This document shows, in pieces, positions 1 through 64,000 of a stretch of 64,000 nt of DNA. Each line of letters opens with the position of its first letter. The first letter of the stretch is position 1. Origin of the DNA: Elusimicrobiota bacterium (GTDB lineage: Bacteria; Elusimicrobiota; Elusimicrobia; 2-02-FULL-39-32); the NCBI GenBank assembly GCA_016180425.1, contig JACPBF010000010.1:1-64000 (forward strand), written 5' to 3'. Position numbers and translations under genes: made by a program. Under the pieces are notes generated by a model. It was not told the DNA's origin. It saw only the letters and a program-made list of their open reading frames with translations, and ran no database searches.

Positions 1-227
1 AGGACGTAGAAAAGAATGAGTTAAAAGCTCAAAGGCAAAACGGCACGGAATTGTCTTTTCCAAGACATCATCCTTGACTTGTACTTTCAGAAAAGATCAC
101 CTTCCCACGAAGCCAAATTGAAATTTTTTCGCCGATCGAAAGAAATATTTTAACCCGGCAACTCGAAGGCAATAAGATTACTGTAACGGTTGACGATTTA
201 GAATTTGCTCGACAATTCAAATATCTG

Positions 228-851
228 ATGGATGCCTTTAGCCTTGGTGATAATGTCGAAAGACATATCGCGGACCGGCTGGAGGAAGCTTTTGCAAGAG
301 GCTATTCATGGATGTGGGCGATGTTGCATGAAAATGACCGCTTTGGCAGAACGTTTCAAGTTTCTGATTTAGGGTCAGAGACGAAGGTATTTGACGTCAG
401 TAACCCTAAGGCTGTACAAGATGCCATTATGCGAATGCTGAATCAAGTTGATCCTGAAGCCCTGGGAAAGAATAGCGGAATTGTATTTGTGGCTAAATCA
501 CAGGGCGAGTTGGACAATATGGTGAAGGGATTGAGATATGGATTAAAGTCAAACACCGAAGGTCTCCAAAAATTAAATGAACTCATAGTGGGCCAACAGT
601 TGCGTTTGCTTGTGGATCCAAACTTAGATGGAAAAATTCACGCTGATTTCGTATATCATCAGTTGGAAGATTGGAAATGGGCCAGCCTTGGCGTTCAAAT
701 CATGACTGATAGCATGGATCGATGGTTGGAAAGCTTTACAGCCAGAGTCCAAATTCTTTTGATTATGGGAATGCAGATGAGAGAGTACCGCAGCCTTGAG
801 GATATTAATAATAAATTTAGAGAGATACTGACGATTAACATTCAGGCATAG
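228..851 (+). CDS. Hypothetical protein, possibly the 3' part of an interrupted gene
   Basis: I do not recognise this 207-residue protein. It looks soluble and mostly helical, with no signal peptide, membrane segment or catalytic motif I can see. The first ATG is at 228, but the same frame is open back to position 78 and reads like protein. A lone TGA at 75-77 interrupts it, and the frame is open again to the left edge. No ATG, GTG or TTG lies between the TGA and 228. Either translation starts at 228, or this is the tail of a longer gene broken by a nonsense mutation. TGA recoding is unlikely because other genes here, such as murQ, end in TGA. The frame and end are clear; the function is unknown. 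Confidence 0.5.
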   Translation: MDAFSLGDNVERHIADRLEEAFARGYSWMWAMLHENDRFGRTFQVSDLGSETKVFDVSNPKAVQDAIMRMLNQVDPEALGKNSGIVFVAKSQGELDNMVKGLRYGLKSNTEGLQKLNELIVGQQLRLLVDPNLDGKIHADFVYHQLEDWKWASLGVQIMTDSMDRWLESFTARVQILLIMGMQMREYRSLEDINNKFREILTINIQA

Positions 852-958
852 ATCTCTGAATCAAGTATTGATACTTTTACCACAAACGATTTCCTGTTTT
901 GTCTCTTAAGGGAAAAATTTACTTAAAAAAAGTTCAATATGATAGAATAATTGAGTTC

Positions 959-2476
959 ATGGATATCTTTCAATGGTTTCCTGGGAACACCAATTTAAGT
1001 TGGGAAGATTATTCTCTCCTCCTTTTCCTTATCTTCTTTTCTTTATTTATTGGGATTTTTGCCGGTAAAAAAGAAGAGAATACTCAGGATTTCTTTTTAG
1101 GTTCAAGAAAAATTCCTTGGTGGGCTGCTTGCCTTTCTTTTGTAGCCACAGAAATTAGCGCGGTCACTATTATTTCTGTGCCGGCAGTAGCCTTTACGGA
1201 AAATTGGCAGTATGCTCAATTTTTTATTGGCTCTTTTCTGGCGCGGGTCGTGATCGCCACACTTTTTATTCCAGCCTTTTATCATTATAATTGCTCTTCT
1301 ATTTATGAGTTCTTGAACTATCGTTTTGGCCCGCACACCCAAACCACAGCTTCTATTTTTTTCTTTATAACGCGCTTGTTGGCTTCTGGGGTTCGTTTAA
1401 TGGCTGCTTCTTTGGCGGTCAGTGTGTTGATTGGCTGGCATATTCTCCCAACCATTTTATTATTTTCTGTGGTGAGCATGATTTATATTGCCTGGGGCGG
1501 AATTAAAGCAGTGATTTGGACCAATGTGATTCAAGCTTTAACTTTTCTTTTAGGCGGGACCATTACAATTTTATTTTTGTTGTATCAGATTGAGGGAGGT
1601 TTAAGCAGTGTAATCCAAATTGCAGGAGATGCGGGAAGACTGCATGTTTTTAATTGGGGGCCCAGCGGGAATGAAACCCAAGGAATTGTCCTGATAAAAA
1701 AATGGCTGATGGATCCTAATATCTTTTGGATCGCCACTTTAAATGGCCTTTTTGGTTCTATGGCCGCATTTGGCACAGATCAGGAACTAATGCAACGTTT
1801 ATTAACCGTAGAGACTAGGGAAAAAAGCCAGAAAACTATGATGCTTACCACCTTGGGAAGTTTCGCGGTCTTAATGATTTATCTTTCCATAGGTTCTTGC
1901 CTTTTTGCTTTTTATGCTCAGCATAGTTCAATTGTTCTTCCAGAAAAGATGGATAAGATTTTTCCTTTTTTTATAGAACAGAGCATGCCGGCTTTTATGC
2001 GAGGGCTAATGCTTTCTGCAATTGTGATGGCAAGCATTGATTCTCCTTTAGGTTCACTTACTACATCTTTTGTAACGGATATTTATCGGCCTTTGGTATA
2101 TAAAAATGGAACTGAGAAACATTATCTTTTCGTTTCCCGCATGGGAGTGGTTTGTTTTGGAATTGCGCTCGCTGTGATCGCATATTTTTTTAGCCATTTT
2201 GATAAAATTCTTTGGCTAGCTTTTAAAATCGGCGGGGTTACCTACGGCTCTTTACTCGGAATCTTTTTGTTGGGCTTATGCACTAAAAGAAGAGTCAATA
2301 AGTTAAATATTTTTGCCATGGGTTTTTCAGCTCTGTGCATGTTAGTTTTACTCATTCTTTCAGAAAAAAAGATGATTGCTTTGGGTTGGAGCTGGCTATT
2401 AATCATTGGCACTTGTTTGACCTTTGCGATTGGTTGGCTGGGAGGGAAAAAAGAGAGTGAAAGTGTTGTATCATAA
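959..2476 (+). CDS. Sodium/solute symporter (SSS family), possibly for amino sugars
   Basis: A 505-residue polytopic membrane protein of the SSS (SGLT-like) family, importing a solute with Na+ across the inner membrane. It has about 13 hydrophobic segments. The first half carries the family's unwound first helix (FVATEISAVT), and the later helix shows an ASIDSPLGSLTTS stretch in the position of the conserved Na+-site serines, followed by VTDIYRP. The ATG at 959 is preferred over an in-frame TTG at 899, which would add an unusual charged 20-residue tail. It overlaps the start of murQ, and anmK and namZ lie downstream, so N-acetylmuramic acid or another amino sugar is a plausible cargo. That is inference; the family also carries sugars, sialic acid and amino acids. 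Confidence 0.85.
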   Translation: MDIFQWFPGNTNLSWEDYSLLLFLIFFSLFIGIFAGKKEENTQDFFLGSRKIPWWAACLSFVATEISAVTIISVPAVAFTENWQYAQFFIGSFLARVVIATLFIPAFYHYNCSSIYEFLNYRFGPHTQTTASIFFFITRLLASGVRLMAASLAVSVLIGWHILPTILLFSVVSMIYIAWGGIKAVIWTNVIQALTFLLGGTITILFLLYQIEGGLSSVIQIAGDAGRLHVFNWGPSGNETQGIVLIKKWLMDPNIFWIATLNGLFGSMAAFGTDQELMQRLLTVETREKSQKTMMLTTLGSFAVLMIYLSIGSCLFAFYAQHSSIVLPEKMDKIFPFFIEQSMPAFMRGLMLSAIVMASIDSPLGSLTTSFVTDIYRPLVYKNGTEKHYLFVSRMGVVCFGIALAVIAYFFSHFDKILWLAFKIGGVTYGSLLGIFLLGLCTKRRVNKLNIFAMGFSALCMLVLLILSEKKMIALGWSWLLIIGTCLTFAIGWLGGKKESESVVS

Positions 2477-3359
2477 GCTTCCTACAGAAAAGAGCAATTC
2501 TAAATCAAAGTTTTTGGATACCCTTACGCCTCAACAAATCTTTTCTTTAATGAATCAGGAAAACTTTAGAATCCCTAAAGCGATTGCCAATCAGAAAGAA
2601 AAAATAATTAAAGCAATTGATTTAATGGCCATCAGTTTAAAAAATGGAGGCCGCATTTTTTTTGTAGGAGCTGGAACCAGCGGCCGTTTAGGAGTCTTAG
2701 AATCCGCAGAGCTTCCTCCTACTTTTGATACTCCGCCAAGTTTAGCGCAAGCCTGGATGGCAGGAGGAAAGAAATCCGTGTTTAGGTCAAAGGAAGGGGC
2801 AGAAGATGAACAGATACAAATTAGAGAACTTGTTTCTAGAAAAGTTAAAAAAAATGATCTGGTGATTGGCATTGCAGCCAGCGGGATTACTCCTTTTGTT
2901 TTAAGCGCGTTAGAACAGGCAAAAAAAATAAATGCAAATACAATTTTAATCACCTGTAATTCACAAAAATCCATTGCTAATGCAGCTCAGGTGGTGATTG
3001 CTTTAGAAGTTGGGTCTGAAATCATTGCTGGCTCTACTAGGCTTAAGAGCGGCACAGCGACTAAAATGGTTTTAAACATGTTGACCACTATTAGCATGGT
3101 GCGGTTAGGCAAAGTCTATGGAAACCGTATGGTAGATTTGCAAGCTAGATCTAAGAAACTTAAAGAACGCGGAATTCGTTTAGTTCAGGAGATTGCTGGT
3201 TTAAATAGATCAAAAGCGCTTACAGCATTAGCCAAAGCTCATTGGAACGTTAAAACAGCGATTGTCATGGTGAAAAAGAATCTTTCTTACGATGCAGCTA
3301 AAACAGAACTTAAGCGCCAAGAAGGTTTTTTAACTAAAATTTTACAGGAGAAGTTTTGA
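2457..3359 (+). CDS. murQ: N-acetylmuramic acid 6-phosphate etherase
   Basis: MurQ cleaves the lactyl ether of MurNAc-6-phosphate to give GlcNAc-6-phosphate and D-lactate in peptidoglycan recycling. The SIS-domain signature GAGTSGRLG lies at residues 71-79 when counted from the GTG at 2457. The two glutamates equivalent to E. coli Glu83 and Glu114 appear as Glu85 (LESAELPPTF) and Glu116 (EGAEDEQ). From this GTG the protein is 300 residues, against 298 in E. coli, and a GGAGGG Shine-Dalgarno sits at 2441-2446; an upstream start at 2424 would add a poor N-terminus. The start lies inside the symporter gene, so the two are probably translationally coupled. anmK downstream would supply the substrate from anhydro-MurNAc. 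Confidence 0.95.
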   Translation: MKVLYHKLPTEKSNSKSKFLDTLTPQQIFSLMNQENFRIPKAIANQKEKIIKAIDLMAISLKNGGRIFFVGAGTSGRLGVLESAELPPTFDTPPSLAQAWMAGGKKSVFRSKEGAEDEQIQIRELVSRKVKKNDLVIGIAASGITPFVLSALEQAKKINANTILITCNSQKSIANAAQVVIALEVGSEIIAGSTRLKSGTATKMVLNMLTTISMVRLGKVYGNRMVDLQARSKKLKERGIRLVQEIAGLNRSKALTALAKAHWNVKTAIVMVKKNLSYDAAKTELKRQEGFLTKILQEKF

Positions 3360-3455
3360 TGTGTCTCTTGAGGGCTTTGAAGCTGTCCAACGAGGATCAA
3401 TTTTTCGCAATTTTTTCTCTTGATTGGGTACCTCAATCTACTAAAGAGACATCCC

Positions 3456-3484
3456 TTGTCTTATTAGACTTATTGTAGTATAAT
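3456..3484 (+). promoter_or_regulatory. Sigma70-type promoter of the nucleotidyltransferase pair
   Basis: TTGTCT at 3456-3461 and a perfect TATAAT at 3479-3484 are separated by 17 bp. Transcription would start near 3491, about 30 nt before the ATG at 3520. The -10 box and the initially transcribed region are covered by repeated half-sites (3472-3521), as expected for an autoregulated promoter. Confidence 0.65.
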
Positions 3485-3521
3485 ATACAATAAATTGTAT
3501 ATATAAATACAATAATTGTAT
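3472..3521. promoter_or_regulatory. Cluster of five palindromic half-sites, putative operator
   Basis: ATTGTAG/ATTGTAT and its complement ATACAAT alternate five times: 3472-3478 (ATTGTAG), 3485-3491, 3494-3500, 3507-3513 and 3515-3521. The start-to-start steps are 13, 9, 13 and 8 bp. The sites at 3485 and 3494 form a 16-bp palindrome, and the last half-site overlaps the ATG of the next gene. The array covers the -10 box and the leader. Such arrays are typical of cooperative autorepression in toxin-antitoxin loci; the binding protein is unknown. A chance pattern in AT-rich DNA is unlikely given exact repetition of a 7-mer in alternating orientation. Confidence 0.6.
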
Positions 3522-4104
3522 GAATAAATATAGAGTTGATAAAGAATGGCTGTGGCTTGTCCTTGAGGGCTGGAGTAACTATCTCCCCCGAAAGATACAT
3601 TTGGTCGCTTGCGGAGGGACAGCATTAACTCTCCAAGATATTAAGCCTTCAACCAAAGATGTTGATTTTTTAGTTCCAATAAAGGAAGAGTATGATAGCT
3701 TAATTTATACCATTCGTAAGTTGGGCTATGAAAATACTACAGGGTTTGGGTGGTCTAGAGGAGATTCCCTTGTTTTTGATTTATTCCCTGGGAGCAGGGT
3801 CTATATTACAGAATTGCTTGAATCACCATTGAAAAGGGGTAACCATACATTAATCAAAAAATTTAAGAAAATTACGGTATGTCTCTTGAATGACTATGAT
3901 TTGATTATCACGAAGATGTTTAGAGGATCAGTAGTAGATATAGAGGATTGTCTTAGCTTGATTCGGAATAGGGGTAAGAATATTAATATTCAAAAGTTGG
4001 TATCTAGGTATAAAGAAACAGCGCAATATGACGTAAATCCTGAAAGGATGAATCAAAACTTAGATGCTTTATTAAGACATCTGCCAAAATCTTTTTTAAA
4101 ATGA
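3520..4104 (+). CDS. Nucleotidyltransferase-like protein (DUF6036/AbiEii-like fold), putative toxin-antitoxin component
   Basis: A 194-residue protein with the minimal nucleotidyltransferase signature: CGGTALTLQD from residue 31 followed by STKDVDFLV, with Asp47 and Asp49 as probable metal ligands. This layout (GG, helix, T-x-D-x-D) is seen in DUF6036 and AbiEii-type proteins, many of which are toxin-antitoxin or accessory components. It has its own strong promoter and an operator array upstream, and it overlaps the next gene by 4 nt (ATGA), so the two should be co-translated. The exact subfamily and any toxicity are inferred. A housekeeping tRNA-modifying role is less likely given the small size and isolated setting. 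Confidence 0.65.
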   Translation: MNKYRVDKEWLWLVLEGWSNYLPRKIHLVACGGTALTLQDIKPSTKDVDFLVPIKEEYDSLIYTIRKLGYENTTGFGWSRGDSLVFDLFPGSRVYITELLESPLKRGNHTLIKKFKKITVCLLNDYDLIITKMFRGSVVDIEDCLSLIRNRGKNINIQKLVSRYKETAQYDVNPERMNQNLDALLRHLPKSFLK

Positions 4105-4784
4105 ATCAGGAACCTAAAACTCTTTTAGCAGCATTAAGTCTGTATGGGTATCCATTAATGGAACCAGAGATGAAACCAGATCCTTATCAATTATTGGTAT
4201 CGTTGGTAAAAAGCAGGGATGCTCGTCTCCTAGAAGGCTTTCCTGTAGTTTTGGCAAATATTTTATCACAAAAAGATACTCTATTTAAGTTAGCGCGAGC
4301 AGAGAGTTTATGCCGTTCCACCAAAGATCGTCAGCTTTTAAGGTATCTTTATAGGCTTTCTTTTCAGTTGTTTGACCTTTATGATTTTGAATTTTCACAG
4401 CTCAATCGTTCTAATAGTGGATGGTTATTAGATGAACAACTAAAGAACAAATTGGCTAATGATCGCCTGCTAAAATTTAAAGGCATTCAACTCGATCCTA
4501 GACGTTTAAAGAGGGTATTTTTGGATTATGTAGTGAATAATCGAAATTTTCAGGGAAGATCTTTAGAGGAAAAATTGAAGTTAAAAGAGGAGTTTAGGCG
4601 AGAATACTATCTTTCACTTCTTCTTTCTCCTAAACAGAAAGAACTGTTGAACAAACGATTAGATGGAGAATCTATGACAAAGACAGAGAGAGAATATTTT
4701 TCCCGAGTTGTTAGAAAAAAGCTGCAAGCTTTAATAAACCCTAATTTGCATGAGCTAGCTAGACAAGCATTGCAAAAAAATTAA
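4101..4784 (+). CDS. Unknown charged helical protein, partner of the nucleotidyltransferase
   Basis: A 227-residue protein I do not recognise. It is rich in Leu, Lys, Arg and Glu and looks all-helical, with a strongly charged C-terminal half and no membrane segment. It starts inside the end of the nucleotidyltransferase gene (ATGA overlap) and stops 2 nt before the purine nucleoside phosphorylase gene. The coupling suggests a dedicated partner, either cognate antitoxin or regulator. I see no clear helix-turn-helix, so it may act by protein-protein contact. Function is not assigned. Confidence 0.6.
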   Translation: MNQEPKTLLAALSLYGYPLMEPEMKPDPYQLLVSLVKSRDARLLEGFPVVLANILSQKDTLFKLARAESLCRSTKDRQLLRYLYRLSFQLFDLYDFEFSQLNRSNSGWLLDEQLKNKLANDRLLKFKGIQLDPRRLKRVFLDYVVNNRNFQGRSLEEKLKLKEEFRREYYLSLLLSPKQKELLNKRLDGESMTKTEREYFSRVVRKKLQALINPNLHELARQALQKN

Positions 4785-4786
4785 AA

Positions 4787-5587
4787 ATGCAGAAGCATCT
4801 AAGAAAAAAATTATTTCCTAAAGATTTTACCCCAGAAATTGGGATTATCTTAGGTTCTGGAATGGGTCAGAGTTTTTCAGGCTTAAAAATTATTGCCCAG
4901 ATTCCTTACGCAGCTATTCCTGGATTTGTTGTCCCAACCACTCCTGGCCATCCCGGGAAACTCCTTCTTGGAACTTTAGCAGAAAAAAAAGTTGCTATTT
5001 TTTTAGGGCGCATTCATTATTATGAAGGGTTCCCCATGGAGAAAGTTGTACAGACAGTGAAACTAGCTGGGGACTTAGGGATAAAAACTTTGATCCTTAC
5101 CGCAGCAGTGGGTGCCATCAATAAGAGCTATAGGATGGGACAATTGGTTGTTATTAAAGACCATATTAATGCAATGGGAACCAATCCTTTGATTGGAATG
5201 CGTTCACTCGTAGATGGGGATCAGTTTGTAGATATGACTGATTGTTATTCTAAACAGTTGCAAAAGATAGCTCTTAAGATCGCTCGGGGATTGCGCATGC
5301 GGATCGCTTCTGGCGTCTATTGCGCTGTTAGCGGTCCATCTTATGAGACAAAAAGTGAAATAAGAGCTTATCAAGTTTTGGGAGCAGATGTCATGGGAAT
5401 GTCTATGGTTCCGGAAGTGATTGCAGCTCGATTTTTAGGGCTGGAAGTTTTAGGTTTAGCTTTAGTGACCAATATGTGCGCTGGCATTTCAAAAGAGAAG
5501 TGTTCCCATGAAGAAGTTCTAAAAACAGGAAAGCAATTTCAGATACCGTTAACTCAGATAATTGAACAAATAGTGCGGTCAATCTAA
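4787..5587 (+). CDS. punA: Purine nucleoside phosphorylase, trimeric inosine/guanosine type
   Basis: This enzyme splits inosine or guanosine with phosphate to base plus ribose-1-phosphate in purine salvage. It is 266 residues, the usual size of the trimeric family. Visible motifs are the phosphate loop GSGMGQS (residues 23-29), TTPGHPGKL with a conserved His near 55, GPSYET at 183-188 with Glu191, and MSMVPE. The purine-binding Asn is Asn229 in TNMCAGI, where most relatives have Ala-Ala-Gly. It follows the nucleotidyltransferase pair by only 2 nt, so that pair now sits between murQ and this gene and probably drives it. Methylthioadenosine phosphorylase is a related alternative but would usually have a different GPS-loop context. 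Confidence 0.9.
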   Translation: MQKHLRKKLFPKDFTPEIGIILGSGMGQSFSGLKIIAQIPYAAIPGFVVPTTPGHPGKLLLGTLAEKKVAIFLGRIHYYEGFPMEKVVQTVKLAGDLGIKTLILTAAVGAINKSYRMGQLVVIKDHINAMGTNPLIGMRSLVDGDQFVDMTDCYSKQLQKIALKIARGLRMRIASGVYCAVSGPSYETKSEIRAYQVLGADVMGMSMVPEVIAARFLGLEVLGLALVTNMCAGISKEKCSHEEVLKTGKQFQIPLTQIIEQIVRSI

Positions 5588-5621
5588 TGTACTGTCCCAG
5601 TAACGGCTTTACAATCTTTAC

Positions 5622-5888
5622 TTGATGGCAGTCATTGCAAAGTCAGACTTATTTATAAAAAGTAATACTTCTTCTATAATTACATTACTTAGGGGGTTCG
5701 ATTATTATAATCCAGTAATCGGTGAAATCGAATCCAAAGGTACAGAGCAAATTGCAATGTGGTTTCTAGACACTGATTATGATGAACGCAGTTTGTATCC
5801 AGGTCACATTTTCTTTACTGAAGGCGATCCCAAACATGATTGCTCCCGACTTACTAAGGCCTTAAATGGAGAAGTAAACGAGGATTGA
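5622..5888 (+). pseudogene. Remnant of a site-specific DNA methyltransferase C-terminus
   Basis: An 88-codon frame whose middle (IAMWFLDTDYDERSLYP, preceded by DYYNP and an acidic/Gly stretch) resembles the C-terminal end of large adenine-specific DNA methyltransferases of type III-like restriction systems, recalled from family knowledge. The catalytic domains are absent and no methylase sequence precedes it, so it would be a leftover 3' fragment. It lies in a stretch with other broken accessory genes. If the resemblance is wrong, this is simply a short hypothetical gene. Confidence 0.4.
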
Positions 5889-5896
5889 ATAGATAA

Positions 5897-6382
5897 ATGA
5901 ACATATCAAAAAATAACTACGCTTTTATAGATAGTCAAAACCTGAATCTTTCCATAAAAGATCAAGATTGGAAATTGGATTTTCGAAGGTTCAGAAAGTA
6001 TCTCCTAGATAAATATGGTGTTATAAAAGCATTTTTGTTTATTGGATATGTTCCAACACAATAGAGTCTTTATACCTCATTGCAAGAATACGGCTATATT
6101 GTTGTTTTTAAACCAACTCTAGTTCTAGGGGGTGGAAGAATTAAGGGAAATGTAGATGCGGAACTTGTATTGCATTCAATGATTGAATTCCCTCAATATG
6201 AAAAAGCAATTATTATAACCGGGGACGGTGATTTTCATTGTTTGATAGAATATCTTAAAAAACAGAACAAACTTAAAAAACTAATAGTTCCCAATCGCCA
6301 TAAATTTTCTTCCCTCTTGAGAAAATTTTCTCCAGACATGGCATTTATGAATGATTTGAGAGGCAAGTTAGAGTACAAATAA
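5897..6382 (+). pseudogene. NYN-domain (LabA-like, PIN-fold) nuclease gene with an in-frame amber stop
   Basis: From the ATG at 5897 the frame reads a typical NYN start (AFIDSQNLNLS, with the first catalytic Asp) for 55 codons and meets TAG at 6062-6064. The same frame then continues without a shift through GGGRIKGNVDAELVLHSM and IIITGDGDFHCL, which hold the remaining acidic residues, to a TAA at 6382. The two halves together give one complete domain of about 160 residues, so a single nonsense change has split the gene. NYN proteins are presumed ribonucleases. It may be dead, suppressed, or re-started internally near 6080. A sequencing error cannot be excluded. Confidence 0.75.
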
Positions 6383-6383
6383 A

Positions 6384-6423
6384 AAGAGGCATTCCGCGGG
6401 ACGAGCCCTTTGGATAGCCTCTT
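6384..6423 (+). repeat. Hairpin immediately after the NYN gene
   Basis: AAGAGGC (6384-6390) pairs with GCCTCTT (6417-6423). After a 2x2 internal loop, TCC (6393-6395) pairs with GGA (6412-6414), enclosing a GC-rich loop. It begins one base after the NYN stop codon. No clean U-tract follows, so it is a poor classical terminator. It could instead stabilise the 3' end or be a target of the nuclease itself. Confidence 0.45.
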
Positions 6424-6522
6424 ATCGTGATACGTTTAATTATAGCATGTTTTATTGATTTTTCAAGGAATTATATTTGTTCCCAAAAGATCAGGTAACG
6501 CCCATGTCTCGAGAGAGCATTT

Positions 6523-6538
6523 TTCACCAAGTGGTGAA
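6523..6538. repeat. Short hairpin within a fold-prone intergenic stretch
   Basis: TTCACCA (6523-6529) and TGGTGAA (6532-6538) form a tight stem. Nearby, 6571-6600 carries two more weak stems, including CCAGA paired with TTCTGG. The whole 6425-6618 gap before anmK holds no reading frame I can support. A structured leader or a degenerate mobile element is possible; no named RNA family is recognised. Confidence 0.3.
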
Positions 6539-6618
6539 GGGGTATGGAGACGAAGAAATCTCCTTACGTGAGGATTTGGGATCCAGATGAAACTTCTGGA
6601 CAGTACACACTTATGAAA

Positions 6619-6637
6619 ATGCAATATTCGGGTTTAA
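6619..6637 (-). repeat. Copy of the dispersed AACCCGAATATTGCAT intergenic repeat
   Basis: ATGCAATATTCGGGTTTAA matches, in reverse orientation, the arm of the inverted-repeat element found at 62803-62955. It lies 33 nt before the anmK start. Related copies are at 19864-19881 and 55997-56014, all between genes. Confidence 0.7.
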
Positions 6638-6669
6638 GGGAGTAGGTTTAAAAATTATAGTGTGAGAAC

Positions 6670-7776
6670 ATGTTAGCATTAGGCTTGATGTCCGGAACCT
6701 CTGGGGATGGGGTTTCTTGTGTTTTGGCAAATTTTAAAAATAGAAAATTTAAAATTTTGGCTTACAGAACATTTTCTTACCCAAAAGATATTCAAGAGAA
6801 GCTCAGCAGTCCTCAAATTTTAAAGGTTTCAGAAATCTCCTCTTTAAATTTTGAACTTGCCAAAATTTGGTCAAAAGTTTTGCTTCAATTGTTAAATGAC
6901 GTTAAAGTTTCTACCAAAAAAGTAAGCGTAATTGGTTCTCATGGTCATACTATTTTCCATGATCCTGATGGAAAAATTCCAAACACATTGCAGATTGGCG
7001 AGTCCTCTATTTTAGCTCAAAGCGCTGGAATCCCTGTGGTCTCAGATTTTAGGACCAGCGATATTGCCTTGGGAGGTTGCGGCGCTCCTTTAATTCCTTA
7101 TTTTGATTTTTATTTTTATGGTCAAGGCCCTGTGCGGGCATTCCAAAATATTGGAGGGATTTCCAATGTTGCGGTAGTTGGGAAAAAAGCAAAGAAGGTT
7201 CTTGCCTTTGACACAGGACCGGGCAATGTTTTGATTGATTGGGCAGTTAATAAAATTACAAAGGGAAAGTTAAAGTTTGACCCTGACGGGAAAATGGCAA
7301 AAAAGGGAAAAATCCGAATAGAAATAATAAAAAAGATGTTCCAACACTCTTATTTTAAAAGAAACCCGCCTAAATCAACAGGTAAAGAACTATTTAATGA
7401 AAATTTTATTCCACGGTTTCTAAAAGCAAATTTAAAAGAATCCCCTTATGATGTTTTACGCACTTTAACTTACTTTACAGCTTACTCCATTGCTCTTTCT
7501 TATGAAAAATTTGTTTTGCCGTTTTATTCATTAGAAGAAGTCGTAGTGAGCGGGGGCGGTTCTTTAAACAATACTTTAATGGAACATTTAAAAGTTTTTT
7601 TTTACCCCATTCCAGTTTTAACCATAGAGAACTGGAATATTCCTACCCAAGCTAAAGAACCTCTAGCTTTTGCTTTTTTTGCTTTACGAGCTATGCAAGG
7701 TAAAATCAATCATTGTCCAGAGGCGACTGGAGCGCGTTCTGCCGCGATTCTTGGGAAAATCACGCCGGTAAAATAA
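6670..7776 (+). CDS. anmK: Anhydro-N-acetylmuramic acid kinase
   Basis: AnmK opens and phosphorylates 1,6-anhydro-MurNAc with ATP to give MurNAc-6-phosphate, the substrate of MurQ. The 368-residue length matches the family (about 370). The N-terminal ATP-binding signature reads GLMSGTSGDGVSCVL at residues 5-19, followed by GSHGHTIFHDP, then FQNIGGISN and FDTGPGNVLIDW, all characteristic of this ASKHA-fold family. In most homologues the first motif is GTSLDG; here Gly replaces Leu. The catalytic Asp in GDG is retained. With murQ upstream and namZ downstream this is a recycling cluster, although promoters appear to separate the genes. Confidence 0.95.
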   Translation: MLALGLMSGTSGDGVSCVLANFKNRKFKILAYRTFSYPKDIQEKLSSPQILKVSEISSLNFELAKIWSKVLLQLLNDVKVSTKKVSVIGSHGHTIFHDPDGKIPNTLQIGESSILAQSAGIPVVSDFRTSDIALGGCGAPLIPYFDFYFYGQGPVRAFQNIGGISNVAVVGKKAKKVLAFDTGPGNVLIDWAVNKITKGKLKFDPDGKMAKKGKIRIEIIKKMFQHSYFKRNPPKSTGKELFNENFIPRFLKANLKESPYDVLRTLTYFTAYSIALSYEKFVLPFYSLEEVVVSGGGSLNNTLMEHLKVFFYPIPVLTIENWNIPTQAKEPLAFAFFALRAMQGKINHCPEATGARSAAILGKITPVK

Positions 7777-7900
7777 AGGAAATAGTTCATGAACTACAAA
7801 AGGGCATTTTTTTGTTTAGAAATAATGAATAGACTTTTTATCCTTTTTCATAAGTCAACCAAGGAATCATCCTATAATTTATTTAAAAGTTAGTTTTTCA

Positions 7901-9148
7901 ATGGATTTTCAAGATTTTTTAGGAAAAAGAAATTTGTTGCAAATGATTGTCTTTGGATTTTTTTTAATTTTATTTACAGGAAATTTTGTTTATTCCGCTT
8001 CTACAAAAACAAAAGTTTTGTTGGGAATTGATGTCTTGCAAAAAGAGAATTTTGAATCTGTTAAAAGTAAAAGGATTGGGTTAGTTACAAATCATACGGG
8101 TGTGGATAGCAGGGGAAAACGGACTGTAGAAATTTTAAAAAATGCTTCTCAAACAAAACTTGTGGCTTTATTTGCGCCAGAACATGGGTTTCGAGGTCAG
8201 CTGGGGCACGGAAGTATAGTTATGGATGAGAGGGATCAAAAAACAGGTATTCTGATTTACAGTTTGTATGGAAAAACAAAAAGGCCAAGCCCAGAAATGT
8301 TAGAGTCCCTGGATGCTGTGGTCTTTGATATTCAAGATATTGGAACTCGGTTTTATACTTATACCACAACCTTAGCTTACCTGTTAGAAGAGTGCGCAAA
8401 AAAAGATATTGAACTGATTGTGTTGGATCGGCCTAACCCAATTAACGGGACTATTGTTGAAGGAGAAGTCCTTCATCCAGAGATCAATCATTTTACCGCT
8501 TATCTTAAAGTGCCTGTTCGGCATGGAATGACAGTAGGAGAGCTTGCGAACTGGTACAATCGAACATCTCATATTAATGCCAGGTTAAAAGTAATTAAAA
8601 TGGAAGGTTGGAAAAGATATTTGTGGTGGGAAGATACAAATTTGAGATTTGTTCCAACCTCGCCTAACATACGAAATTTTGAGGCAGCGCTGCTTTATTC
8701 TGGAATTGGAGCGTTTGAAGCAACTAATGTTTCAGTGGGAAGAGGAACAAAAAAACCATTTAAACTCTTAGGCGCTCCTTGGATGGATGGAGTTCTTATG
8801 GCTGAACGGCTTAATTTTTTTAGTTTACCTGGATTTAAAATTAAGCCTGCTAAATTTGTGCCAAAATACGATCTTTATAAGGGTGAAATGTGTAAAGGCA
8901 TTGAAGTGAGCGTAGAGGATAAAAATAAGGCAAGGCCATTTGACCTTTTTGTGCAATTAGCAGTGATTTTGCGGGACTATTATCCAGATAAATTTATTTT
9001 AAGATGGGAAGAAATAGAGCGGGTCACAGGCTCTAAAGAATTTAAAACATGGCTGGAAATGGGCCACTCTGCTGAAACCATTCTTTTTTTAGTGCATGAA
9101 CGAGCAGCCCAATTTCAAGAAACAGTAAAGCCTTACCTTTTATATTGA
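7901..9148 (+). CDS. namZ: Exported exo-beta-N-acetylmuramidase NamZ (DUF1343)
   Basis: A 415-residue protein of the DUF1343 family, whose characterised member NamZ of Bacillus subtilis removes terminal MurNAc from peptidoglycan fragments. Residues 1-33 form a Sec signal peptide (charged start, a long Leu/Phe core, cleavage near YSA). The mature part has family hallmarks: RIGLVTNHTGVD, FAPEHGFRG, YSLYGKTKRP, DIQDIGTRFYTY and LDRPNPING. It should act in the periplasm or outside the cell. Placed after anmK, it can generate MurNAc for uptake, perhaps by the symporter at 959-2476. No MurNAc kinase is visible in the window, so how free MurNAc enters the pathway is open. Confidence 0.9.
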   Translation: MDFQDFLGKRNLLQMIVFGFFLILFTGNFVYSASTKTKVLLGIDVLQKENFESVKSKRIGLVTNHTGVDSRGKRTVEILKNASQTKLVALFAPEHGFRGQLGHGSIVMDERDQKTGILIYSLYGKTKRPSPEMLESLDAVVFDIQDIGTRFYTYTTTLAYLLEECAKKDIELIVLDRPNPINGTIVEGEVLHPEINHFTAYLKVPVRHGMTVGELANWYNRTSHINARLKVIKMEGWKRYLWWEDTNLRFVPTSPNIRNFEAALLYSGIGAFEATNVSVGRGTKKPFKLLGAPWMDGVLMAERLNFFSLPGFKIKPAKFVPKYDLYKGEMCKGIEVSVEDKNKARPFDLFVQLAVILRDYYPDKFILRWEEIERVTGSKEFKTWLEMGHSAETILFLVHERAAQFQETVKPYLLY

Positions 9149-9357
9149 TCAAAAAATCGTCCCTGTTTGGAGTTTAAAGCGCAAAAAAGGGTGGAGTTAG
9201 TATCTGGGACAGTTGCGGGTGATTAGAAGAGTTGTTTCATCGTAGAGTAGATATAGTCGTCATCTAGCTGGCGAAAAATCAGTTCTGGATGTCGGCTTTC
9301 GTCAGTATGGTAATTTGGACAATGATTATATGAGTGAACTCAAGAATTTGTCTGCGC

Positions 9358-9618
9358 TTAGGATTCGTGTATCCTCTTCTTATATTTGTGAATTTCATCA
9401 TAGATAAACAACGTTTTATCAGCTGGGAATATTCCAGATAAAATAATTTTTCTGTCTTTACGGTAGTCCCAGTTTAGATATGTTGTATTGTCGGAAAAGA
9501 AATTTTCTCCAAGTTGTTGGGCAAGGGTTGTTTTTTCAACCTGGCGAGGACCGGAAATAAATACCATTCTCTCCTTTAAATCCTCTAAGATATATTTTTC
9601 GAGATATCTCTTTAACAT
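9358..9618 (-). pseudogene. Truncated AAA-type ATPase with damaged Walker A
   Basis: This 86-codon remnant matches only the N-terminus of the roughly 400-residue ATPases that carry a C-terminal DUF4143 domain. It reads FISGPRQVEKTT where the intact Walker A is GPRQVGKTT, so the conserved Gly is Glu. A partial Walker B (TLFIYDEIHKYKK) follows, and then the frame ends. The flanking 9149-9357 and 9619-9823 stretches contain no continuation I can recognise. It is a decayed accessory gene between namZ and the lysine genes. Confidence 0.7.
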
Positions 9619-9823
9619 ACTCCTTCCCTAGCCGCAGGCATCCAGAAGATTCTACAAAAGTATAAATTGAAGTCAAACTTTTTCTACTAGGGTATAAAAT
9701 AATGTCCCCTTTTTTATAAGCTAAGAATATTTTTAAGGCTGCCCAATGTCCTATATTTAAAATTTTGCGCATTAGGGTAATGGGGGATTTTTTTGGTTCA
9801 ATCCTAATTATTTTTTCTGACTT

Positions 9824-10987
9824 TTACCAGTGGATTTTTGAGAGGCGTTCTAGAGCGATTTGGATTCTTTCTTTAGGGGTGGTTAAAGCAAAACGGATGT
9901 AGCCTTCTCCTTCTTTGCCAAAGGCTGTGCCGGGTGTAGTAACCAGACAAGATTCTTCAATTAATTTTTCTACAGTTTGGGCTGAGGAAAATCCTTTTGG
10001 GGTTTCTGACCAAAGATAAAAGGTGGCTGTGGGCGTAAAAAGTTTCCAGCCAAGCTTAGCGAGACCTGAAACAAGCAGGTCTCTTCTTTCTTTATAAATT
10101 TTTCTCATCTCTTTCACGCAATCTTGGGAAGAAGATAATGCGGTTGTTCCAGCAACCTGTATCGCTTCAAACACTCCAGAATCAAAATTATCTTTTACTT
10201 TGCCAATCGCAGAAACTAGATGTTCATTTCCACAAAACCAGCCAATGCGCCAGCCTGTCATGTTATAGGTTTTGGAACAGGAATGAAATTCCAGACCCAC
10301 TTCTTTTGCTCCCGGGACATTTAGGAAAGAGATCGGAGGCTTTTCAAAATAGATTTCTGAATAAGCAGCGTCATGGGCAATGATAAAATTGTATTTACGA
10401 GCAAGATCAATAGCTTTTTCAAAATATTTTTCATCCGCTACGCTGGCAGTAGGGTTATTCGGAGAATTTAAAAAAAGTATTTTTGCTTTGCAAAGAATTT
10501 TTTCAGGGATTGCGTTTAAGTCTGGCAAAAAGTTATTTTCTTTTTTTAAAGGAAGAAAGTAAGGAGCGCTGTCTGTAAAGATGGCGCTGGTATTGTAAAC
10601 CGGATATCCTGGGCTGGGGATTAAAACAACTTCTCCTGGATTTACAAAGGCAAAGTGCATGTGAGAAAGGCCATCTTTAGAGCCTATGCAAGCATGGATT
10701 TCTGTTTCTGGGTTTAAAGATACATTAAATCGCTTTAAATACCAGATGCTCACAGCCTTTCTAAAATCTAGGAGACCTGCGCCAAAAGGGTATTGGTGAT
10801 GTTTGGGGTTTAAGAGAGCCTTTTGCCCTGCTTGAATAATATGTTTGGGCGTGGGAATATCTGGATCCCCGACCCCAAATGAGATAATATCTTTGCCTTC
10901 CTCAATCGCTTTTTTCTTTTTTTTGTCTATTTCCGCAAAAGGATAGGGCGGGAGTTTTTGAAGTTTTTGGCTAATCTCAAATTCCAT
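9824..10987 (-). CDS. dapL: LL-diaminopimelate aminotransferase
   Basis: DapL makes LL-diaminopimelate directly from tetrahydrodipicolinate and glutamate, bypassing the succinylase and acetylase branches. The 387-residue class I/II PLP enzyme shows GVGDPDIPTP, the DapL-typical CIGSKDGLSH (residues 100-109), SPNNPT at 175-180, and the PLP lysine Lys239 in SCSKTYNMTGWRIG. It is last in a minus-strand run lysA-dapF-dapA-dapB-FAH-membrane protein-dapL, overlapping the preceding gene by 11 nt. No dapC, dapD or dapE is present, so the DapL route is complete here apart from aspartate kinase and semialdehyde dehydrogenase. Another aminotransferase specificity is possible but unlikely in this context. 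Confidence 0.93.
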   Translation of the reverse strand: MEFEISQKLQKLPPYPFAEIDKKKKKAIEEGKDIISFGVGDPDIPTPKHIIQAGQKALLNPKHHQYPFGAGLLDFRKAVSIWYLKRFNVSLNPETEIHACIGSKDGLSHMHFAFVNPGEVVLIPSPGYPVYNTSAIFTDSAPYFLPLKKENNFLPDLNAIPEKILCKAKILFLNSPNNPTASVADEKYFEKAIDLARKYNFIIAHDAAYSEIYFEKPPISFLNVPGAKEVGLEFHSCSKTYNMTGWRIGWFCGNEHLVSAIGKVKDNFDSGVFEAIQVAGTTALSSSQDCVKEMRKIYKERRDLLVSGLAKLGWKLFTPTATFYLWSETPKGFSSAQTVEKLIEESCLVTTPGTAFGKEGEGYIRFALTTPKERIQIALERLSKIHW

Positions 10988-11396
10988 TTTTTTTATTTTC
11001 TTCTCTTTCTTTTAATTTTGGTAAATCTTTAAAAACCCACCAGATCCCTACCACTAATGCGATGGTTAAAATAAGAGCTGCCCCATTGCCAATAAATCCT
11101 GAAAAAATTCCCATTTCATAAGGGTATCCTAGCCAGCCAAAATCTTGCAAAGTTTTGGAGGTGAAGGCTACTTCTAAAGCTGGTATTATTTTTTGAAAAA
11201 TGCCTCCTTCAAAGACAAGTAAAGTCCAAAGCAGCCAAAATAAAACCCCTATGACAAATATCACAAGAATAATCATGGAAGCAAAGTGAGCCGGGTCATA
11301 AATAGGTTCATTTGGATCTTCTTCATCAGAAAAATAATAGGAAAATTCCTGCCAGAATTTTTTTAACAGTTCTAAAATTTTTATTTTCCAATCCAT
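10977..11396 (-). CDS. Small membrane protein with two transmembrane helices, unknown
   Basis: A 139-residue protein with two strong hydrophobic helices (about residues 41-65 and 103-121), a charged amphipathic N-terminus and a Lys/Glu-rich C-terminal tail. I do not recognise the family. It overlaps dapL by 11 nt and follows the FAH-family gene by 6 nt, so it is firmly part of the lysine operon. A role in transport or as an accessory to the pathway is conceivable, but there is no motif to support it. Confidence 0.75.
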   Translation of the reverse strand: MDWKIKILELLKKFWQEFSYYFSDEEDPNEPIYDPAHFASMIILVIFVIGVLFWLLWTLLVFEGGIFQKIIPALEVAFTSKTLQDFGWLGYPYEMGIFSGFIGNGAALILTIALVVGIWWVFKDLPKLKEREENKKNGI

Positions 11397-11402
11397 AGAT
11401 TT

Positions 11403-12167
11403 TTATTCTACAAAATTTCGCAAGATTCCAATTCCTTCAATGCGAATGTCAATCATGTCTCCATGTTGCATGGGTCCAATTCCCGGAGGAGTTCCTGTAG
11501 AGACAATATCCCCAGGCTCAAGGGTCATGACACTAGATATAAAAGAGATGAGGCGAGGAATATCAAAAATCATGTTGCTTGTTTTGCCATTTTGCTTTAG
11601 TTCACCATTTAGATAAGATTCCACTACCAGTTCCGAGGGTTCTAAGTCTGTCACAATCCAAGGGCCAATCGCAGAAAAGGTATCAAAACCTTTAGCCCTT
11701 GTCCACTGACCATCTTTTTTTTGTAAATCTCGCGCAGTGACATCGTTAAAACAGGTATAACCCAAAATAACATCTTTGGCTGCTTCTGGTAGAATATTTT
11801 TTGTTTTTTTCTTGATAACCACAGCCAGCTCTGCTTCATAATCTACTCTGGAAGAGGTTTTTGGAAGTTGAATTAATTCTTCTGGCCCAATCACACTGCT
11901 GGCAGGTTTTAAAAAAATCAGAGGATCCTCTGGAGGAATGTGCCCCATTTCTTTAGCGTGTTCCTTATAATTGACCCCTACAGCAACAATTTTTGTAGGG
12001 AGAACAGGGGGGCACAATTTAACTTCGTTAAAAGGGATTTCTTCTTCCCCTATTTCATAGGTGGAAAATGGATTAGGGCTAATTGCTTGGACTTGATGAT
12101 TTTTTACAATCCCATACTTCCATTCATCAGCAGACTGGTCTTTGAGAATAAAACGACAGAAAATCAT
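11403..12167 (-). CDS. Fumarylacetoacetate hydrolase (FAH) family protein
   Basis: A 254-residue FAH-domain protein, a family of Mg2+-dependent C-C hydrolases, decarboxylases and keto-enol tautomerases acting on small keto acids. Core motifs are present: VGVNYKEHAKEMG, DPLIFLKPAS, VDYEAELAVV (with the Glu metal ligands), ARDLQKKDGQW and STGTPPGIG. It lies between dapB and a membrane protein in the lysine operon. Bacterial relatives include acylpyruvases and oxaloacetate tautomerase; the latter would fit clean-up of oxaloacetate enol near aspartate-family metabolism. The exact substrate cannot be read from sequence. Confidence 0.88.
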   Translation of the reverse strand: MIFCRFILKDQSADEWKYGIVKNHQVQAISPNPFSTYEIGEEEIPFNEVKLCPPVLPTKIVAVGVNYKEHAKEMGHIPPEDPLIFLKPASSVIGPEELIQLPKTSSRVDYEAELAVVIKKKTKNILPEAAKDVILGYTCFNDVTARDLQKKDGQWTRAKGFDTFSAIGPWIVTDLEPSELVVESYLNGELKQNGKTSNMIFDIPRLISFISSVMTLEPGDIVSTGTPPGIGPMQHGDMIDIRIEGIGILRNFVE

Positions 12168-12187
12168 TTTTTAGCGCCAACACATTT

Positions 12188-12976
12188 TTAACGCAGGACT
12201 TCTTTCATGGAATAAAGAGACGGTTTCTGACGGCTAATCCATTCTGCGGCATGTAATGCGCCAGTAGCAAAGGCATCTCTGGATGAGGCTCTATGGGTGA
12301 GTTCCAGCCTTTCCCCTTGGGAAGCAAAAAGCACCGTGTGATCTCCCACAATATCTCCTGCTCGCACAGAATGAATTCCAATCTCTTTATCTTTTCTTTT
12401 GCCCACATTGCCTTTGCGTCCATAGATCAGGTCATCTTCAAAATCTCTTTTTAGTTCCTCTACAAGTTCTTTAGCTAAGGTTAGCGCGGTTCCAGAAGGA
12501 GCATCTTTTTTTTGGTTATGATGAGCTTCAATAATTTCAATGTCATAGTTGGGCAATTTGCGACCTATTATTTTTGCGATTTCAAACATGAGATTGACTC
12601 CCACGCTCATGTTTGAAGAAATGAGGATCGGCATTTTTTTAGAAATTTTTTGAATAAAGTCAGTTTCTTCTTTGGAAAAACCTGTGGTTCCAATCACTGC
12701 CCGAACCCTATTCCAATTTTTAATGATTCTTAAATGAGAAAGCGTAGCTTCTGGAGAGGTAAAATCAATTAAAACATCGAATTCTTCTTTAAAGAGTTCC
12801 AGATGAGCTTGAATGGTAATGGTCCCATCTAAAATTTTTTTACCTATGGAAGGGTGATTTTGAGATTCAAGAGCTCCAATAATTTTAAATTTTGGATTTT
12901 TAGATGCAAGCTCTAAAATTCTAGAGCCCATTCTTCCCGCAGCGCCGCTCACGATAATTTTAATCATTGGAGGCAC
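12188..12976 (-). CDS. dapB: 4-hydroxy-tetrahydrodipicolinate reductase
   Basis: DapB reduces the dihydrodipicolinate-level intermediate made by DapA to tetrahydrodipicolinate with NAD(P)H. It is 262 residues, normal for the family. The N-terminal dinucleotide loop reads SGAAGRMGSRI, and the substrate and catalytic segment is EAHHNQKKDAPSGTA, with the paired His, the Lys and the SGT loop. GRKGNVGKR lies in the C-terminal domain. It overlaps dapA by 13 nt. Its product feeds DapL at the end of the same operon. Confidence 0.96.
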   Translation of the reverse strand: MPPMIKIIVSGAAGRMGSRILELASKNPKFKIIGALESQNHPSIGKKILDGTITIQAHLELFKEEFDVLIDFTSPEATLSHLRIIKNWNRVRAVIGTTGFSKEETDFIQKISKKMPILISSNMSVGVNLMFEIAKIIGRKLPNYDIEIIEAHHNQKKDAPSGTALTLAKELVEELKRDFEDDLIYGRKGNVGKRKDKEIGIHSVRAGDIVGDHTVLFASQGERLELTHRASSRDAFATGALHAAEWISRQKPSLYSMKEVLR

Positions 12977-13848
12977 CCAACATTTTTTAATTCTTCAATT
13001 AATTTTTCCTTATTTTTTTCATCCATTGCGCACAGGGGAAGCCTAAAGTTAGAGCTGCAGATTCCTAAAATTCCCATTGCGGTTTTTATGGGGATAGGAT
13101 TTGTTTCCAGCAAAAGAGCTTTCATTAAAGGGAACATTTTATAATGAATTTTTTGCGCTTTTTCTAATTGGCCTTGTTTAAAAAATGAGCAGAGGTCATA
13201 GGTATCTTTTGGCGCGATATTGGCTAAAACAGAAATTACTCCCTTACCTCCTACGGAAAGGATAGGTAAAGTAAGAGAATCGTCCCCAGAAAGGATTGTA
13301 AAGTTTTCCCTATCTTTTAGAGATGCGGCAATTTCACTGACCTGATCCAAATTGCCGGAAGATTCTTTGATGCCAACAATGTTTTTATTTTTTTCAACCA
13401 GTTGAATTAAGGTAGAAGGCAGCATATTAATGCCAGTTCTGCCCGGGATATTATAGACGATGATTGGCAAAGAAACTTTTTTACATACAGCTGAAAAGTG
13501 CTGAATCACCCCGCTCTGGGTGGGTTTATTGTAATAGGGAACAATCAGCAAGCTCGCGTCCGCCCCTGCCTCTTTTGCATGCTGGGTCAGTTCAATGGTT
13601 TCTTGGGTAGAGTTAGAGCCTGTGCCTGCAATGACTGGAATTTTTTTTCCAGCTTCTTTAACCACAATCTCAATCACCCGCGCATGTTCTTTGTGGGTCA
13701 TGGTGGCGGATTCTCCGGTGCTGCCGCAGGGTACCAGACCTTCGGTTTTATTCTCTATGTGGTAATGAACCAGTTCTTTTAGTTTTTCTTCGTCTATTCC
13801 ATCATCTTTAAATGGCGTAACTAAAGCTACGCAGGAACCATAAAACAT
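12964..13848 (-). CDS. dapA: 4-hydroxy-tetrahydrodipicolinate synthase
   Basis: DapA condenses pyruvate with aspartate semialdehyde, the first committed step to DAP and lysine. The 294-residue TIM barrel carries the Schiff-base lysine Lys161 in GIKESSGN, Tyr132 in YNIPGRTG, and Tyr106 in PYYNKPT, together with CGSTGESATM. Length and all catalytic residues are normal. Its start shares a base with the dapF stop, and its end overlaps dapB. Feedback inhibition by lysine cannot be judged from sequence. Confidence 0.96.
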   Translation of the reverse strand: MFYGSCVALVTPFKDDGIDEEKLKELVHYHIENKTEGLVPCGSTGESATMTHKEHARVIEIVVKEAGKKIPVIAGTGSNSTQETIELTQHAKEAGADASLLIVPYYNKPTQSGVIQHFSAVCKKVSLPIIVYNIPGRTGINMLPSTLIQLVEKNKNIVGIKESSGNLDQVSEIAASLKDRENFTILSGDDSLTLPILSVGGKGVISVLANIAPKDTYDLCSFFKQGQLEKAQKIHYKMFPLMKALLLETNPIPIKTAMGILGICSSNFRLPLCAMDEKNKEKLIEELKNVGCLQ

Positions 13849-14669
13849 TAAAGTTCAATCTCTCCTTTATAGCACACTTTTACCGGACCTTCTAAAAAGA
13901 CATCCGTGAATGTGTTATCTTCTTTTTTATGAAAATGAATTTTTAAGGTCTCTCCTCCTTTGGTTAGGCAGGATACCGGCGATTCTACCAAATTTTTAGT
14001 GGCGCAAATTAAAGAAGATGCCACCACCCCTGTGCCGCAGGCTAAAGTTTCACCTTCCACGCCTCGTTCATAAGTTCTAACCATAAGACAATGGAGGTCT
14101 TTATGTTCAACAAAATTCACATTGGTTCCAGCTGGGGCAAATTCTCTGTGATAGCGGATCGCTCGTCCAAGATCTTCCACTTGAGTTTTGTCTGTATCTG
14201 TAACGATCAAAACCACGTGAGGGACCCCTGTATTGATAAAAGAAATATGGAGCTCTTTTGCTTCCTCTAACTTTAGGGGGAAATCTAGTTTTAAATCTTT
14301 AGGTTTGGACATTTGCAATTTTACAAAGTCCTGGTCAATCTCCGCGGAAAGGATCCCAGCGTCAGTTAAAAAAGTCATTTTTTCCGGAGCTATGCCCAGA
14401 AGAAACGCGAATCTGGCGATACAGCGCGCTCCGTTCCCGCACATTTCTGCTCTGGAACCATCCGCGTTGAAATAGATCATGCGAAAATGAGCCTCTTGGG
14501 TTTTTTCTAAGACAAGCATTCCATCTGCGCCTATAGAAAATTTGCGATCACAAACATTTTTTGCGATCAAATTGTAATTTTTGGGAAGGTTCTCTTTACG
14601 ATTGTCAAAAAGAACAAAATCATTTCCTCCGCCGCTCATCTTATAAAATGAGAGTAGTTTATTGTTCAT
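13848..14669 (-). CDS. dapF: Diaminopimelate epimerase
   Basis: DapF converts LL-DAP to meso-DAP, used both in peptidoglycan and as lysine precursor. The 273-residue protein has two mirrored halves, each with a catalytic Cys: Cys77 in AEMCGNGARC and the second in LACGTGVVA. SGGGNDFVLFDN near the N-terminus is also typical. It overlaps lysA by 11 nt and dapA by one base, so the four pathway genes are tightly coupled. Confidence 0.96.
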   Translation of the reverse strand: MNNKLLSFYKMSGGGNDFVLFDNRKENLPKNYNLIAKNVCDRKFSIGADGMLVLEKTQEAHFRMIYFNADGSRAEMCGNGARCIARFAFLLGIAPEKMTFLTDAGILSAEIDQDFVKLQMSKPKDLKLDFPLKLEEAKELHISFINTGVPHVVLIVTDTDKTQVEDLGRAIRYHREFAPAGTNVNFVEHKDLHCLMVRTYERGVEGETLACGTGVVASSLICATKNLVESPVSCLTKGGETLKIHFHKKEDNTFTDVFLEGPVKVCYKGEIEL

Positions 14670-15906
14670 GGCAGACTAAATCTAAGAAATTTTCTCTTCT
14701 TCTAATCACAGAATATTTTTTTCCTTTAACTAAAACTTCAGCAGAGCGGGGTCGGGAGTTGTACTGGGAAGACATTGCAAAGCCGTACGCTCCTGTATTT
14801 TTTATTGCCAAGAGATCATTTTGTTCTGGAATTTCTAAATTTCTGTTTCTGGCAAAATAATCTCCAGATTCACAGACCGGTCCTACCACATCCACTGTTT
14901 TTTTTGCCCTATTTTTTGATTCTACAGGGACAATTTCGTGATAAGCGTCATAAAGCGCGGGTCTAGCCAAGTCGTTCATGGCAGCATCCACAATGATGAA
15001 AGTCTTTGTTCCGCTCTTTTTTCTATAAAGAACTTTTGTCACTAAGATTCCAGCATTCCCCACTAAAAATCTTCCTGGCTCAAACAGTAAAGTTAGGTTT
15101 CTACCTTTAAGATGCGGAGTGAATGCTTTTGATAACTCTTGAGGCGAAGGCGGATTTTCTTTATCATAGCAAATGCCAAGGCCCCCGCCTACATCCAGAT
15201 GAGAAATTTTAATTCCCGCTTTGGCTAGTTCGTCCACGTAATTTAGCAATGTTTTCAGCAAAGTTACAAATGGAGCGGTGGAAGTAATTTGAGAGCCAAT
15301 GTGAGCCTGGATACCTTGAATTGAGATATTTTTAAGAGATTGAGCGGTTTTATAAGCTTCAAAAATAAACTTTTTATGAATGCCAAATTTGTTTTCCGCT
15401 TTGCCGGTGGTAATATGCTGGTGGGTGCCTGCATCCACATCCGGGTTCACTCGAATTGCAATGGGCGCTTTTTTACCCATGGCCTTTGCAACGCTGTTTA
15501 AAACTTTTAGCTCTTCTAAAGATTCCACGTTAAAGGCAAGAATATTTTTTTTAAGAGCAATGCGCATCTCGCTTTGAGTTTTTCCTACTCCTGAGAAAAC
15601 TATTTTTTTTGGGTTAAAACCAGCAAGCAGGGCTCTATAAAGCTCCCCGCCGGAAACAATATCGCTGCCTGCGCCTTCTTGGCGCAAAGTCTTTGCAATA
15701 GTCAGATTGCTGTTTGCTTTTAAAGCGTAACAAATGAGGTGGGGAAAAAAAGAAAAAGCAAGATCAAATTTTCTGAAATTTTCAATCATTTGAGTTTGGC
15801 TGTATAGGTAGAGCGGGGTGCCGAACTTCTCCGCAATTTCTTCTACCTTTACTCCCTCAATATAAAGAGAATTTTTAATAGTTTTAAACATGGATAACAA
15901 ATTCAA
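14659..15906 (-). CDS. lysA: Diaminopimelate decarboxylase
   Basis: LysA removes CO2 from meso-DAP to give L-lysine. The 415-residue fold-type III PLP enzyme has the cofactor lysine Lys63 in CYALKANSN, the glycine loop DVGGGLGICY, the phosphate-binding EPGRFLVGNAG and the C-terminal GPVCESGDY with the catalytic Cys. The start at 15906 gives MNLLSM; an internal ATG at 15891 is an equally good start. It heads the dap run. The 143-nt gap to argH (15907-16049) contains no gene I can see and may hold the operon promoter. Confidence 0.95.
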   Translation of the reverse strand: MNLLSMFKTIKNSLYIEGVKVEEIAEKFGTPLYLYSQTQMIENFRKFDLAFSFFPHLICYALKANSNLTIAKTLRQEGAGSDIVSGGELYRALLAGFNPKKIVFSGVGKTQSEMRIALKKNILAFNVESLEELKVLNSVAKAMGKKAPIAIRVNPDVDAGTHQHITTGKAENKFGIHKKFIFEAYKTAQSLKNISIQGIQAHIGSQITSTAPFVTLLKTLLNYVDELAKAGIKISHLDVGGGLGICYDKENPPSPQELSKAFTPHLKGRNLTLLFEPGRFLVGNAGILVTKVLYRKKSGTKTFIIVDAAMNDLARPALYDAYHEIVPVESKNRAKKTVDVVGPVCESGDYFARNRNLEIPEQNDLLAIKNTGAYGFAMSSQYNSRPRSAEVLVKGKKYSVIRRRENFLDLVCHEQ

Positions 15907-16049
15907 ATTTTAGCATTTTTAGTAACCTATTTTTGACACTGCTTTAAAGTGGTTGGGTAGCGGGCCTGCTGCCTGTTTTATAAATTGTTTCATTTCATTG
16001 AATCGTAAAAATCACTGTAATATACAGACTGTAGAATAATCGGGTTAGT

Positions 16050-17375
16050 TTATTTTAAGAGAGATTTGAGTTTACTGATCTGGGTAGTTAAGGCATTGAC
16101 TCCTGTGCCGCCATAGGAGTTTTTGAATTGCGCTGCTTTTTGGGGAGACAAAATCTGAAACAGATCTTTCTCAAAGAGCTGAGAGAAAGATTTTAGTTCT
16201 GACAGGCTTAAATCTTTGAAATCTTTGTTTTCTGCCAACATACTTTTTACAATTTTGGAAACAATCGCATGAGCTTTTCTAAATGGCATTCCTTTTTTTG
16301 CAAGGTAATCCGCAACTTCCGTCGAGAGCAGGAACCCTTTATGACAAGATTCTTCCATTTTTTTGCTATTGACCGTTAATGTCTCAAAAATCTGGCTGGC
16401 AAGCAACAGAGATGAAAGAGTAGTATCCGCTGTATCGAAAAGCGGGGGTTTATCTTCCTGAAGATCTCTGTTGTAGGAAAGGGGCTGCCCTTTTATAAGC
16501 GTTAGGAGTTCTGTAATGTTGCCAATTGAGCGACTCGCTTTTCCTCTTAAAAGTTCCAGCGCATCTGGGTTCCGTTTTTGGGGCATGATGGAGGATCCGG
16601 ATGTGAATGGATCCGCCAATGTGATGTAATTAAATTCTTGGCTGGACCAAATAATGAATTCCTCTGCAAGCCGGGAGAGATGAACCATGAGGAGCGCGGA
16701 ACTAAAATTAAAATCCAGAATAAAATCTCTATCTGAGACGGTATCTATGGAATTTTCAGTGACTCTAGAAAATCCTAGAAGTTTGGCGGTTTCATTCCGG
16801 TCTATGGAAAAGGTAGTTCCAGCCATTGCACAGGCTCCAAGAGGACATTCATCCAGTCGTTTCAATAAATCCAGAAATCTGCTTTTATCCCTTTCCAGCA
16901 TCCAGGCATAGGCTAAAATGTGGTGGGCAAAAAAAATTGGCTGACCGTGCTGCAGATGGGTAAAGCCAGGCATGACAGTTTTTTGATTTTTAATGGCGCA
17001 GTTTAAAATTCCATTTTGCGTTTGTTTGATTTGTTCAATGATTTTTTTGGCAATGTCCCGGACGTAAAGTTTAAGATCCAGCGCCACTTGGTCGTTTCTG
17101 GAGCGGGCTGTGTGCATTTTTTTCCCCACCTCTCCAATTCTTTTCACCAGTTCATTTTCAATGGCAAAGTGGATATCTTCTGCTTTAGGAATTGTTTTTC
17201 CTTTTTCTAAATCCCTTTGAATCGCCTCAAGACCCGCAATGATTTTTTTAGAATCTGAAACCGGAATGATTTTTTGGCTAGCCAGCATTGCGACATGCGC
17301 GATAGAGCCTTGAATGTCGTAGGGGGCGAGCCGTTGGTCAAATGAAAAAGAGGAGATATAGTCTTGCGGGATCAT
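16050..17375 (-). CDS. argH: Argininosuccinate lyase
   Basis: ArgH splits argininosuccinate to arginine and fumarate. It is a 441-residue member of the fumarase/aspartase superfamily, with the signature loop GSSIMPQKRNPD holding the catalytic Ser, and TARSRNDQVA and GFTHLQHGQP nearer the N-terminus. It is slightly shorter than E. coli ArgH (457) but complete. It lies 33 nt downstream of argG, forming the last two arginine steps as one unit. Confidence 0.96.
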   Translation of the reverse strand: MIPQDYISSFSFDQRLAPYDIQGSIAHVAMLASQKIIPVSDSKKIIAGLEAIQRDLEKGKTIPKAEDIHFAIENELVKRIGEVGKKMHTARSRNDQVALDLKLYVRDIAKKIIEQIKQTQNGILNCAIKNQKTVMPGFTHLQHGQPIFFAHHILAYAWMLERDKSRFLDLLKRLDECPLGACAMAGTTFSIDRNETAKLLGFSRVTENSIDTVSDRDFILDFNFSSALLMVHLSRLAEEFIIWSSQEFNYITLADPFTSGSSIMPQKRNPDALELLRGKASRSIGNITELLTLIKGQPLSYNRDLQEDKPPLFDTADTTLSSLLLASQIFETLTVNSKKMEESCHKGFLLSTEVADYLAKKGMPFRKAHAIVSKIVKSMLAENKDFKDLSLSELKSFSQLFEKDLFQILSPQKAAQFKNSYGGTGVNALTTQISKLKSLLK

Positions 17376-17408
17376 TTGGTTTTTAAAAAAAATTTAGAAT
17401 GTTGGGGA

Positions 17409-18626
17409 TCATTTTCTTAAAATGGATTCAACGGTGTGCGGCAGACCAAAAAGTTTAATGAAACCTTCTGAATCTTTATGGTCATAAATTTCTTCGCCTG
17501 AATATCCAAAGGTGGAGAGTTTTTCCCAGTAGAGCGAATGCGGGGAACTTCTTCCGATTATCTTTATATTTCCTTTATAGAGTTCCAGCATTATTTTTCC
17601 ACTCACAAATTTTTGGGTTTCATCAATAAAGGCAGAGAGGGAACGCCTTAAGGTGGTAAACCATAGTCCGTAATAAATGAGTTCGCCTATTTTTAGAGAG
17701 AGGGAATCTTTAAAGTGAAATGTCTCCCGGTCAAGGGCAATAGTCTCTAACTCCCGGTGAGCCTGATAAAGGATGGTTGCAGCTGGACATTCATACACCC
17801 CTCTAGATTTCATTCCTACCAAGCGATTTTCCACAATATCTATTCTTCCCACTCCATTTTGTCCGCCGATTTTATTTAATTCTAAAATTAAAGAGACCGC
17901 ATCCATTTTTTTTCCATTTAAACATACAGGAATCCCCTGCTTAAATTCAATTTCAATTTTGGTCCCTTTGTCAGGCGCTTTTTCCGGAGAAACTGTCATT
18001 TGGAACATTTCTTCCTGGTAGGGTTCTTTAAGATTTTCTAAAATCCCACCTTCATAAGAAATATGCCACATATTAGCGTCTGAGGAATAGGGCTTGTCTT
18101 TAGTGACTGGTATGGGAATATTATATTTTTGCGCGTAGCGAATAGCATCTTCCCTAGAGTGGATGTCCCATTCTCTCCAAGGCGCTATAATTTTAACCCC
18201 AGGCATAAGAGTGCGAAATCCAATTTCAAAACGAACTTGGTCATTACCTTTACCTGTAGCGCCGTGGGATAGAGCATCCGCCTTTACTTCTTTAGCTATC
18301 TTTACTATTTCTTTGGCAATGAGGGGTCTAGCCAAGCTGGTGGCTAAAAGATATTTGCCCTCATAAGTAGCTCTGGATTTTAAGGCAGGGAAAATAAAAT
18401 TTTCAGCAAAATCTTTTCTTCCATCCACAATAAAACATTTTTTAGCCCCTGTGGCAAGAGCTTTTTTTTCTATATCTTCAAAAGACTGAGCTCCACCTTC
18501 TTTAGCCCCTAAGTTGATACAAGCGGCAATCACTTCGCAATGGTAAGTTTCTATGAGCCAGCGGATGATGATGGAAGTATCCAACCCTCCAGAGTAGGCA
18601 AGCACAACTTTTTTAATCGTCTGCAT
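17409..18626 (-). CDS. argG: Argininosuccinate synthase
   Basis: ArgG joins citrulline and aspartate using ATP. It has 405 residues with the N-type PP-loop AYSGGLDTS close to the start, ATGKGNDQVRFE, and the substrate loop WHISYEGG, all standard for the type 1 enzyme. It is the first gene of the minus-strand arginine-lysine block and is divergent from the DegT-family gene at 18729, so both promoters lie in 18627-18728. Confidence 0.96.
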   Translation of the reverse strand: MQTIKKVVLAYSGGLDTSIIIRWLIETYHCEVIAACINLGAKEGGAQSFEDIEKKALATGAKKCFIVDGRKDFAENFIFPALKSRATYEGKYLLATSLARPLIAKEIVKIAKEVKADALSHGATGKGNDQVRFEIGFRTLMPGVKIIAPWREWDIHSREDAIRYAQKYNIPIPVTKDKPYSSDANMWHISYEGGILENLKEPYQEEMFQMTVSPEKAPDKGTKIEIEFKQGIPVCLNGKKMDAVSLILELNKIGGQNGVGRIDIVENRLVGMKSRGVYECPAATILYQAHRELETIALDRETFHFKDSLSLKIGELIYYGLWFTTLRRSLSAFIDETQKFVSGKIMLELYKGNIKIIGRSSPHSLYWEKLSTFGYSGEEIYDHKDSEGFIKLFGLPHTVESILRK

Positions 18627-18669
18627 TCGAGAGATTCTATCAAACCCCCTTCCTTTTAGTCAAACATCC

Positions 18670-18698
18670 TTGTTGGCAGAATCTTGATCTGGTATAAT
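18670..18698 (+). promoter_or_regulatory. Promoter of the DegT-family aminotransferase gene
   Basis: TTGTTG (18670-18675) and TATAAT (18693-18698) with 17-bp spacing. A Shine-Dalgarno AAAGGAG at 18714-18720 lies 8 nt before the GTG at 18729, giving a leader of about 25 nt. Confidence 0.55.
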
Positions 18699-18728
18699 CA
18701 AAAACAAATTTTTAAAGGAGAACTTAAA

Positions 18729-19847
18729 GTGATTCCTCTTGTAGATCTTAATCGGCAATACAAAACAATTAAAAAACAGGTGAAAAGCGCTGTTCAAAAT
18801 GTGATTGATCAGACAGACTTTATTTTAGGGAAAGAGGTCAGCGCGTTTGAAGAAGAGTTTGCTAAATTTTGTCAGGTTAAATACGCGGTAGGCGTAGATT
18901 CTGGCACTGGGGCTTTGGAGCTTGCAATGCATGCTTTAGGGATTAAACCTGGAGATGAAATAATAGTTCCAGTTTTTACTTTTTATGCCACTGCTTCCAG
19001 TGTCGCTTCTTTAGGAGCTAAACCGGTTTTTTTAGATGTTGAAGATGATACAGGAAACATGGACACTGCAAAACTGGAACAAGCGATTACTTCTAAAACG
19101 CGCGCGATTATTCCAGTTCATCTTTTTGGACAACCTGTCAACATGCCGGAAATTCTTAAAATCGCAAAACAACATAACCTTCCTATTATTGAAGATGCTT
19201 GTCAGGCTCATGGAGCAGAAATCGAGATAATTCCAGGTGAGTGGAAAAGAGCCGGGAGCATAGGGCTTATGGGATGTTTTAGTTTCTATCCCGGTAAAAA
19301 TTTAGGGGCTTATGGAGATGGCGGCATGGTAGTTACAAATGAAGATTCCTTAGCGCAAAAACTAAAACTCTTAAGAGATTACGGCAGAACAGGCAAATAC
19401 CAACACGATCTCTTGGGGTTTAACCGCAGATTAGACACTATTCAAGCGGCCATTTTAAGGGTTAAATTAAAAAAACTTGGACATTGGAATGAATGCCGAA
19501 GAAAAAATGGGAATTTTTATAACAAACTTTTATCCCAAATAGGAGTTCAAACGTTTAAAACCAGCCCCTTTGTAAAAGAAGTGCGGCACGTATATGCGAT
19601 ACGGGCAAAAAAAAGAGATGAGCTGGCTCAATTTTTAAAAGAGAATGGGATTGCAACAGGGGTGCACTATCCCATACCTCTCCATTTACAAAAAGCTTTT
19701 GAATATTTGAATTATAAAGAAGGAGATTTTCCTGTTGCGGAAAAAATCGCAAAAGAGATACTCTCCCTTCCAATTTTTCCAGAATTAAAAAATAGCGAGA
19801 TTAAAAAAATTGTTGAGTGCATCGCAAAATTTAATTCTAAAATTTAA
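18729..19847 (+). CDS. DegT/DnrJ/EryC1/StrS-family sugar aminotransferase
   Basis: A 372-residue PLP enzyme that transaminates nucleotide-linked keto sugars in the synthesis of cell-surface or exopolysaccharide amino sugars. Motifs are VDSGTGALELA (cofactor phosphate loop), VPVFTFYATAS, EDACQAHGA, and the PLP lysine Lys190 in FSFYPGKNLGAYGDGG. The GTG at 18729 follows a good Shine-Dalgarno and the protein opens IPLVDLNRQY, the usual family start; a longer frame from 18684 runs into the promoter. It is followed by a hexapeptide-repeat protein after 72 nt. The exact sugar is unknown. Confidence 0.92.
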   Translation: MIPLVDLNRQYKTIKKQVKSAVQNVIDQTDFILGKEVSAFEEEFAKFCQVKYAVGVDSGTGALELAMHALGIKPGDEIIVPVFTFYATASSVASLGAKPVFLDVEDDTGNMDTAKLEQAITSKTRAIIPVHLFGQPVNMPEILKIAKQHNLPIIEDACQAHGAEIEIIPGEWKRAGSIGLMGCFSFYPGKNLGAYGDGGMVVTNEDSLAQKLKLLRDYGRTGKYQHDLLGFNRRLDTIQAAILRVKLKKLGHWNECRRKNGNFYNKLLSQIGVQTFKTSPFVKEVRHVYAIRAKKRDELAQFLKENGIATGVHYPIPLHLQKAFEYLNYKEGDFPVAEKIAKEILSLPIFPELKNSEIKKIVECIAKFNSKI

Positions 19848-19863
19848 AGTTAAAACGCTGATT

Positions 19864-19881
19864 AAACCCGAATATTGCATT
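19864..19881 (+). repeat. Copy of the dispersed AACCCGAATATTGCAT repeat
   Basis: AAACCCGAATATTGCATT lies between the aminotransferase and carbonic anhydrase-like genes and is followed by CATGAAAATG. This matches the arm of the 62803-62955 element for its first 17 bases, after which the two diverge. Confidence 0.7.
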
Positions 19882-19919
19882 CATGAAAATGTAAAGAAAA
19901 TTTAAGAATAAATAAAAAT

Positions 19920-20441
19920 ATGATTCGAGAATTTGGAGGGCATAAACCTAAAATTCACCAAAGCGCGTTTGTGCATGAAACTGCGGAAATCATTGGCAAA
20001 GTCACTTTGGAAAAAAATGCGTCAGTTTGGCCCTATTGTGTTTTAAGAGGGGATATTGCTGAGATCCTGATCGGGGAAGACACCAATATCCAAGATAATA
20101 CTGTGATACACACGAATGAAGGCAAACCCTCAATTTTAGGTAAAGGAATTTCTGTAGGACATTCTGTAGTTTTACATGGCTGCACAGTAAAAGATCATTG
20201 TATTATTGGGATGGGGGCGATCTTACTAGACGGGGTCATTGTAGAAGAGGAATGTATTGTGGGGGCAGGAGCTGTGCTTTCTCCCAATACAAAAATAGCT
20301 AAAGGCTCTATGGCTTTAGGAGTTCCAGCAAGGGTTGTCAGACCTCTTCGTTCAGATGAAATTGAACATATTCTTTGGAATGCGCAAGAGTATTTGCGTT
20401 TGAGCGTCGCTCACAGGAAGACTTCTGCCAAGATTTTTTGA
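19920..20441 (+). CDS. Gamma-class carbonic anhydrase-like hexapeptide-repeat protein
   Basis: A 173-residue left-handed beta-helix protein of the YrdA/PaaY/CaiE group. The repeated [LIV]-G-x4 turns (IGKVTL, IGEDTNIQDN, VGHSVVLHG, IGMGAILLDG, VGAGAVLSP) are obvious. The three metal-ligand histidines of gamma carbonic anhydrases appear in VIHTN and GHSVVLHGC. Such proteins bind a metal and may hydrate CO2, though many YrdA-like members have weak or no measured activity. It follows a sugar aminotransferase, but an acyltransferase role is less likely given the intact His triad. Confidence 0.88.
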   Translation: MIREFGGHKPKIHQSAFVHETAEIIGKVTLEKNASVWPYCVLRGDIAEILIGEDTNIQDNTVIHTNEGKPSILGKGISVGHSVVLHGCTVKDHCIIGMGAILLDGVIVEEECIVGAGAVLSPNTKIAKGSMALGVPARVVRPLRSDEIEHILWNAQEYLRLSVAHRKTSAKIF

Positions 20442-20525
20442 TTGTGGCATGAGCATCGAGACCAACAGCATAAAATCAGTTTAGGTTTAATCTAATGCTT
20501 CTATAAAGAAGAGCTTGCATCGCCT

Positions 20526-21248
20526 TTGAATAAAGCTTATAAAACTTATCAAAGCCTCTTAAAGCATTTTGGTCCCCAAGGCTGGTGGCCTTTAACACCT
20601 AAAGGAAAATTTCACCCTGCCTATCATCCTGAAGCTAGAACTTCCAATCTTTTAAATCAGGAAATGTTTGAAATCTGTGTAGGGGCTCTTTTGACTCAAA
20701 ACACAGCTTGGAGCAACGTAGAAAAAGCATTGGTTGAGTTAAATAAGGCGGGAGTTCTTACTCCGCAGAAACTCGTAAAGATTTCTTTTAGTCGTTTGGC
20801 GCGTTTAATTCGTTCTTCCGGCTATTTTAGGCAAAAATCTAAAAGATTAAAAATTTTTTCCAAGTACCTCATGGAGCATTACCAGGGAGAAATGAATAAA
20901 ATTTTTTCTAAGCCTCTTATGGAAGCGAGAAAAGAGCTGCTTGCTTGTCATGGGATTGGCCCAGAAACAGCGGACTCTATTTTACTTTATGCAGGCTCGC
21001 ATCCTATTTTTGTAGTAGATGCTTATACTAGAAGAATTGGGAATAGAGTTGGCCTTTTTCATAGCCAGGATTATTCTCATATCCAGGAATATTTTCAAGC
21101 TAATCTTCATAAATCTTCAAGACTTTTTAATGAGATTCATGCTCTTTTGGTCCAATTGGGAAAAGAGTTTTGCCGGACTAAGCCCTTATGTGAAGGGTGT
21201 CCATTAAATAAGGATTGCGCTTATTATTTAGGAGAATCTTTAAAATAG
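20526..21248 (+). CDS. HhH-GPD DNA glycosylase of the endonuclease III superfamily
   Basis: A 240-residue base-excision DNA glycosylase with helix-hairpin-helix and a C-terminal 4Fe-4S loop. The HhH reads CHGIGPETADSILLYAG: where endonuclease III has its catalytic Lys (GVGRKTA), this has Glu. The catalytic Asp is kept in FVVDAYTRRIG. The cluster cysteines are spaced C-x5-C-x2-C-x5-C instead of the usual C-x6-C-x2-C-x5-C. Loss of the Lys predicts a monofunctional glycosylase like MagIII (3-methyladenine) rather than an AP lyase. Translation starts at TTG (20526); the next gene begins directly after its stop. Confidence 0.88.
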   Translation: MNKAYKTYQSLLKHFGPQGWWPLTPKGKFHPAYHPEARTSNLLNQEMFEICVGALLTQNTAWSNVEKALVELNKAGVLTPQKLVKISFSRLARLIRSSGYFRQKSKRLKIFSKYLMEHYQGEMNKIFSKPLMEARKELLACHGIGPETADSILLYAGSHPIFVVDAYTRRIGNRVGLFHSQDYSHIQEYFQANLHKSSRLFNEIHALLVQLGKEFCRTKPLCEGCPLNKDCAYYLGESLK

Positions 21249-23180
21249 ATGAAACTACAGATTTTAAGAACGATCAGAGACAATTTACAGTCTAAAATGG
21301 TTCAGGGAGAAAAAATTTCTTATTTTATTCCTAGTTTGTGGTTAGGGACAAGTTTGAAAGAGCAGCCTACAAAAGTTAAAGTAAATCCCTGTCAATTTTT
21401 TGTTCAAAAAATAGATGAAATTTTAAATTTTTCATTAAACTCTCATGAGGCAGATTATTTAAAAGGGGAAGAATGGAGCAGAAAAGCTGTAGTTTATAAT
21501 CTTTTTGCGCGTCATACTACGGCATTTGATCATCATGAAAAAGGTCATCTAGAAAGCGCTTACCCTGCCAGCGGATTTAGAGACACAGGCACATTTTTAA
21601 AGGCGATCGCTCTTTTACTTTATATAAAAAGTTTGGGGGTCAATACCCTGCATCTTCTTCCTATTACTGTTATTGGAGAGGATGGGAAAAAAGGGAATTT
21701 AGGTTCTCCTTATGCTATCCGCAATCCATTTAAGTTAGATGAAAATTTGTCAGAACCATTTTTAGGGATGAGAGTGGAAGATGAATTTTCTGCTTTAGTT
21801 GAGGCTGCTCACCATTTAGGCATGAAAGTAGTGGTAGAGTTTGTATTTCGCACAGCTTCTAAAGACAGCGACTGGGTGAAAGAGCATCCAGATTGGTTTT
21901 ATTGGATCAAGGAATTTGTGGAGGATAGGGAGCAAGGCAGTAGGGATGAAACAAAGTATGGCTCGCCATTCTTTAGTCGTGAAGATTTAAATCAAATTTT
22001 AGAGAAGGTGAATAATGGAAATTTGAACCATCTACTAGCTCCTTCTCCTGTTTATAGAGGACTATTCACCAATCCTCCTTCACCTGAAACGATTGTTAAA
22101 GAAAATGGAAAATGGATTGGACAACTTGCAGATGGCGCTCGAGTAAAAATTCCAGGAGCTTTCGCGGATTGGCCTCCGGATGATCCCCAACCCCCTTGGG
22201 GAGATGTAACTTATTTAAAATTATTTTCTCATCCAGATTTTAATTATATCGCTTACAATACTGTAAGGATGTATGATGTTGAGCTTGCCCAGAAACCAAA
22301 TAGGAATAGTTCTTTATGGGAACAACTTATTCAGATTATTCCTTATTATCAAAAAGAATTTAAAATTGACGGAGTCATGATTGACATGGGTCATGCTCTG
22401 CCTTATTCTTTGTTAAAAAAAATGGTGGATGAAGCTCGTCAGCTCGATCCTGATTTTGCTTTTTGGGAAGAGAATTTTCACCTTTCCCATGAAAGTAAAA
22501 AACAGGGATACAATGCTTCTATAGGTTATATTTGGGCTGATCAGCACCACCCTTATAAATTAAAAGATTTGCTTTATCGTTTTGAAAGAGAAACTTTTCC
22601 TCTTCCATTTTTTGGAACAGCAGAAAGCCACAACACGCCTCGTTCTAGTACAAGAGCCGGAGGAATAGGTTATTCTTGCTATTCTTGGGCGATCAATAAT
22701 TTTTTACCAGTGATCCCTTTTATACATTCAGGCTTTGAATTAGGTGAAGAAATGCCGGTGAATACTGGTTTAGATTTTACAAAAGAAGAGTTAGAAAGAA
22801 TTTTTTCAGAACCACTTGCGCTTTTTAATAGAGCTGCGCTTGATTGGCTTAATCCAAACCAGCTCTGTGAATGGATCAAAAAAATTGCGGAAATTCGCAA
22901 GAAATATCAGGATTTAATCCTAGATTATCATCACCAGACTTTGAAAGTCATTCCTTGCGATGTCTGGGATATTTTTGCTTTTGAAAGAAAAAGTTCCGCC
23001 AGAGATATTTTATTTGTGGCGAATTCTAATATGGAGAGGGATTTTTTTATTCATCTTCGACTGCATACTCATAGAAAGGATGTAAAAGATTTAATCAAAG
23101 GAGATTCTTTTTCTTTAACTGACCATACTCTTCCTTTACATCTAAAATCAGGAGAAATTAAAATTTTTCGGCTGAAATAA
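21249..23180 (+). CDS. GH13 (alpha-amylase superfamily) protein with an altered third acidic residue
   Basis: A 643-residue protein with a GH13-like barrel. Recognisable parts are VVYNLFARHT, SLGVNTLHLLPITVIG, HLGMKVVVEF, the nucleophile segment FKIDGVMIDMGHALP, the acid/base segment DFAFWEENF, and GTAESHNTPRSS where active enzymes normally read NHD. The usual third Asp is therefore Asn. A beta-domain ends the chain and no signal peptide is seen, so it acts in the cytoplasm. Candidates are a maltosyltransferase-like or other alpha-glucan enzyme, or a non-hydrolytic variant. It starts immediately after the glycosylase stop codon, and a hairpin terminator follows. Confidence 0.8.
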   Translation: MKLQILRTIRDNLQSKMVQGEKISYFIPSLWLGTSLKEQPTKVKVNPCQFFVQKIDEILNFSLNSHEADYLKGEEWSRKAVVYNLFARHTTAFDHHEKGHLESAYPASGFRDTGTFLKAIALLLYIKSLGVNTLHLLPITVIGEDGKKGNLGSPYAIRNPFKLDENLSEPFLGMRVEDEFSALVEAAHHLGMKVVVEFVFRTASKDSDWVKEHPDWFYWIKEFVEDREQGSRDETKYGSPFFSREDLNQILEKVNNGNLNHLLAPSPVYRGLFTNPPSPETIVKENGKWIGQLADGARVKIPGAFADWPPDDPQPPWGDVTYLKLFSHPDFNYIAYNTVRMYDVELAQKPNRNSSLWEQLIQIIPYYQKEFKIDGVMIDMGHALPYSLLKKMVDEARQLDPDFAFWEENFHLSHESKKQGYNASIGYIWADQHHPYKLKDLLYRFERETFPLPFFGTAESHNTPRSSTRAGGIGYSCYSWAINNFLPVIPFIHSGFELGEEMPVNTGLDFTKEELERIFSEPLALFNRAALDWLNPNQLCEWIKKIAEIRKKYQDLILDYHHQTLKVIPCDVWDIFAFERKSSARDILFVANSNMERDFFIHLRLHTHRKDVKDLIKGDSFSLTDHTLPLHLKSGEIKIFRLK

Positions 23181-23200
23181 GCTGATTTTCGTCTTGCCTG

Positions 23201-23230
23201 TCCTTCAAAGCGGAGTGGAAGGAGTTTTTT
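23201..23230 (+). terminator. Hairpin with T-run after the GH13 gene
   Basis: TCCTTC (23201-23206) pairs with GAAGGA (23218-23223), followed by G and six T residues. It ends the plus-strand unit 20526-23180 and lies just before the 3' end of the convergent GT2 gene. Confidence 0.55.
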
Positions 23231-23253
23231 AGTTCTCAAACTTCGGGGTTATC

Positions 23254-24135
23254 TTACCCTGGGATTATTTTTTGAAGTTCCTCAATTCCTTTTAAAGCTT
23301 TTAAATTTCCTTTTTGTTTTAAGGTTTCAAAGGTTTTATGGGATTTTTCTCCCACTTCAGTCAAAGGATGCCAAAGATGGAACTGAATAGCATGGTGAGT
23401 GATCCATTTTAAAGTTAAACCAGATGATTTAATCCTGCGTTCCAAATCCGTATCCTCTCCTAACCCAGGAGTTTCAAAAGATTCATCAAAGCCATTGAGT
23501 TGAAAAAGCCAATTTTTATAAATCGAAAAATTGGATCCTAAAATCGTAGGCTCCTCATTTTTTAAAAAAGGAGAGAGAAGTTTTGAAACCCAGCTTGGAA
23601 AATAAAATCCTTTTTCACCAAACTCTATCTCTTTTTTAAAAATACCTTGAAGAAGCAAAAGATAAGAGTCCAATTTTCCTTTTTTAATATCCGCCGCTGT
23701 TAGACGTTTAGAAATTTTTTCCATAAGATCTACCCTCCTGCCGCAAGCCACCTCATTTTTTTTGCAACTTAAAAGATGAGCTCTTACGAAATGTTTATGC
23801 GGCACACAATCCCCATCTGTAAAGACAATTTTTTCACTTTTGGATTCTAAAATTGACCAATTCAGCATTCTTAATTTACCCCAACCCTGATCAGGTTGGT
23901 AAAGATAGGTTGTTGGAAAAGGGAATTCTTGAGAGAATTGCTTAAAAAGCTGCTCAATTTCAGGACCAGAGCCGTCATCTGCAAGAATGAGTTCAAAACA
24001 TCTTTGATCTTGAATTAAAGCGCTTTGTTTTTTATAACCTTCCAAACACATTTCAAATTCTCGAGGTTTGTTATAAGCTGCAACCACAACTGAAATTTCT
24101 GGTTTTAATTCAGGTTTCTTGTTCCATTTTTTCAT
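23254..24135 (-). CDS. Family 2 glycosyltransferase
   Basis: A 293-residue GT-A fold glycosyltransferase. It opens ISVVVAAYNKP, has the nucleotide-binding ADDGSG and the metal-binding FTDGDC (DxD-type), and a C-terminal GFDESFETPGLGEDTDLERR with the ED catalytic motif, as in chondroitin-polymerase-like GT2 proteins. There is no membrane segment. The ATG at 24135 is chosen over a GTG six codons upstream; neither has a good Shine-Dalgarno. It probably adds a sugar to a surface glycan; donor and acceptor are unknown. Confidence 0.9.
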   Translation of the reverse strand: MKKWNKKPELKPEISVVVAAYNKPREFEMCLEGYKKQSALIQDQRCFELILADDGSGPEIEQLFKQFSQEFPFPTTYLYQPDQGWGKLRMLNWSILESKSEKIVFTDGDCVPHKHFVRAHLLSCKKNEVACGRRVDLMEKISKRLTAADIKKGKLDSYLLLLQGIFKKEIEFGEKGFYFPSWVSKLLSPFLKNEEPTILGSNFSIYKNWLFQLNGFDESFETPGLGEDTDLERRIKSSGLTLKWITHHAIQFHLWHPLTEVGEKSHKTFETLKQKGNLKALKGIEELQKIIPG

Positions 24136-24283
24136 AAGATTACATTTTAACACAATTTACCTTCTTCTTTCCTTTTGACTAAAACTCTTTACCCTTGTTA
24201 AGTAAGAATGTAATCATTGAAAGATTCGTTGCGCAAGACGTTGTCTTGAATCCAAGGGGAAAAAGTGTTACATTTAAATTATT

Positions 24284-24883
24284 ATGAGCACGGATGTATT
24301 GGTTTTAAATAGAAATTTTTATGCTATTCACATCACCAATTGGAGAAGGGCTCTTTCTCTTCTTTATTTAGATCACGCTCGTGTTGTAGATGAAGAGTAC
24401 CGTACCTACAATTTTTCTGATTGGAAAGAACTCTCGATCCTAATGAAGGATCACCCAGCCGGCTATGTCCATACTCCTACTTTTAAAATCGCTATTCCAG
24501 ATGTGATTGCCTTAAGAGCTTACGACCAGGTTCCAGCAGCTGAAATTAAATTTACCCGCAGAAATATTTATGAGCATTACGGCTATCACTGCTGCTATTG
24601 TGGAAAAAAGTTTCAAACAAAAGATTTAAATTTGGAACATATTGTTCCTTCTTCACGCGGAGGACAATCCACATGGAACAATGTAGTTACTTCCTGTATC
24701 CCTTGCAACATTAAGAAAGGAGACTGTTTGCCTCATGAGGCTGGAATGAAATTATTAATCGAACCTTCTAGACCCAGATGGAAAGGGGCTCAATCTTTAG
24801 TATTACCCACTTTTATAAAGTTTAAAGCTTCCTGGCAAAAATTTATTGATAATGTTTATTGGGACAGCGAAATAGAAGAATAG
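24284..24883 (+). CDS. HNH endonuclease domain protein
   Basis: A 199-residue protein with a C-terminal HNH nuclease fold: zinc ligands in CCYCGKKF and TSCIPCNIKKGD, and the catalytic His in NLEHIVPSSRGG followed by WNNVV. The N-terminal 80 residues (TDVLVLNRNF, RRALSLLY) are the conserved lead-in found in a widespread group of stand-alone bacterial HNH proteins of uncertain role. It is not next to a restriction methylase, intron or phage gene. DNA repair or processing is more likely than mobility, but this is a guess. Confidence 0.9.
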   Translation: MSTDVLVLNRNFYAIHITNWRRALSLLYLDHARVVDEEYRTYNFSDWKELSILMKDHPAGYVHTPTFKIAIPDVIALRAYDQVPAAEIKFTRRNIYEHYGYHCCYCGKKFQTKDLNLEHIVPSSRGGQSTWNNVVTSCIPCNIKKGDCLPHEAGMKLLIEPSRPRWKGAQSLVLPTFIKFKASWQKFIDNVYWDSEIEE

Positions 24884-25023
24884 TGGTTCTAGACCCCTCC
24901 TTAAAAGAAGAGAGAAAAAAAGCTTCACAAATTGGATTACTGTTAGGCGGGTTCGCTTTAGTCTTAGGAGCCATTATTTGTCTTATCTATATATTTTTAT
25001 ATAAACCCTGGCAGTTTAAATAG
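24883..25023 (+). CDS. 46-residue single-pass membrane peptide
   Basis: A GTG at 24883 shares its first base with the final base of the HNH stop codon (TAGTG). The 46 codons encode a charged N-terminus with a Lys/Arg/Glu cluster, then one strong hydrophobic helix (IGLLLGGFALVLGAIICLIY) and a short KPWQFK tail. The tight overlap and the well-formed membrane segment support a real gene; the lack of a strong Shine-Dalgarno weakens it. The function is unknown. Confidence 0.5.
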   Translation: MVLDPSLKEERKKASQIGLLLGGFALVLGAIICLIYIFLYKPWQFK

Positions 25024-25138
25024 CCTATCAATTTTTTGTTCTCTGAATTTTTAAAGAGAGCATGAAGGTTAAAGCGAGATTATGCATTAGGAAATGGCGT
25101 GACCCTATTCCAAACTTTTCCTTTCAAGGAGGCGCAAG

Positions 25139-25450
25139 ATGTCTAACCCAAAAAGTGACCTAGTTCCTAATCAAATTCAAATTGAAATAGATGAACAAGT
25201 AGCTCAAGGAACTTATGTGAATTTAGCTATTGTCAGCCATTCAGAAACTGAAATTGTGCTTGATTTTATTTTTTTGCCGCCACAAGCTCCTAAAGTAAAA
25301 GTTAAAAGCCGAATCGTTACATCCCCTTCACATGCAAAAAAACTTCTCTTGGCTTTAGAAGATAATATCAAGAAATATGAAGCGCGTTTTGGCAAGATTG
25401 AAGTTGCTCCTATAACTCAAAATGAGCCCAAAATAGGTTTTTATCACTGA
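25139..25450 (+). CDS. DUF3467 family protein
   Basis: A 103-residue protein of DUF3467, a small family found in bacteria and archaea without an assigned function. The conserved stretch runs QGTYVNLAIVSHS, VLDFIFLPPQAP, KSRIVTSPSHAKKLLLAL and NIKKYEARFG. A strong Shine-Dalgarno (AGGAGG at 25127-25132) sets the start. It is a single-gene unit before cinA. Confidence 0.88.
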   Translation: MSNPKSDLVPNQIQIEIDEQVAQGTYVNLAIVSHSETEIVLDFIFLPPQAPKVKVKSRIVTSPSHAKKLLLALEDNIKKYEARFGKIEVAPITQNEPKIGFYH

Positions 25451-25576
25451 AACTAATAATAGAATGAAAGAGAAACCCTTTGGAGTTGTAACATGGATCG
25501 CGTTTCTGCTAATTTCCTTTAATTTTTTTCGCGTATAATCTCGTACTCACACTTACTAGCGTATTCCAAAAATTAA

Positions 25577-26824
25577 ATGAAAATAGAACTGATTTGTTTT
25601 GGCTCTGAGCTCTTAAGGGATAAGACCAATACCAATGTTCATCTGATTGCTGAACATCTGCTTTCCATAGGATTATCTCTTACAAGAGCCACAACTGTAG
25701 GAGATGATCAAAAAGAGGTTGAGGCTTGTTTAAAAGAGGCTTTAAAACGTTCTCAAATTATTTTAACTTGCGGTGGTTTAGGTCCCACCTTTGATGATCT
25801 TACCCGAGAAGCAGTTTCTAAAGTTTTAAATAAGTCTCTTCTTTATTCCAAAGAAATTATGAAAAAGATTGAGCAGAGATTCCAATCTGTTGGAATTTCT
25901 ATGCCTGAAGAAAATAATCGTCAAGCTTATGTGCTCCAAGGCGCTAAAGTGATTCTGAATAAAGTAGGCACAGCGCCCGGACAAATAATTACTTTAAAAA
26001 ATCGTCACTTGATTCTTTTACCCGGACCTCCGCAAGAGCTAAGTCCTATGATGAAGGAAGAAGTTCTCCCTTATTTGAGGAAAAAAATTCCTTCTTGTTT
26101 TGTAGAAACATCTGTTCTTCATATTTTTGGCAAGCCAGAATCAGAAATTGATGAAAAGATTAGACCTGTGGTTGAAAAGAATTGGAATAAGAGCGGGCTT
26201 AAAGTGATTTTTGGAATTTTAGCGCATCATTCTATTGTTGATGTGAAAGTCACAATAGAAGGAAAAAATAAAAAAGCAGTAGGAAATTGCATTTTAGAAA
26301 TTGAAAAAGAGTTTTACAAAATTTTAGGCGATGAGATATATGGAAAGAATAAAGAGACTCTGGAAAGCGTGGTTGGCCAGCTCTTAAAAAAGAGGGGGCA
26401 AACTTTAGCTGTGGCAGAATCCTGTACTGGTGGTTTCATTGTCAATAAAATAACTGATATTGCGGGGAGCTCAGCTTATTTTAAAGAGGGTGTTGTGACT
26501 TATTCGGATGAAAGTAAAATTAAATTGCTTGGAGTTAATCAGGAAACACTTAAAAAATTTGGCGCTGTAAGTGAACAAACAGCAGAAGAGTTGGCTAAAG
26601 GAATTTTAAAAAAATCAGATTCAGATTGGGGGATTGCTGTTACTGGCATTGCCGGCCCAACTGGAGCCGCAAAATTAAAACCTGTAGGGATGGTCTGTTT
26701 TGGCATTGCCTCTAAAAATAATTCCTTAACTTGCACTAAAATTTTTCATGGCACACGTCTTGAAATAAAAGAGAAAGCAGCTCTTATGGTTTTAGAACTT
26801 TTAAGGAGACAGCTTTTAAAATAA
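25577..26824 (+). CDS. cinA: CinA, competence/damage-inducible protein and NMN deamidase
   Basis: A 415-residue two-domain protein. The N-terminal MoCF-like domain has CGGLGPTFDDLTREA and LLPGPPQEL. The C-terminal nicotinamide mononucleotide deamidase domain has VAESCTGGF, AGSSAYFKEGVVTYS and the GIAGPTG loop, with the catalytic Ser of SCTGG and a supporting Lys. CinA salvages nicotinamide mononucleotide in NAD recycling and has ADP-ribose pyrophosphatase activity in some bacteria. It is full-length and not next to recA here. Confidence 0.95.
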   Translation: MKIELICFGSELLRDKTNTNVHLIAEHLLSIGLSLTRATTVGDDQKEVEACLKEALKRSQIILTCGGLGPTFDDLTREAVSKVLNKSLLYSKEIMKKIEQRFQSVGISMPEENNRQAYVLQGAKVILNKVGTAPGQIITLKNRHLILLPGPPQELSPMMKEEVLPYLRKKIPSCFVETSVLHIFGKPESEIDEKIRPVVEKNWNKSGLKVIFGILAHHSIVDVKVTIEGKNKKAVGNCILEIEKEFYKILGDEIYGKNKETLESVVGQLLKKRGQTLAVAESCTGGFIVNKITDIAGSSAYFKEGVVTYSDESKIKLLGVNQETLKKFGAVSEQTAEELAKGILKKSDSDWGIAVTGIAGPTGAAKLKPVGMVCFGIASKNNSLTCTKIFHGTRLEIKEKAALMVLELLRRQLLK

Positions 26825-26897
26825 AATGATTTATTTTTTGTAGGGTTGGTAAGATATAACTGCTTGATTAGCTGTTGAAATAAGCCAGAACGGACTT

Positions 26898-29800
26898 TTA
26901 GATGAGAAAATATTTGGCTTCAGGGTGGTGGACTATGATGGCGCTGGTGGATTGTTCTGGAACTAACTCAAATTCTTCAGTTAAACTCATGCCAATTTTT
27001 TCCGCAGGCAATAGTTTAAAAAGTTTTTTTTGATCTTCTAAATTAGGGCAGGCTGGATAACCAAAGCTATAGCGAGAACCCTGATATTTTTGTTTAAATA
27101 AATCTCCTGTATTTTGGCTTTCTTGATCCTGAAAACCTAAATCTTTACGGATCATCTTGTGCGCCAGTTCTGCTAGAGCTTCTGCTGATTCTACAGAAAT
27201 GCCATGAAGATAAAGGTAATCTGTGTATTGGTTAGATTCAAAAAGTTTTTTCTCTATTTTTGAAGCCCGTTCTCCAATAGTCACCACTTGAAACCCAACC
27301 ACATCTATCTCGCCTTTTTCTTTGGGCCTAAAAAAGTCAGAAATGCACCAGAAAGGGGCTTTTTTTTGTCTGGGGAAAGTAAAGCGCGCAAGCTCTTTTT
27401 TTTGGCTTTCGTCAAAAACAATTAAATCATCATTTTCCGAACAACAAGGATAATATCCAACTATTACTTTTGGCTCAAGAATTTTTTCCCGAATACATTT
27501 TTCTTGCATGGTTTGGAATAAAGGTTCAACTTTGTTTTTTAAGATTTTTTCATATTCTTCTTTAGAAAGGCTAGCTTGTTTAAATTGCCATTGGCCTTTA
27601 AAAAGAGCAGTGGTATTAATGTAAGGGAATATCTCTCTTAAAGATATATTTTTAAGGATTTTGTATCCCCAAAATGGAGGTTTAGGCACAGGGTGATCCA
27701 GGCTCACTTTAGAACGTTTAGGGAATGGAAAGGATTCATTCTCCTGAATGATTTTCTTTTTTTGAAGAGCAGGTTTTTCATCTTTTTCTTTTTGGGGCCC
27801 AGATTTTCTTAATTCTTCCATTACTTTTAAAGCAGAAAAAGCATCCTGCCCATAGAAAACCCTACCTTGATAAAGATTTTGTAGATCCTCTTCCACATAT
27901 TTTCTGGTTAAAGCTGCTCCACCGCAAATAACTGGCAGGGAGATTCCGCGCTTATTCATCTCTTCTAAATCTTCTTTCATAATTAAAGTGGATTTTACTA
28001 AGAGTCCGGAAAGTCCAATTAAATTTGCTTGGTGTTCAACGGATGCTTGAAGGATGGCGTCAATCGGCTGTTTAATGCCTAAATTAAAAACTTTGTAACC
28101 GTTATTAGTGAGAATAATATCCACTAAATTTTTGCCAATATCGTGCACGTCTCCTTTTACAGTGGCCAGCACAATCTTGCCTTTTTCCATTCCGCTCACT
28201 TTTTCCATATAGGGTTCTAAATAAGCAACGGCTTTTTTCATGACTTCCGCAGATTGTAAAACAAAGGGAAGCTGCATTTTACCTGAGCCAAAAAGTTCTC
28301 CCACCACTTTCATCCCATCCATTAAGAATTCATTGATAATTTGAAGGGGCGGATATTTTTTAAGCGCCTTTTCTAAATCTTGTTCCATGTTTTCTCGATT
28401 GCCTTCAATAATTCTATTTTTTAAGGATTCTTCTAAAGAAAGAGAACTCGTTGCTTTTTTTTCTAGGTTTTCGGTTTTTTTATGTTTTTGAAAATAGGCG
28501 ATTAAATCTCGCAGAGGATCGCTCTTGGCTCTGTCATTAAAAATAAGACGGGTGCAAATTTCTTTTAAGTCTTCCTCAATTTTAAAAAGCGGAATGATTT
28601 TGCTGACATGCACAATCGCGGCGTCTAACCCAGCTTCTATCGCATAATGAAGAAAAACACTGTTTAAAACGGTTCTGGATTCAGGGTCTAAACCAAAAGA
28701 AATATTGCTGACCCCTAAAATAGTTTTTACTTTAGGAAATTTTTGTTTAATTAGCCTAATGCCTTCAATGGTTTCAATGCCAGCGGTGCGAAATTCTTCA
28801 TCCCCGCTGCCTAAGGTAAAGGTGAGGGTATCAAAGAAAATATCTTCTTCTTTAATCCCATACTTTTCTGTGGCGCATTTATGAATGCGTTCCGCAATCT
28901 CAAGTTTTTTAAAGCGATCTTTAGCCATGCCTTTTTCATCAATGGTTAAAGCAATGAGTCCTGCCCCATATTTTTTTGCTAGAGGGCAGATTTTTTTCAT
29001 TCGTTCTTCTCCATCTTCTAAATTGATGGAGTTAATAATCACTTTACCGCTAATTCTTTTTAAAGCTTCCTCAATTACTGGACTTTCCGTGGAATCAATC
29101 ATCAAGGGAATAGTGACTTGCTGATTTAAGCGAAAAATGACTTCATTCATATCTTTAACTTCGTTTCTACCTACATACGCCACACACACGTCTAAAAGAT
29201 GGGATCCCTCTTTTACAGCGTCTTTTGCCATTTGGCTAATGGCATCATAATCTTCTTTTTCTAAAAGCTTTTTAAATTGGCGGCTGCCATTGGCATTGGT
29301 TCTTTCTCCTACCAAAAGCGGGGGTGGTTCTTGCGTATAGGAGACTGCTGTATAAAGACTAGAGGCATTTCTTTCTTTAGTAATTTCTCTTTTTTTAGGA
29401 GTACAAGTTCCAATTTTTTTTGCCGCTTTTGCTAAATGTTCAGGAGTTGTGCCGCAGCATCCGCCAATAATGTTTACGCCGAATTCTTGCACAAATCTTT
29501 CATGGTAATTGGCAAATTCTTCCGGGGTTAGTTTATAAACAGCTCTGCCCCCCACATTTTCCGGCAATCCCGCGTTGGGGAGAACAGAGATCATTTTTTC
29601 CGTAGTTTTAGAGAGGGAACGGATATGTTCAATCATTTCTTTTGGTCCTGTGGCGCAGTTGATGCCAATAATATCAATAGGCAGCATTTCAAGAGTGGTG
29701 AGCGCAGAACTAATCTCTGTGCCTAGAAGCATGGTTCCTGTCTGTTCCATTGTGACTTGACAAATGATCGGCGCTCGAAGTCCCATCTTATCCATCATGG

Positions 29801-30320
29801 CGTTAGCCGCGATCACGCCGATTTTTGCTTGCAAGATATCTTGGCAGGTTTCAATTAAAACAGCATCTACCCCTCCTTGCAGTAACCCTTGAATCTGTTC
29901 AGAAAACACAGAAAGCATTTCATCAAAACTAATATGCCCTAAGGTGGGGAGTTTGGTGGTTGGACCCACAGATCCAATTACAAAACGAGGTTTATTTTCT
30001 GTTGAAAATTTTTTGGCGACTTTGCGGGCAAGGAGAGCTGCTTTTTCATTCAGTTCTATGGTTTTGTCCGCAAGATCATATTCAGCAAGCACAATTCGGT
30101 TGGAACCAAAAGTATCGGTTTCAACCGCGTCGCAGCCGGCTTCAAAGAAACTTTCATGGATTTTTTCTATCGCATCTGGCTTGGTTAAGATTAGATATTC
30201 ATTGCATCCTTCCTTGCCGTCAAAATCTTCAGCCTTTAGGTTTAGAGTTTGAATATTGGTGCCCATGGCGCCGTCAAAAATAAGCACTTTTCGAGATAGT
30301 TCTTGTAAAAATAAGCTCAT
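26898..30320 (-). CDS. metH: Cobalamin-dependent methionine synthase
   Basis: MetH transfers a methyl group from methyltetrahydrofolate to homocysteine through cobalamin. The 1140-residue protein has all four modules in order: the homocysteine-binding barrel with its zinc cysteines (GINCATGP, GGCCGTTPEH), the pterin-binding barrel (ERTNANGSRQFK, ISFGLDPESR), the B12 cap and Rossmann domain with DVHDIGKN, whose His ligates cobalt, and the C-terminal AdoMet reactivation domain (FPYINTTALFKGQW, SEEF-like LTEEFELVP). It is about 90 residues shorter than E. coli MetH but not visibly truncated. It lies 3 nt downstream of aroD in a queA-tgt-aroD-metH run. No B12 riboswitch is evident upstream. Confidence 0.96.
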   Translation of the reverse strand: MSLFLQELSRKVLIFDGAMGTNIQTLNLKAEDFDGKEGCNEYLILTKPDAIEKIHESFFEAGCDAVETDTFGSNRIVLAEYDLADKTIELNEKAALLARKVAKKFSTENKPRFVIGSVGPTTKLPTLGHISFDEMLSVFSEQIQGLLQGGVDAVLIETCQDILQAKIGVIAANAMMDKMGLRAPIICQVTMEQTGTMLLGTEISSALTTLEMLPIDIIGINCATGPKEMIEHIRSLSKTTEKMISVLPNAGLPENVGGRAVYKLTPEEFANYHERFVQEFGVNIIGGCCGTTPEHLAKAAKKIGTCTPKKREITKERNASSLYTAVSYTQEPPPLLVGERTNANGSRQFKKLLEKEDYDAISQMAKDAVKEGSHLLDVCVAYVGRNEVKDMNEVIFRLNQQVTIPLMIDSTESPVIEEALKRISGKVIINSINLEDGEERMKKICPLAKKYGAGLIALTIDEKGMAKDRFKKLEIAERIHKCATEKYGIKEEDIFFDTLTFTLGSGDEEFRTAGIETIEGIRLIKQKFPKVKTILGVSNISFGLDPESRTVLNSVFLHYAIEAGLDAAIVHVSKIIPLFKIEEDLKEICTRLIFNDRAKSDPLRDLIAYFQKHKKTENLEKKATSSLSLEESLKNRIIEGNRENMEQDLEKALKKYPPLQIINEFLMDGMKVVGELFGSGKMQLPFVLQSAEVMKKAVAYLEPYMEKVSGMEKGKIVLATVKGDVHDIGKNLVDIILTNNGYKVFNLGIKQPIDAILQASVEHQANLIGLSGLLVKSTLIMKEDLEEMNKRGISLPVICGGAALTRKYVEEDLQNLYQGRVFYGQDAFSALKVMEELRKSGPQKEKDEKPALQKKKIIQENESFPFPKRSKVSLDHPVPKPPFWGYKILKNISLREIFPYINTTALFKGQWQFKQASLSKEEYEKILKNKVEPLFQTMQEKCIREKILEPKVIVGYYPCCSENDDLIVFDESQKKELARFTFPRQKKAPFWCISDFFRPKEKGEIDVVGFQVVTIGERASKIEKKLFESNQYTDYLYLHGISVESAEALAELAHKMIRKDLGFQDQESQNTGDLFKQKYQGSRYSFGYPACPNLEDQKKLFKLLPAEKIGMSLTEEFELVPEQSTSAIIVHHPEAKYFLI

Positions 30321-30323
30321 ATT

Positions 30324-32215
<1,892 letters not shown>

Positions 32216-32233
32216 TCAAGAAAAAGTTTTAGG

Positions 32234-33289
32234 TTAATGGAGAATAAGCATTGCGTCTCCAAAACTATAAAAACGATACTTTTTAGTGATTGCTTCTTGG
32301 TACGCCTCTAACAGTTTTTCCTTTCCCATAAAAGCAGAGGCTAGAAGGATTAAAGATGATTTAGGCAAATGGAAGTTAGTTAAAAGCCCTGCATAAGGAA
32401 ACTTAAAAACAGCGCCGGGAAAAATAAAAAGATTTGTCCATCCTTCTTTAGCTTCCAAAAATTCTCCATTAAAACAGGATTCTAAGGTTCGCACCGCTGT
32501 TGTGCCCACAGCAAAAATTCTTTTTTTTAAGCTGATCGCTTGGTTAATTTTCTGGGCTGCAAATTCACTTACTTTATAATATTCTGGGTGCATCTTCCAT
32601 TCTTCTAATTTTTCAGCGCGTATGGGAGCAAAGGTTCCTAGGCCAATGTGCAGTGTTAGGAAAACAAATTCCACACCTAACTTTTCTAACTCTTCCATTA
32701 GTTTTGCGGTAAAATGAAGACCTGCTGTAGGCGCAGCTAAAGCTCCCTCTTTTTTAGCATAGATAGTTTGGTATCTTTCTGGATCCTCTAGTTTTTTTTT
32801 AATGTAAGGGGGAAGAGGAACTATGGCGCATAAAGGGATTAAGCTGGGATCATCAAACGCGATTCGGAAACAAGTTCCTTTTATTTTTTCTATCACAGTG
32901 GCATGTAAAACACGCGTCTCCTCTGGGGTCTGGTTTGGGAAAAATTTAAGTTTTGTCCCAACTTTAATTTTTGGTCCTCGAATCAGAGCCTCTTTTTCTT
33001 TTGGAGACAGAGACACATGAGTTTCTTTAGAGTAAAAATCAGGCAGTAGGAGGCAGTCAATTTTACCCCCGGTTTCTTTTTGGCCTATGAGTTTGGTCGA
33101 AAGTACTCTTGTGTCATTGAGCACAAGCAGGTCGCCTTTTTTAAAAAAACTGGGCAACTCTTTTATAAAATGGTCTTCCCTTTTATTGTCAGGATAAATC
33201 ACCATTAGTTTTGCGTTTTCACGCTCTTTTAAACCTTCTTGGGCGATCAGTTCTTTGGGAAGAAAATAGTCAAATTCTGATAAATTCAT
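32234..33289 (-). CDS. queA: S-adenosylmethionine:tRNA ribosyltransferase-isomerase
   Basis: QueA transfers ribose from AdoMet to preQ1-tRNA, giving epoxyqueuosine. The protein is 351 residues with the standard start FDYFLPKELIAQ, DLLVLNDTRVLSTKLIG, the AAPTAGLHFT core, LHIGLGTFAPIR and GLLTNFHLPKSSLILLASAFMG. It is complete. It lies 48 nt upstream of tgt, and together they perform the tRNA-level steps; the pathway's QueG or QueH step is not in this window. Confidence 0.96.
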   Translation of the reverse strand: MNLSEFDYFLPKELIAQEGLKERENAKLMVIYPDNKREDHFIKELPSFFKKGDLLVLNDTRVLSTKLIGQKETGGKIDCLLLPDFYSKETHVSLSPKEKEALIRGPKIKVGTKLKFFPNQTPEETRVLHATVIEKIKGTCFRIAFDDPSLIPLCAIVPLPPYIKKKLEDPERYQTIYAKKEGALAAPTAGLHFTAKLMEELEKLGVEFVFLTLHIGLGTFAPIRAEKLEEWKMHPEYYKVSEFAAQKINQAISLKKRIFAVGTTAVRTLESCFNGEFLEAKEGWTNLFIFPGAVFKFPYAGLLTNFHLPKSSLILLASAFMGKEKLLEAYQEAITKKYRFYSFGDAMLILH

Positions 33290-33336
33290 CGGATTATTTT
33301 ACTAAATCTAAAAGGTAAGATTCCTTTTATTTTTAA

Positions 33337-33366
33337 TTGGATTTGCCTCGAGATTAGGAATATAGT
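33337..33366 (+). promoter_or_regulatory. Possible queC promoter
   Basis: TTGGAT (33337-33342) and TATAGT (33361-33366) with 18-bp spacing in the 101-nt gap between divergent queA and queC. The start would fall about 18 nt before the queC ATG at 33391. No preQ1 riboswitch pattern was recognised. Confidence 0.4.
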
Positions 33367-33390
33367 ATCTTCATAAAAGAATTTCTTAAA

Positions 33391-34056
33391 ATGAAAAAAG
33401 CAGTTGTTTTACTTTCCGGCGGCTTAGATTCAACCACCTCTCTTTATTGGGCAAAAAGTAAGGGGTATCAGACTTTTGTTCTGATTTTTGACTATGGCCA
33501 AAGGCATAAAAAAGAGATAGGGAGCGCAATTAAAATTGCGCGCAAGACAAAATCTTTTTACCTTCAAGTTAAATTCTCTCTTCCTTGGAAAGGGAGCGCT
33601 CTTTTGGATAAAAGTTTAAAGCTCCCTAAAAAAAGAAAGTTAGAAAAGATGATTTCTAGCGGAATCCCCTCCACTTATGTGCCAGCGCGAAATACCATTT
33701 TTTTAAGTTTTGCTCTCTCCTATGCAGATGCGATTCAGGCAGATGCGATTGTGATTGGAGCGAATGCCATTGATTATAGCGGCTATCCGGATTGTCGGCC
33801 AGAATATCTGAATGCCATGGAAAAAGCAGCGCTTTTAGGAACAAAAATAGGAACAGAGGGAAAAAAACTTAAGATTCTTGCGCCATTAGTTAAAATGAGC
33901 AAGGCTAAGATCATTCAATTAGGCTTAAAACTAAAAGTTCCTTATGAGCTTACCTGGTCCTGTTATCAAGGAGCAAGAAGCCCTTGCAAAGAATGTGATA
34001 GTTGTATTTTAAGAGCTAAAGGCTTTAAAGAAGCGGGGGCATTGGATCCATTCTAG
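33391..34056 (+). CDS. queC: 7-cyano-7-deazaguanine (preQ0) synthase
   Basis: QueC converts 7-carboxy-7-deazaguanine to preQ0 with ATP and ammonia. The 221-residue protein starts with the PP-loop LLSGGLDSTTSL, has DYGQRHKKEI, PARNTIFLSFALS and IGANAIDYSGYPDCRPEY, and ends with the zinc-binding cysteines in TWSCYQGARSPCKECDSC. It is divergent from queA/tgt and 2.7 kb upstream of queF. queD and queE are not present in the window. Confidence 0.96.
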   Translation: MKKAVVLLSGGLDSTTSLYWAKSKGYQTFVLIFDYGQRHKKEIGSAIKIARKTKSFYLQVKFSLPWKGSALLDKSLKLPKKRKLEKMISSGIPSTYVPARNTIFLSFALSYADAIQADAIVIGANAIDYSGYPDCRPEYLNAMEKAALLGTKIGTEGKKLKILAPLVKMSKAKIIQLGLKLKVPYELTWSCYQGARSPCKECDSCILRAKGFKEAGALDPF

Positions 34057-34085
34057 GAAATATTAAAACTTATTTTGCAGGGGCT

Positions 34086-35729
34086 GTGCTTATTCTATGG
34101 GCGCTCCTAATTTATTCTCACTCTTTAGATGCGCCTTTTATTTTTGACGATCTATCAAAGATTGCAGATAACAGTGAAATCCGCGCCTTATCAAATTTTA
34201 AGAGTTCTTATTTAAATTTTGATCCGCAGGCTAAACGTTTAGCAAACCAAAATGATCCTTCCAGGCCAATAACCTATTTTACTTTTACCTTAAACTATCT
34301 TTGGGGAGGCTTGAATCCCATTGGCTATCATTTTTTTAATCTCTTGCTCCATATTCTCTCTTCTTTGCTTGTTTTTGTTTTAATTAGAAAAATAATTTTT
34401 TTAAAAGATCAGCGCGATTCTTTTTGGATTCCTTTTTTAGTCTCTATTCTTTTTATTTCTCATCCCATGCAATCCAATGCTGTCACTTATGTTTTTAGCC
34501 GAGCCGAACTTCTTGCAGCATTTTTTTATCTTTGTTCCTTGATTTTTTTTCTACATTACTGGAAAATTATTCTTTATTCTCCCCATCCAGAGGGGATGGG
34601 CAGCGCCCTTAAAAAAAGTTTTTACTATATTTTTTCAATGCTGTTTTTCATAGCTGCTCTTTTTTCCAAACAAAATGCGGTTACCTTGCCAGTTATTATT
34701 CTGATCCTAGTTGCAATTATTTCAGAATGTGATTGGAAAAAAGTAATCATGAGAGTTCGCGCTATTATTCCCTTTTTCTTTGTATTTTTTTTATATCTTT
34801 TATTTAGAATGGTTTATTTAGGAGGGGTAGGAGATTTAGAGGCTTATGACACTCTGCCCAGAAGTATTTATATCTTAAATCAGCCTTTTGTGATTTTAAA
34901 GTATATAGAGATGAATCTTTTTCCTAAAAACCTTTCCATTGACCACGCTCTTTTGCCCCGGCTCTCTTTTTTTACGCCCAGAATTTTTCTTTCCTGGCTC
35001 ACCCTAGTGCTCCTAGTTACAATGGGAATCTTTATGATCTGGAAAAAACAGAAAAAAAATATGCTGCACCTTTTTGGGTGCCTTTGGTTTATTGTTACCT
35101 TGTCTCCAACCTCAAGTTTTTTTCCAACCACAAGCCTCTTGGTTGAAAATAGAGTTTATCTCCCCAATATTGGATTTTTTTTAGCGTTGGTACTGCTAAT
35201 TTTTTCTTTGTTTAAAGTTAGGTTAGATGAAGCTCTTTTTTCTAGAAAAAACATAAAAGCCGCTCTCCTATTTGTAAGTTTTATTGGAATTTTATCCTTA
35301 TTAAGTTGGAAAAGAAACCAGAAATTTAAGAATCCAATTGAGTTATGGCAAGAAGTGATCGCTCAGTACCCACATCACTACAGAGCTTTTAGTCAATTAG
35401 GGCTGCATTATCGTCGGGAAGGGAATGGAGAAAAAGCCATTAAATCTTACTTAAAAGCTATTGAAATGAATCCTAATTATATGGAAAGCTATTATAATTT
35501 AGGGAATGCGTATTTAGAAAAAAAAGAGTATTCAGCAGCCGCGCTTTATTATTTAAAATCTTTAGAATTGGACCCGGAATTTTTAAGAGCTTATTATAAT
35601 TTAGGGATTGCATATTTTCAGCTAAAAGAGTATAAAAAAAGTTTAGAGAGTTTTGAGCGGGTTCAAAAACTAGATTCACAGTTTCCAGGAATTAAAGAAA
35701 TGATTGTTTATTTGAAAAAATCAGTTTAA
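34086..35729 (+). CDS. Polytopic GT-C-like membrane protein with C-terminal TPR repeats
   Basis: A 547-residue protein with about ten transmembrane helices, an early luminal FIFDDLSKI motif and a C-terminal tail of roughly three TPR units starting near residue 420 (SQLGLHYRREGNGEKAIKSY, YYNLGNAYLEKKEY, YYNLGIAYFQLKEY). The architecture resembles TMTC-type O-glycosyltransferases, common in lineages with large TPR families. No ATG is available; GTG at 34086 is the first usable codon, with a GGGG stretch just upstream, and it may begin a little earlier at ATT. It would glycosylate lipid or protein at the inner membrane; donor and acceptor are unknown. Confidence 0.82.
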   Translation: MLILWALLIYSHSLDAPFIFDDLSKIADNSEIRALSNFKSSYLNFDPQAKRLANQNDPSRPITYFTFTLNYLWGGLNPIGYHFFNLLLHILSSLLVFVLIRKIIFLKDQRDSFWIPFLVSILFISHPMQSNAVTYVFSRAELLAAFFYLCSLIFFLHYWKIILYSPHPEGMGSALKKSFYYIFSMLFFIAALFSKQNAVTLPVIILILVAIISECDWKKVIMRVRAIIPFFFVFFLYLLFRMVYLGGVGDLEAYDTLPRSIYILNQPFVILKYIEMNLFPKNLSIDHALLPRLSFFTPRIFLSWLTLVLLVTMGIFMIWKKQKKNMLHLFGCLWFIVTLSPTSSFFPTTSLLVENRVYLPNIGFFLALVLLIFSLFKVRLDEALFSRKNIKAALLFVSFIGILSLLSWKRNQKFKNPIELWQEVIAQYPHHYRAFSQLGLHYRREGNGEKAIKSYLKAIEMNPNYMESYYNLGNAYLEKKEYSAAALYYLKSLELDPEFLRAYYNLGIAYFQLKEYKKSLESFERVQKLDSQFPGIKEMIVYLKKSV

Positions 35730-35738
35730 AAATAATAG

Positions 35739-35813
35739 ATGAAACAATTTTATTTAGAGTTGTCTCTAAAGATGGATAAAGATCTAGCGCTGCAGAGAGC
35801 ATTTTTTAAATGA
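35739..35813 (+). CDS. Possible 24-residue leader peptide
   Basis: ATG at 35739 begins 24 codons that end with a TGA overlapping the next start (ATGA at 35810). The peptide has mixed charge and no motif. The exact overlap suggests coupled translation into the GATase-like gene, but the ORF is short enough to occur by chance. Confidence 0.2.
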   Translation: MKQFYLELSLKMDKDLALQRAFFK

Positions 35814-36544
35814 AAATTTTATACGCTGGAGATAGTCCTTTAGGCGGAGCAGCCAATTATCTGCTTGGAATTCTAAATTTTTTAAGAGCAGATGTTTTGC
35901 ATCTAGCTCCAGCAGAAATTTTGTCCAGCCAACACCTTAAAAAACAGTTTGACGTCATTATTTTTAGTGATTATGCGCGAGACTCAGCGCCAGACTCTTC
36001 ACAAAAAATAGTTATTGAGCAGGCGCAAAATGGCGCTGGTTTTTTAATGATTGGTGGCTGGGGCTCCTTTACAGGATTAAACGGCTCTTGGCGCAATTCT
36101 TTAATCGAGGAACTTTTGCCTGTGCGCTGCTTAAAAAAAGATGATAGAAGAAATTTTCCCAGCGGCGCTTTAATGGCGCAAAATCAAAAACACACAATGT
36201 TTCAATCAGTCAATTTTAAGAACGCTCCAATCCTGTGCGGGTTAAATGAGGTCAGTTTAAAAAAGAACAGCATGGTTTTGCTGAACGCCAAACCCATCCA
36301 TTTTTCTAACAGCGGCTTGGTCCTTAAGGGAGAATACCCGTTGCTTGTTGTGGATTCTAATTCGCAAGATAGATGCGCAGCTTTCACATGCGATATCGCG
36401 CCTCACTGGTGCGGGGGAATGGTGGATTGGGGAAGCAAAAGAATGAAACTTTCTGTGAATGGTAAAATTAAAATTGAAGTGGGCGATCAATATGTGCGGT
36501 TTTTTACCGCGCTGATCCATTGGTTGGCAAGGAAAACAAATTAA
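35810..36544 (+). CDS. Glutamine amidotransferase-like (GATase1-like, ThuA-related) protein
   Basis: A 244-residue cytoplasmic protein with a class I glutamine amidotransferase-like fold: KILYAGDSPLGGAANY at the start, FDVIIFSDYARD, and GAGFLMIGGWGSFTG, where true amidotransferases carry the nucleophile Cys elbow. No Cys occupies that elbow, so glutaminase activity is unlikely. The second half has FTCDIAPHWCGGMVDWG. Family members often sit in carbohydrate gene clusters, but a substrate cannot be named. Confidence 0.7.
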   Translation: MKILYAGDSPLGGAANYLLGILNFLRADVLHLAPAEILSSQHLKKQFDVIIFSDYARDSAPDSSQKIVIEQAQNGAGFLMIGGWGSFTGLNGSWRNSLIEELLPVRCLKKDDRRNFPSGALMAQNQKHTMFQSVNFKNAPILCGLNEVSLKKNSMVLLNAKPIHFSNSGLVLKGEYPLLVVDSNSQDRCAAFTCDIAPHWCGGMVDWGSKRMKLSVNGKIKIEVGDQYVRFFTALIHWLARKTN

Positions 36545-36569
36545 GAGAAACTAAAAAATCGTCCTTAGG

Positions 36570-36696
36570 GTAACCGTTTAGCGTGGAGAAGTACACCGTC
36601 CATGATCGTCATTCCCGCGAAAGCGGGAATCCAGAATTGTAACGTTGACTAGATTCCAGCTTTCGCGGGAATGACGATTTGGCGCTAAACGGTTAC
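36570..36696. mobile_element. 127-bp MITE with 14-bp terminal inverted repeats and 8-bp target duplication
   Basis: GTAACCGTTTAGCG (36570-36583) and its exact complement CGCTAAACGGTTAC (36683-36696) bound the element. The 8-mer TCCTTAGG occurs directly outside each end (36562-36569 and 36697-36704), as a target-site duplication. Inside are long palindromic arms (36605-36624 with 36659-36678, 20 bp perfect, continuing after one mismatch) containing the hairpin CCCGCGAAAGCGGG, a repeat commonly seen between genes in many bacteria. There is no transposase, so it must have been moved in trans. It lies between the GATase-like gene and queF. Confidence 0.9.
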
Positions 36697-36750
36697 TCCT
36701 TAGGAGCACTAATACTCAAGAGATCGTTGGATTTGGATAGGAGCTAAAAT

Positions 36751-37161
36751 ATGACAAAAGATGAAAAAAATAAACTTTCAAAAAAGGGATTGGATGTTTC
36801 TTTACCGGAGATGGAATCTTTCCCCACACAATTTAAAAATTACAAGATTACCATATGCGTTCCAGAATATACTTCTATCTGTCCAAAAACAGGTTTGCCG
36901 GATTTTGGCGTCATTACTCTTACCTATATTCCCAATCAATCTTGCGTAGAGCTAAAATCTTTTAAATATTATGTTCATGCTTATAGGAATATTGGCATTT
37001 TTTATGAGAACGCAGTGAACCGAATTTTGAAAGATTTCATTTCAGTCTGCAAACCAAAATGGGCATATATTAAAGGAGAATTTACTCCGCGGGGTGGAAT
37101 AAAAACCACAATAGAAGCTGAATATGGCAAGATAAAAAGAGATTCTGCAAAGAATTTATGA
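36751..37161 (+). CDS. queF: NADPH-dependent preQ0 reductase
   Basis: QueF reduces the nitrile of preQ0 to the amine preQ1. The 136-residue protein is the short (unimodular) form. The active-site Cys44 lies in YTSICPKTGLPDFG with Asp51, and the substrate motif is ELKSFKYYVHAYRNIGIFYE. FTPRGGI follows. It links queC to tgt/queA. Its stop codon overlaps the start of a Crp/Fnr-type regulator by 4 nt. Confidence 0.95.
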   Translation: MTKDEKNKLSKKGLDVSLPEMESFPTQFKNYKITICVPEYTSICPKTGLPDFGVITLTYIPNQSCVELKSFKYYVHAYRNIGIFYENAVNRILKDFISVCKPKWAYIKGEFTPRGGIKTTIEAEYGKIKRDSAKNL

Positions 37162-37814
37162 TCTCCCTTTCCATTAATCAGATTTCTCTTTTCCTTTCCT
37201 TCCTTGAACCTTTTAATCATCTCTCCACTGATCAAGTCTCGACAATAGCTGAATGCGCCACGGTTGTGGAATACTCGAAGAGCGCTACCCTCTTTCTGGA
37301 AGGGGAGAAGAGGGATTATTTTTTAATAGTTTATAGAGGCGCGATCGCGTGTAAAAAAAACAATCTTAATGGAAATCTTTATACCTGCTCTATTTTTGGA
37401 CCAGGCGAGGTCTTAGGTTTTGAATTTTGTTTGGATAATGATGGGCGCTATTGTGGTACTGCGATTGCTTTAGTCCCTACTGTTTTATTTAAACTACCCT
37501 ATAAACTTATAGAGCCCTATATTGCAGACAATAATAAATTCATGCAGGGGCTTTGTTCCCTTCAAACCCAGACCATAAAGGAGTTGAGATATATAAAAAA
37601 TATGGGACAAGAGCCGATTGAATTTAGAATTGTCATGGCTCTTCAAAGGCTCTATGCCATTTTTGGAAACACTATTCCTCTTACAAAAAAAGAGATTGGG
37701 CATTTTGCCTGCACAACTACTGAGACTGTATCCAGAGTGATCTCTAAGTTGCAAAAGAAAGGCATCCTGATTTCAAACAGAGGGAATGTTGTCCTTAAAA
37801 AAATTCAAAAATAG
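37158..37814 (+). CDS. Crp/Fnr-family transcription regulator
   Basis: A 218-residue regulator. Residues 20-140 form the cyclic-nucleotide-type beta-roll (FLEGEKRDYFLIVYRGAI, GPGEVLGFEF), and the C-terminal winged helix has KKEIGHFACTTTETVSRVISKLQ. The recognition helix residues Glu189, Ser192 and Arg193 give the E-x-x-S-R pattern of FNR, which contacts TTGAT half-sites, rather than CRP's R-E-x3-R. The N-terminal four-Cys cluster of FNR is absent, although other cysteines are present, so the signal may be NO, redox or a ligand. It overlaps queF (ATGA). A matching palindrome lies downstream at 37968-37999, and nrfHA are close by. Confidence 0.92.
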   Translation: MISLSINQISLFLSFLEPFNHLSTDQVSTIAECATVVEYSKSATLFLEGEKRDYFLIVYRGAIACKKNNLNGNLYTCSIFGPGEVLGFEFCLDNDGRYCGTAIALVPTVLFKLPYKLIEPYIADNNKFMQGLCSLQTQTIKELRYIKNMGQEPIEFRIVMALQRLYAIFGNTIPLTKKEIGHFACTTTETVSRVISKLQKKGILISNRGNVVLKKIQK

Positions 37815-37924
37815 TCTCTTTCCGTTATTTTTTAGGTATTATCTATCTCTATCCAACCATTCTGTTAAATTTAATATTACATTAAGAATGGCACTCTTTT
37901 CCGTCTGAGTTCTCATTTTCTAAG

Positions 37925-37940
37925 GCAATATTCAGGTTAA
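37925..37940 (-). repeat. Degenerate copy of the AACCCGAATATTGC repeat
   Basis: GCAATATTCAGGTTAA differs from the reverse repeat GCAATATTCGGGTTAA at one position. It sits in the 314-nt gap after the Crp/Fnr gene and may be a decayed copy. Confidence 0.35.
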
Positions 37941-37967
37941 AATTTTAGCAATTCTAATTCTTTTTTA

Positions 37968-37999
37968 AATTTGTCCATGATTTAAATCATGGACAAATT
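37968..37999. promoter_or_regulatory. 32-bp perfect palindrome with an FNR-like core
   Basis: The palindrome is exact over 32 bp, centred between 37983 and 37984. Its core ATGAT-TTAA-ATCAT differs from the FNR/NnrR consensus TTGAT-N4-ATCAA by one base per half. The flanking TTTGTCC and GGACAAA arms extend it. It lies 153 nt after the Crp/Fnr stop codon and 129 nt before the next gene. No T-run follows, so it is not a normal terminator. The rest of the 37815-38128 gap holds one degenerate repeat and no gene I can see. Confidence 0.6.
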
Positions 38000-38128
38000 C
38001 TAGAAATCCTTTAATACTTATAGCGTAGCTTCACAATAAGAATCAAAAGCGCAGGGTGCTAAGGACTTGCCTCTGGGTTCTAATATAAACAGAAGTAAAA
38101 TCTATTTGATCAATAGGAGGCGAAGATT

Positions 38129-38662
38129 ATGAATTATTTCACGTTCAATATCGTAAGGTTATTTTTTTTGGCACCCCTATTCATTTTGGCTATTTGTGTT
38201 GGAGAATCTTTTGCAGAGGGAGAAGTACTTTCTAATTGCTTTTGTGAGGGGAAAGTGAAGGATCTAGTAGACAAAACAACTAAGATATCCGTTCTAGGTA
38301 ACTATTACCGAAATAGAAACTCGCGTGGGTTTTCTACTACAGCCCAGGGAATGGTTATAAGTTTAACCGATAATGTAAAATGTTATATCCCAACACAAAC
38401 GTCCGACCCCAACAAGGGGTGGGAATATAAGGTAAAAATAACAGAATCTAATACTAACCAGGACTATAACAATGGCTCATATGAAGTAAGGGCGAAGAAA
38501 GATGATCAGAATGTGATAAGCGGTATAGGGCCAATTGTTTATAGAGTGGAACTTAGGAAGGATAAGAAGCCGATTTATAAGCATATAATTAAGCATGCAA
38601 TTTATAATTTTGGATTTTTCCAATGGCACATGGGCTGGTTGTGTGACCCTAAACATCAGTAA
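38129..38662 (+). CDS. Secreted protein of unknown function
   Basis: A 177-residue protein with a clear Sec signal peptide (residues 1-29, cleavage near SFA). The mature part is basic, has a CFC pair near its start and one more Cys near the end, and no family I recognise. A strong GGAGG Shine-Dalgarno precedes the ATG. The FNR-like palindrome lies upstream and could control it. It resembles the other small exported proteins at 45075 and 45752 only in general character. Confidence 0.75.
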   Translation: MNYFTFNIVRLFFLAPLFILAICVGESFAEGEVLSNCFCEGKVKDLVDKTTKISVLGNYYRNRNSRGFSTTAQGMVISLTDNVKCYIPTQTSDPNKGWEYKVKITESNTNQDYNNGSYEVRAKKDDQNVISGIGPIVYRVELRKDKKPIYKHIIKHAIYNFGFFQWHMGWLCDPKHQ

Positions 38663-38746
38663 TCACATAGCTGGCGCTGGCGATTTTTGCGTAATCTTCT
38701 AAAAAAATAGACAACTTTTCACTTCAGAACGCATTCTGCTAGATAT

Positions 38747-39088
38747 TTAAAGATATTTTAGGAACTTATTGTTTTTGTCTAGCAGCACGTTCTTGGCTGG
38801 AATTGGTTTATCTGTAAGCTCAAAACCCATGACAATGATTTCTTCTCCTACCTTAATTCGATGGGCAGCGGCTCCATTCATGCAGATAGTTCCAGAACCT
38901 TGTTTTCCTACCATAATATAAGTTTCTAATCTTTGGCCTGTAGTGTTGCTAGAGACCAGCACTCTTTCTCCTGGCCAGAAACCAGCTTTTTCAATTAAAT
39001 TCTCATCTATGGTAATGCTGCCGATATAGTCTAAGCGCGATTCAGTTACAATCGCTTTATGTAGTTTTGACCTTAAGAGCCATCTCAT
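38747..39088 (-). CDS. panD: Aspartate 1-decarboxylase proenzyme
   Basis: PanD makes beta-alanine from aspartate for pantothenate synthesis. The 113-residue proenzyme has RSKLHKAIVTES, the self-cleavage site in YIGSITID (between Gly23 and Ser24, which becomes the pyruvoyl group), and the CMNGAAAHRIKVGEEIIVM segment. It is complete and a single-gene unit downstream of nrfA on the same strand. Confidence 0.94.
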   Translation of the reverse strand: MRWLLRSKLHKAIVTESRLDYIGSITIDENLIEKAGFWPGERVLVSSNTTGQRLETYIMVGKQGSGTICMNGAAAHRIKVGEEIIVMGFELTDKPIPAKNVLLDKNNKFLKYL

Positions 39089-39147
39089 TGATTAAAAGTC
39101 CTTGTTTTTAAAATTTTAAGAGCGTTTATTCTACAACATTTACCTTT

Positions 39148-40530
39148 TTATTCCAATCGTCCGTCTTTATTGCGTTCTAAAAGAACTCTTTGTCCTTTGC
39201 GCACTAAATTGATCGAGTCTGCTAGGATGCGAGCTGCTTCTTGGGGAGCATGAAAACCAGTGGAATTTTCCGCTTCTACAAAATCAAGCCGGAACTGCGC
39301 TTTACGTTGATAATCTCTGGCTAAGGCTAATTGCGGATTATTTGCATCTTTGGCTTTAGCGCTTTTTATGTCAAGAATAAATTCAATTAAAGCATCCATA
39401 GCTTGGTTCCGTAAACCAAAGGTGCGTTGTTGGATTATCTCTACCCGTTCTTTTAGCTCTTGCTCAGAGGCTTTATGGCAGGTTTGGCAGGAGCGATTAA
39501 TGTTGAGTAAAGGACTGCGAACATGGTGGTCGCTTATTTTCATTGCCCCTTCTCTTTTATAAGGCATATGGCAATCAGCGCAGGCCACACCCGCTCTTGC
39601 ATGAATTCCTTGATTCCACATTTCAAATTCCGGATGTTGAGCTTTAAGAACCTCAGCTCCTGTCTCTTTATGAACCCAATCTTTATGCTGGTTCTGGTCA
39701 TAATATGCCATGATTTCATCCACTTTTAATCCGTTAGCCCAAGGATAGACCAGACGTTTTTCTTTTCCTTTAAAATAATATTCTACATGGCACTGACCAC
39801 ATACAAAAGAACGCATTTCTTGGCGCGTGGCCATGGTATTCACATCATAGTTTTTTATCCCTTGAGCAGCTTTTAGCGCTTTCATGCCTTCTAAAAATCC
39901 AGGACGGGTTATCCTTAACTGCATGGTTTTTGGATCATGGCAGTCAATGCAGGAAACTGGATGTTGCACATGTTTTCGCGCTTCAAAGTAAGGCATCTGA
40001 TTCATTTTTTCAAATCCTTTGATTAGATCTCCATCCCCTAATTTTTTATAGGCAACGTAAAGGGAGGCGTGGCAATGCATGCAAGTTCCTGGTTGCGGGG
40101 CTGCGATTTGTCTTTCAGTAAAAGTCTGGTCTTCTAACATGTAAGCATGTCCCCTTTCTTCTCTAAAATCTTTGGAAAAAGCATAGCCAGCCCAGATTAT
40201 TTTTAAGCGCGGATCTTCTTCTAGTTTGGATTGAGCAACAATGGATCTTGGGTCTGCTTGTGTTGGGGTTCTCGGTATAGCCTCGCTCCCGCCATACTTG
40301 GTTCTTACCATATCTACTGTGCGTTTATATCCATCGTATTGTAAAGGAAAATTTTTTCCCCAGATAGAAGCGTCTTCGGTTTCATCTGTAAGTTCTACAA
40401 CTCGGAAAAATGGATTTTTGCTTTCTTGCTTACGTTCAAATATGTTGATTAATAAAGCTGTGATTCCGAGCGCTGAAATAGAGGCTATGATTCCTACTAA
40501 AATTAGCATGCTAAAACGGTTATTTTTCAT
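39148..40530 (-). CDS. nrfA: Ammonia-forming cytochrome c nitrite reductase, CxxCH type
   Basis: NrfA reduces nitrite to ammonium with six electrons in the periplasm. The 460-residue protein has an N-terminal signal anchor (residues 8-30) and five haem motifs: CMHCH (150-154), CIDCH (194-198), CGQCH (244-248), CADCH (317-321) and CQTCH (348-352). The first, catalytic haem has His where most NrfA have Lys (CxxCK), as in Campylobacter-type enzymes. ERGHAYMLEDQ before it and HVEYYFKG after the third haem match the active site. It is co-directional with the electron donor gene nrfH, 37 nt upstream. Confidence 0.95.
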   Translation of the reverse strand: MKNNRFSMLILVGIIASISALGITALLINIFERKQESKNPFFRVVELTDETEDASIWGKNFPLQYDGYKRTVDMVRTKYGGSEAIPRTPTQADPRSIVAQSKLEEDPRLKIIWAGYAFSKDFREERGHAYMLEDQTFTERQIAAPQPGTCMHCHASLYVAYKKLGDGDLIKGFEKMNQMPYFEARKHVQHPVSCIDCHDPKTMQLRITRPGFLEGMKALKAAQGIKNYDVNTMATRQEMRSFVCGQCHVEYYFKGKEKRLVYPWANGLKVDEIMAYYDQNQHKDWVHKETGAEVLKAQHPEFEMWNQGIHARAGVACADCHMPYKREGAMKISDHHVRSPLLNINRSCQTCHKASEQELKERVEIIQQRTFGLRNQAMDALIEFILDIKSAKAKDANNPQLALARDYQRKAQFRLDFVEAENSTGFHAPQEAARILADSINLVRKGQRVLLERNKDGRLE

Positions 40531-40567
40531 CTTACCCTGTCTCCTTTATTTAAACTGAATATTGGAT

Positions 40568-41038
40568 TTAAGGATGTCCTACAGAGCCATGGCACTGAAC
40601 GCAAGAGAGATGATCGGTTTTTTTATGAGGGCCATCCATGGCGATCACAATATCTTGATGGCATCTGCGGCAATTATTTTCAGCAATTTCCTTATTATGC
40701 GCCTTGATTCGAATAGGTTCATTAAAATTTCCTGTAGTGAAATAAAATGAATGCCAGAATCCGTTTGCAGCCTTAGTCTTATATTTTCCAAGCGGATTAT
40801 GCGGCGTATGACAATCATTACAGGTTGCTGCTGTGTGATGGCTGGATTTAATCCATCCATTATATTGATCATTCATGATGTGGCAATTTGCGCATGCTTC
40901 TGGATTATTGCTTAAGTAAGAATATCCTTTTGCATAAATAAAAGTATAGATGCTAAGCCCAGCGCCTAGTCCAATGGAACAACTTAATAATATTGGAAGC
41001 AGGTGTCTCCATGAAAAATTTTTAAAATTCCATTTCAT
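40568..41038 (-). CDS. nrfH: NrfH, tetrahaem quinol dehydrogenase (NapC/NirT family)
   Basis: A 156-residue membrane-anchored cytochrome that passes electrons from menaquinol to NrfA. One N-terminal transmembrane helix (about residues 12-34) is followed by four haem motifs: CANCH (49-53), CNDCH (73-77), CRRCH (123-127) and CVQCH (146-150). The order nrfH-nrfA is the usual one outside enteric bacteria. The gap upstream (41039-41223) is extremely AT-rich and contains TTGACCTAATTCAT on the minus strand, a poor match to an FNR site. Confidence 0.94.
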   Translation of the reverse strand: MKWNFKNFSWRHLLPILLSCSIGLGAGLSIYTFIYAKGYSYLSNNPEACANCHIMNDQYNGWIKSSHHTAATCNDCHTPHNPLGKYKTKAANGFWHSFYFTTGNFNEPIRIKAHNKEIAENNCRRCHQDIVIAMDGPHKKTDHLSCVQCHGSVGHP

Positions 41039-41223
41039 TATTTGTTTTTATTTTTTGCTTATAATACTAAATCATTTTATCATGAATTAGGTCAAATTAG
41101 TTTTTCCGTATAAAAAAATTGGTTCTTTCTTTTATTTTTTGGATCAATGGATGAGGTATAGGGGCATTCAATTTTTAAGTTTTCTTTTGTATTTATAATA
41201 AAAAAATATTTTTTAAAACCCTA

Positions 41224-41253
41224 TTGACAAGATTCATTTTATTTTTGCATAAT
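41224..41253 (+). promoter_or_regulatory. Promoter of the FecR/barrel operon
   Basis: A perfect TTGACA (41224-41229) and CATAAT (41248-41253) are separated by 18 bp. Transcription should start near 41260, only a few bases before the GTG at 41263, so the message would be almost leaderless. Confidence 0.6.
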
Positions 41254-41262
41254 TGTGCCATA

Positions 41263-42963
41263 GTGAAAAAAATTGTTTTCATTATTGCTTTTTTAGTCCC
41301 CACCCTAGCCTTTAGCGAAGGCATTAAAATTTCAGGTATTAGCGGCAATGTGGAAGTTCGTTTAACCCCAACTGCGGAGTGGCAATCCGCAACCCTTGGA
41401 GCTGAAGTTCCTCAAGGATCTTCCATCCGCACTTCTGAAAAAAGCAGAGCCTCTCTTCTATTTCCTAATAAATCCATTATATGGCTTAAAGAAAATACCA
41501 GCATGGAAATTGAAAAACAAGTTGCTCAAGAAAATCAGATCGCTTTAAATGTTGGTTCTCTTAAAGTGCGTGTGCCTCATTTAAAAAGGAAAGAAAAATT
41601 TTATTTAAGGACCGGCCGTTCAGTTGCGGCTGTGCGCGGTACTGTTTTTACATCCGAATGGGATGGAAATAAACCGACCGGGTATCAGGTTGTATTCGGC
41701 GAAATTAAGCTTGGGGATGTGGGAAATCTTTTGCAAAGAGCGGCGTCGGTTATGGAAAATAAAGATGACGTAAAATTGACCACTGTTAAAGAATTAGATG
41801 AGAAAACTGGCGAGATTAAAGAGGTCGCCTACGGGCTTAAGGTAACTTTAACGCAAGGGCATAGTTATTCGGATGGTAAAATTTCTGTGATGACTCGGGA
41901 ACAAGAGATCCATGCTCTGGAAAATTGGGATCCAGGGGTTCCTGAGGATAAACGCCAAGATCAGTTGAAGGAAAATGAGAATAAAAGAACGGAGCTTCGT
42001 CAGTTTGCTGCAAGCGCTCGGGATATAAACCAAGATGTTAGAGGTCAAGTAGAGACCACAAGGGAAGCAGATTTTGCTTCCGGCAGAACTCTTAAAGATA
42101 GACATGGAAATTTGGTCCAAGTGGAGCAGCGTTTGGATCGTCCGGATAGCAAAACCATGCAGGTATTAAATGTTGTGAAAAGAACAGAATATAGTTCCAG
42201 AGGATTGCGTACCTATGCTTACAATGGGGGTAACGCGGCCCGGGTAGATGTTGTAATTGGCAAGGTAGAGTTTAATAAAGAGCTGCCTCAACAAATTAAT
42301 GAAATTCCAGGATTTTTGCAGGAGAATAAAGATACTATTAAGGTAGAAAAAGCGCAATTAATTGTAGCAAACCAAACAGATGTTGACAGCGTGTTTGCTA
42401 TAGGTTATTTAGGTAAAAGAGATCCTGTTGTCAATGGGAATGATGATATTAAGTCGGATTTATTTGTTGGAACCTTGGGTACAGGCGGAGGAAAAACAGG
42501 AAGGGAAAAATTGTTCACTTTGGAATTAGACAACAGTAATAATGTGAGCGGTTTAACGCGTTTTGTACAAGATACAACGATTGACTATATTAGAACTGAT
42601 GGAGCCGGGGGGGAACTTTACCGATCAGAAGCAAGACGTTGGCAGCAATACGCAGATAGCACACAAAAACTTTGGCTGGCAAGTGAGAATTTTGTGATTG
42701 ATAATGGAGGAAAAATAAGAAATATTTCGGATTTTACTGGCGGATCCAATAGTTTTGACATTTTTTTTAAGGATACTGCAACTCAGGTAGTTGTTTTTGC
42801 TAAGGAGGATTCTTCTAACAAGCCTGGGAGTGTGGATGCCACTAATTTTTCAGGCGGTAACTCGGCAAAAAGAAACGTGGATGTTGTGGTCACTCCGGAT
42901 ATTGCTGTTTCTATTCTTAAGACTCTTGCTACCAGCGCAGATGTTCTTAAAACAACCCAATAA
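41263..42963 (+). CDS. Exported FecR-domain protein
   Basis: A 566-residue exported protein. The GTG at 41263 gives a clean signal peptide (VKKIVFIIAFLVPTLAFS); a TTG 39 nt upstream is the -35 box of the promoter. Residues about 18-140 form a FecR domain: GNVEVRLTP, VPQGSSIRTSEKSRASLLFPNKSIIWLKEN, and SVAAVRGTVF. The remaining 400 residues are unfamiliar, rich in Asn, Asp and Gly with beta character. In many diderm lineages such proteins sit in the periplasm or on the surface, away from any iron regulation. It overlaps the next barrel gene by one base and heads a three-gene operon. Confidence 0.85.
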   Translation: MKKIVFIIAFLVPTLAFSEGIKISGISGNVEVRLTPTAEWQSATLGAEVPQGSSIRTSEKSRASLLFPNKSIIWLKENTSMEIEKQVAQENQIALNVGSLKVRVPHLKRKEKFYLRTGRSVAAVRGTVFTSEWDGNKPTGYQVVFGEIKLGDVGNLLQRAASVMENKDDVKLTTVKELDEKTGEIKEVAYGLKVTLTQGHSYSDGKISVMTREQEIHALENWDPGVPEDKRQDQLKENENKRTELRQFAASARDINQDVRGQVETTREADFASGRTLKDRHGNLVQVEQRLDRPDSKTMQVLNVVKRTEYSSRGLRTYAYNGGNAARVDVVIGKVEFNKELPQQINEIPGFLQENKDTIKVEKAQLIVANQTDVDSVFAIGYLGKRDPVVNGNDDIKSDLFVGTLGTGGGKTGREKLFTLELDNSNNVSGLTRFVQDTTIDYIRTDGAGGELYRSEARRWQQYADSTQKLWLASENFVIDNGGKIRNISDFTGGSNSFDIFFKDTATQVVVFAKEDSSNKPGSVDATNFSGGNSAKRNVDVVVTPDIAVSILKTLATSADVLKTTQ

Positions 42964-43748
42964 TGCGAATATTTAAATTTACATTTTTTTCCTCATTTCT
43001 TTTTTTCGGCTTAATATCTTTTTCATTTGCGGAAAATCAATTTCAAAGTTTTGCTATTCAACAAGCTGGTAAATTGTTAGCTAATCCCCCTCTTTTTATC
43101 TATGAATTTCAAAGAAATATGGAGTCCACTAATCCTCTCCCCACAGGCAAAAAATTAGGTTTGAATTACCATTTTTTAGGCGGGATTTTAATTGTGCCGT
43201 TGCCGGATTTAACTTCTGCCGGGAATCTTTCCGGAAAATTTCGTTTACATCCTGAAGGCCGTCTCTATCCGGGATTGCCGCAATTTGATTTGGTTGGAGG
43301 CTATTGGCAATCCCTGTTAACTCCTTTGATAGAGGATAAAAATGCGAAATCTTCCGATGCGGACACCAAACTTAAAAGAGCGGATTTAAAAGGGTATTAC
43401 GGCGCATTAATAATGACCAGTTCTTTAGAACCACGGGTTCGTCTTTTTTGGGGGTATAAGTATTCTCTATTGGATATTGATATTGATTTGAATAAGTCCG
43501 AGAAGATTTTAGGAAGTTCAGTTAGCAGTTTTAAAGGGGGTTTGAAAGAACATACTCTTTCTGCTGGTCTTGAGCATACTTACGGTGAAAATAAGCGGTG
43601 GATTTTAGAAGGCGGTTACGGAGTAAAAAATAATTTGATTTCTGCAAAGGTGAGCTGGTATCGCAAATATTTGGAACTTGGTTTGAATATCTATCCTGAA
43701 TCAGTATTCATTATGCAGCCGCAAGTTAATTTTCATTTTAATTTCTAA
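42963..43748 (+). CDS. Putative outer-membrane beta-barrel protein
   Basis: A 261-residue protein with a signal peptide (residues 1-23) and alternating amphipathic beta-strands with many Tyr, Gly and aromatic ends, finishing in VNFHFNF, a C-terminal Phe typical of outer-membrane barrels. The start overlaps the FecR gene stop, and its end overlaps the start of the next barrel, so the three gene products probably form one assembly. I do not recognise a named family. Confidence 0.75.
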   Translation: MRIFKFTFFSSFLFFGLISFSFAENQFQSFAIQQAGKLLANPPLFIYEFQRNMESTNPLPTGKKLGLNYHFLGGILIVPLPDLTSAGNLSGKFRLHPEGRLYPGLPQFDLVGGYWQSLLTPLIEDKNAKSSDADTKLKRADLKGYYGALIMTSSLEPRVRLFWGYKYSLLDIDIDLNKSEKILGSSVSSFKGGLKEHTLSAGLEHTYGENKRWILEGGYGVKNNLISAKVSWYRKYLELGLNIYPESVFIMQPQVNFHFNF

Positions 43749-44956
43749 TGAAAACGTTATCAATATTATTAGCTTTTTTTAGTTTAATTGGGAGTGGGAG
43801 CCTTTGGGCAGTTCCTGCGGAAAGTAAAAGATTTACGCCTTATTTTAATATGAACATGTTGCAAGGCGCGTATCTGCCAACAAAGGGTGATTTTTTTTCA
43901 GGCGCTAATGTCAACATGAGCGTGGGTTTGCTTTCCAAAATTGCGGATAGTCATTCAATTTTTGCGCTTTATGATCTTGGTTTTACTGGAGAGGGATTTC
44001 GTTTTCCTGATACCAAAGAATTTGGCTCTAAGGAACTTTCTCATAACTTTAATGGGGAATACCGCTGGCAAATTTTTGATTGGTTTAGGGTTAGGCCGGG
44101 AGCTAACTATGGGTTTACTTATTCTAGAACCGCAGCTAATGAGGTCTGGGGAGAAGGTCTTTACGATAGCAAAACAACTGGCGGACAACTAGCCGTTGAC
44201 TATTCATTTGATTTTTTTAACAGGAATGCGGTTTTTACGTTTTTGGGAGCCTACAGGGTTGTTAAGCTCCCTAACTACAGCGATATTATCCGTGAGTTTC
44301 AGGGACTTAGTTCAAATTCTGAGCTTGCCTGCTGTCTTAAGGATACAAAAGCAATGGAAGGAACATTTTCTTTTACATGGAATAAGGCTTTTGGAAAAAT
44401 TCGATATTTAATCAATGATTTTGATAAAGAGAAGGTTGTTGAATCAAATGGAAAATATGGAACCACTGCTCAGAAAGATACTCGGGTGATTCTAAACGGA
44501 GGGTTTCAAGGAAAACTTTGGATTTTTGAAACCTCGCCAAATATCACATATACGCAGCATCGTTCAAACCAAAATTTTCTTCTTTTTAAATCTGCTACCG
44601 ATATAGCCCCAACCTTTGCTTCCAGTTACTATAATCACAATGAACTTGGATTTGCTGTGCCACTCTATATGAATTTTACAAAAAAAACAGCGCTAAGCGG
44701 AGTTTTTGACTATAAGAGGAGAGAGTACACAAATCGTCAGCCTAGGGATGGAGCAAATAATTTTATTAGCGGCGAAGTGCAAAAAAATAACATGGTTACT
44801 TTAACTGCTGGTTTACGCAGAAAATTGAATGAGATATCTGCTATGTCTATTACTTATTCTTCCGTTATAGCAACTTCAAATAATAAGTTCGAGAAGTACC
44901 TGCCTTATAACTATTCTGGCCAAAGCGTCGCCATTGGCTACCACCTTACCTATTAA
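43748..44956 (+). CDS. Larger outer-membrane beta-barrel protein
   Basis: A 402-residue exported protein (signal peptide 1-22, cleavage near LWA). The mature chain is almost entirely predicted beta hairpins with aromatic girdles, and ends AIGYHLTY with a terminal aromatic residue. About 16 strands would fit its length. It is the third gene of the FecR operon. Transport or surface display are both possible; no plug domain or TonB box is visible. Confidence 0.75.
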   Translation: MKTLSILLAFFSLIGSGSLWAVPAESKRFTPYFNMNMLQGAYLPTKGDFFSGANVNMSVGLLSKIADSHSIFALYDLGFTGEGFRFPDTKEFGSKELSHNFNGEYRWQIFDWFRVRPGANYGFTYSRTAANEVWGEGLYDSKTTGGQLAVDYSFDFFNRNAVFTFLGAYRVVKLPNYSDIIREFQGLSSNSELACCLKDTKAMEGTFSFTWNKAFGKIRYLINDFDKEKVVESNGKYGTTAQKDTRVILNGGFQGKLWIFETSPNITYTQHRSNQNFLLFKSATDIAPTFASSYYNHNELGFAVPLYMNFTKKTALSGVFDYKRREYTNRQPRDGANNFISGEVQKNNMVTLTAGLRRKLNEISAMSITYSSVIATSNNKFEKYLPYNYSGQSVAIGYHLTY

Positions 44957-45041
44957 GTCTTAATATTTTTTTTGATCACACAGTTCTATTTGCCGCAAAT
45001 GTGACATTACTAAAAAATTTCTACACCCTGTAATCTCCCCC

Positions 45042-45070
45042 TTGACAGACTAGATTATTCCTGTTATACC
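45042..45070 (+). promoter_or_regulatory. Promoter directly against the start of the 45075 gene
   Basis: TTGACA (45042-45047), 17-bp spacer, TATACC (45065-45070). The expected transcription start (about 45077) coincides with the ATG at 45075, so translation is either leaderless or begins at the second ATG (45087). Confidence 0.6.
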
Positions 45071-45074
45071 TGTT

Positions 45075-45704
45075 ATGAAAATACATATGAAAAGATTAAT
45101 TTTTTTTACAACAATGATTTTTTCCATTTGTTCTTTTCAATTAGTTCTTAGAGCAGAGGAAGCAATTAGGTTATCTCATACTCGGATGCGGTCTGCGGGT
45201 CCAATATTAATGGATGGTGGAACATTTCTTTTGCATCCCAATGGCGATGTGTCGTTCCCAAACCGGTCCCCATATCTTTCGAGAACCAATGTTTTTGTTC
45301 TTAATACGCGGGAAATCCAGGTTGAGGGCATTGCCCTTACTCTTCCTTACAAATGCAGGGCATTGGAATTTAGAGTTCAAAAATCAGTATCTCAAAATAG
45401 CAGTGGTTCAACTGTAGTAACGGATATGTATGTTGCTAAATACGTAAAGGCCATAGGCGGTTTGCCAGCCCAAACAGAAACCATGAGTGATGAGGAGTTT
45501 GATAATGAATGCAAGAAAGGTTCAGAAACTATAGCCAGTGAAAACGTATTTAAACTTAAGAATACGTCAGTACATTTTCAGAACAAGTCAGAACGTTTAA
45601 GAAGTGAGCTAGGCCGACCAAAATCAGAAGGCGGTACAGGCTATTCAAAACCAAAACAAGGAACAAAAACAAATAGGCCTAATATCTTAGGCAGTGGTAG
45701 ATGA
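45075..45704 (+). CDS. Secreted protein of unknown function
   Basis: A 209-residue exported protein with a signal peptide (residues 1-27). The central 100 residues look beta-rich with two Cys residues (PYKCRALEF and DNECKKG); the last 50 are disordered, rich in Ser, Gly, Lys and Pro. The ATG at 45087 may be the true start, given the promoter position. It is followed by a second small secreted protein after a 47-nt gap; the pair may be co-expressed. Confidence 0.65.
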   Translation: MKIHMKRLIFFTTMIFSICSFQLVLRAEEAIRLSHTRMRSAGPILMDGGTFLLHPNGDVSFPNRSPYLSRTNVFVLNTREIQVEGIALTLPYKCRALEFRVQKSVSQNSSGSTVVTDMYVAKYVKAIGGLPAQTETMSDEEFDNECKKGSETIASENVFKLKNTSVHFQNKSERLRSELGRPKSEGGTGYSKPKQGTKTNRPNILGSGR

Positions 45705-45751
45705 ATCCATAACCAATTTTAAATGATAGGGCTTTTTATAATTAGGAGCTA

Positions 45752-46450
45752 ATGGGGGATACCATGAAAAATTTAATGAGTTATTTGGCTATAACTAGAT
45801 GCATTCTATTTTCTGCTATGGTTTTATGCATAGGAAATGATTCTTGGGCAGCTGATGTTAAGTTTTTAAGTTTTATTCCATATTCCACTGGCGAATCAAA
45901 ATTTAAAGCATATGTGAAAGTAGAATTTATGAGAATTAAATATGGGGAGACAGACTATCTGCTTGCAACTAGGGAGGATGGAGCAAGATTCTATGTCCTG
46001 TATAATACTATGGTTAACCCTACATGCCTCAATCGCCAGATAGCTATCCCCAACAATAGGTATCCCCTTATATTTAATCTTACTTCTCGAGATACAATTC
46101 CTTATATTGGCATGGATAAAAAACCTCACACTATTTATGAATACAATGCAACGTTTTTGGAAGATAAGACCTGCGCGTGTGAAGAGAACAAACTGAATCA
46201 GTCGGTCCAAGATGTGAGGATTCAACAAGGATTGCAAAGGCGGCGGACGAGCAATGAGAATTTTTATAATATTAGAACCAAGTACAATCAGGGTACTCAA
46301 GGTGCTACATCTGGCGGCGGACAAACTTCTACCCCGTCCGGAGATACATATACACCACCCTCAAGCCCTGGTGGATATACACCGACCACAAGCGGTGGTG
46401 GATATACGCCACCTGGATCGGATGCCCGGCGTTCTTCCCGTAGCAAATAA
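45752..46450 (+). CDS. Secreted protein with a GGYTP-rich disordered tail
   Basis: A 232-residue exported protein with a signal peptide (about residues 6-33, cleavage near SWA). The ordered part (about 35-145) has CAC and one other Cys. The C-terminal 55 residues are low complexity, with repeated GGYTP/GGGYTPP motifs and Ser/Thr/Pro, ending in RRSSRSK, a possible surface-exposed or glycosylated tail. A GGAG Shine-Dalgarno precedes the ATG at 45752. The family is unknown. Confidence 0.7.
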   Translation: MGDTMKNLMSYLAITRCILFSAMVLCIGNDSWAADVKFLSFIPYSTGESKFKAYVKVEFMRIKYGETDYLLATREDGARFYVLYNTMVNPTCLNRQIAIPNNRYPLIFNLTSRDTIPYIGMDKKPHTIYEYNATFLEDKTCACEENKLNQSVQDVRIQQGLQRRRTSNENFYNIRTKYNQGTQGATSGGGQTSTPSGDTYTPPSSPGGYTPTTSGGGYTPPGSDARRSSRSK

Positions 46451-46523
46451 AGGGTCTTTACAGAATTTGTCAAATCGGACACCAGAGATTTTTTTTAGTG
46501 AAAAAAAATATTTAGCTTTAGTT

Positions 46524-48020
46524 TCAGGGAATGGGATATTTTGCGGGATCGAGTGTCCCACGGCTAACTCTTACAAAGTGTTTTCCTTTTTCTTGCAAGT
46601 GGATCAGCCAGTAGGGTTCTGAAATAACAAAATCCTTTATGCCAGGGCCATACTCCCTACCATTAATTTGAACATAAGAGCCATTTTTTTTATTGTAAGC
46701 AAAACCGAAATTTGTGTTTGTAATTCCTAACATAAGTTCTCCCGTATAATTGACCGTATCATAAGGACCATACTCTTGTCCATCAAAAACAAGGAAAAGT
46801 TGGTTCTCCTTCTCCATCTCGAATCCCCAATGAGTGGGGGTGACTTGCAGACGCATAAATCTAAAATCGTCTTCAGAAAAAGGTCCATATTCTTTGCCAT
46901 TGATCATTACATAATGATGGTCACTGTTTAATTCCTTGGTATAGGAAAAAGCCCAATAGGTGGGAGTAAGGAATGCTTCTTCCTTTATAGTTGCGAATGG
47001 CCCATAAGTTATGCCCTTTAGAGCAACGTAATTGTTTTTCTCTTTTGCTATAAGATAGGGTTGAATTGAAATGCTGTAGGAAGGCTCTTGATTTGTTTCT
47101 TTAGAAAAACTTTTTGAATAATCTTCTTTTAAAATTTTATATTCTTGATCTTCGTTTTCACCTGCTTTCTTTTCTTTTCCATTGATCTGGTAGTACCATT
47201 CATTATTTTTTTTAAAGATAAATCCATAACCATTGTTACTTAAAGTTAAGCTGCCTGGTTGGTAAGATTCTTCTCTAAAAGGGCCAAAGAGTTTGCCATT
47301 AATAACAAGATTCCAGGAATAATCTTCATTTAAGTAAGTGACACTCCAGTTTTTTCCAATGACTTCAAAAGTTGGAAGAAAAAGAAATTCTTTTACACCC
47401 GGAGCAGGGAAAGGACCAAATTCTTTGCCATTCACATGTACAAAAAAGGTCTTGTCCTTTATATTTAAGAAGCGCCATCCTTCTTGATCAATAGAATAGT
47501 ATTCTACTTTTTGAAAAGGTCCATATTCATTTTTTCCATCTATCAGGACGTAGCTTTCCTGATTTTTGACAAATAGAACACCCCAATGTTTTTGCGCAAT
47601 CTGAAAACTTAAATCTGGAGCAAGACCTTCTGGAGGTAAAAAAGGTCCAAATTCTTTATCATTGACAATAATGGAAAACTCTTTTTTATTTTCCTGCATG
47701 TAAAGAAAACCCCATAAATCTTTCATTTTAAGTTTATCTCCAAAATGGAGATAATCATAAGGCCCATAATTTTTACCGCCCACATTTAAATATTCTTTTC
47801 CATTTTTTTTATAAGTAAAAGCAAATCTAAATAAACCGGTAAGATAACCCACTTCATCATAAGGACCATATTCTTTTTCTTGGGACAGATTGGTCTTCTT
47901 TGAGTCTGCTAGAATTTTTGGAAGAGTCAAGGGGAACAACGTCAGATGAATGCCAATAATCAAAATAGGCAGATTAATTTTAATTTTAGCTAACTTCTGT
48001 TTAAATAAAACTATTTGCAT
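46524..48020 (-). CDS. Exported protein built of about ten NGKEYGPF-type repeats
   Basis: A 498-residue protein of tandem units of about 40-45 residues, each ending in a variant of [IV]NGKEYGPF (for example KNYGPYDYL, VNDKEFGPF, IDGKNEYGPF, VNGKEFGPF, INGKLFGPF, LKGITYGPF, INGKEYGPF, FDGQEYGPY, INGREYGPG). The preceding strand in each unit often reads W(G/A)F or similar, so a beta-propeller-like fold is likely, related in style to WG repeats. An N-terminal hydrophobic segment (about residues 16-35) marks export. The start at 48020 is chosen because TACAAT (minus strand, 48052-48047) forms a -10 box that would lie inside the longer frame. Its binding partner is unknown. Confidence 0.8.
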   Translation of the reverse strand: MQIVLFKQKLAKIKINLPILIIGIHLTLFPLTLPKILADSKKTNLSQEKEYGPYDEVGYLTGLFRFAFTYKKNGKEYLNVGGKNYGPYDYLHFGDKLKMKDLWGFLYMQENKKEFSIIVNDKEFGPFLPPEGLAPDLSFQIAQKHWGVLFVKNQESYVLIDGKNEYGPFQKVEYYSIDQEGWRFLNIKDKTFFVHVNGKEFGPFPAPGVKEFLFLPTFEVIGKNWSVTYLNEDYSWNLVINGKLFGPFREESYQPGSLTLSNNGYGFIFKKNNEWYYQINGKEKKAGENEDQEYKILKEDYSKSFSKETNQEPSYSISIQPYLIAKEKNNYVALKGITYGPFATIKEEAFLTPTYWAFSYTKELNSDHHYVMINGKEYGPFSEDDFRFMRLQVTPTHWGFEMEKENQLFLVFDGQEYGPYDTVNYTGELMLGITNTNFGFAYNKKNGSYVQINGREYGPGIKDFVISEPYWLIHLQEKGKHFVRVSRGTLDPAKYPIP

Positions 48021-48170
48021 AGGGTATCTTAAGTTGAATCTTTTATATTGTAGCATGGCAGGTGAGATTTCAATCAAAATCTACAATTTGTGGATCATTA
48101 TGAAAGCGTTGTAGCGCAAGTCTAAAATATGTCAAAATACGGGTTAAATGACAGATTTTGGGAGGGAGTT

Positions 48171-49220
48171 ATGGAAAAATTGAATTGGCAGGTTTTAGCT
48201 GAGAAAAGTCTGGAAGGGGAAATGATTTCAAAAGAAGAAGCGCATAGCATATTAAATTGTGAGGATGATTCTTTATTATTGTTATTAGACGCTGCTTTTA
48301 GCCTGCGCAAAAAATATTTTGGTAAGAAGGTGAAACTCAACTTTCTTATGAACGCTAAGTCCGGGCTTTGTCCTGAAGATTGTTCTTATTGTTCGCAGTC
48401 AAAAGATTCAGAGGCCAAAATCAATCAATATCCATTTCTTTCCGAAAAAGAAGTTCTTGCAGCTGCTAAAAACGCAGTTGATTCCAAAGCAAAAAGATTT
48501 TGCATGGTTAATTCCGGCAGGGGTCCAACTGATGGGGAAATTGAGGAAGTAGCTTCTGCAATAAAAAAAGTAAAAAAGTGTTATCCAGAGCTTGAAATTT
48601 GCGTTTGTTTAGGTTTACTTAAAGAGCATCATGCAGAAAAACTTAAAAATGCAGGAGTACACGCCTACAATCACAATTTGAATACCAGTGAGGATTTTTA
48701 CTCTCAAATTTGTTCCACCCATACCTTTAAAGATCGGGTAGAAACAGTGGAGAGGGTTAAAAATGCCGGGCTTTCTTCTTGCAGCGGCTCTCTTTTTGGC
48801 ATGGGTGAAAAAGATGAGGATATTATAGAGCTTGCTTTTAATTTAAGAAAAATTGGAGTGGATTCCATTCCCATTAATTTCTTAATGGCGATTCCAGGCA
48901 CGCCTTTACAAAGCAAAAATGAACTTACCCCTCAAAAGTGTTTAAAAATTTTGTGTTTGTTCCGATTTATTAATCCTCAATCTGAAATTCGGATTGCAGG
49001 AGGAAGAGAAGCTCACTTACGCTGGTTACAGCCCTTTGGTCTTTACGCGGCAAATTCAATTTTTATTGGAGATTATCTGACCACCAAAGGACAAAAAATT
49101 GAAGCAGATATCGCCATGATACGAGATCTGGGTTTTGAGATTGAAGGCCATGAAAATTGGGAAAATAGTTTAAAAGGCCAAGACCAGGCTTTAGAAGAAT
49201 TTTCAGTTCGTTTAAAATAA
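48171..49220 (+). CDS. bioB: Biotin synthase
   Basis: BioB inserts sulfur into dethiobiotin, the last step of biotin synthesis. The 349-residue radical SAM enzyme has the 4Fe-4S motif CPEDCSYC (Cys67, Cys71, Cys74), NSGRGPTDGE, YNHNLNTSEDFY, FGMGEKDED and IAGGREAHLR, whose Arg ligates the 2Fe-2S cluster. The ATG at 48171 is preceded by GGGAGGGAG (48160-48168); an upstream start at 48129 is less likely. It begins a same-strand run through bioD and on into lysine catabolism genes. Confidence 0.97.
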   Translation: MEKLNWQVLAEKSLEGEMISKEEAHSILNCEDDSLLLLLDAAFSLRKKYFGKKVKLNFLMNAKSGLCPEDCSYCSQSKDSEAKINQYPFLSEKEVLAAAKNAVDSKAKRFCMVNSGRGPTDGEIEEVASAIKKVKKCYPELEICVCLGLLKEHHAEKLKNAGVHAYNHNLNTSEDFYSQICSTHTFKDRVETVERVKNAGLSSCSGSLFGMGEKDEDIIELAFNLRKIGVDSIPINFLMAIPGTPLQSKNELTPQKCLKILCLFRFINPQSEIRIAGGREAHLRWLQPFGLYAANSIFIGDYLTTKGQKIEADIAMIRDLGFEIEGHENWENSLKGQDQALEEFSVRLK

Positions 49221-49284
49221 GATGGTTCGATTCTTTTAGCTGAAGGGTTGTTTATCACTTTTTGAATGAAACTCAATTTTTTGC

Positions 49285-50019
49285 ATGAAGCCTTTTAGGA
49301 AAGTTGTTTTAGTTACAGGAGCATCCCGCGGCATTGGCCGTGAGATCGCTTTGGCATTTGCAGGTAAAGGATATAGAGTAGGGATTAATTTTAAAGAATC
49401 GCTTAAAGAGGCGGAAATTCTAGCCAAAGAGATAGAGAAGTTAGGAGCAGATTCGATTCTTTTAAAAGCAGATATAAGTCATTCAGATCAGGTTAAGACA
49501 ATGATAAAAAAAGTAATTGACCGTTGGGGTAAAGTGGATGTTTTAGTCAATAATGTTGGTTTGGTACGGGATCGCTCCATTCTTAAAATGACAGATCAGG
49601 AGTGGTTAGAGCCTTTACAGGTAAATTTAACAGGCGCTTTTTGGTGTTTGCGCGAATCAGCAAAGGGTATGGTGAAAAAAAAAGAAGGGTCCATTATTAA
49701 TATTAGCTCAATTGTTGGGGTATTAGGTTCTTTTGGAGGTTCAAATTATGCAGCTTCTAAAGCGGGCCTCATCAATTTAACTAAATCTGCGGCAAAAGAA
49801 TTAGGAAGGTTTAACATACGAGTGAATGCAATTTTGCCCGGCTTTCATCTAACAGATATGGGAAAAACTCTTTCAGAAGAACTTATTGACAAAATTCGTT
49901 CTGCTCATGTTTTAGGAAAATTTACTGATCTTTCACAATTGGCTCAGATGATTGTAACTATCGCAGAGCAAACATCAATCAGCGGCCAGGTTTTTAATTG
50001 TGATTCAAGAATCCTTTAA
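49285..50019 (+). CDS. FabG-like 3-ketoacyl reductase within the biotin operon
   Basis: A 244-residue short-chain dehydrogenase, closest in motif to FabG. It has the NADP(H) loop TGASRGIG (11-18), VNNVGLVRD (the usual NNAG is NNVG), NISS with the catalytic Ser near 142, and Tyr155/Lys159 in YAASKAG. It overlaps the ketosynthase gene by 20 nt and follows bioB by 64 nt. In this setting it should reduce a 3-keto intermediate during pimeloyl chain assembly. A dedicated rather than housekeeping role is inferred from location. Confidence 0.85.
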   Translation: MKPFRKVVLVTGASRGIGREIALAFAGKGYRVGINFKESLKEAEILAKEIEKLGADSILLKADISHSDQVKTMIKKVIDRWGKVDVLVNNVGLVRDRSILKMTDQEWLEPLQVNLTGAFWCLRESAKGMVKKKEGSIINISSIVGVLGSFGGSNYAASKAGLINLTKSAAKELGRFNIRVNAILPGFHLTDMGKTLSEELIDKIRSAHVLGKFTDLSQLAQMIVTIAEQTSISGQVFNCDSRIL

Positions 50020-51196
50020 AAAAGAAAGAATTGTTGTTACTGGCATAGGATTAGTTACACCTTTGGGATTGACTAGAGAAGAATCCTGGGAAAAGATTAA
50101 ACAGGGCAAGTCTTTATTAGAAGAAAAAAATCCACCAGGCTTAGATCAGACATTAAATGATTTTGTTCGTTTCTCTCCATTTCAATATTCAGATGGATCA
50201 ACCAGTTCTCTATTTTTTTCTCATTGGTTTGCATCCAACAACATAAAAGAAGTTCATCATCGGATATTTCCTTTAGCATTGTCCTGTGTAAAGGAAGCTT
50301 TAAATGATGCGGGTTTAGAACTTTTTAGCCAATCTAAAGAAAGAGTTGGTTGTACTGTTTCAGTTTCTAAACCAATTTTTCCTCCATTTTATTCCCCTGA
50401 TTCTTTAAATCACTATCTTAAAAAAGAGTTAGAATTATTAGGCCCCAGCAGCAACCTTATTGCAGCTTGCGCAACAGGGATCCATTCCTTAAGGCTAGGC
50501 TCTTGCTGGTTAAAAGAAAATCTGTGTGATTTAGTTATTGCTGGATCTGTAGAATCTTCACTTAATCCTTTATTTATTTCTGGTTTTAAGAGAATGGGAT
50601 TGCTTTCAAATTTTCCTTGTCCCTTTGATTTAAGAAGAAATGGTTTTATGATAGGAGAAGGAGCAGGCATATTTATTTTGGAAAGGAGAATAGATGCTCT
50701 AAGGAGAGATGCAAAAATTTATGCTGAACTAAAAGGATGCGCCATTGGTTCTGATACCCATCATCCTACTAAATTTGATTCAAGCGGAAATTCCATTGCT
50801 TTTGTATTAAAAAAAGTCTTAGGAAACGCAAGTGTGGATGAAGAAGAAATTGACTATATTAATTGTCATGGGACAGGGACATTCTTGAATGATTTAACTG
50901 AAACAAGAGCTATAAAAACTGTATTTAAGAAAAAAGCATATGCCCTTTCTCTTTCTTCTACGAAATCTGCTACAGGCCATCTTTTAGGCGCTTCTGGCAG
51001 CGTGGAAGCAGGGATTAGTTGTCTTAGCATACGGGATCATTTTATTCCTCCAACTCTTAATTTAGAGAATGCTGATCCTGAATGCGATTTAGATTACACG
51101 GCAAAACAAGGAAAACAAAAAGAGATAGATTGCGCTCTTTCTTTATCTTTTGGTTTTGGAGGTCCTATTGGAGCGATTCTTTTTTCAAAAATTTAA
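50000..51196 (+). CDS. KAS II (FabF)-like ketosynthase within the biotin operon
   Basis: A 398-residue condensing enzyme of the FabB/FabF family. The catalytic triad is intact: Cys157 in IAACATGIHS, His290 in NCHGTGT, and His327 in KSATGHLLGASG, with Lys322. It is divergent elsewhere: the C-terminal gate reads FGFGGPIG where FabF has FGFGGTNG, and the region before the Cys is short and unusual, which could change the acyl pocket. GTG at 50000 is the start. It overlaps the reductase gene and precedes bioF by 24 nt. It is a candidate for building or extending the pimeloyl chain; whether it accepts an acyl-CoA or acyl-ACP primer is unknown. Confidence 0.85.
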   Translation: MIQESFKKERIVVTGIGLVTPLGLTREESWEKIKQGKSLLEEKNPPGLDQTLNDFVRFSPFQYSDGSTSSLFFSHWFASNNIKEVHHRIFPLALSCVKEALNDAGLELFSQSKERVGCTVSVSKPIFPPFYSPDSLNHYLKKELELLGPSSNLIAACATGIHSLRLGSCWLKENLCDLVIAGSVESSLNPLFISGFKRMGLLSNFPCPFDLRRNGFMIGEGAGIFILERRIDALRRDAKIYAELKGCAIGSDTHHPTKFDSSGNSIAFVLKKVLGNASVDEEEIDYINCHGTGTFLNDLTETRAIKTVFKKKAYALSLSSTKSATGHLLGASGSVEAGISCLSIRDHFIPPTLNLENADPECDLDYTAKQGKQKEIDCALSLSFGFGGPIGAILFSKI

Positions 51197-51220
51197 ATTT
51201 TTTGGTCATTTTAAAATTTC

Positions 51221-52387
51221 ATGCAAGATTTTATATTAGAAGAAAACAAAAGATTAAAAGAGGAATTTCTCTGGAGAGAGATGAATTTTTTAGAAAAGTC
51301 TTTTTGTCATGAAATTGTCTTAAATGGGAAAAAATATATTAATTTCTCTTCCAATGACTATTTAGGGTATGCGCATCATCCGCAAGTGATAGAAAAAGCT
51401 TTAGAAGCGCTTAAAACTTATGGCTCTGGAGGCAGATCTTCTCGCTTAATCTCTGGAACCATAGAACTCCATAGCCAACTGGAATTTAAATTAGCTCAAT
51501 TTAAGAGAACAGAAAAATCTCTAATTTTTCCAACTGGCTTTATGGCGAATTTAGGAGTGATATCTGCTCTTTTAAGCCAAGGGGATGCTGTCCTTATGGA
51601 CCGTTTAAACCACGCATCTTTAATTGATGCGGCGCATCTAGCAGGCTGTAGAATTTTTGTTTATGAACACTCAAATGTTCTATCTTTAGAAAAGGTTCTG
51701 GAAAGAACTAAATCTTACAAAAAAAGATTAGTAGTGACCGACTCTCTTTTTTCCATGGATGGAGATTTAGCTCCTTTGAAAGAGATAGTAGAGCTCTGTA
51801 AAAAAAATAAGGTTTGGCTTATGTTAGATGACGCGCATGCAACAGGAATTTTAGGTAAAAATGGCATTGGCGCAGCAGAACATTTTGGGGTCTTGGGAGA
51901 GATTGAAATTGTCATGGGAACTCTTTCCAAGGCGCTTGGATCTCAGGGAGGGTTTGTTTGCGGATCAAAAGATTTAATCTCTTTTTTAGTTAATCGTGCA
52001 CGTGCTTTTATTTATACCACAGCGCTAGCGCCTGCAGCTTGCGCAGCAGCTCTTCAATCTCTTTCTTTAGTGGAAAAAGATGAGTGGGGAAGGAAAAGAG
52101 TCTTAAAACTCTCTTTTGATTTGCAAAAAGAGATAGAAAAACGATTTTCAGATTCAGGAAACTTTAGAGAACAAATGAGCCAAATAGTTCCTTTTATAGT
52201 AGGTTCTGCGGAAAAAAGTTTAAAGCTAGCAAATGCTTTAAAGGAAAAAGGTATTTTTGCGCCTGCAATACGTCCTCCCACAGTGCCAAACAATGAATCC
52301 AGATTAAGATTTTCAATAACCAGTGAACATAACGAAGGAGATTTAAAAAAATTAGTTGATTGTTTGGAAGAGAATTTAAAACAATGA
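51221..52387 (+). CDS. bioF: 8-amino-7-oxononanoate synthase
   Basis: BioF condenses pimeloyl thioester with alanine. It is a 388-residue alpha-oxoamine synthase: SSNDYLGYAHH, GSGGRSSRLISGT, DRLNHASLIDA, DSLFSMDGD, LDDAHATGILG and the PLP lysine Lys237 in GTLSKALGSQGG. Length and residues are typical of BioF; the related KBL and ALAS have different end motifs. It takes the product expected from the preceding ketosynthase/reductase pair. Confidence 0.93.
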   Translation: MQDFILEENKRLKEEFLWREMNFLEKSFCHEIVLNGKKYINFSSNDYLGYAHHPQVIEKALEALKTYGSGGRSSRLISGTIELHSQLEFKLAQFKRTEKSLIFPTGFMANLGVISALLSQGDAVLMDRLNHASLIDAAHLAGCRIFVYEHSNVLSLEKVLERTKSYKKRLVVTDSLFSMDGDLAPLKEIVELCKKNKVWLMLDDAHATGILGKNGIGAAEHFGVLGEIEIVMGTLSKALGSQGGFVCGSKDLISFLVNRARAFIYTTALAPAACAAALQSLSLVEKDEWGRKRVLKLSFDLQKEIEKRFSDSGNFREQMSQIVPFIVGSAEKSLKLANALKEKGIFAPAIRPPTVPNNESRLRFSITSEHNEGDLKKLVDCLEENLKQ

Positions 52388-52443
52388 AAATGTTCCATGT
52401 AAAATGGCTTAACCCGAGTTCAATGTGTTAATGCGCCGCTATT

Positions 52444-53151
52444 ATGAAGGTTTCAGATAAAAGTTTGAAAGGACTCTTTGTTACAGCCACTGGAACAGGA
52501 ATTGGAAAAACTTTTGTTTCTTGTCTCCTTGCCTCAACTTTAAAGAATTTAGGGATAGAAGTGGGCGTGATGAAACCTTTTGCTTCTGGAGGAATTTACA
52601 AAAGAGTAGATAAAACTAGGAGGCTAGTTTCAGAGGATGCCTTAAAATTAAAAAAAGCTGCTGCTTCTTTAGATCCACTTTCTTTGATCAATCCTATTTG
52701 TTTTAAAGCTCCACTTGCTCCTTATTCTGCCTCAATTTTAGCAGGTAAAAGAGTTCCTTTAAATAAGGTGTTTGATTCTTATCAAAATATTTTAGATTCT
52801 CATGGTTTTACAATTGTAGAAGGAATTGGGGGGGTAAGGGTTCCTCTTGCCCCAAACTTTGAACTAGCTGATTTAATCTTAAGAATGAACTTGCCAGCGT
52901 TGGTTATAGTCTCATCAAAATTAGGAACATTGAACCATACGCTTTTAACTTTAGATTATTTAAAAAGAAAAAAAATAAGGGTTTTAGGAATTGTTTTAAA
53001 TTTTTTTAACAAAAGAGATCTTGTAGATCGGCAAAATTTAAATTTTTTTAAAAAAGCAAAGATTCCAATTTTAGCCGCCCTGACTAGGGATCACTCTCCT
53101 AGTTTAGATAACAGTAAACTTCTTACAACCATTCTCTCTTTTTGCTCTTGA
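52444..53151 (+). CDS. bioD: Dethiobiotin synthetase
   Basis: BioD closes the ureido ring of 7,8-diaminopelargonate with CO2 and ATP. The 235-residue protein has the P-loop TATGTGIGKTF near residue 14, VGVMKPFASGG with the catalytic Lys, the LAPYSAS segment and EGIGGVRVPL. bioA, which should act between bioF and bioD, is not present here. The gap to the lysine-6-dehydrogenase-like gene is 34 nt, with no terminator seen. Confidence 0.94.
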   Translation: MKVSDKSLKGLFVTATGTGIGKTFVSCLLASTLKNLGIEVGVMKPFASGGIYKRVDKTRRLVSEDALKLKKAAASLDPLSLINPICFKAPLAPYSASILAGKRVPLNKVFDSYQNILDSHGFTIVEGIGGVRVPLAPNFELADLILRMNLPALVIVSSKLGTLNHTLLTLDYLKRKKIRVLGIVLNFFNKRDLVDRQNLNFFKKAKIPILAALTRDHSPSLDNSKLLTTILSFCS

Positions 53152-53185
53152 AATTTTGAGTCAGCGGGGTTAAACTTATAAGGTT

Positions 53186-54385
53186 ATGGGCAGAGATGGT
53201 ACTTCCTATCTTATTCTTGGCTCAGGGTTTCAAGGAATTGCTGCCAGCTATGATGTTATTTTACATGGAGAACCTCAGAGAGTCATCATAGCTGACCAAT
53301 CTCCTAAAAATTGTGAGTTTGCCTTAAAAAAAATAAAACATCTTTTAGCTCCTTTTCTTAAAAAAAATAGAATCCAACTTTTGTCTTATGCGTTGAATGC
53401 TAGTCACAAGAAACAGCTGCAAAAAGTAATGAAAGGCAACAATGCTGTTTTAAGCGCTTTACCCTATTATTTGAACCCTTTAGTTGCGCAAACTGCTATT
53501 GAAGAAAAAGTTCATTATTGCGATTTAGGCGGCTATTTTGAAATGACAGAACGCATTCTTAAGATGGATAAAATGGCAAAGAAAGCTCAGGTTACCTTAA
53601 TCCCAGATTGCGGAGTTTCACCTGGCATGTGCAATAGTCTTGCGCTTTGCGCCATGGAACAATTAACAAGAACTGAAAGTGTGCGGATTTATTGCGGAGG
53701 TCTGCCCGTTAAGCCAAAAGGCCCTTTGGGTTATAAGATTGTTTTTAATTTGGAAGGAGTTTTAGGAAATTATTTTGGAAAATCTTATGTTCTAAGGAAT
53801 GGTAGAATTAAAAAAATAGCCTCTTTTTCTGAACCAGAACTAATTCAGTTTGAAAAGCCTTTAAAACTTTTAGAAGCTTTTGTTACAGGAGGAGCCACCT
53901 CAAGTTGTCCTTGGACTTTTAAAGGGAAAGTTAAAAATTATGAATATAAAACTCTCCGTTATCCGGGCCATTATGAGAAGATCCAATTTTTAAAAGAGTT
54001 AGGTCTATTGGATACGGATCCGGTTTTTTTGAATGGCGCTAAAATTGTTCCCAGAAAATTTTTTGTGAAATTAGTTGAACCTGCTTTAAAGTTAGAACAG
54101 GAAAAAGATCTTTTAGTGATGAAAGTGATTGTAGCTGGGTGGAAAGATAAAAAGAATTTAGAGATTACCTATGATGTTTTAGAATATGATGATCCAAAAA
54201 CAGGTTTTAGCTCCATGCAAAGAACCACTGGTTTTTCCGCTGCTATTATTTTAGAACTGCTTGCTAAAAATGAGATTTTTGAGACAGGGGTAGTTCCCCT
54301 TGAAAGGGGAGTTCCAGGCAGTTTATTTTTAAAAGAAATTAGAAAGCGAGGAATTAAGGTAAGAGAAACAATCAGACAGATTTGA
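53186..54385 (+). CDS. Lysine 6-dehydrogenase/saccharopine reductase-family dehydrogenase
   Basis: A 399-residue NAD(P)-dependent enzyme with the Rossmann loop ILGSGFQGIA (residues 10-19) and the family segments HYCDLGGYFEMT, LIPDCGVSPGMCN, GGLPVKP and a TGGATSSC stretch. The domain order and spacing match bacterial lysine 6-dehydrogenase (about 386 residues), which converts lysine oxidatively to allysine and ammonia; true saccharopine dehydrogenases are close relatives. The following genes act on allysine and 2-oxoadipate, which supports that role. Its place just after bioD, where bioA is missing, permits a second idea: amination of 8-amino-7-oxononanoate. Both are inferences. Confidence 0.82.
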   Translation: MGRDGTSYLILGSGFQGIAASYDVILHGEPQRVIIADQSPKNCEFALKKIKHLLAPFLKKNRIQLLSYALNASHKKQLQKVMKGNNAVLSALPYYLNPLVAQTAIEEKVHYCDLGGYFEMTERILKMDKMAKKAQVTLIPDCGVSPGMCNSLALCAMEQLTRTESVRIYCGGLPVKPKGPLGYKIVFNLEGVLGNYFGKSYVLRNGRIKKIASFSEPELIQFEKPLKLLEAFVTGGATSSCPWTFKGKVKNYEYKTLRYPGHYEKIQFLKELGLLDTDPVFLNGAKIVPRKFFVKLVEPALKLEQEKDLLVMKVIVAGWKDKKNLEITYDVLEYDDPKTGFSSMQRTTGFSAAIILELLAKNEIFETGVVPLERGVPGSLFLKEIRKRGIKVRETIRQI

Positions 54386-54448
54386 TTGCATAATGAATGG
54401 AATTTATAAGAGGTTGAGCTTTGCGTGGAAAAAGAGGAGTCAATTTTT

Positions 54449-55984
54449 ATGAAAAATAAAAAAATAAAAAAGCGATTGAGTAAAAAATTAGAAAGTAAAA
54501 ATTTAGGCAGACCTTATAATTTTATCAATGGCCAATGGAAAAAAGCTGGTCTTGGCGGCAACCAGTTTGAAAACAGGAATCCTGCCACTGGAGAATTATT
54601 AGGAATTTATCCTCAATCCACAGCACATGATCTGGAGGAAGCGGTTGAAGCTGCTCAAAAAGCTTTTAATTCCTGGCGTAAAGTGCCTGTGGCAAAGAGA
54701 GGGGAAATACTTTTAAGAGCCATGCGTCTTTTGCAAGAACATAAAGAGGAATTTGCTCAAACCATGACCAGAGAAATGGGAAAAATTTTATCTGAAACAC
54801 GGGGAGATGTGCAAGAAGCGATTGATACCGCTTTTTATTATGCTGGGGAAGGAAGAAGATTTTTTGGACAAACCACAACTTCTGAGTTGCCAGATAAGTT
54901 TGCAATGACTCTACGCATGCCTGTAGGGGTCTGTGGTTTAATTACTCCTTGGAATTTTCCCATGGCTATTCCTTCCTGGAAAATTTTTCCTTCGCTTTTA
55001 TGCGGAAACAGTATGATTTTAAAACCTGCTTCTTATACGCCGGATTCTGCTCGGAATTTAGTCAAAGTTTTAGAAGAAGCAGGTGTGCCTTCTGGGGTTG
55101 TAAATCTTATATATGGTAGGGGGGATCTCATTGGAAGAGCTTTGTTAGAGCATCCAGAAATCTCTTTGATTTCTTTTACTGGTTCTTCTTTTGTCGGCTC
55201 AAATATCGCAGAAATTTGCGGTAAGAAAATGAAAAAATGCAGTTTAGAGCTGGGAGGAAAAAACGCTCAAATTGTGATGGAGGATGCGGATTTAGATCTG
55301 GCTTTGGAAGGAGCCTTGTGGGGAGCTTTTGGAACGTCCGGGCAAAGGTGTACAGCCACTTCCAGATTAATTGTGCATGAAAAGATTTTTAAACAATTTA
55401 GAGATAAATTAGTAGCCCAAGCGCGCAGTTTACGCATAGGGAATGGTTTGAATCCTTTGGTTCAGATGGGGCCATTAGTAAGCCAGACCCAACTAGAAAC
55501 TGTTCATCAGTATGTAAAAATTGGAAAAATGAAAGATCATGCGAAATTGCTTATAGGTGGTGAGATTTTAAAGGAAGGAGAATATGAAAGAGGATTTTTC
55601 TATCCTCCTACGATTTTTGTGGGCACGCCAGAAATGAGAATTGCTCAGGAAGAGATTTTTGGTCCTGTGGTAGTTTTAATTCCAGTAAAATCATTTGAAG
55701 AAGCCATGAGCATTGTAAATAACAGCCGTTATGGGCTTTCTGGTTCTATTTATACTCGAGATGTCAATCGGGTGATGCGTGCCATACAAGAGATGGAAAC
55801 AGGCATTACCTACATTAATGCTCCAACGATTGGGGCTGAAGTTCATTTACCTTTTGGCGGAGTTAAACAAACCGGCAATGGACACAGGGAAGCGGGTGTG
55901 ACGGTTCTGGATATTTTTTCAGAATGGAAAACAGTTTATATTGATTATTCCGGGAAACTTCAGAAAGCTCAGATAGATGCTTGA
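54449..55984 (+). CDS. Aldehyde dehydrogenase, probably for 2-aminoadipate semialdehyde
   Basis: A 511-residue NAD(P)-dependent ALDH. Catalytic Cys301 lies in SGQRCTAT, the general base Glu267 in LELGGKN, and Asn169 in PWNFPMA; the C-terminus has AEVHLPFGGVKQTGNGHREAG. Context (a lysine dehydrogenase before, DUF1338 after) points to oxidation of allysine to 2-aminoadipate; its sequence is not antiquitin-like, so the assignment rests on the neighbours. The ATG at 54449 is preceded by GAGGAG at 54434-54439, favoured over the GTG at 54425. Confidence 0.9.
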   Translation: MKNKKIKKRLSKKLESKNLGRPYNFINGQWKKAGLGGNQFENRNPATGELLGIYPQSTAHDLEEAVEAAQKAFNSWRKVPVAKRGEILLRAMRLLQEHKEEFAQTMTREMGKILSETRGDVQEAIDTAFYYAGEGRRFFGQTTTSELPDKFAMTLRMPVGVCGLITPWNFPMAIPSWKIFPSLLCGNSMILKPASYTPDSARNLVKVLEEAGVPSGVVNLIYGRGDLIGRALLEHPEISLISFTGSSFVGSNIAEICGKKMKKCSLELGGKNAQIVMEDADLDLALEGALWGAFGTSGQRCTATSRLIVHEKIFKQFRDKLVAQARSLRIGNGLNPLVQMGPLVSQTQLETVHQYVKIGKMKDHAKLLIGGEILKEGEYERGFFYPPTIFVGTPEMRIAQEEIFGPVVVLIPVKSFEEAMSIVNNSRYGLSGSIYTRDVNRVMRAIQEMETGITYINAPTIGAEVHLPFGGVKQTGNGHREAGVTVLDIFSEWKTVYIDYSGKLQKAQIDA

Positions 55985-55996
55985 GGAAACATAATC

Positions 55997-56014
55997 TTTT
56001 AACCCGAATATTGC
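55997..56014 (+). repeat. Copy of the dispersed AACCCGAATATTGCA repeat
   Basis: TTTTAACCCGAATATTGC lies in the gap between the ALDH and DUF1338 genes. It shares 17 bases with the arm of the 62803-62955 element, without a matching inverted partner nearby. Confidence 0.7.
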
Positions 56015-56052
56015 AAAATATGGGTGTTAGAAAGGTGAAAAGGAGAGAAACC

Positions 56053-56997
56053 ATGACAGCTTTATATGATCCTCATCTCAATATTCAGGCGCGGGATCAA
56101 AAAGAAAAATTTTTGATACATCTTTTTGATACTCTCTGGCAGCGGTATAGGGGAAGAATGGCATATGTGCGCAAGTATGAAGAGATGATACTTAGCTATG
56201 GAGCAAAATTCAGAAATGATCATATCGCTTTTAGAACCATCGCTTTAGAAAAACCATCTCTGGGAATTTTTTGTATCTCCAGAATTTTTGAGGCTTTAGG
56301 TTACCGTCCAATAGCTTGTTACGAATTTCCAGATAAATGTTTAAGCTCTATTCATTTTGAACATGCTAATCTTGAGTTTCCAAAATTGTTCATTACGCAG
56401 TTAAAAAGCTGGGAGCTTTCCTCTCCATCTCAGAAAATAATTCAGAAGGTTTTAGAAAATCATGACAGTATTTTTAGCGATGGAAATATCAGCGCATTGG
56501 CTCATCTTAATCAGTTATCTGAGGAAGAAAGAGAAAGGCTTTTAAGATTATGTTCTAAATATTTTGAAAAGCTTCCTTGGAGTTTGCCAAATAAAGAGCA
56601 AGTTCTAATCTTGAATCAGGAAACACAATATGGAGCTTGGGTTTTAGTCAATGGATATGATGTCAATCATTTTACAGCTTTAGTAAATTCTCATGAAGTC
56701 CCTGCGCTGGATGATATTGAGAAGGTTGTAGCAGAGATGAGGAATTGCGGTATCCCCATGAAAAAGGAAATTGAAGGCGATAGAGGCACAAAACTGCGTC
56801 AGAGCTCTACAGAGTCTGTAGTGATTGATACAAAGGTAAAGGAGGGTTCAAAAATAGTCGCACTTCCTTGGAGCTATGCTTATTTTGAAATAGCAGAAAG
56901 GCCATTTTTTAAAAATCCCGTTACAGGCAAAATGGAACGTTTTGAAGGTTTTCTTGGAGCTCAAGCTGCAAATTTATTTGATATGACAAAATTATAA
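56053..56997 (+). CDS. hglS: DUF1338 protein, 2-oxoadipate dioxygenase/decarboxylase (HglS) type
   Basis: DUF1338 enzymes use a mononuclear iron to turn 2-oxoadipate and O2 into D-2-hydroxyglutarate and CO2, as shown for HglS of Pseudomonas putida. The 314-residue protein retains the metal ligands His57 (NDHIAFRTI), His206 (VNHFTAL) and Glu279 (AYFEIAERP). The ATG at 56053 follows AGGAGA at 56041-56046; an upstream frame start at 55981 lacks one. With the two preceding genes it forms a lysine degradation route; only an aminotransferase for 2-aminoadipate is missing. An oxygen-using enzyme next to NrfHA implies at least occasional exposure to O2. Confidence 0.88.
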   Translation: MTALYDPHLNIQARDQKEKFLIHLFDTLWQRYRGRMAYVRKYEEMILSYGAKFRNDHIAFRTIALEKPSLGIFCISRIFEALGYRPIACYEFPDKCLSSIHFEHANLEFPKLFITQLKSWELSSPSQKIIQKVLENHDSIFSDGNISALAHLNQLSEEERERLLRLCSKYFEKLPWSLPNKEQVLILNQETQYGAWVLVNGYDVNHFTALVNSHEVPALDDIEKVVAEMRNCGIPMKKEIEGDRGTKLRQSSTESVVIDTKVKEGSKIVALPWSYAYFEIAERPFFKNPVTGKMERFEGFLGAQAANLFDMTKL

Positions 56998-57017
56998 GTT
57001 GTACAATCTAACCCAAC

Positions 57018-57620
57018 ATGAAAAAAATATTTATATTCTTAGTTGCATTTTCTTTTTTTACAGCCTGCGCCAAGCCGCAAATTATTATTAAGCATAGCCC
57101 GCCTCCAGGAGAAAAAATTCGAGTAGCAGTGCTGCCATTTAAAGATGCGCCGGGAGCTCCGGGAAGCGGAGGGTCCGCCATGGAAGCGATGACCACCTAC
57201 CTTTTACAAGTGCCTTCCTATGAAATAATAGAACGGGGCGCTTTAGAACAGATTGTTAAAGAACAAAACCTTGGCATTACCGGAGCTATTGATGCTGAAA
57301 CTGCTTCCAACCTTGGAAAACTTTTAGGAGCAAACGCGCTGGTTATTGGCGCAGTAACAGAATATAAACAAAGAAATTTTCTTATCTTTCCTCCTGCAAA
57401 AGCCACAGTCACTGCCCGCATGGTTCGCACGGACACTGCCACAGTGGATTGGACCGCAACTTATACCTTAGGATGGCATCCGATTAAATGGCCGATGAGT
57501 TTTTTTTGGCCTTTAGGAGTTGTTTTAGCCATGACTTCTCCTACGGCTGAAGATCGTTTGAATAAGGCAGTTAAAAGAATAGCTAAATCCATCTCAGAAA
57601 AAAGTCAACCACAAAAGTAA
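57018..57620 (+). CDS. Lipoprotein of the CsgG/FlgO-like family
   Basis: A 200-residue lipoprotein. The signal peptide ends in FFTAC, a lipobox with Cys17. The mature domain (IRVAVLPFKDAPG, YEIIERGALEQIVKEQNLG, GKLLGANALVIGAVTEY) matches the CsgG-like fold used to assemble secretion pores or to modulate the cell envelope. It lacks the long membrane-inserting loops of true CsgG, so it is more likely a peripheral outer-membrane lipoprotein. It is a lone gene after the lysine catabolism block. Confidence 0.85.
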   Translation: MKKIFIFLVAFSFFTACAKPQIIIKHSPPPGEKIRVAVLPFKDAPGAPGSGGSAMEAMTTYLLQVPSYEIIERGALEQIVKEQNLGITGAIDAETASNLGKLLGANALVIGAVTEYKQRNFLIFPPAKATVTARMVRTDTATVDWTATYTLGWHPIKWPMSFFWPLGVVLAMTSPTAEDRLNKAVKRIAKSISEKSQPQK

Positions 57621-57673
57621 TTCATTTTTTTCTTAAAGTGTAATCAGTTAACCCAAATCATTCAGTTGGTTGT

Positions 57674-57838
57674 GTGAACCGAAAAGTTGTAATATCTATC
57701 GGTAAGGGAGAGCTGTCTATACGATCATGTAGAGAGTATGTCAGAATGAAATTTAAAGATATCATAAAATGGCAGTTGCGCGAAATAAGTATAAGGATTA
57801 CGCAGTCTGACAGGAACCAAGCAAATCTCCAGCTTTGA
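57674..57838 (+). CDS. Possible 54-residue ORF in the gap before the R-M system
   Basis: GTG at 57674 starts 54 codons reading NRKVVISIGKGEL near the beginning, reminiscent of the N-terminus of CHAT-like or similar accessory proteins, then a basic helix. It may be a remnant or a small regulator of the restriction system, but no helix-turn-helix is obvious. The rest of the 57621-57899 gap shows nothing else I can support. Confidence 0.25.
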   Translation: MNRKVVISIGKGELSIRSCREYVRMKFKDIIKWQLREISIRITQSDRNQANLQL

Positions 57839-57899
57839 AAAGAATTTGATAATCAAAATTATGCAAAAACCAAAAAGACAAGACTGACACATTGGCTTT

Positions 57900-59441
57900 A
57901 TGAGAACATCAACTGCAACCCTCACAAAACAATCTCCGGTGAAACAGCCGATTTATCGAGAAGGTGACTCCTCATACCTTGAGATAGTAAGACGCCACAC
58001 ACTCGGACAGTTTTTGACACCTAACCCCGTGGCTGATTTAATTGCATCCTTTTTTTTCAATTTTCATCGTACCCAGATTGAGTTACTTGACGCGGGAGCG
58101 GGAGCTGGTGCTTTAACAGCGGCTCTGGTGAGACGACTCTGCAGAGAACAATTCAAGCCAAAAAGAATTTCTGTCACCGCGTATGAGCTTGACTCAAATC
58201 TGATCAAGCCATTAAGAGCAACTCTTTTGGAGTGCCAACGGATCTGTGAGTGTGCTGGTATTGCGTTCTCCGCTAACGTTTTGAATGAAGACTTCATAGC
58301 AGCATCTGTTCCTGTAGTTCGCAGAGACATTTTTTCATCTCAGACGCATAATTTTAATATGGCTATTGTAAATCCGCCATACCGAAAAATTAGCAGCGAT
58401 TCATTAGAACGATCTCTTTTAGAATCTGCGGGTATTGAAACCAGTAACCTTTATACAGGTTTTGTAGCTATTATTAGTAAGCTACTGGCCAAAGGGGGTG
58501 AATTAGCTGCAATCACACCTCGTAGCTTTTGCAATGGACCATATTTTAAAGCATTCCGCGTTAATTTTCTCGAAACCATGTCTTTACGCCGCATCCATGG
58601 TTTTGAGTCGAGGTCCGCGGCTTTTCGTGATGATGATGTTCTTCAAGAGAATGTTATTTTTCATGCTGTTAAAACAAGATCAAAACCAGAACATGTTATT
58701 GTGTCAAGCAGTAGTGGCGAACCTGATAGCCCCATTACTAAACACAAGGTAGCGTATCGAGAGGTTGTTGATCCCGAAGACTCAGATAAATTCATTCACT
58801 TGATTGTGGATGATGTTCACACCAGAGTAAAATTAGCTATGAGGCATCTGCATGGAACATTGAATGATCTTGGAATTAACGTTTCTACTGGGCGAGTTGT
58901 AGATTTCCGTGTAAGATCATTCCTGCGGCAATATCCCGGTACTGACACTGTTCCTCTTATTTATCCATGCCACTTTAATGGCGGTTCTGTATCCTGGCCT
59001 AAAGACAGCTCCCATAAACCTAACGCTATTGTTAAAAATGAACAGACATTTGAGCTGCTTTTACCCGCCGGTGTATACGTTCTGGTGAAGAGGTTTTCTG
59101 CAAAGGAAGAGAGACGACGCATCGTTGCATCTATTTATAATCCTCACCGCATAGGTGCATGCCATGTAGGATTTGAGAATCATCTAAACGTTTTTCATAG
59201 TAAGGGTCATGGTCTGTCAATGACTTTAGCAAAGGGGCTGGCTGCTTTCTTAAACTCCACGATTGTGGACCTTTGTTTTCGTGAGTTCAGTGGGCACACA
59301 CAAATAAATGCAACTGACTTACGACACTTAAATTATCCTTCCAGAGCTGCTCTCGAGCGGCTGGGGCGAAGGATAGACGATTCCGGCACACATCAACATG
59401 AACTGGATAGTTTAGTCGAAGATGAGTTTTTTTCATCCTGA
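57900..59441 (+). CDS. Adenine-specific DNA methyltransferase of a PstI/BsuBI-type R-M system
   Basis: A 513-residue N6-adenine methyltransferase of the gamma class. Motif I is LDAGAGAGAL (63-72), binding AdoMet, and the catalytic motif IV is NPPY (158-161). An N-terminal QFLTPNPVADL segment (X motif) precedes it, the order seen in M.PstI and M.BsuBI. The C-terminal half would recognise the target. The next gene is the cognate endonuclease, 2 nt apart. Its codons look less AT-biased than the neighbours, suggesting horizontal gain. It should protect CTGCAG if specificity is that of the family. Confidence 0.9.
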   Translation: MRTSTATLTKQSPVKQPIYREGDSSYLEIVRRHTLGQFLTPNPVADLIASFFFNFHRTQIELLDAGAGAGALTAALVRRLCREQFKPKRISVTAYELDSNLIKPLRATLLECQRICECAGIAFSANVLNEDFIAASVPVVRRDIFSSQTHNFNMAIVNPPYRKISSDSLERSLLESAGIETSNLYTGFVAIISKLLAKGGELAAITPRSFCNGPYFKAFRVNFLETMSLRRIHGFESRSAAFRDDDVLQENVIFHAVKTRSKPEHVIVSSSSGEPDSPITKHKVAYREVVDPEDSDKFIHLIVDDVHTRVKLAMRHLHGTLNDLGINVSTGRVVDFRVRSFLRQYPGTDTVPLIYPCHFNGGSVSWPKDSSHKPNAIVKNEQTFELLLPAGVYVLVKRFSAKEERRRIVASIYNPHRIGACHVGFENHLNVFHSKGHGLSMTLAKGLAAFLNSTIVDLCFREFSGHTQINATDLRHLNYPSRAALERLGRRIDDSGTHQHELDSLVEDEFFSS

Positions 59442-59443
59442 AT

Positions 59444-60424
59444 ATGAAGCACAAAGACCTCACAGCAAAATGCGTTAAAAAACTTAGAGAAGCTATGGAA
59501 ATTTTACACACATTAGGTTTCGGGCCAAAACAAAGCAATGAGGTCGCCGGATATACGTTACTCGCATTGCTTGACTTGAGACCCACACAAACATGGAAAG
59601 AGGTTGCGGCGCCACTTCGTGGTATTACTCCCATTATTAAGTTTGTGAGTAAAGCATATGGCGTTCACTACGCACCGAATACACGAGAGACAATTCGCGA
59701 CGAGGCGGTTAAATATTTTGTAGAGGCAGGAATGCTTATTAGAAATCCGGATGATTTAAGTCGCCCAACCAACAGCGGTAACACGGTGTATCGGGTTGAG
59801 CAAAACGCACTCAAACTTTTTCGTTCGTTTGGTAGCAGGGAGTGGGCTTCTAAGTTAAAATTTTATTTGGCAAGCCATGAACATATTCGTTGTGAACTGG
59901 AGCGCGGACGAAATCTCGCACGAATTCCAGTAAGGCTCCTTTCAGGAAAAACAGTGAAGCTGTCACCTGGTGGACAAAATCCACTCATAAAAACAGTGAT
60001 TGAGGAGTTTTGCCCCCGTTTTGTTCCAGGTGGAATCGTCATCTACATTGGAGATGCGGAAGACAAGTTTCTTCACTTGGATACTGATTATCTTAATAAT
60101 CTCGGTGTTGTGGTCCCTGCGCCAACAAAGATGCCTGACATAGTTATACACGATGCTCGCCGAAATTGGTTAGTTCTCATCGAAGCAGTAACGAGCGCTG
60201 GTCCAGTAGATGGAAAGCGACGAAGAGAGTTGAAGAAGCTATTTTCGGGTTGCAAATCGGGGTTAGTCTTTGTAACAGCTTTTTTAAATCGAGAATCAAT
60301 GCGCAGTTTTCTAACTCAAATTTCTTGGGAGACTGAGGTTTGGGTTGCAGAGGATCTAGACCATCTGATTCATTTTAACGGCGAGCGTTTTTTGGGCCCC
60401 TATCCAGATGTGCTTCCACTGTAA
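59444..60424 (+). CDS. BsuBI/PstI-family type II restriction endonuclease
   Basis: A 326-residue endonuclease. The N-terminal 150 residues are helical (winged-helix-like, DNA-recognising); the C-terminal catalytic domain of the BsuBI/PstI family includes IVIYIGDAEDKFLH and a PD-(D/E)xK-type core MPDIVIHDARRNWLVLIEAV (Asp232, Glu247), followed by GPVDGKRRREL. Family members cut CTGCAG. It is fully open and coupled to the methyltransferase, so the system is probably active. The 60425-60648 gap has no gene I can support. Confidence 0.92.
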   Translation: MKHKDLTAKCVKKLREAMEILHTLGFGPKQSNEVAGYTLLALLDLRPTQTWKEVAAPLRGITPIIKFVSKAYGVHYAPNTRETIRDEAVKYFVEAGMLIRNPDDLSRPTNSGNTVYRVEQNALKLFRSFGSREWASKLKFYLASHEHIRCELERGRNLARIPVRLLSGKTVKLSPGGQNPLIKTVIEEFCPRFVPGGIVIYIGDAEDKFLHLDTDYLNNLGVVVPAPTKMPDIVIHDARRNWLVLIEAVTSAGPVDGKRRRELKKLFSGCKSGLVFVTAFLNRESMRSFLTQISWETEVWVAEDLDHLIHFNGERFLGPYPDVLPL

Positions 60425-60648
60425 TTTTGACAGCCATACTCCATACAGAAAAATGAATGTTAGGACATCTCGAAAATGGCAGCATTTAAAAATTTTTGGG
60501 TGGCGACACTTCTATAACTCCAATCCCGACCGCTAACTGATGATTAAAAATTTTTTCTGACTTTCTCAAAACTCGCATAAATTTTTAGTATGAGATAAAA
60601 ATTGCATTGATAAATCAGTGGGGCAGATTTTAAACCATAGTAGGATTC

Positions 60649-62808
60649 ATGTATAATAATATTTATATGCCTCTTCCAGAAGTAGAAAATTACAAAGAAT
60701 CCTTAATTTTTCAGGATTTGGGCCTTATTCACTCTAAAGATTTCTATTCCTATCATCGTAGAAAAACCAGAGAAGTTAAAGTAGGAGATGTGGGTGTGGG
60801 GGGCTCTAATCCCATACGTTTTCAATCCATGACCACCACGCGCACTTTAGATACTGAAGCTACAGTGGCCCAAGCTGTCCGTTTGGTAAAAGCAGGGTGT
60901 GAGATTGTGCGAATTACTGCTCCTACGGTGGAAGACGCAAAAAATCTAAAAAATATAAAAAAACAGTTACTGGAAAAAGGAATCAAAGTTCCTTTGGTAG
61001 CGGACATTCATTTTTTACCTGCTGCTGCTATGGAAGCAGCAGAACATGTGGAAAAAGTCAGGATTAATCCAGGCAATTATGTGGATTCTAAAATTTTTAA
61101 GGTAAAAGAATATACGGATGAAGAATATCGTAAAGAATTGTCTCGAATAGAAGAAAGATTTACTCCCTTAGTATTAAAACTTAAAAAATTGGGCAGGTCT
61201 TTAAGGATCGGAACAAATCATGGTTCTCTTTCAGATCGAATCATGAATCGTTATGGGGATACTCCAGAGGGAATGGTTCAATCTGCTCTGGAGTTTGTTC
61301 AAATTTGTGAAAAAAATGGATTTTACGAGATTATTCTTTCCATGAAATCCTCAAACCCAAAAGTAATGATTGCTGCTTATCGCTTGCTCAGCGCTAAAAT
61401 GCAGGAGCTGGGTATGAGCTATCCATTTCATTTAGGAGTTACAGAAGCAGGGGATGGAGAAGATGGCAGAATAAAATCTGCCATTGGCATTGGCAGCTTG
61501 TTAGAAGATGGCATTGGAGATACCATTCGAGTTTCTTTAACAGAAGAACCTGAACTGGAAATTCCAGTATGTAGGCAAATCGCAAGTTTTTATCAGAAAC
61601 GGCCAGACCAGAATAATGTTTTAAAGCAATCCCATCCTGTTTTTTATCTGGACAATCTTTATCATTATACTAAGAGAAAAACTAAGGTCATTAAAATTGG
61701 CCCATTTCGTTTAGGCGGAGAAAATTTAGTAAGAGTGATTTCAGATTTTTCTCCTTATTTAGATTTAGAACAAAGAAGCGGTCATTCAATTTCTGAAAGT
61801 TCAATTCATCTCTTGGAAGAACAGTTGGCTAACACTAAAACAGTTTCTCCAGAAATTATCCAATGGACGATTCAGAGCAAACAGGATTTGGAAATATTAG
61901 AGAGTTGTAGAAAACATCTTGCAGAGGAAACCAATCGCCTTGCTTTTTTAGGAAGGTTTGAGAATTCTTTAGATTGTGTGGAAAGAGGCTTGGATTTGGT
62001 TGAATGCGCAAGTTTTAAATATGGTCTGGGAGATGATCCTCAAACCAGAAAATCTAAATTTATTAATTTTGCTCAAAAACTTAAGAAAAAAAATATTCCT
62101 ATTTTGTTAGAGGCTGTTCTTTGCAATGATCCGCAAAAACTTCCTGTAACAGGCCATCTAACTCCAGCTCATAACATGCTGAACGGAATTCAATGGTGCG
62201 AAGAACTGGGTTTAGAAAATCTTATTCTTTGTTTTAGTTTATCGGATCGTTCACAATTTATTCAAAATGTCCGTTATTTAGCTGCAAAACTTAAAGAAAA
62301 AAATAAAGATTATCCCTTACATTTACAAGTGCAGCCTATAAAAGATGAAGTCTTTGATGACTATAGGATTCATTCTTCCATTGCTTTAGGCTCTTTGCTT
62401 TGCGATGGAATTGGGGATAGCGTGCAAGCTGGAACAGGCCTTAGTCCCAAACAGGATTTGGAACTTCTTTATAATATTTTGCAAGCCAGCGGTGTGCGCA
62501 TTACAAAAACAGAATATGTTTCTTGCCCTTCTTGCGGGAGAACTCTTTTTGATCTGCAAACAACTACAGAAAGAATTCGTTCTAAAACAGGCCATTTAAA
62601 GGGAGTAAAAATAGCGATTATGGGTTGCATTGTGAATGGTCCCGGGGAAATGGCAGATGCGGATTTTGGTTATGTAGGAGGAGCTCCGGGTAAAATCAAT
62701 CTTTATGTGGGTAAAGAATGTGTGGAAAAAGGCATAGATTTTGAGATTGCGGATCAAAAATTAATTGAACTGATCAAACAGCACGGTAAATGGCAGGATC
62801 CTGTTTAA
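60649..62808 (+). CDS. ispG: 4-hydroxy-3-methylbut-2-enyl diphosphate synthase, long (Chlamydia/plant) form
   Basis: IspG carries out the penultimate MEP-pathway step to isoprenoids with a 4Fe-4S cluster. This is the 719-residue three-domain form: a TIM barrel (PIRFQSMTTTRT, VRINPGNYVD, GTNHGSLSDRI, GIGDTIRVSLT), an inserted second barrel-like region of about 270 residues, and the C-terminal reductase-like domain with cluster cysteines in SCPSCGRTL and IMGCIVNGPGE. The long form is found in plants, Chlamydiae and Bacteroidetes; most bacteria have about 370 residues. Its stop codon lies inside the left arm of the inverted-repeat element that follows. Confidence 0.96.
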   Translation: MYNNIYMPLPEVENYKESLIFQDLGLIHSKDFYSYHRRKTREVKVGDVGVGGSNPIRFQSMTTTRTLDTEATVAQAVRLVKAGCEIVRITAPTVEDAKNLKNIKKQLLEKGIKVPLVADIHFLPAAAMEAAEHVEKVRINPGNYVDSKIFKVKEYTDEEYRKELSRIEERFTPLVLKLKKLGRSLRIGTNHGSLSDRIMNRYGDTPEGMVQSALEFVQICEKNGFYEIILSMKSSNPKVMIAAYRLLSAKMQELGMSYPFHLGVTEAGDGEDGRIKSAIGIGSLLEDGIGDTIRVSLTEEPELEIPVCRQIASFYQKRPDQNNVLKQSHPVFYLDNLYHYTKRKTKVIKIGPFRLGGENLVRVISDFSPYLDLEQRSGHSISESSIHLLEEQLANTKTVSPEIIQWTIQSKQDLEILESCRKHLAEETNRLAFLGRFENSLDCVERGLDLVECASFKYGLGDDPQTRKSKFINFAQKLKKKNIPILLEAVLCNDPQKLPVTGHLTPAHNMLNGIQWCEELGLENLILCFSLSDRSQFIQNVRYLAAKLKEKNKDYPLHLQVQPIKDEVFDDYRIHSSIALGSLLCDGIGDSVQAGTGLSPKQDLELLYNILQASGVRITKTEYVSCPSCGRTLFDLQTTTERIRSKTGHLKGVKIAIMGCIVNGPGEMADADFGYVGGAPGKINLYVGKECVEKGIDFEIADQKLIELIKQHGKWQDPV

Positions 62809-62955
62809 CCCGAATATTGCATTAGAAAATGAGAACCGAGACGGAAAAGATAGCCATTTTTTCGAAACAAAAAAGTGAGAGAATACTTGAAAGTATTCGC
62901 GAACTGCTAGATTTTCCGTCAAATTCCATTTTCTAATGCAATATTCGGGTTTAAC
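62803..62955. mobile_element. 153-bp palindromic repeat element (MITE-like)
   Basis: The arms 62807-62831 and 62927-62951 are perfect 25-bp inverted complements, extended outwards by 3 more pairs after one mismatch. Inside, GACGGAAAA (62840-62848) pairs with TTTTCCGTC (62912-62920), and GAATACTTGAAAGTATTC (62881-62898) is a central palindrome. No coding region or transposase is inside. The left arm contains the ispG TAA, and the right arm contains the ATG of the transporter gene. Half-copies of the arm occur at 6619, 19864 and 55997. No clear target duplication is visible. Confidence 0.8.
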
Positions 62956-64000
62956 TAAGCCGCTTAGTTTAAAACCATTTCCACAGTTTTCTGGTTGGAT
63001 AAAAGCTTTAGGTCCTGGACTTATCTGGATGGCTCTTGCTCAAGGGAGCGGAGAGCTTATTTGGTGGCCTTATATTGTTGCTAAATATGGACTGGGATTT
63101 TTATTTTTATTAATTCCTGCCTGCCTTTTACAATTTCCTTTAAATTATGAAATAGGCCGTTATACAGTTTTAACCGGCGAAACCATCTGGCAAGGGTTTA
63201 TCCGTTTAAACCGTTTTTTTGCGTTTTTTCTGTGGCTGCTCATGATCCTTTCTTTTTTATGGTTTGGAGGTTTTGCTTCTGCCGGAGGAACAGCGCTTGC
63301 CGCGCTCACTCATTTTCCTTCTAATTTCTCACCCAGGGGACAATCTCTATTTTGGGGACTTTGCACCATGATTCTTTTCTTTAGCGCGCTTACTTTTAGC
63401 AAAGTGGTTTATAATATTGTGGAAAAATTTATGACTTTAGTTGCGTTCATTACTTTGCTTGGACTTACCTTTTCCATAAGTCATCCGCAAGTTTCTCAAA
63501 AGATTCCTGAATTTTCTTCAGCTCTTTTTATTCCAGAATGGCCTATGGATAGAATCTGGGAACCTAAAGATGCGACTAAACTTTTAACAGCCATCACTTT
63601 TGCAGGGTTAGGAGGTTTCTGGACGCTTTTTTATTCATATTGGCTTAGAGAAAAAGGAACAGGCATGAGCCGCTATTTTGGACGGATTACCAGTCCCATA
63701 ACAGGAAAACTGGAAGTTATTCCAGAAACTGGTTTTATCCCTGAAGACACTTTAGAAAACCGGCGCAATATAAAACAATGGCTTTCCTTTTTATTTGTGG
63801 ATTGCAGCATTGGAGTCGTTGGGAATTTAATCACTACTCTTTTTACCTGTTTATTAGCTTACGCGCTTCTTTTTCCAGAGAATATTTTGCCAAAAGAGTG
63901 GGAAATAGCTGTGGTTCAGGCAAAATTTTTTGAAATCTCCTGGGGAAGCTTTGGCCGAATCCTTTTCCTTGTGATATCCGCGGCTTTTCTTTCAGACACA
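62936..64000 (+). CDS. Nramp-related metal transporter, truncated by the window's right end
   Basis: The frame is open for 355 codons to the last base. After a short cytoplasmic start come at least seven to eight hydrophobic helices, beginning ALGPGLIWMALAQGSGELIWWPYIVAKYG, where GPG and the GSGE segment recall the first helix of Nramp divalent metal transporters, in a divergent form. The only ATG is at 62936 within the repeat element, and the repeat-derived codons (MQYSGLT) precede the conserved region. A gene start replaced by an insertion is thus likely. The substrate (Mn2+, Fe2+ or another metal) is not determinable here. Confidence 0.8.
   Translation, partial: MQYSGLTKPLSLKPFPQFSGWIKALGPGLIWMALAQGSGELIWWPYIVAKYGLGFLFLLIPACLLQFPLNYEIGRYTVLTGETIWQGFIRLNRFFAFFLWLLMILSFLWFGGFASAGGTALAALTHFPSNFSPRGQSLFWGLCTMILFFSALTFSKVVYNIVEKFMTLVAFITLLGLTFSISHPQVSQKIPEFSSALFIPEWPMDRIWEPKDATKLLTAITFAGLGGFWTLFYSYWLREKGTGMSRYFGRITSPITGKLEVIPETGFIPEDTLENRRNIKQWLSFLFVDCSIGVVGNLITTLFTCLLAYALLFPENILPKEWEIAVVQAKFFEISWGSFGRILFLVISAAFLSDT

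Follow-up and report, generated by a model that had tools for sequence, protein, structure and literature searches.

The 64-kb window, by which we mean the whole stretch of 64,000 nucleotides analysed here from an uncultured Elusimicrobiota bacterium, contains a 127-bp element inserted between a GATase1-like gene and queF, with 8 bp of target sequence duplicated on either side. The explanation that fits it best, and that we regard as very probable, is an IS66-type MITE that is moved in trans, has a dimer of CGTC-tagged REP sequences as its core and belongs to a set of elements in which such cores are shared. To judge by related copies, small transposons of more than one kind carry this repeat. 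The features of the element and its insertion site, in window coordinates, are:

36562..36569, no strand: left copy of the target site duplication, 8 bp, TCCTTAGG (the empty site in the related genome G001 is a single TGCTTAGG)
36570..36696, no strand: whole MITE, 127 bp, no gene
36570..36583, + strand: left terminal inverted repeat GTAACCGTTTAGCG, an end of probable IS66 type
36607..36633, + strand: CGTC-REP unit 1, with CGTC tag, 8-bp stem ATTCCCGC/GCGGGAAT, GAAA loop and CCA tail (definition from PMC3733652)
36650..36676, - strand: CGTC-REP unit 2, which has one mismatch in its stem and lies head-to-head with unit 1
36683..36696, - strand: right terminal inverted repeat, the reverse complement of the left
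36697..36704, no strand: right copy of the target site duplication, 8 bp, TCCTTAGG

The element bears the marks of a MITE: perfect 14-bp terminal inverted repeats, a perfect 8-bp target site duplication, a length within 70-300 bp, no internal ORF of 80 aa or more, and several copies with the same ends (11 distinct, in three genomes). A preliminary description of this DNA had placed an intact MITE with an exact 8-bp target duplication between two genes at 36562-36704, and its positions, its perfect 14-bp repeats (GTAACCGTTTAGCG) and its direct 8-mers (TCCTTAGG) are all exact on both sides. The long internal palindrome that it reported is equally real, consisting of a 30-nt inner inverted repeat (36605-36634/36649-36678, 93% complementary) that contains the CCCGCGAAAGCGGG hairpin and is formed by the two REP units together. 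The whole strand can be folded as one long hairpin, with a single-stranded DNA folding energy of -47.3 kcal/mol compared to -15.3 +/- 2.7 for shuffled sequences (z = -11.7). Both sites of the 14-mer GTAACCGTTTAGCG in the window are the MITE ends, where 0.15 sites would be expected at up to 2 mismatches; two further matches to GTCATTCCCGC (1665, 30547) are not palindromic and were set aside. The stop codon of the GATase1-like gene (35810-36544, + strand) lies 25 nt upstream of the MITE and queF (36751-37161, + strand) starts 54 nt downstream of it. A consensus search of the insertion found no promoter or terminator, and an Rfam search of the element matched no family.

Genome G001, from the same genus, provides a reciprocal empty site (n=1). 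Both flanking genes are present there, the flanks are colinear with near-identical DNA on either side, and the part missing from its alignment with the window is exactly the element plus one 8-mer. What remains is a single 8-mer, TGCTTAGG, one base different from TCCTTAGG and without an insert; the chance duplication of the 8-mer in element-free relatives that would have spoken against an insertion is thus absent from G001, and the empty site that the preliminary description hoped for in relatives exists. Its word 'recent' can be kept only relative to the split between these two species of one genus, whose queF products share 92% amino-acid identity. This empty site, together with the 11 distinct copies that have the same ends and an 8-bp duplication, establishes the element as an insertion. 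The opposing reading, in which a chance palindrome happens to lie within a chance 8-bp repeat, or in which the sister species has lost the element, could appeal to the clean empty site being from one genome only and to its one-base difference, but it is contradicted by that same empty site and by the 11-copy family, with their perfect ends and 8-bp duplications at many unrelated sites whose target letters are specific to each copy. Precise loss of the element together with one duplication would moreover be rare, and we consider this reading extremely improbable.

The exact 12-mer end GTAACCGTTTAG has 8 occurrences in the element's own genome (G000), 8 in G001, 6 in G005 and a single one in G004; it is absent from the 37 others of the 41 related genomes searched, and a reversed control pattern matched 0-3 times per genome. 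In the fetched loci, both ends together with an 8-bp duplication were seen in 11 distinct elements of 78-200 bp (7 duplications exact, 4 at 7/8), distributed over three genomes of the same family as 2 in the own genome, 5 in G001 and 4 in G005. The seven exact duplications are TCCTTAGG, TCTCAATC, GGAAAATG, GATTTTTT, TCAATTAG, TAATTTTT and CATGATCC, and the duplicated octamers have no common motif. By chance ~0.07 such elements would be expected, given that a match of at least 7/8 arises at random in roughly 4 of 10,000 cases and that there were no more than 170 end-like pairs, a figure in which overlapping loci are counted more than once. A further, eroded copy (G005:C150:5691) retains a 7-bp match, GTTAATA. 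These copy counts come from pattern searches of relatives whose assemblies are mostly fragmented and in several cases incomplete, a state in which repeats collapse. The preliminary description would have been refuted if no other copy had these ends; such copies do exist. When the end was combined with the REP core as one pattern, the only matches in all GTDB contigs fell in JACPSV01, 'Elusimicrobia bacterium isolate NC_groundwater_715', which are G005's own contigs, and viral contigs gave no match.

In the literature, IS66 insertion sequences have repeats of 20-30 bp that start with GTAAGCG, together with direct repeats of 8 bp (PMC11946415); several of the MITE copies read GTAAGCG at their end. 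We fetched loci around PF03050 transposases of the same class and searched them, with no end letters preset, for every inverted repeat of at least 10/16, 1.3-3.6 kb apart, that is flanked by an 8-bp direct repeat. Clear results came from three loci, in all of which the 8-bp duplication is perfect: L278 (ends GTAACCGTCAAATAAGGC, duplication AAAACACT, 15/16), L280 (ends GTAAACATTCGGTAAACC, duplication GTGAATTA, 16/16) and L279 (ends GTAATCGTTCTG/GTAAGCGTTCGC, that is GTAATCGTTCTGTG/GTAAGCGTTCGCTC, duplication GATTTCCG, 11/16). The intact IS66 elements of the class have GTAA-ends, one of them being GTAACCGT, and the first 8 letters of the L278 end are common to the MITE end. A fourth IS66 locus (L056) yielded one weak pair that is not GTAA, and when 151 other loci were searched in the same way, 3 weak hits at 11/16 came back, one of them L056, and no hit began with GTAA. 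The MITE thus resembles IS66 insertion sequences in its ends, which begin GTAA(C/G)CG, and in its 8-bp target duplication, but it differs from them in being 127 bp long, in having no tnpA/B/C and an interior that is not IS66 sequence, and in belonging to a host family where no IS66 transposase was found. Because the IS66 elements of the class combine GTAA-ends with 8-bp duplications, we infer by analogy that the 127-bp element is an IS66-type MITE moved in trans; we name it IS66-type, and not an IS66 member, because a DDE_Tnp_IS66 transposase was not found in G000-G008. IS66 goes unmentioned in a recent review of MITEs in prokaryotes (PMC10969869).

In the mechanism we propose, an IS66-type DDE transposase would recognise the GTAASCGTTTAGC ends and move the element in trans, supplied by an element that may now be lost, decayed or unassembled in these genomes. 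Weighing against this are the absence of PF03050 from all nine genomes of the host family (G000-G008) and of any full-length element with the same ends from 235 genomes of the class searched by DNA pattern, many of which are incomplete, fragmented assemblies; the full-length transposase with the same 14-bp ends that the preliminary description proposed to look for was accordingly not found. Its term 'trans-mobilised' is retained in the sense that we infer it from an element without a gene, since no transposase with the same ends came to light. The viral contigs gave two matches to the IS66-end pattern, with the same DNA around both; they were taken as chance because in one of the two contigs the match sits within a long gene resembling that of a phage terminase. 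The viral contigs as a whole yielded nothing related to the IS66 transposase.

As a coding trace next to an end of this kind there is only a broken DruA-like (DUF4338) gene in the own genome, ~290 bp inside a GTAAGCGTTTAGCC end (G000:C18:106670; L052 6671-7700). This decayed gene is possibly a remnant of the autonomous partner, and we treat it as a lead to that lost partner, short of proof. It is also what gives some substance to the view that the transposase came from another DDE family with 8-bp duplications, for example a DruA-associated element, and not from IS66, a view that the lack of IS66 transposases in the host family likewise favours, as does a plasmid gene annotated as an ISAs1 family transposase, which rests on DruA homology too. 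Such a source is nevertheless unlikely in our judgement, given that IS66 elements of the same class have GTAA(C/G)CGT ends with an 8-bp duplication and that in G029 a DruA gene adjoins an IS66 transposase gene. Plasmids with a DruA homologue were uninformative as a source on ends. Elsewhere in the own genome, two ends (GTAACCGTTTAGYCGARGGATGTRAATTTTTT...) enclose a 392-aa AAA_14-DUF4143 ATPase (G000:C41:1502-3608, L047), a 2.1-kb segment that was rejected as an autonomous element for want of a target duplication and a transposase. At L048 (from 5492; G000:C13:95491) a single end of the MITE type lies next to two ORFs of 269 and 285 aa, by eye a putative AbiE-type pair, and to a further gene that resembles the DUF4143 ATPase.

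CGTC-tagged palindromes are widespread intergenic repeats of bacteria. In the part of the survey by Di Nocera et al. (2013) that defines them, CGTC-REPs have a CGTC tag, an 8-9-bp stem starting AT, a 4-5-nt loop and a CCA tail, and occur mostly as head-to-head dimers (PMC3733652). The core of the MITE fits CGTC-1, the group of Neisseria dRS3 and Rickettsia RPE-6 as described there, in its tag, its 8-bp AT-starting stem, its 4-nt loop, its CCA tail and its head-to-head arrangement (PMC3733652). Unlike CGTC-1, the dimer here is enclosed by transposon ends with target duplications, and Elusimicrobiota falls outside the five phyla that the survey lists (PMC3733652). The CGTC-REP core was matched in 21 of the 41 related genomes, with 70 exact REP units in G005, while the ends are restricted to one family; the dimer that these ends carry is therefore older and more widespread, and the earlier suggestion that a common repeat may form the core of a mobile element is supported. 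The dimer would be a passenger that gives the element a palindromic centre other than IS66 sequence.

Comparison of the flanks of 33 dimers in G005 reveals that several sets of ends surround the same core. True left/right pairs are more complementary than re-paired ones (mean 10.7 and 8.3, respectively; 0 of 200 permutations reached the true score). GTAACCGTTTAGC stands on both sides of 4 of the 33 dimers, all four with 7-8 bp duplications, GRGACTGTTGCGAAA on both sides of 6, and GTTTGTTGAAAAA on both sides of 1, while 6 have two different ends, 6 one recognised end and 10 none. The flanks of the GRGACTGTTGCGAAA type match over 5 bp (mean 3.8/5 true versus 1.5/5 swapped) and not over 4, 6 or 8 bp, and three of the six copies have exact 5-bp duplications (TATAA, AAATG, CCATT); the boundary of this type, with the element starting at GRG, was set after a first scan for target duplications, with swapped pairs as the control. 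In G005 a second MITE family, set apart by its ends and its 5-bp duplications, thus has this same dimer as its core, and the different duplication length implies another transposase. Loci of this second family include L171, L242, L243 and L177 (G005:C248, C205, C211, C215). One genome accordingly holds both 8-bp IS66-type and 5-bp type ends around the dimer. None of the six mixed-ended dimers (L178, L182, L183, L239, L244, L246) has a duplication of 5 bp or more, as expected if they were born by recombination within shared cores, and they look like recombination products; the second-family and mixed-end results each comprise six copies from one genome of 80% completeness. Recombination between shared cores would yield mixed-ended copies without duplications, and CGTC-REP dimers would spread mainly as cargo cores of MITEs. 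The 10 of 33 G005 dimers without recognisable ends tell against this account, and other spread or end loss may apply to them; so does G032, where complementarity is no higher in true flank pairs than in swapped ones, and for which the generalisation that all CGTC dimers have inverted arms was rejected.

A further alternative, in our estimate less likely than not, is that the dimer is mobile in its own right, as a REPIN served by a RAYT-type tyrosine transposase, and entered the middle of an older MITE. The element would then be a stack of two independent mobile layers, and the dimer would have palindromes as its target. Dimers do lie between the arms of several unrelated palindromes in the genomes here, the survey speaks of insertion within palindromes in H. 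neapolitanus (PMC3733652, in the portion on that species), and the ends of the MITE also occur around other cores: a 78-bp copy without the REP (G000:C5:90184) and a 183-bp copy whose other palindromic core is of CATTCTGAG type (GTCATTCTGAGGCGAAG...; G005:C217, L076 1330-1512). Yet among the copies with these ends none was seen to differ from a REP-containing copy solely by lacking the dimer, no RAYT gene (Y1_Tnp, PF01797) was found in the dimer-carrying own genome, G001 or G005, and CGTC-REPs have no known RAYT partner in the survey's treatment of them (PMC3733652).

A passenger dimer inside an IS66-type MITE has partial precedents. QMITE2 of Coxiella burnetii (PMC5896051) is likewise a MITE with terminal inverted repeats, 7-11-nt duplications and a REP inside, and its copies without ends look like plain REPs; its REP is however a GTAG-REP and its ends are one set, whereas the CGTC dimer here is common to at least two. 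In H. neapolitanus a CGTC dimer is enclosed by long inverted arms, with no target duplication or transposase family reported in the survey's account of it (PMC3733652). A REP inside a MITE and CGTC dimers within palindromes are thus already known; new are a CGTC dimer enclosed by IS66-type ends, with target duplications and an empty site, the presence of that dimer in two MITE families of different duplication length, and the mixed-ended copies. The authors of the survey that defines CGTC-REPs found no transposase for them, and its closing part turns to the question of what moves them (PMC3733652). Dimers in elements with duplications of two lengths and unrelated ends point to several carrier transposases and not to one dedicated enzyme. 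We tentatively suggest, at somewhat less than even confidence, that CGTC-REPs lack a transposase of their own because the dimer serves as a general-purpose core in MITEs of unrelated DDE transposases, with core recombination swapping ends to produce new MITEs as well as mixed or end-less 'plain REP' copies.

Two other arrangements of the dimer were observed. At L168 (G005:C205) it lies between 31-bp inverted arms, AGAATGAAGGGGACRCAATACTTAATTCCAC, with no visible duplication. At five loci of G032 (L187, L189, L192, L194, L257) CGTC-REP dimers are enclosed by the arms of a different palindromic repeat (TGTCATTGCGAGCGAAG...), which may be an instance of nested REPs.
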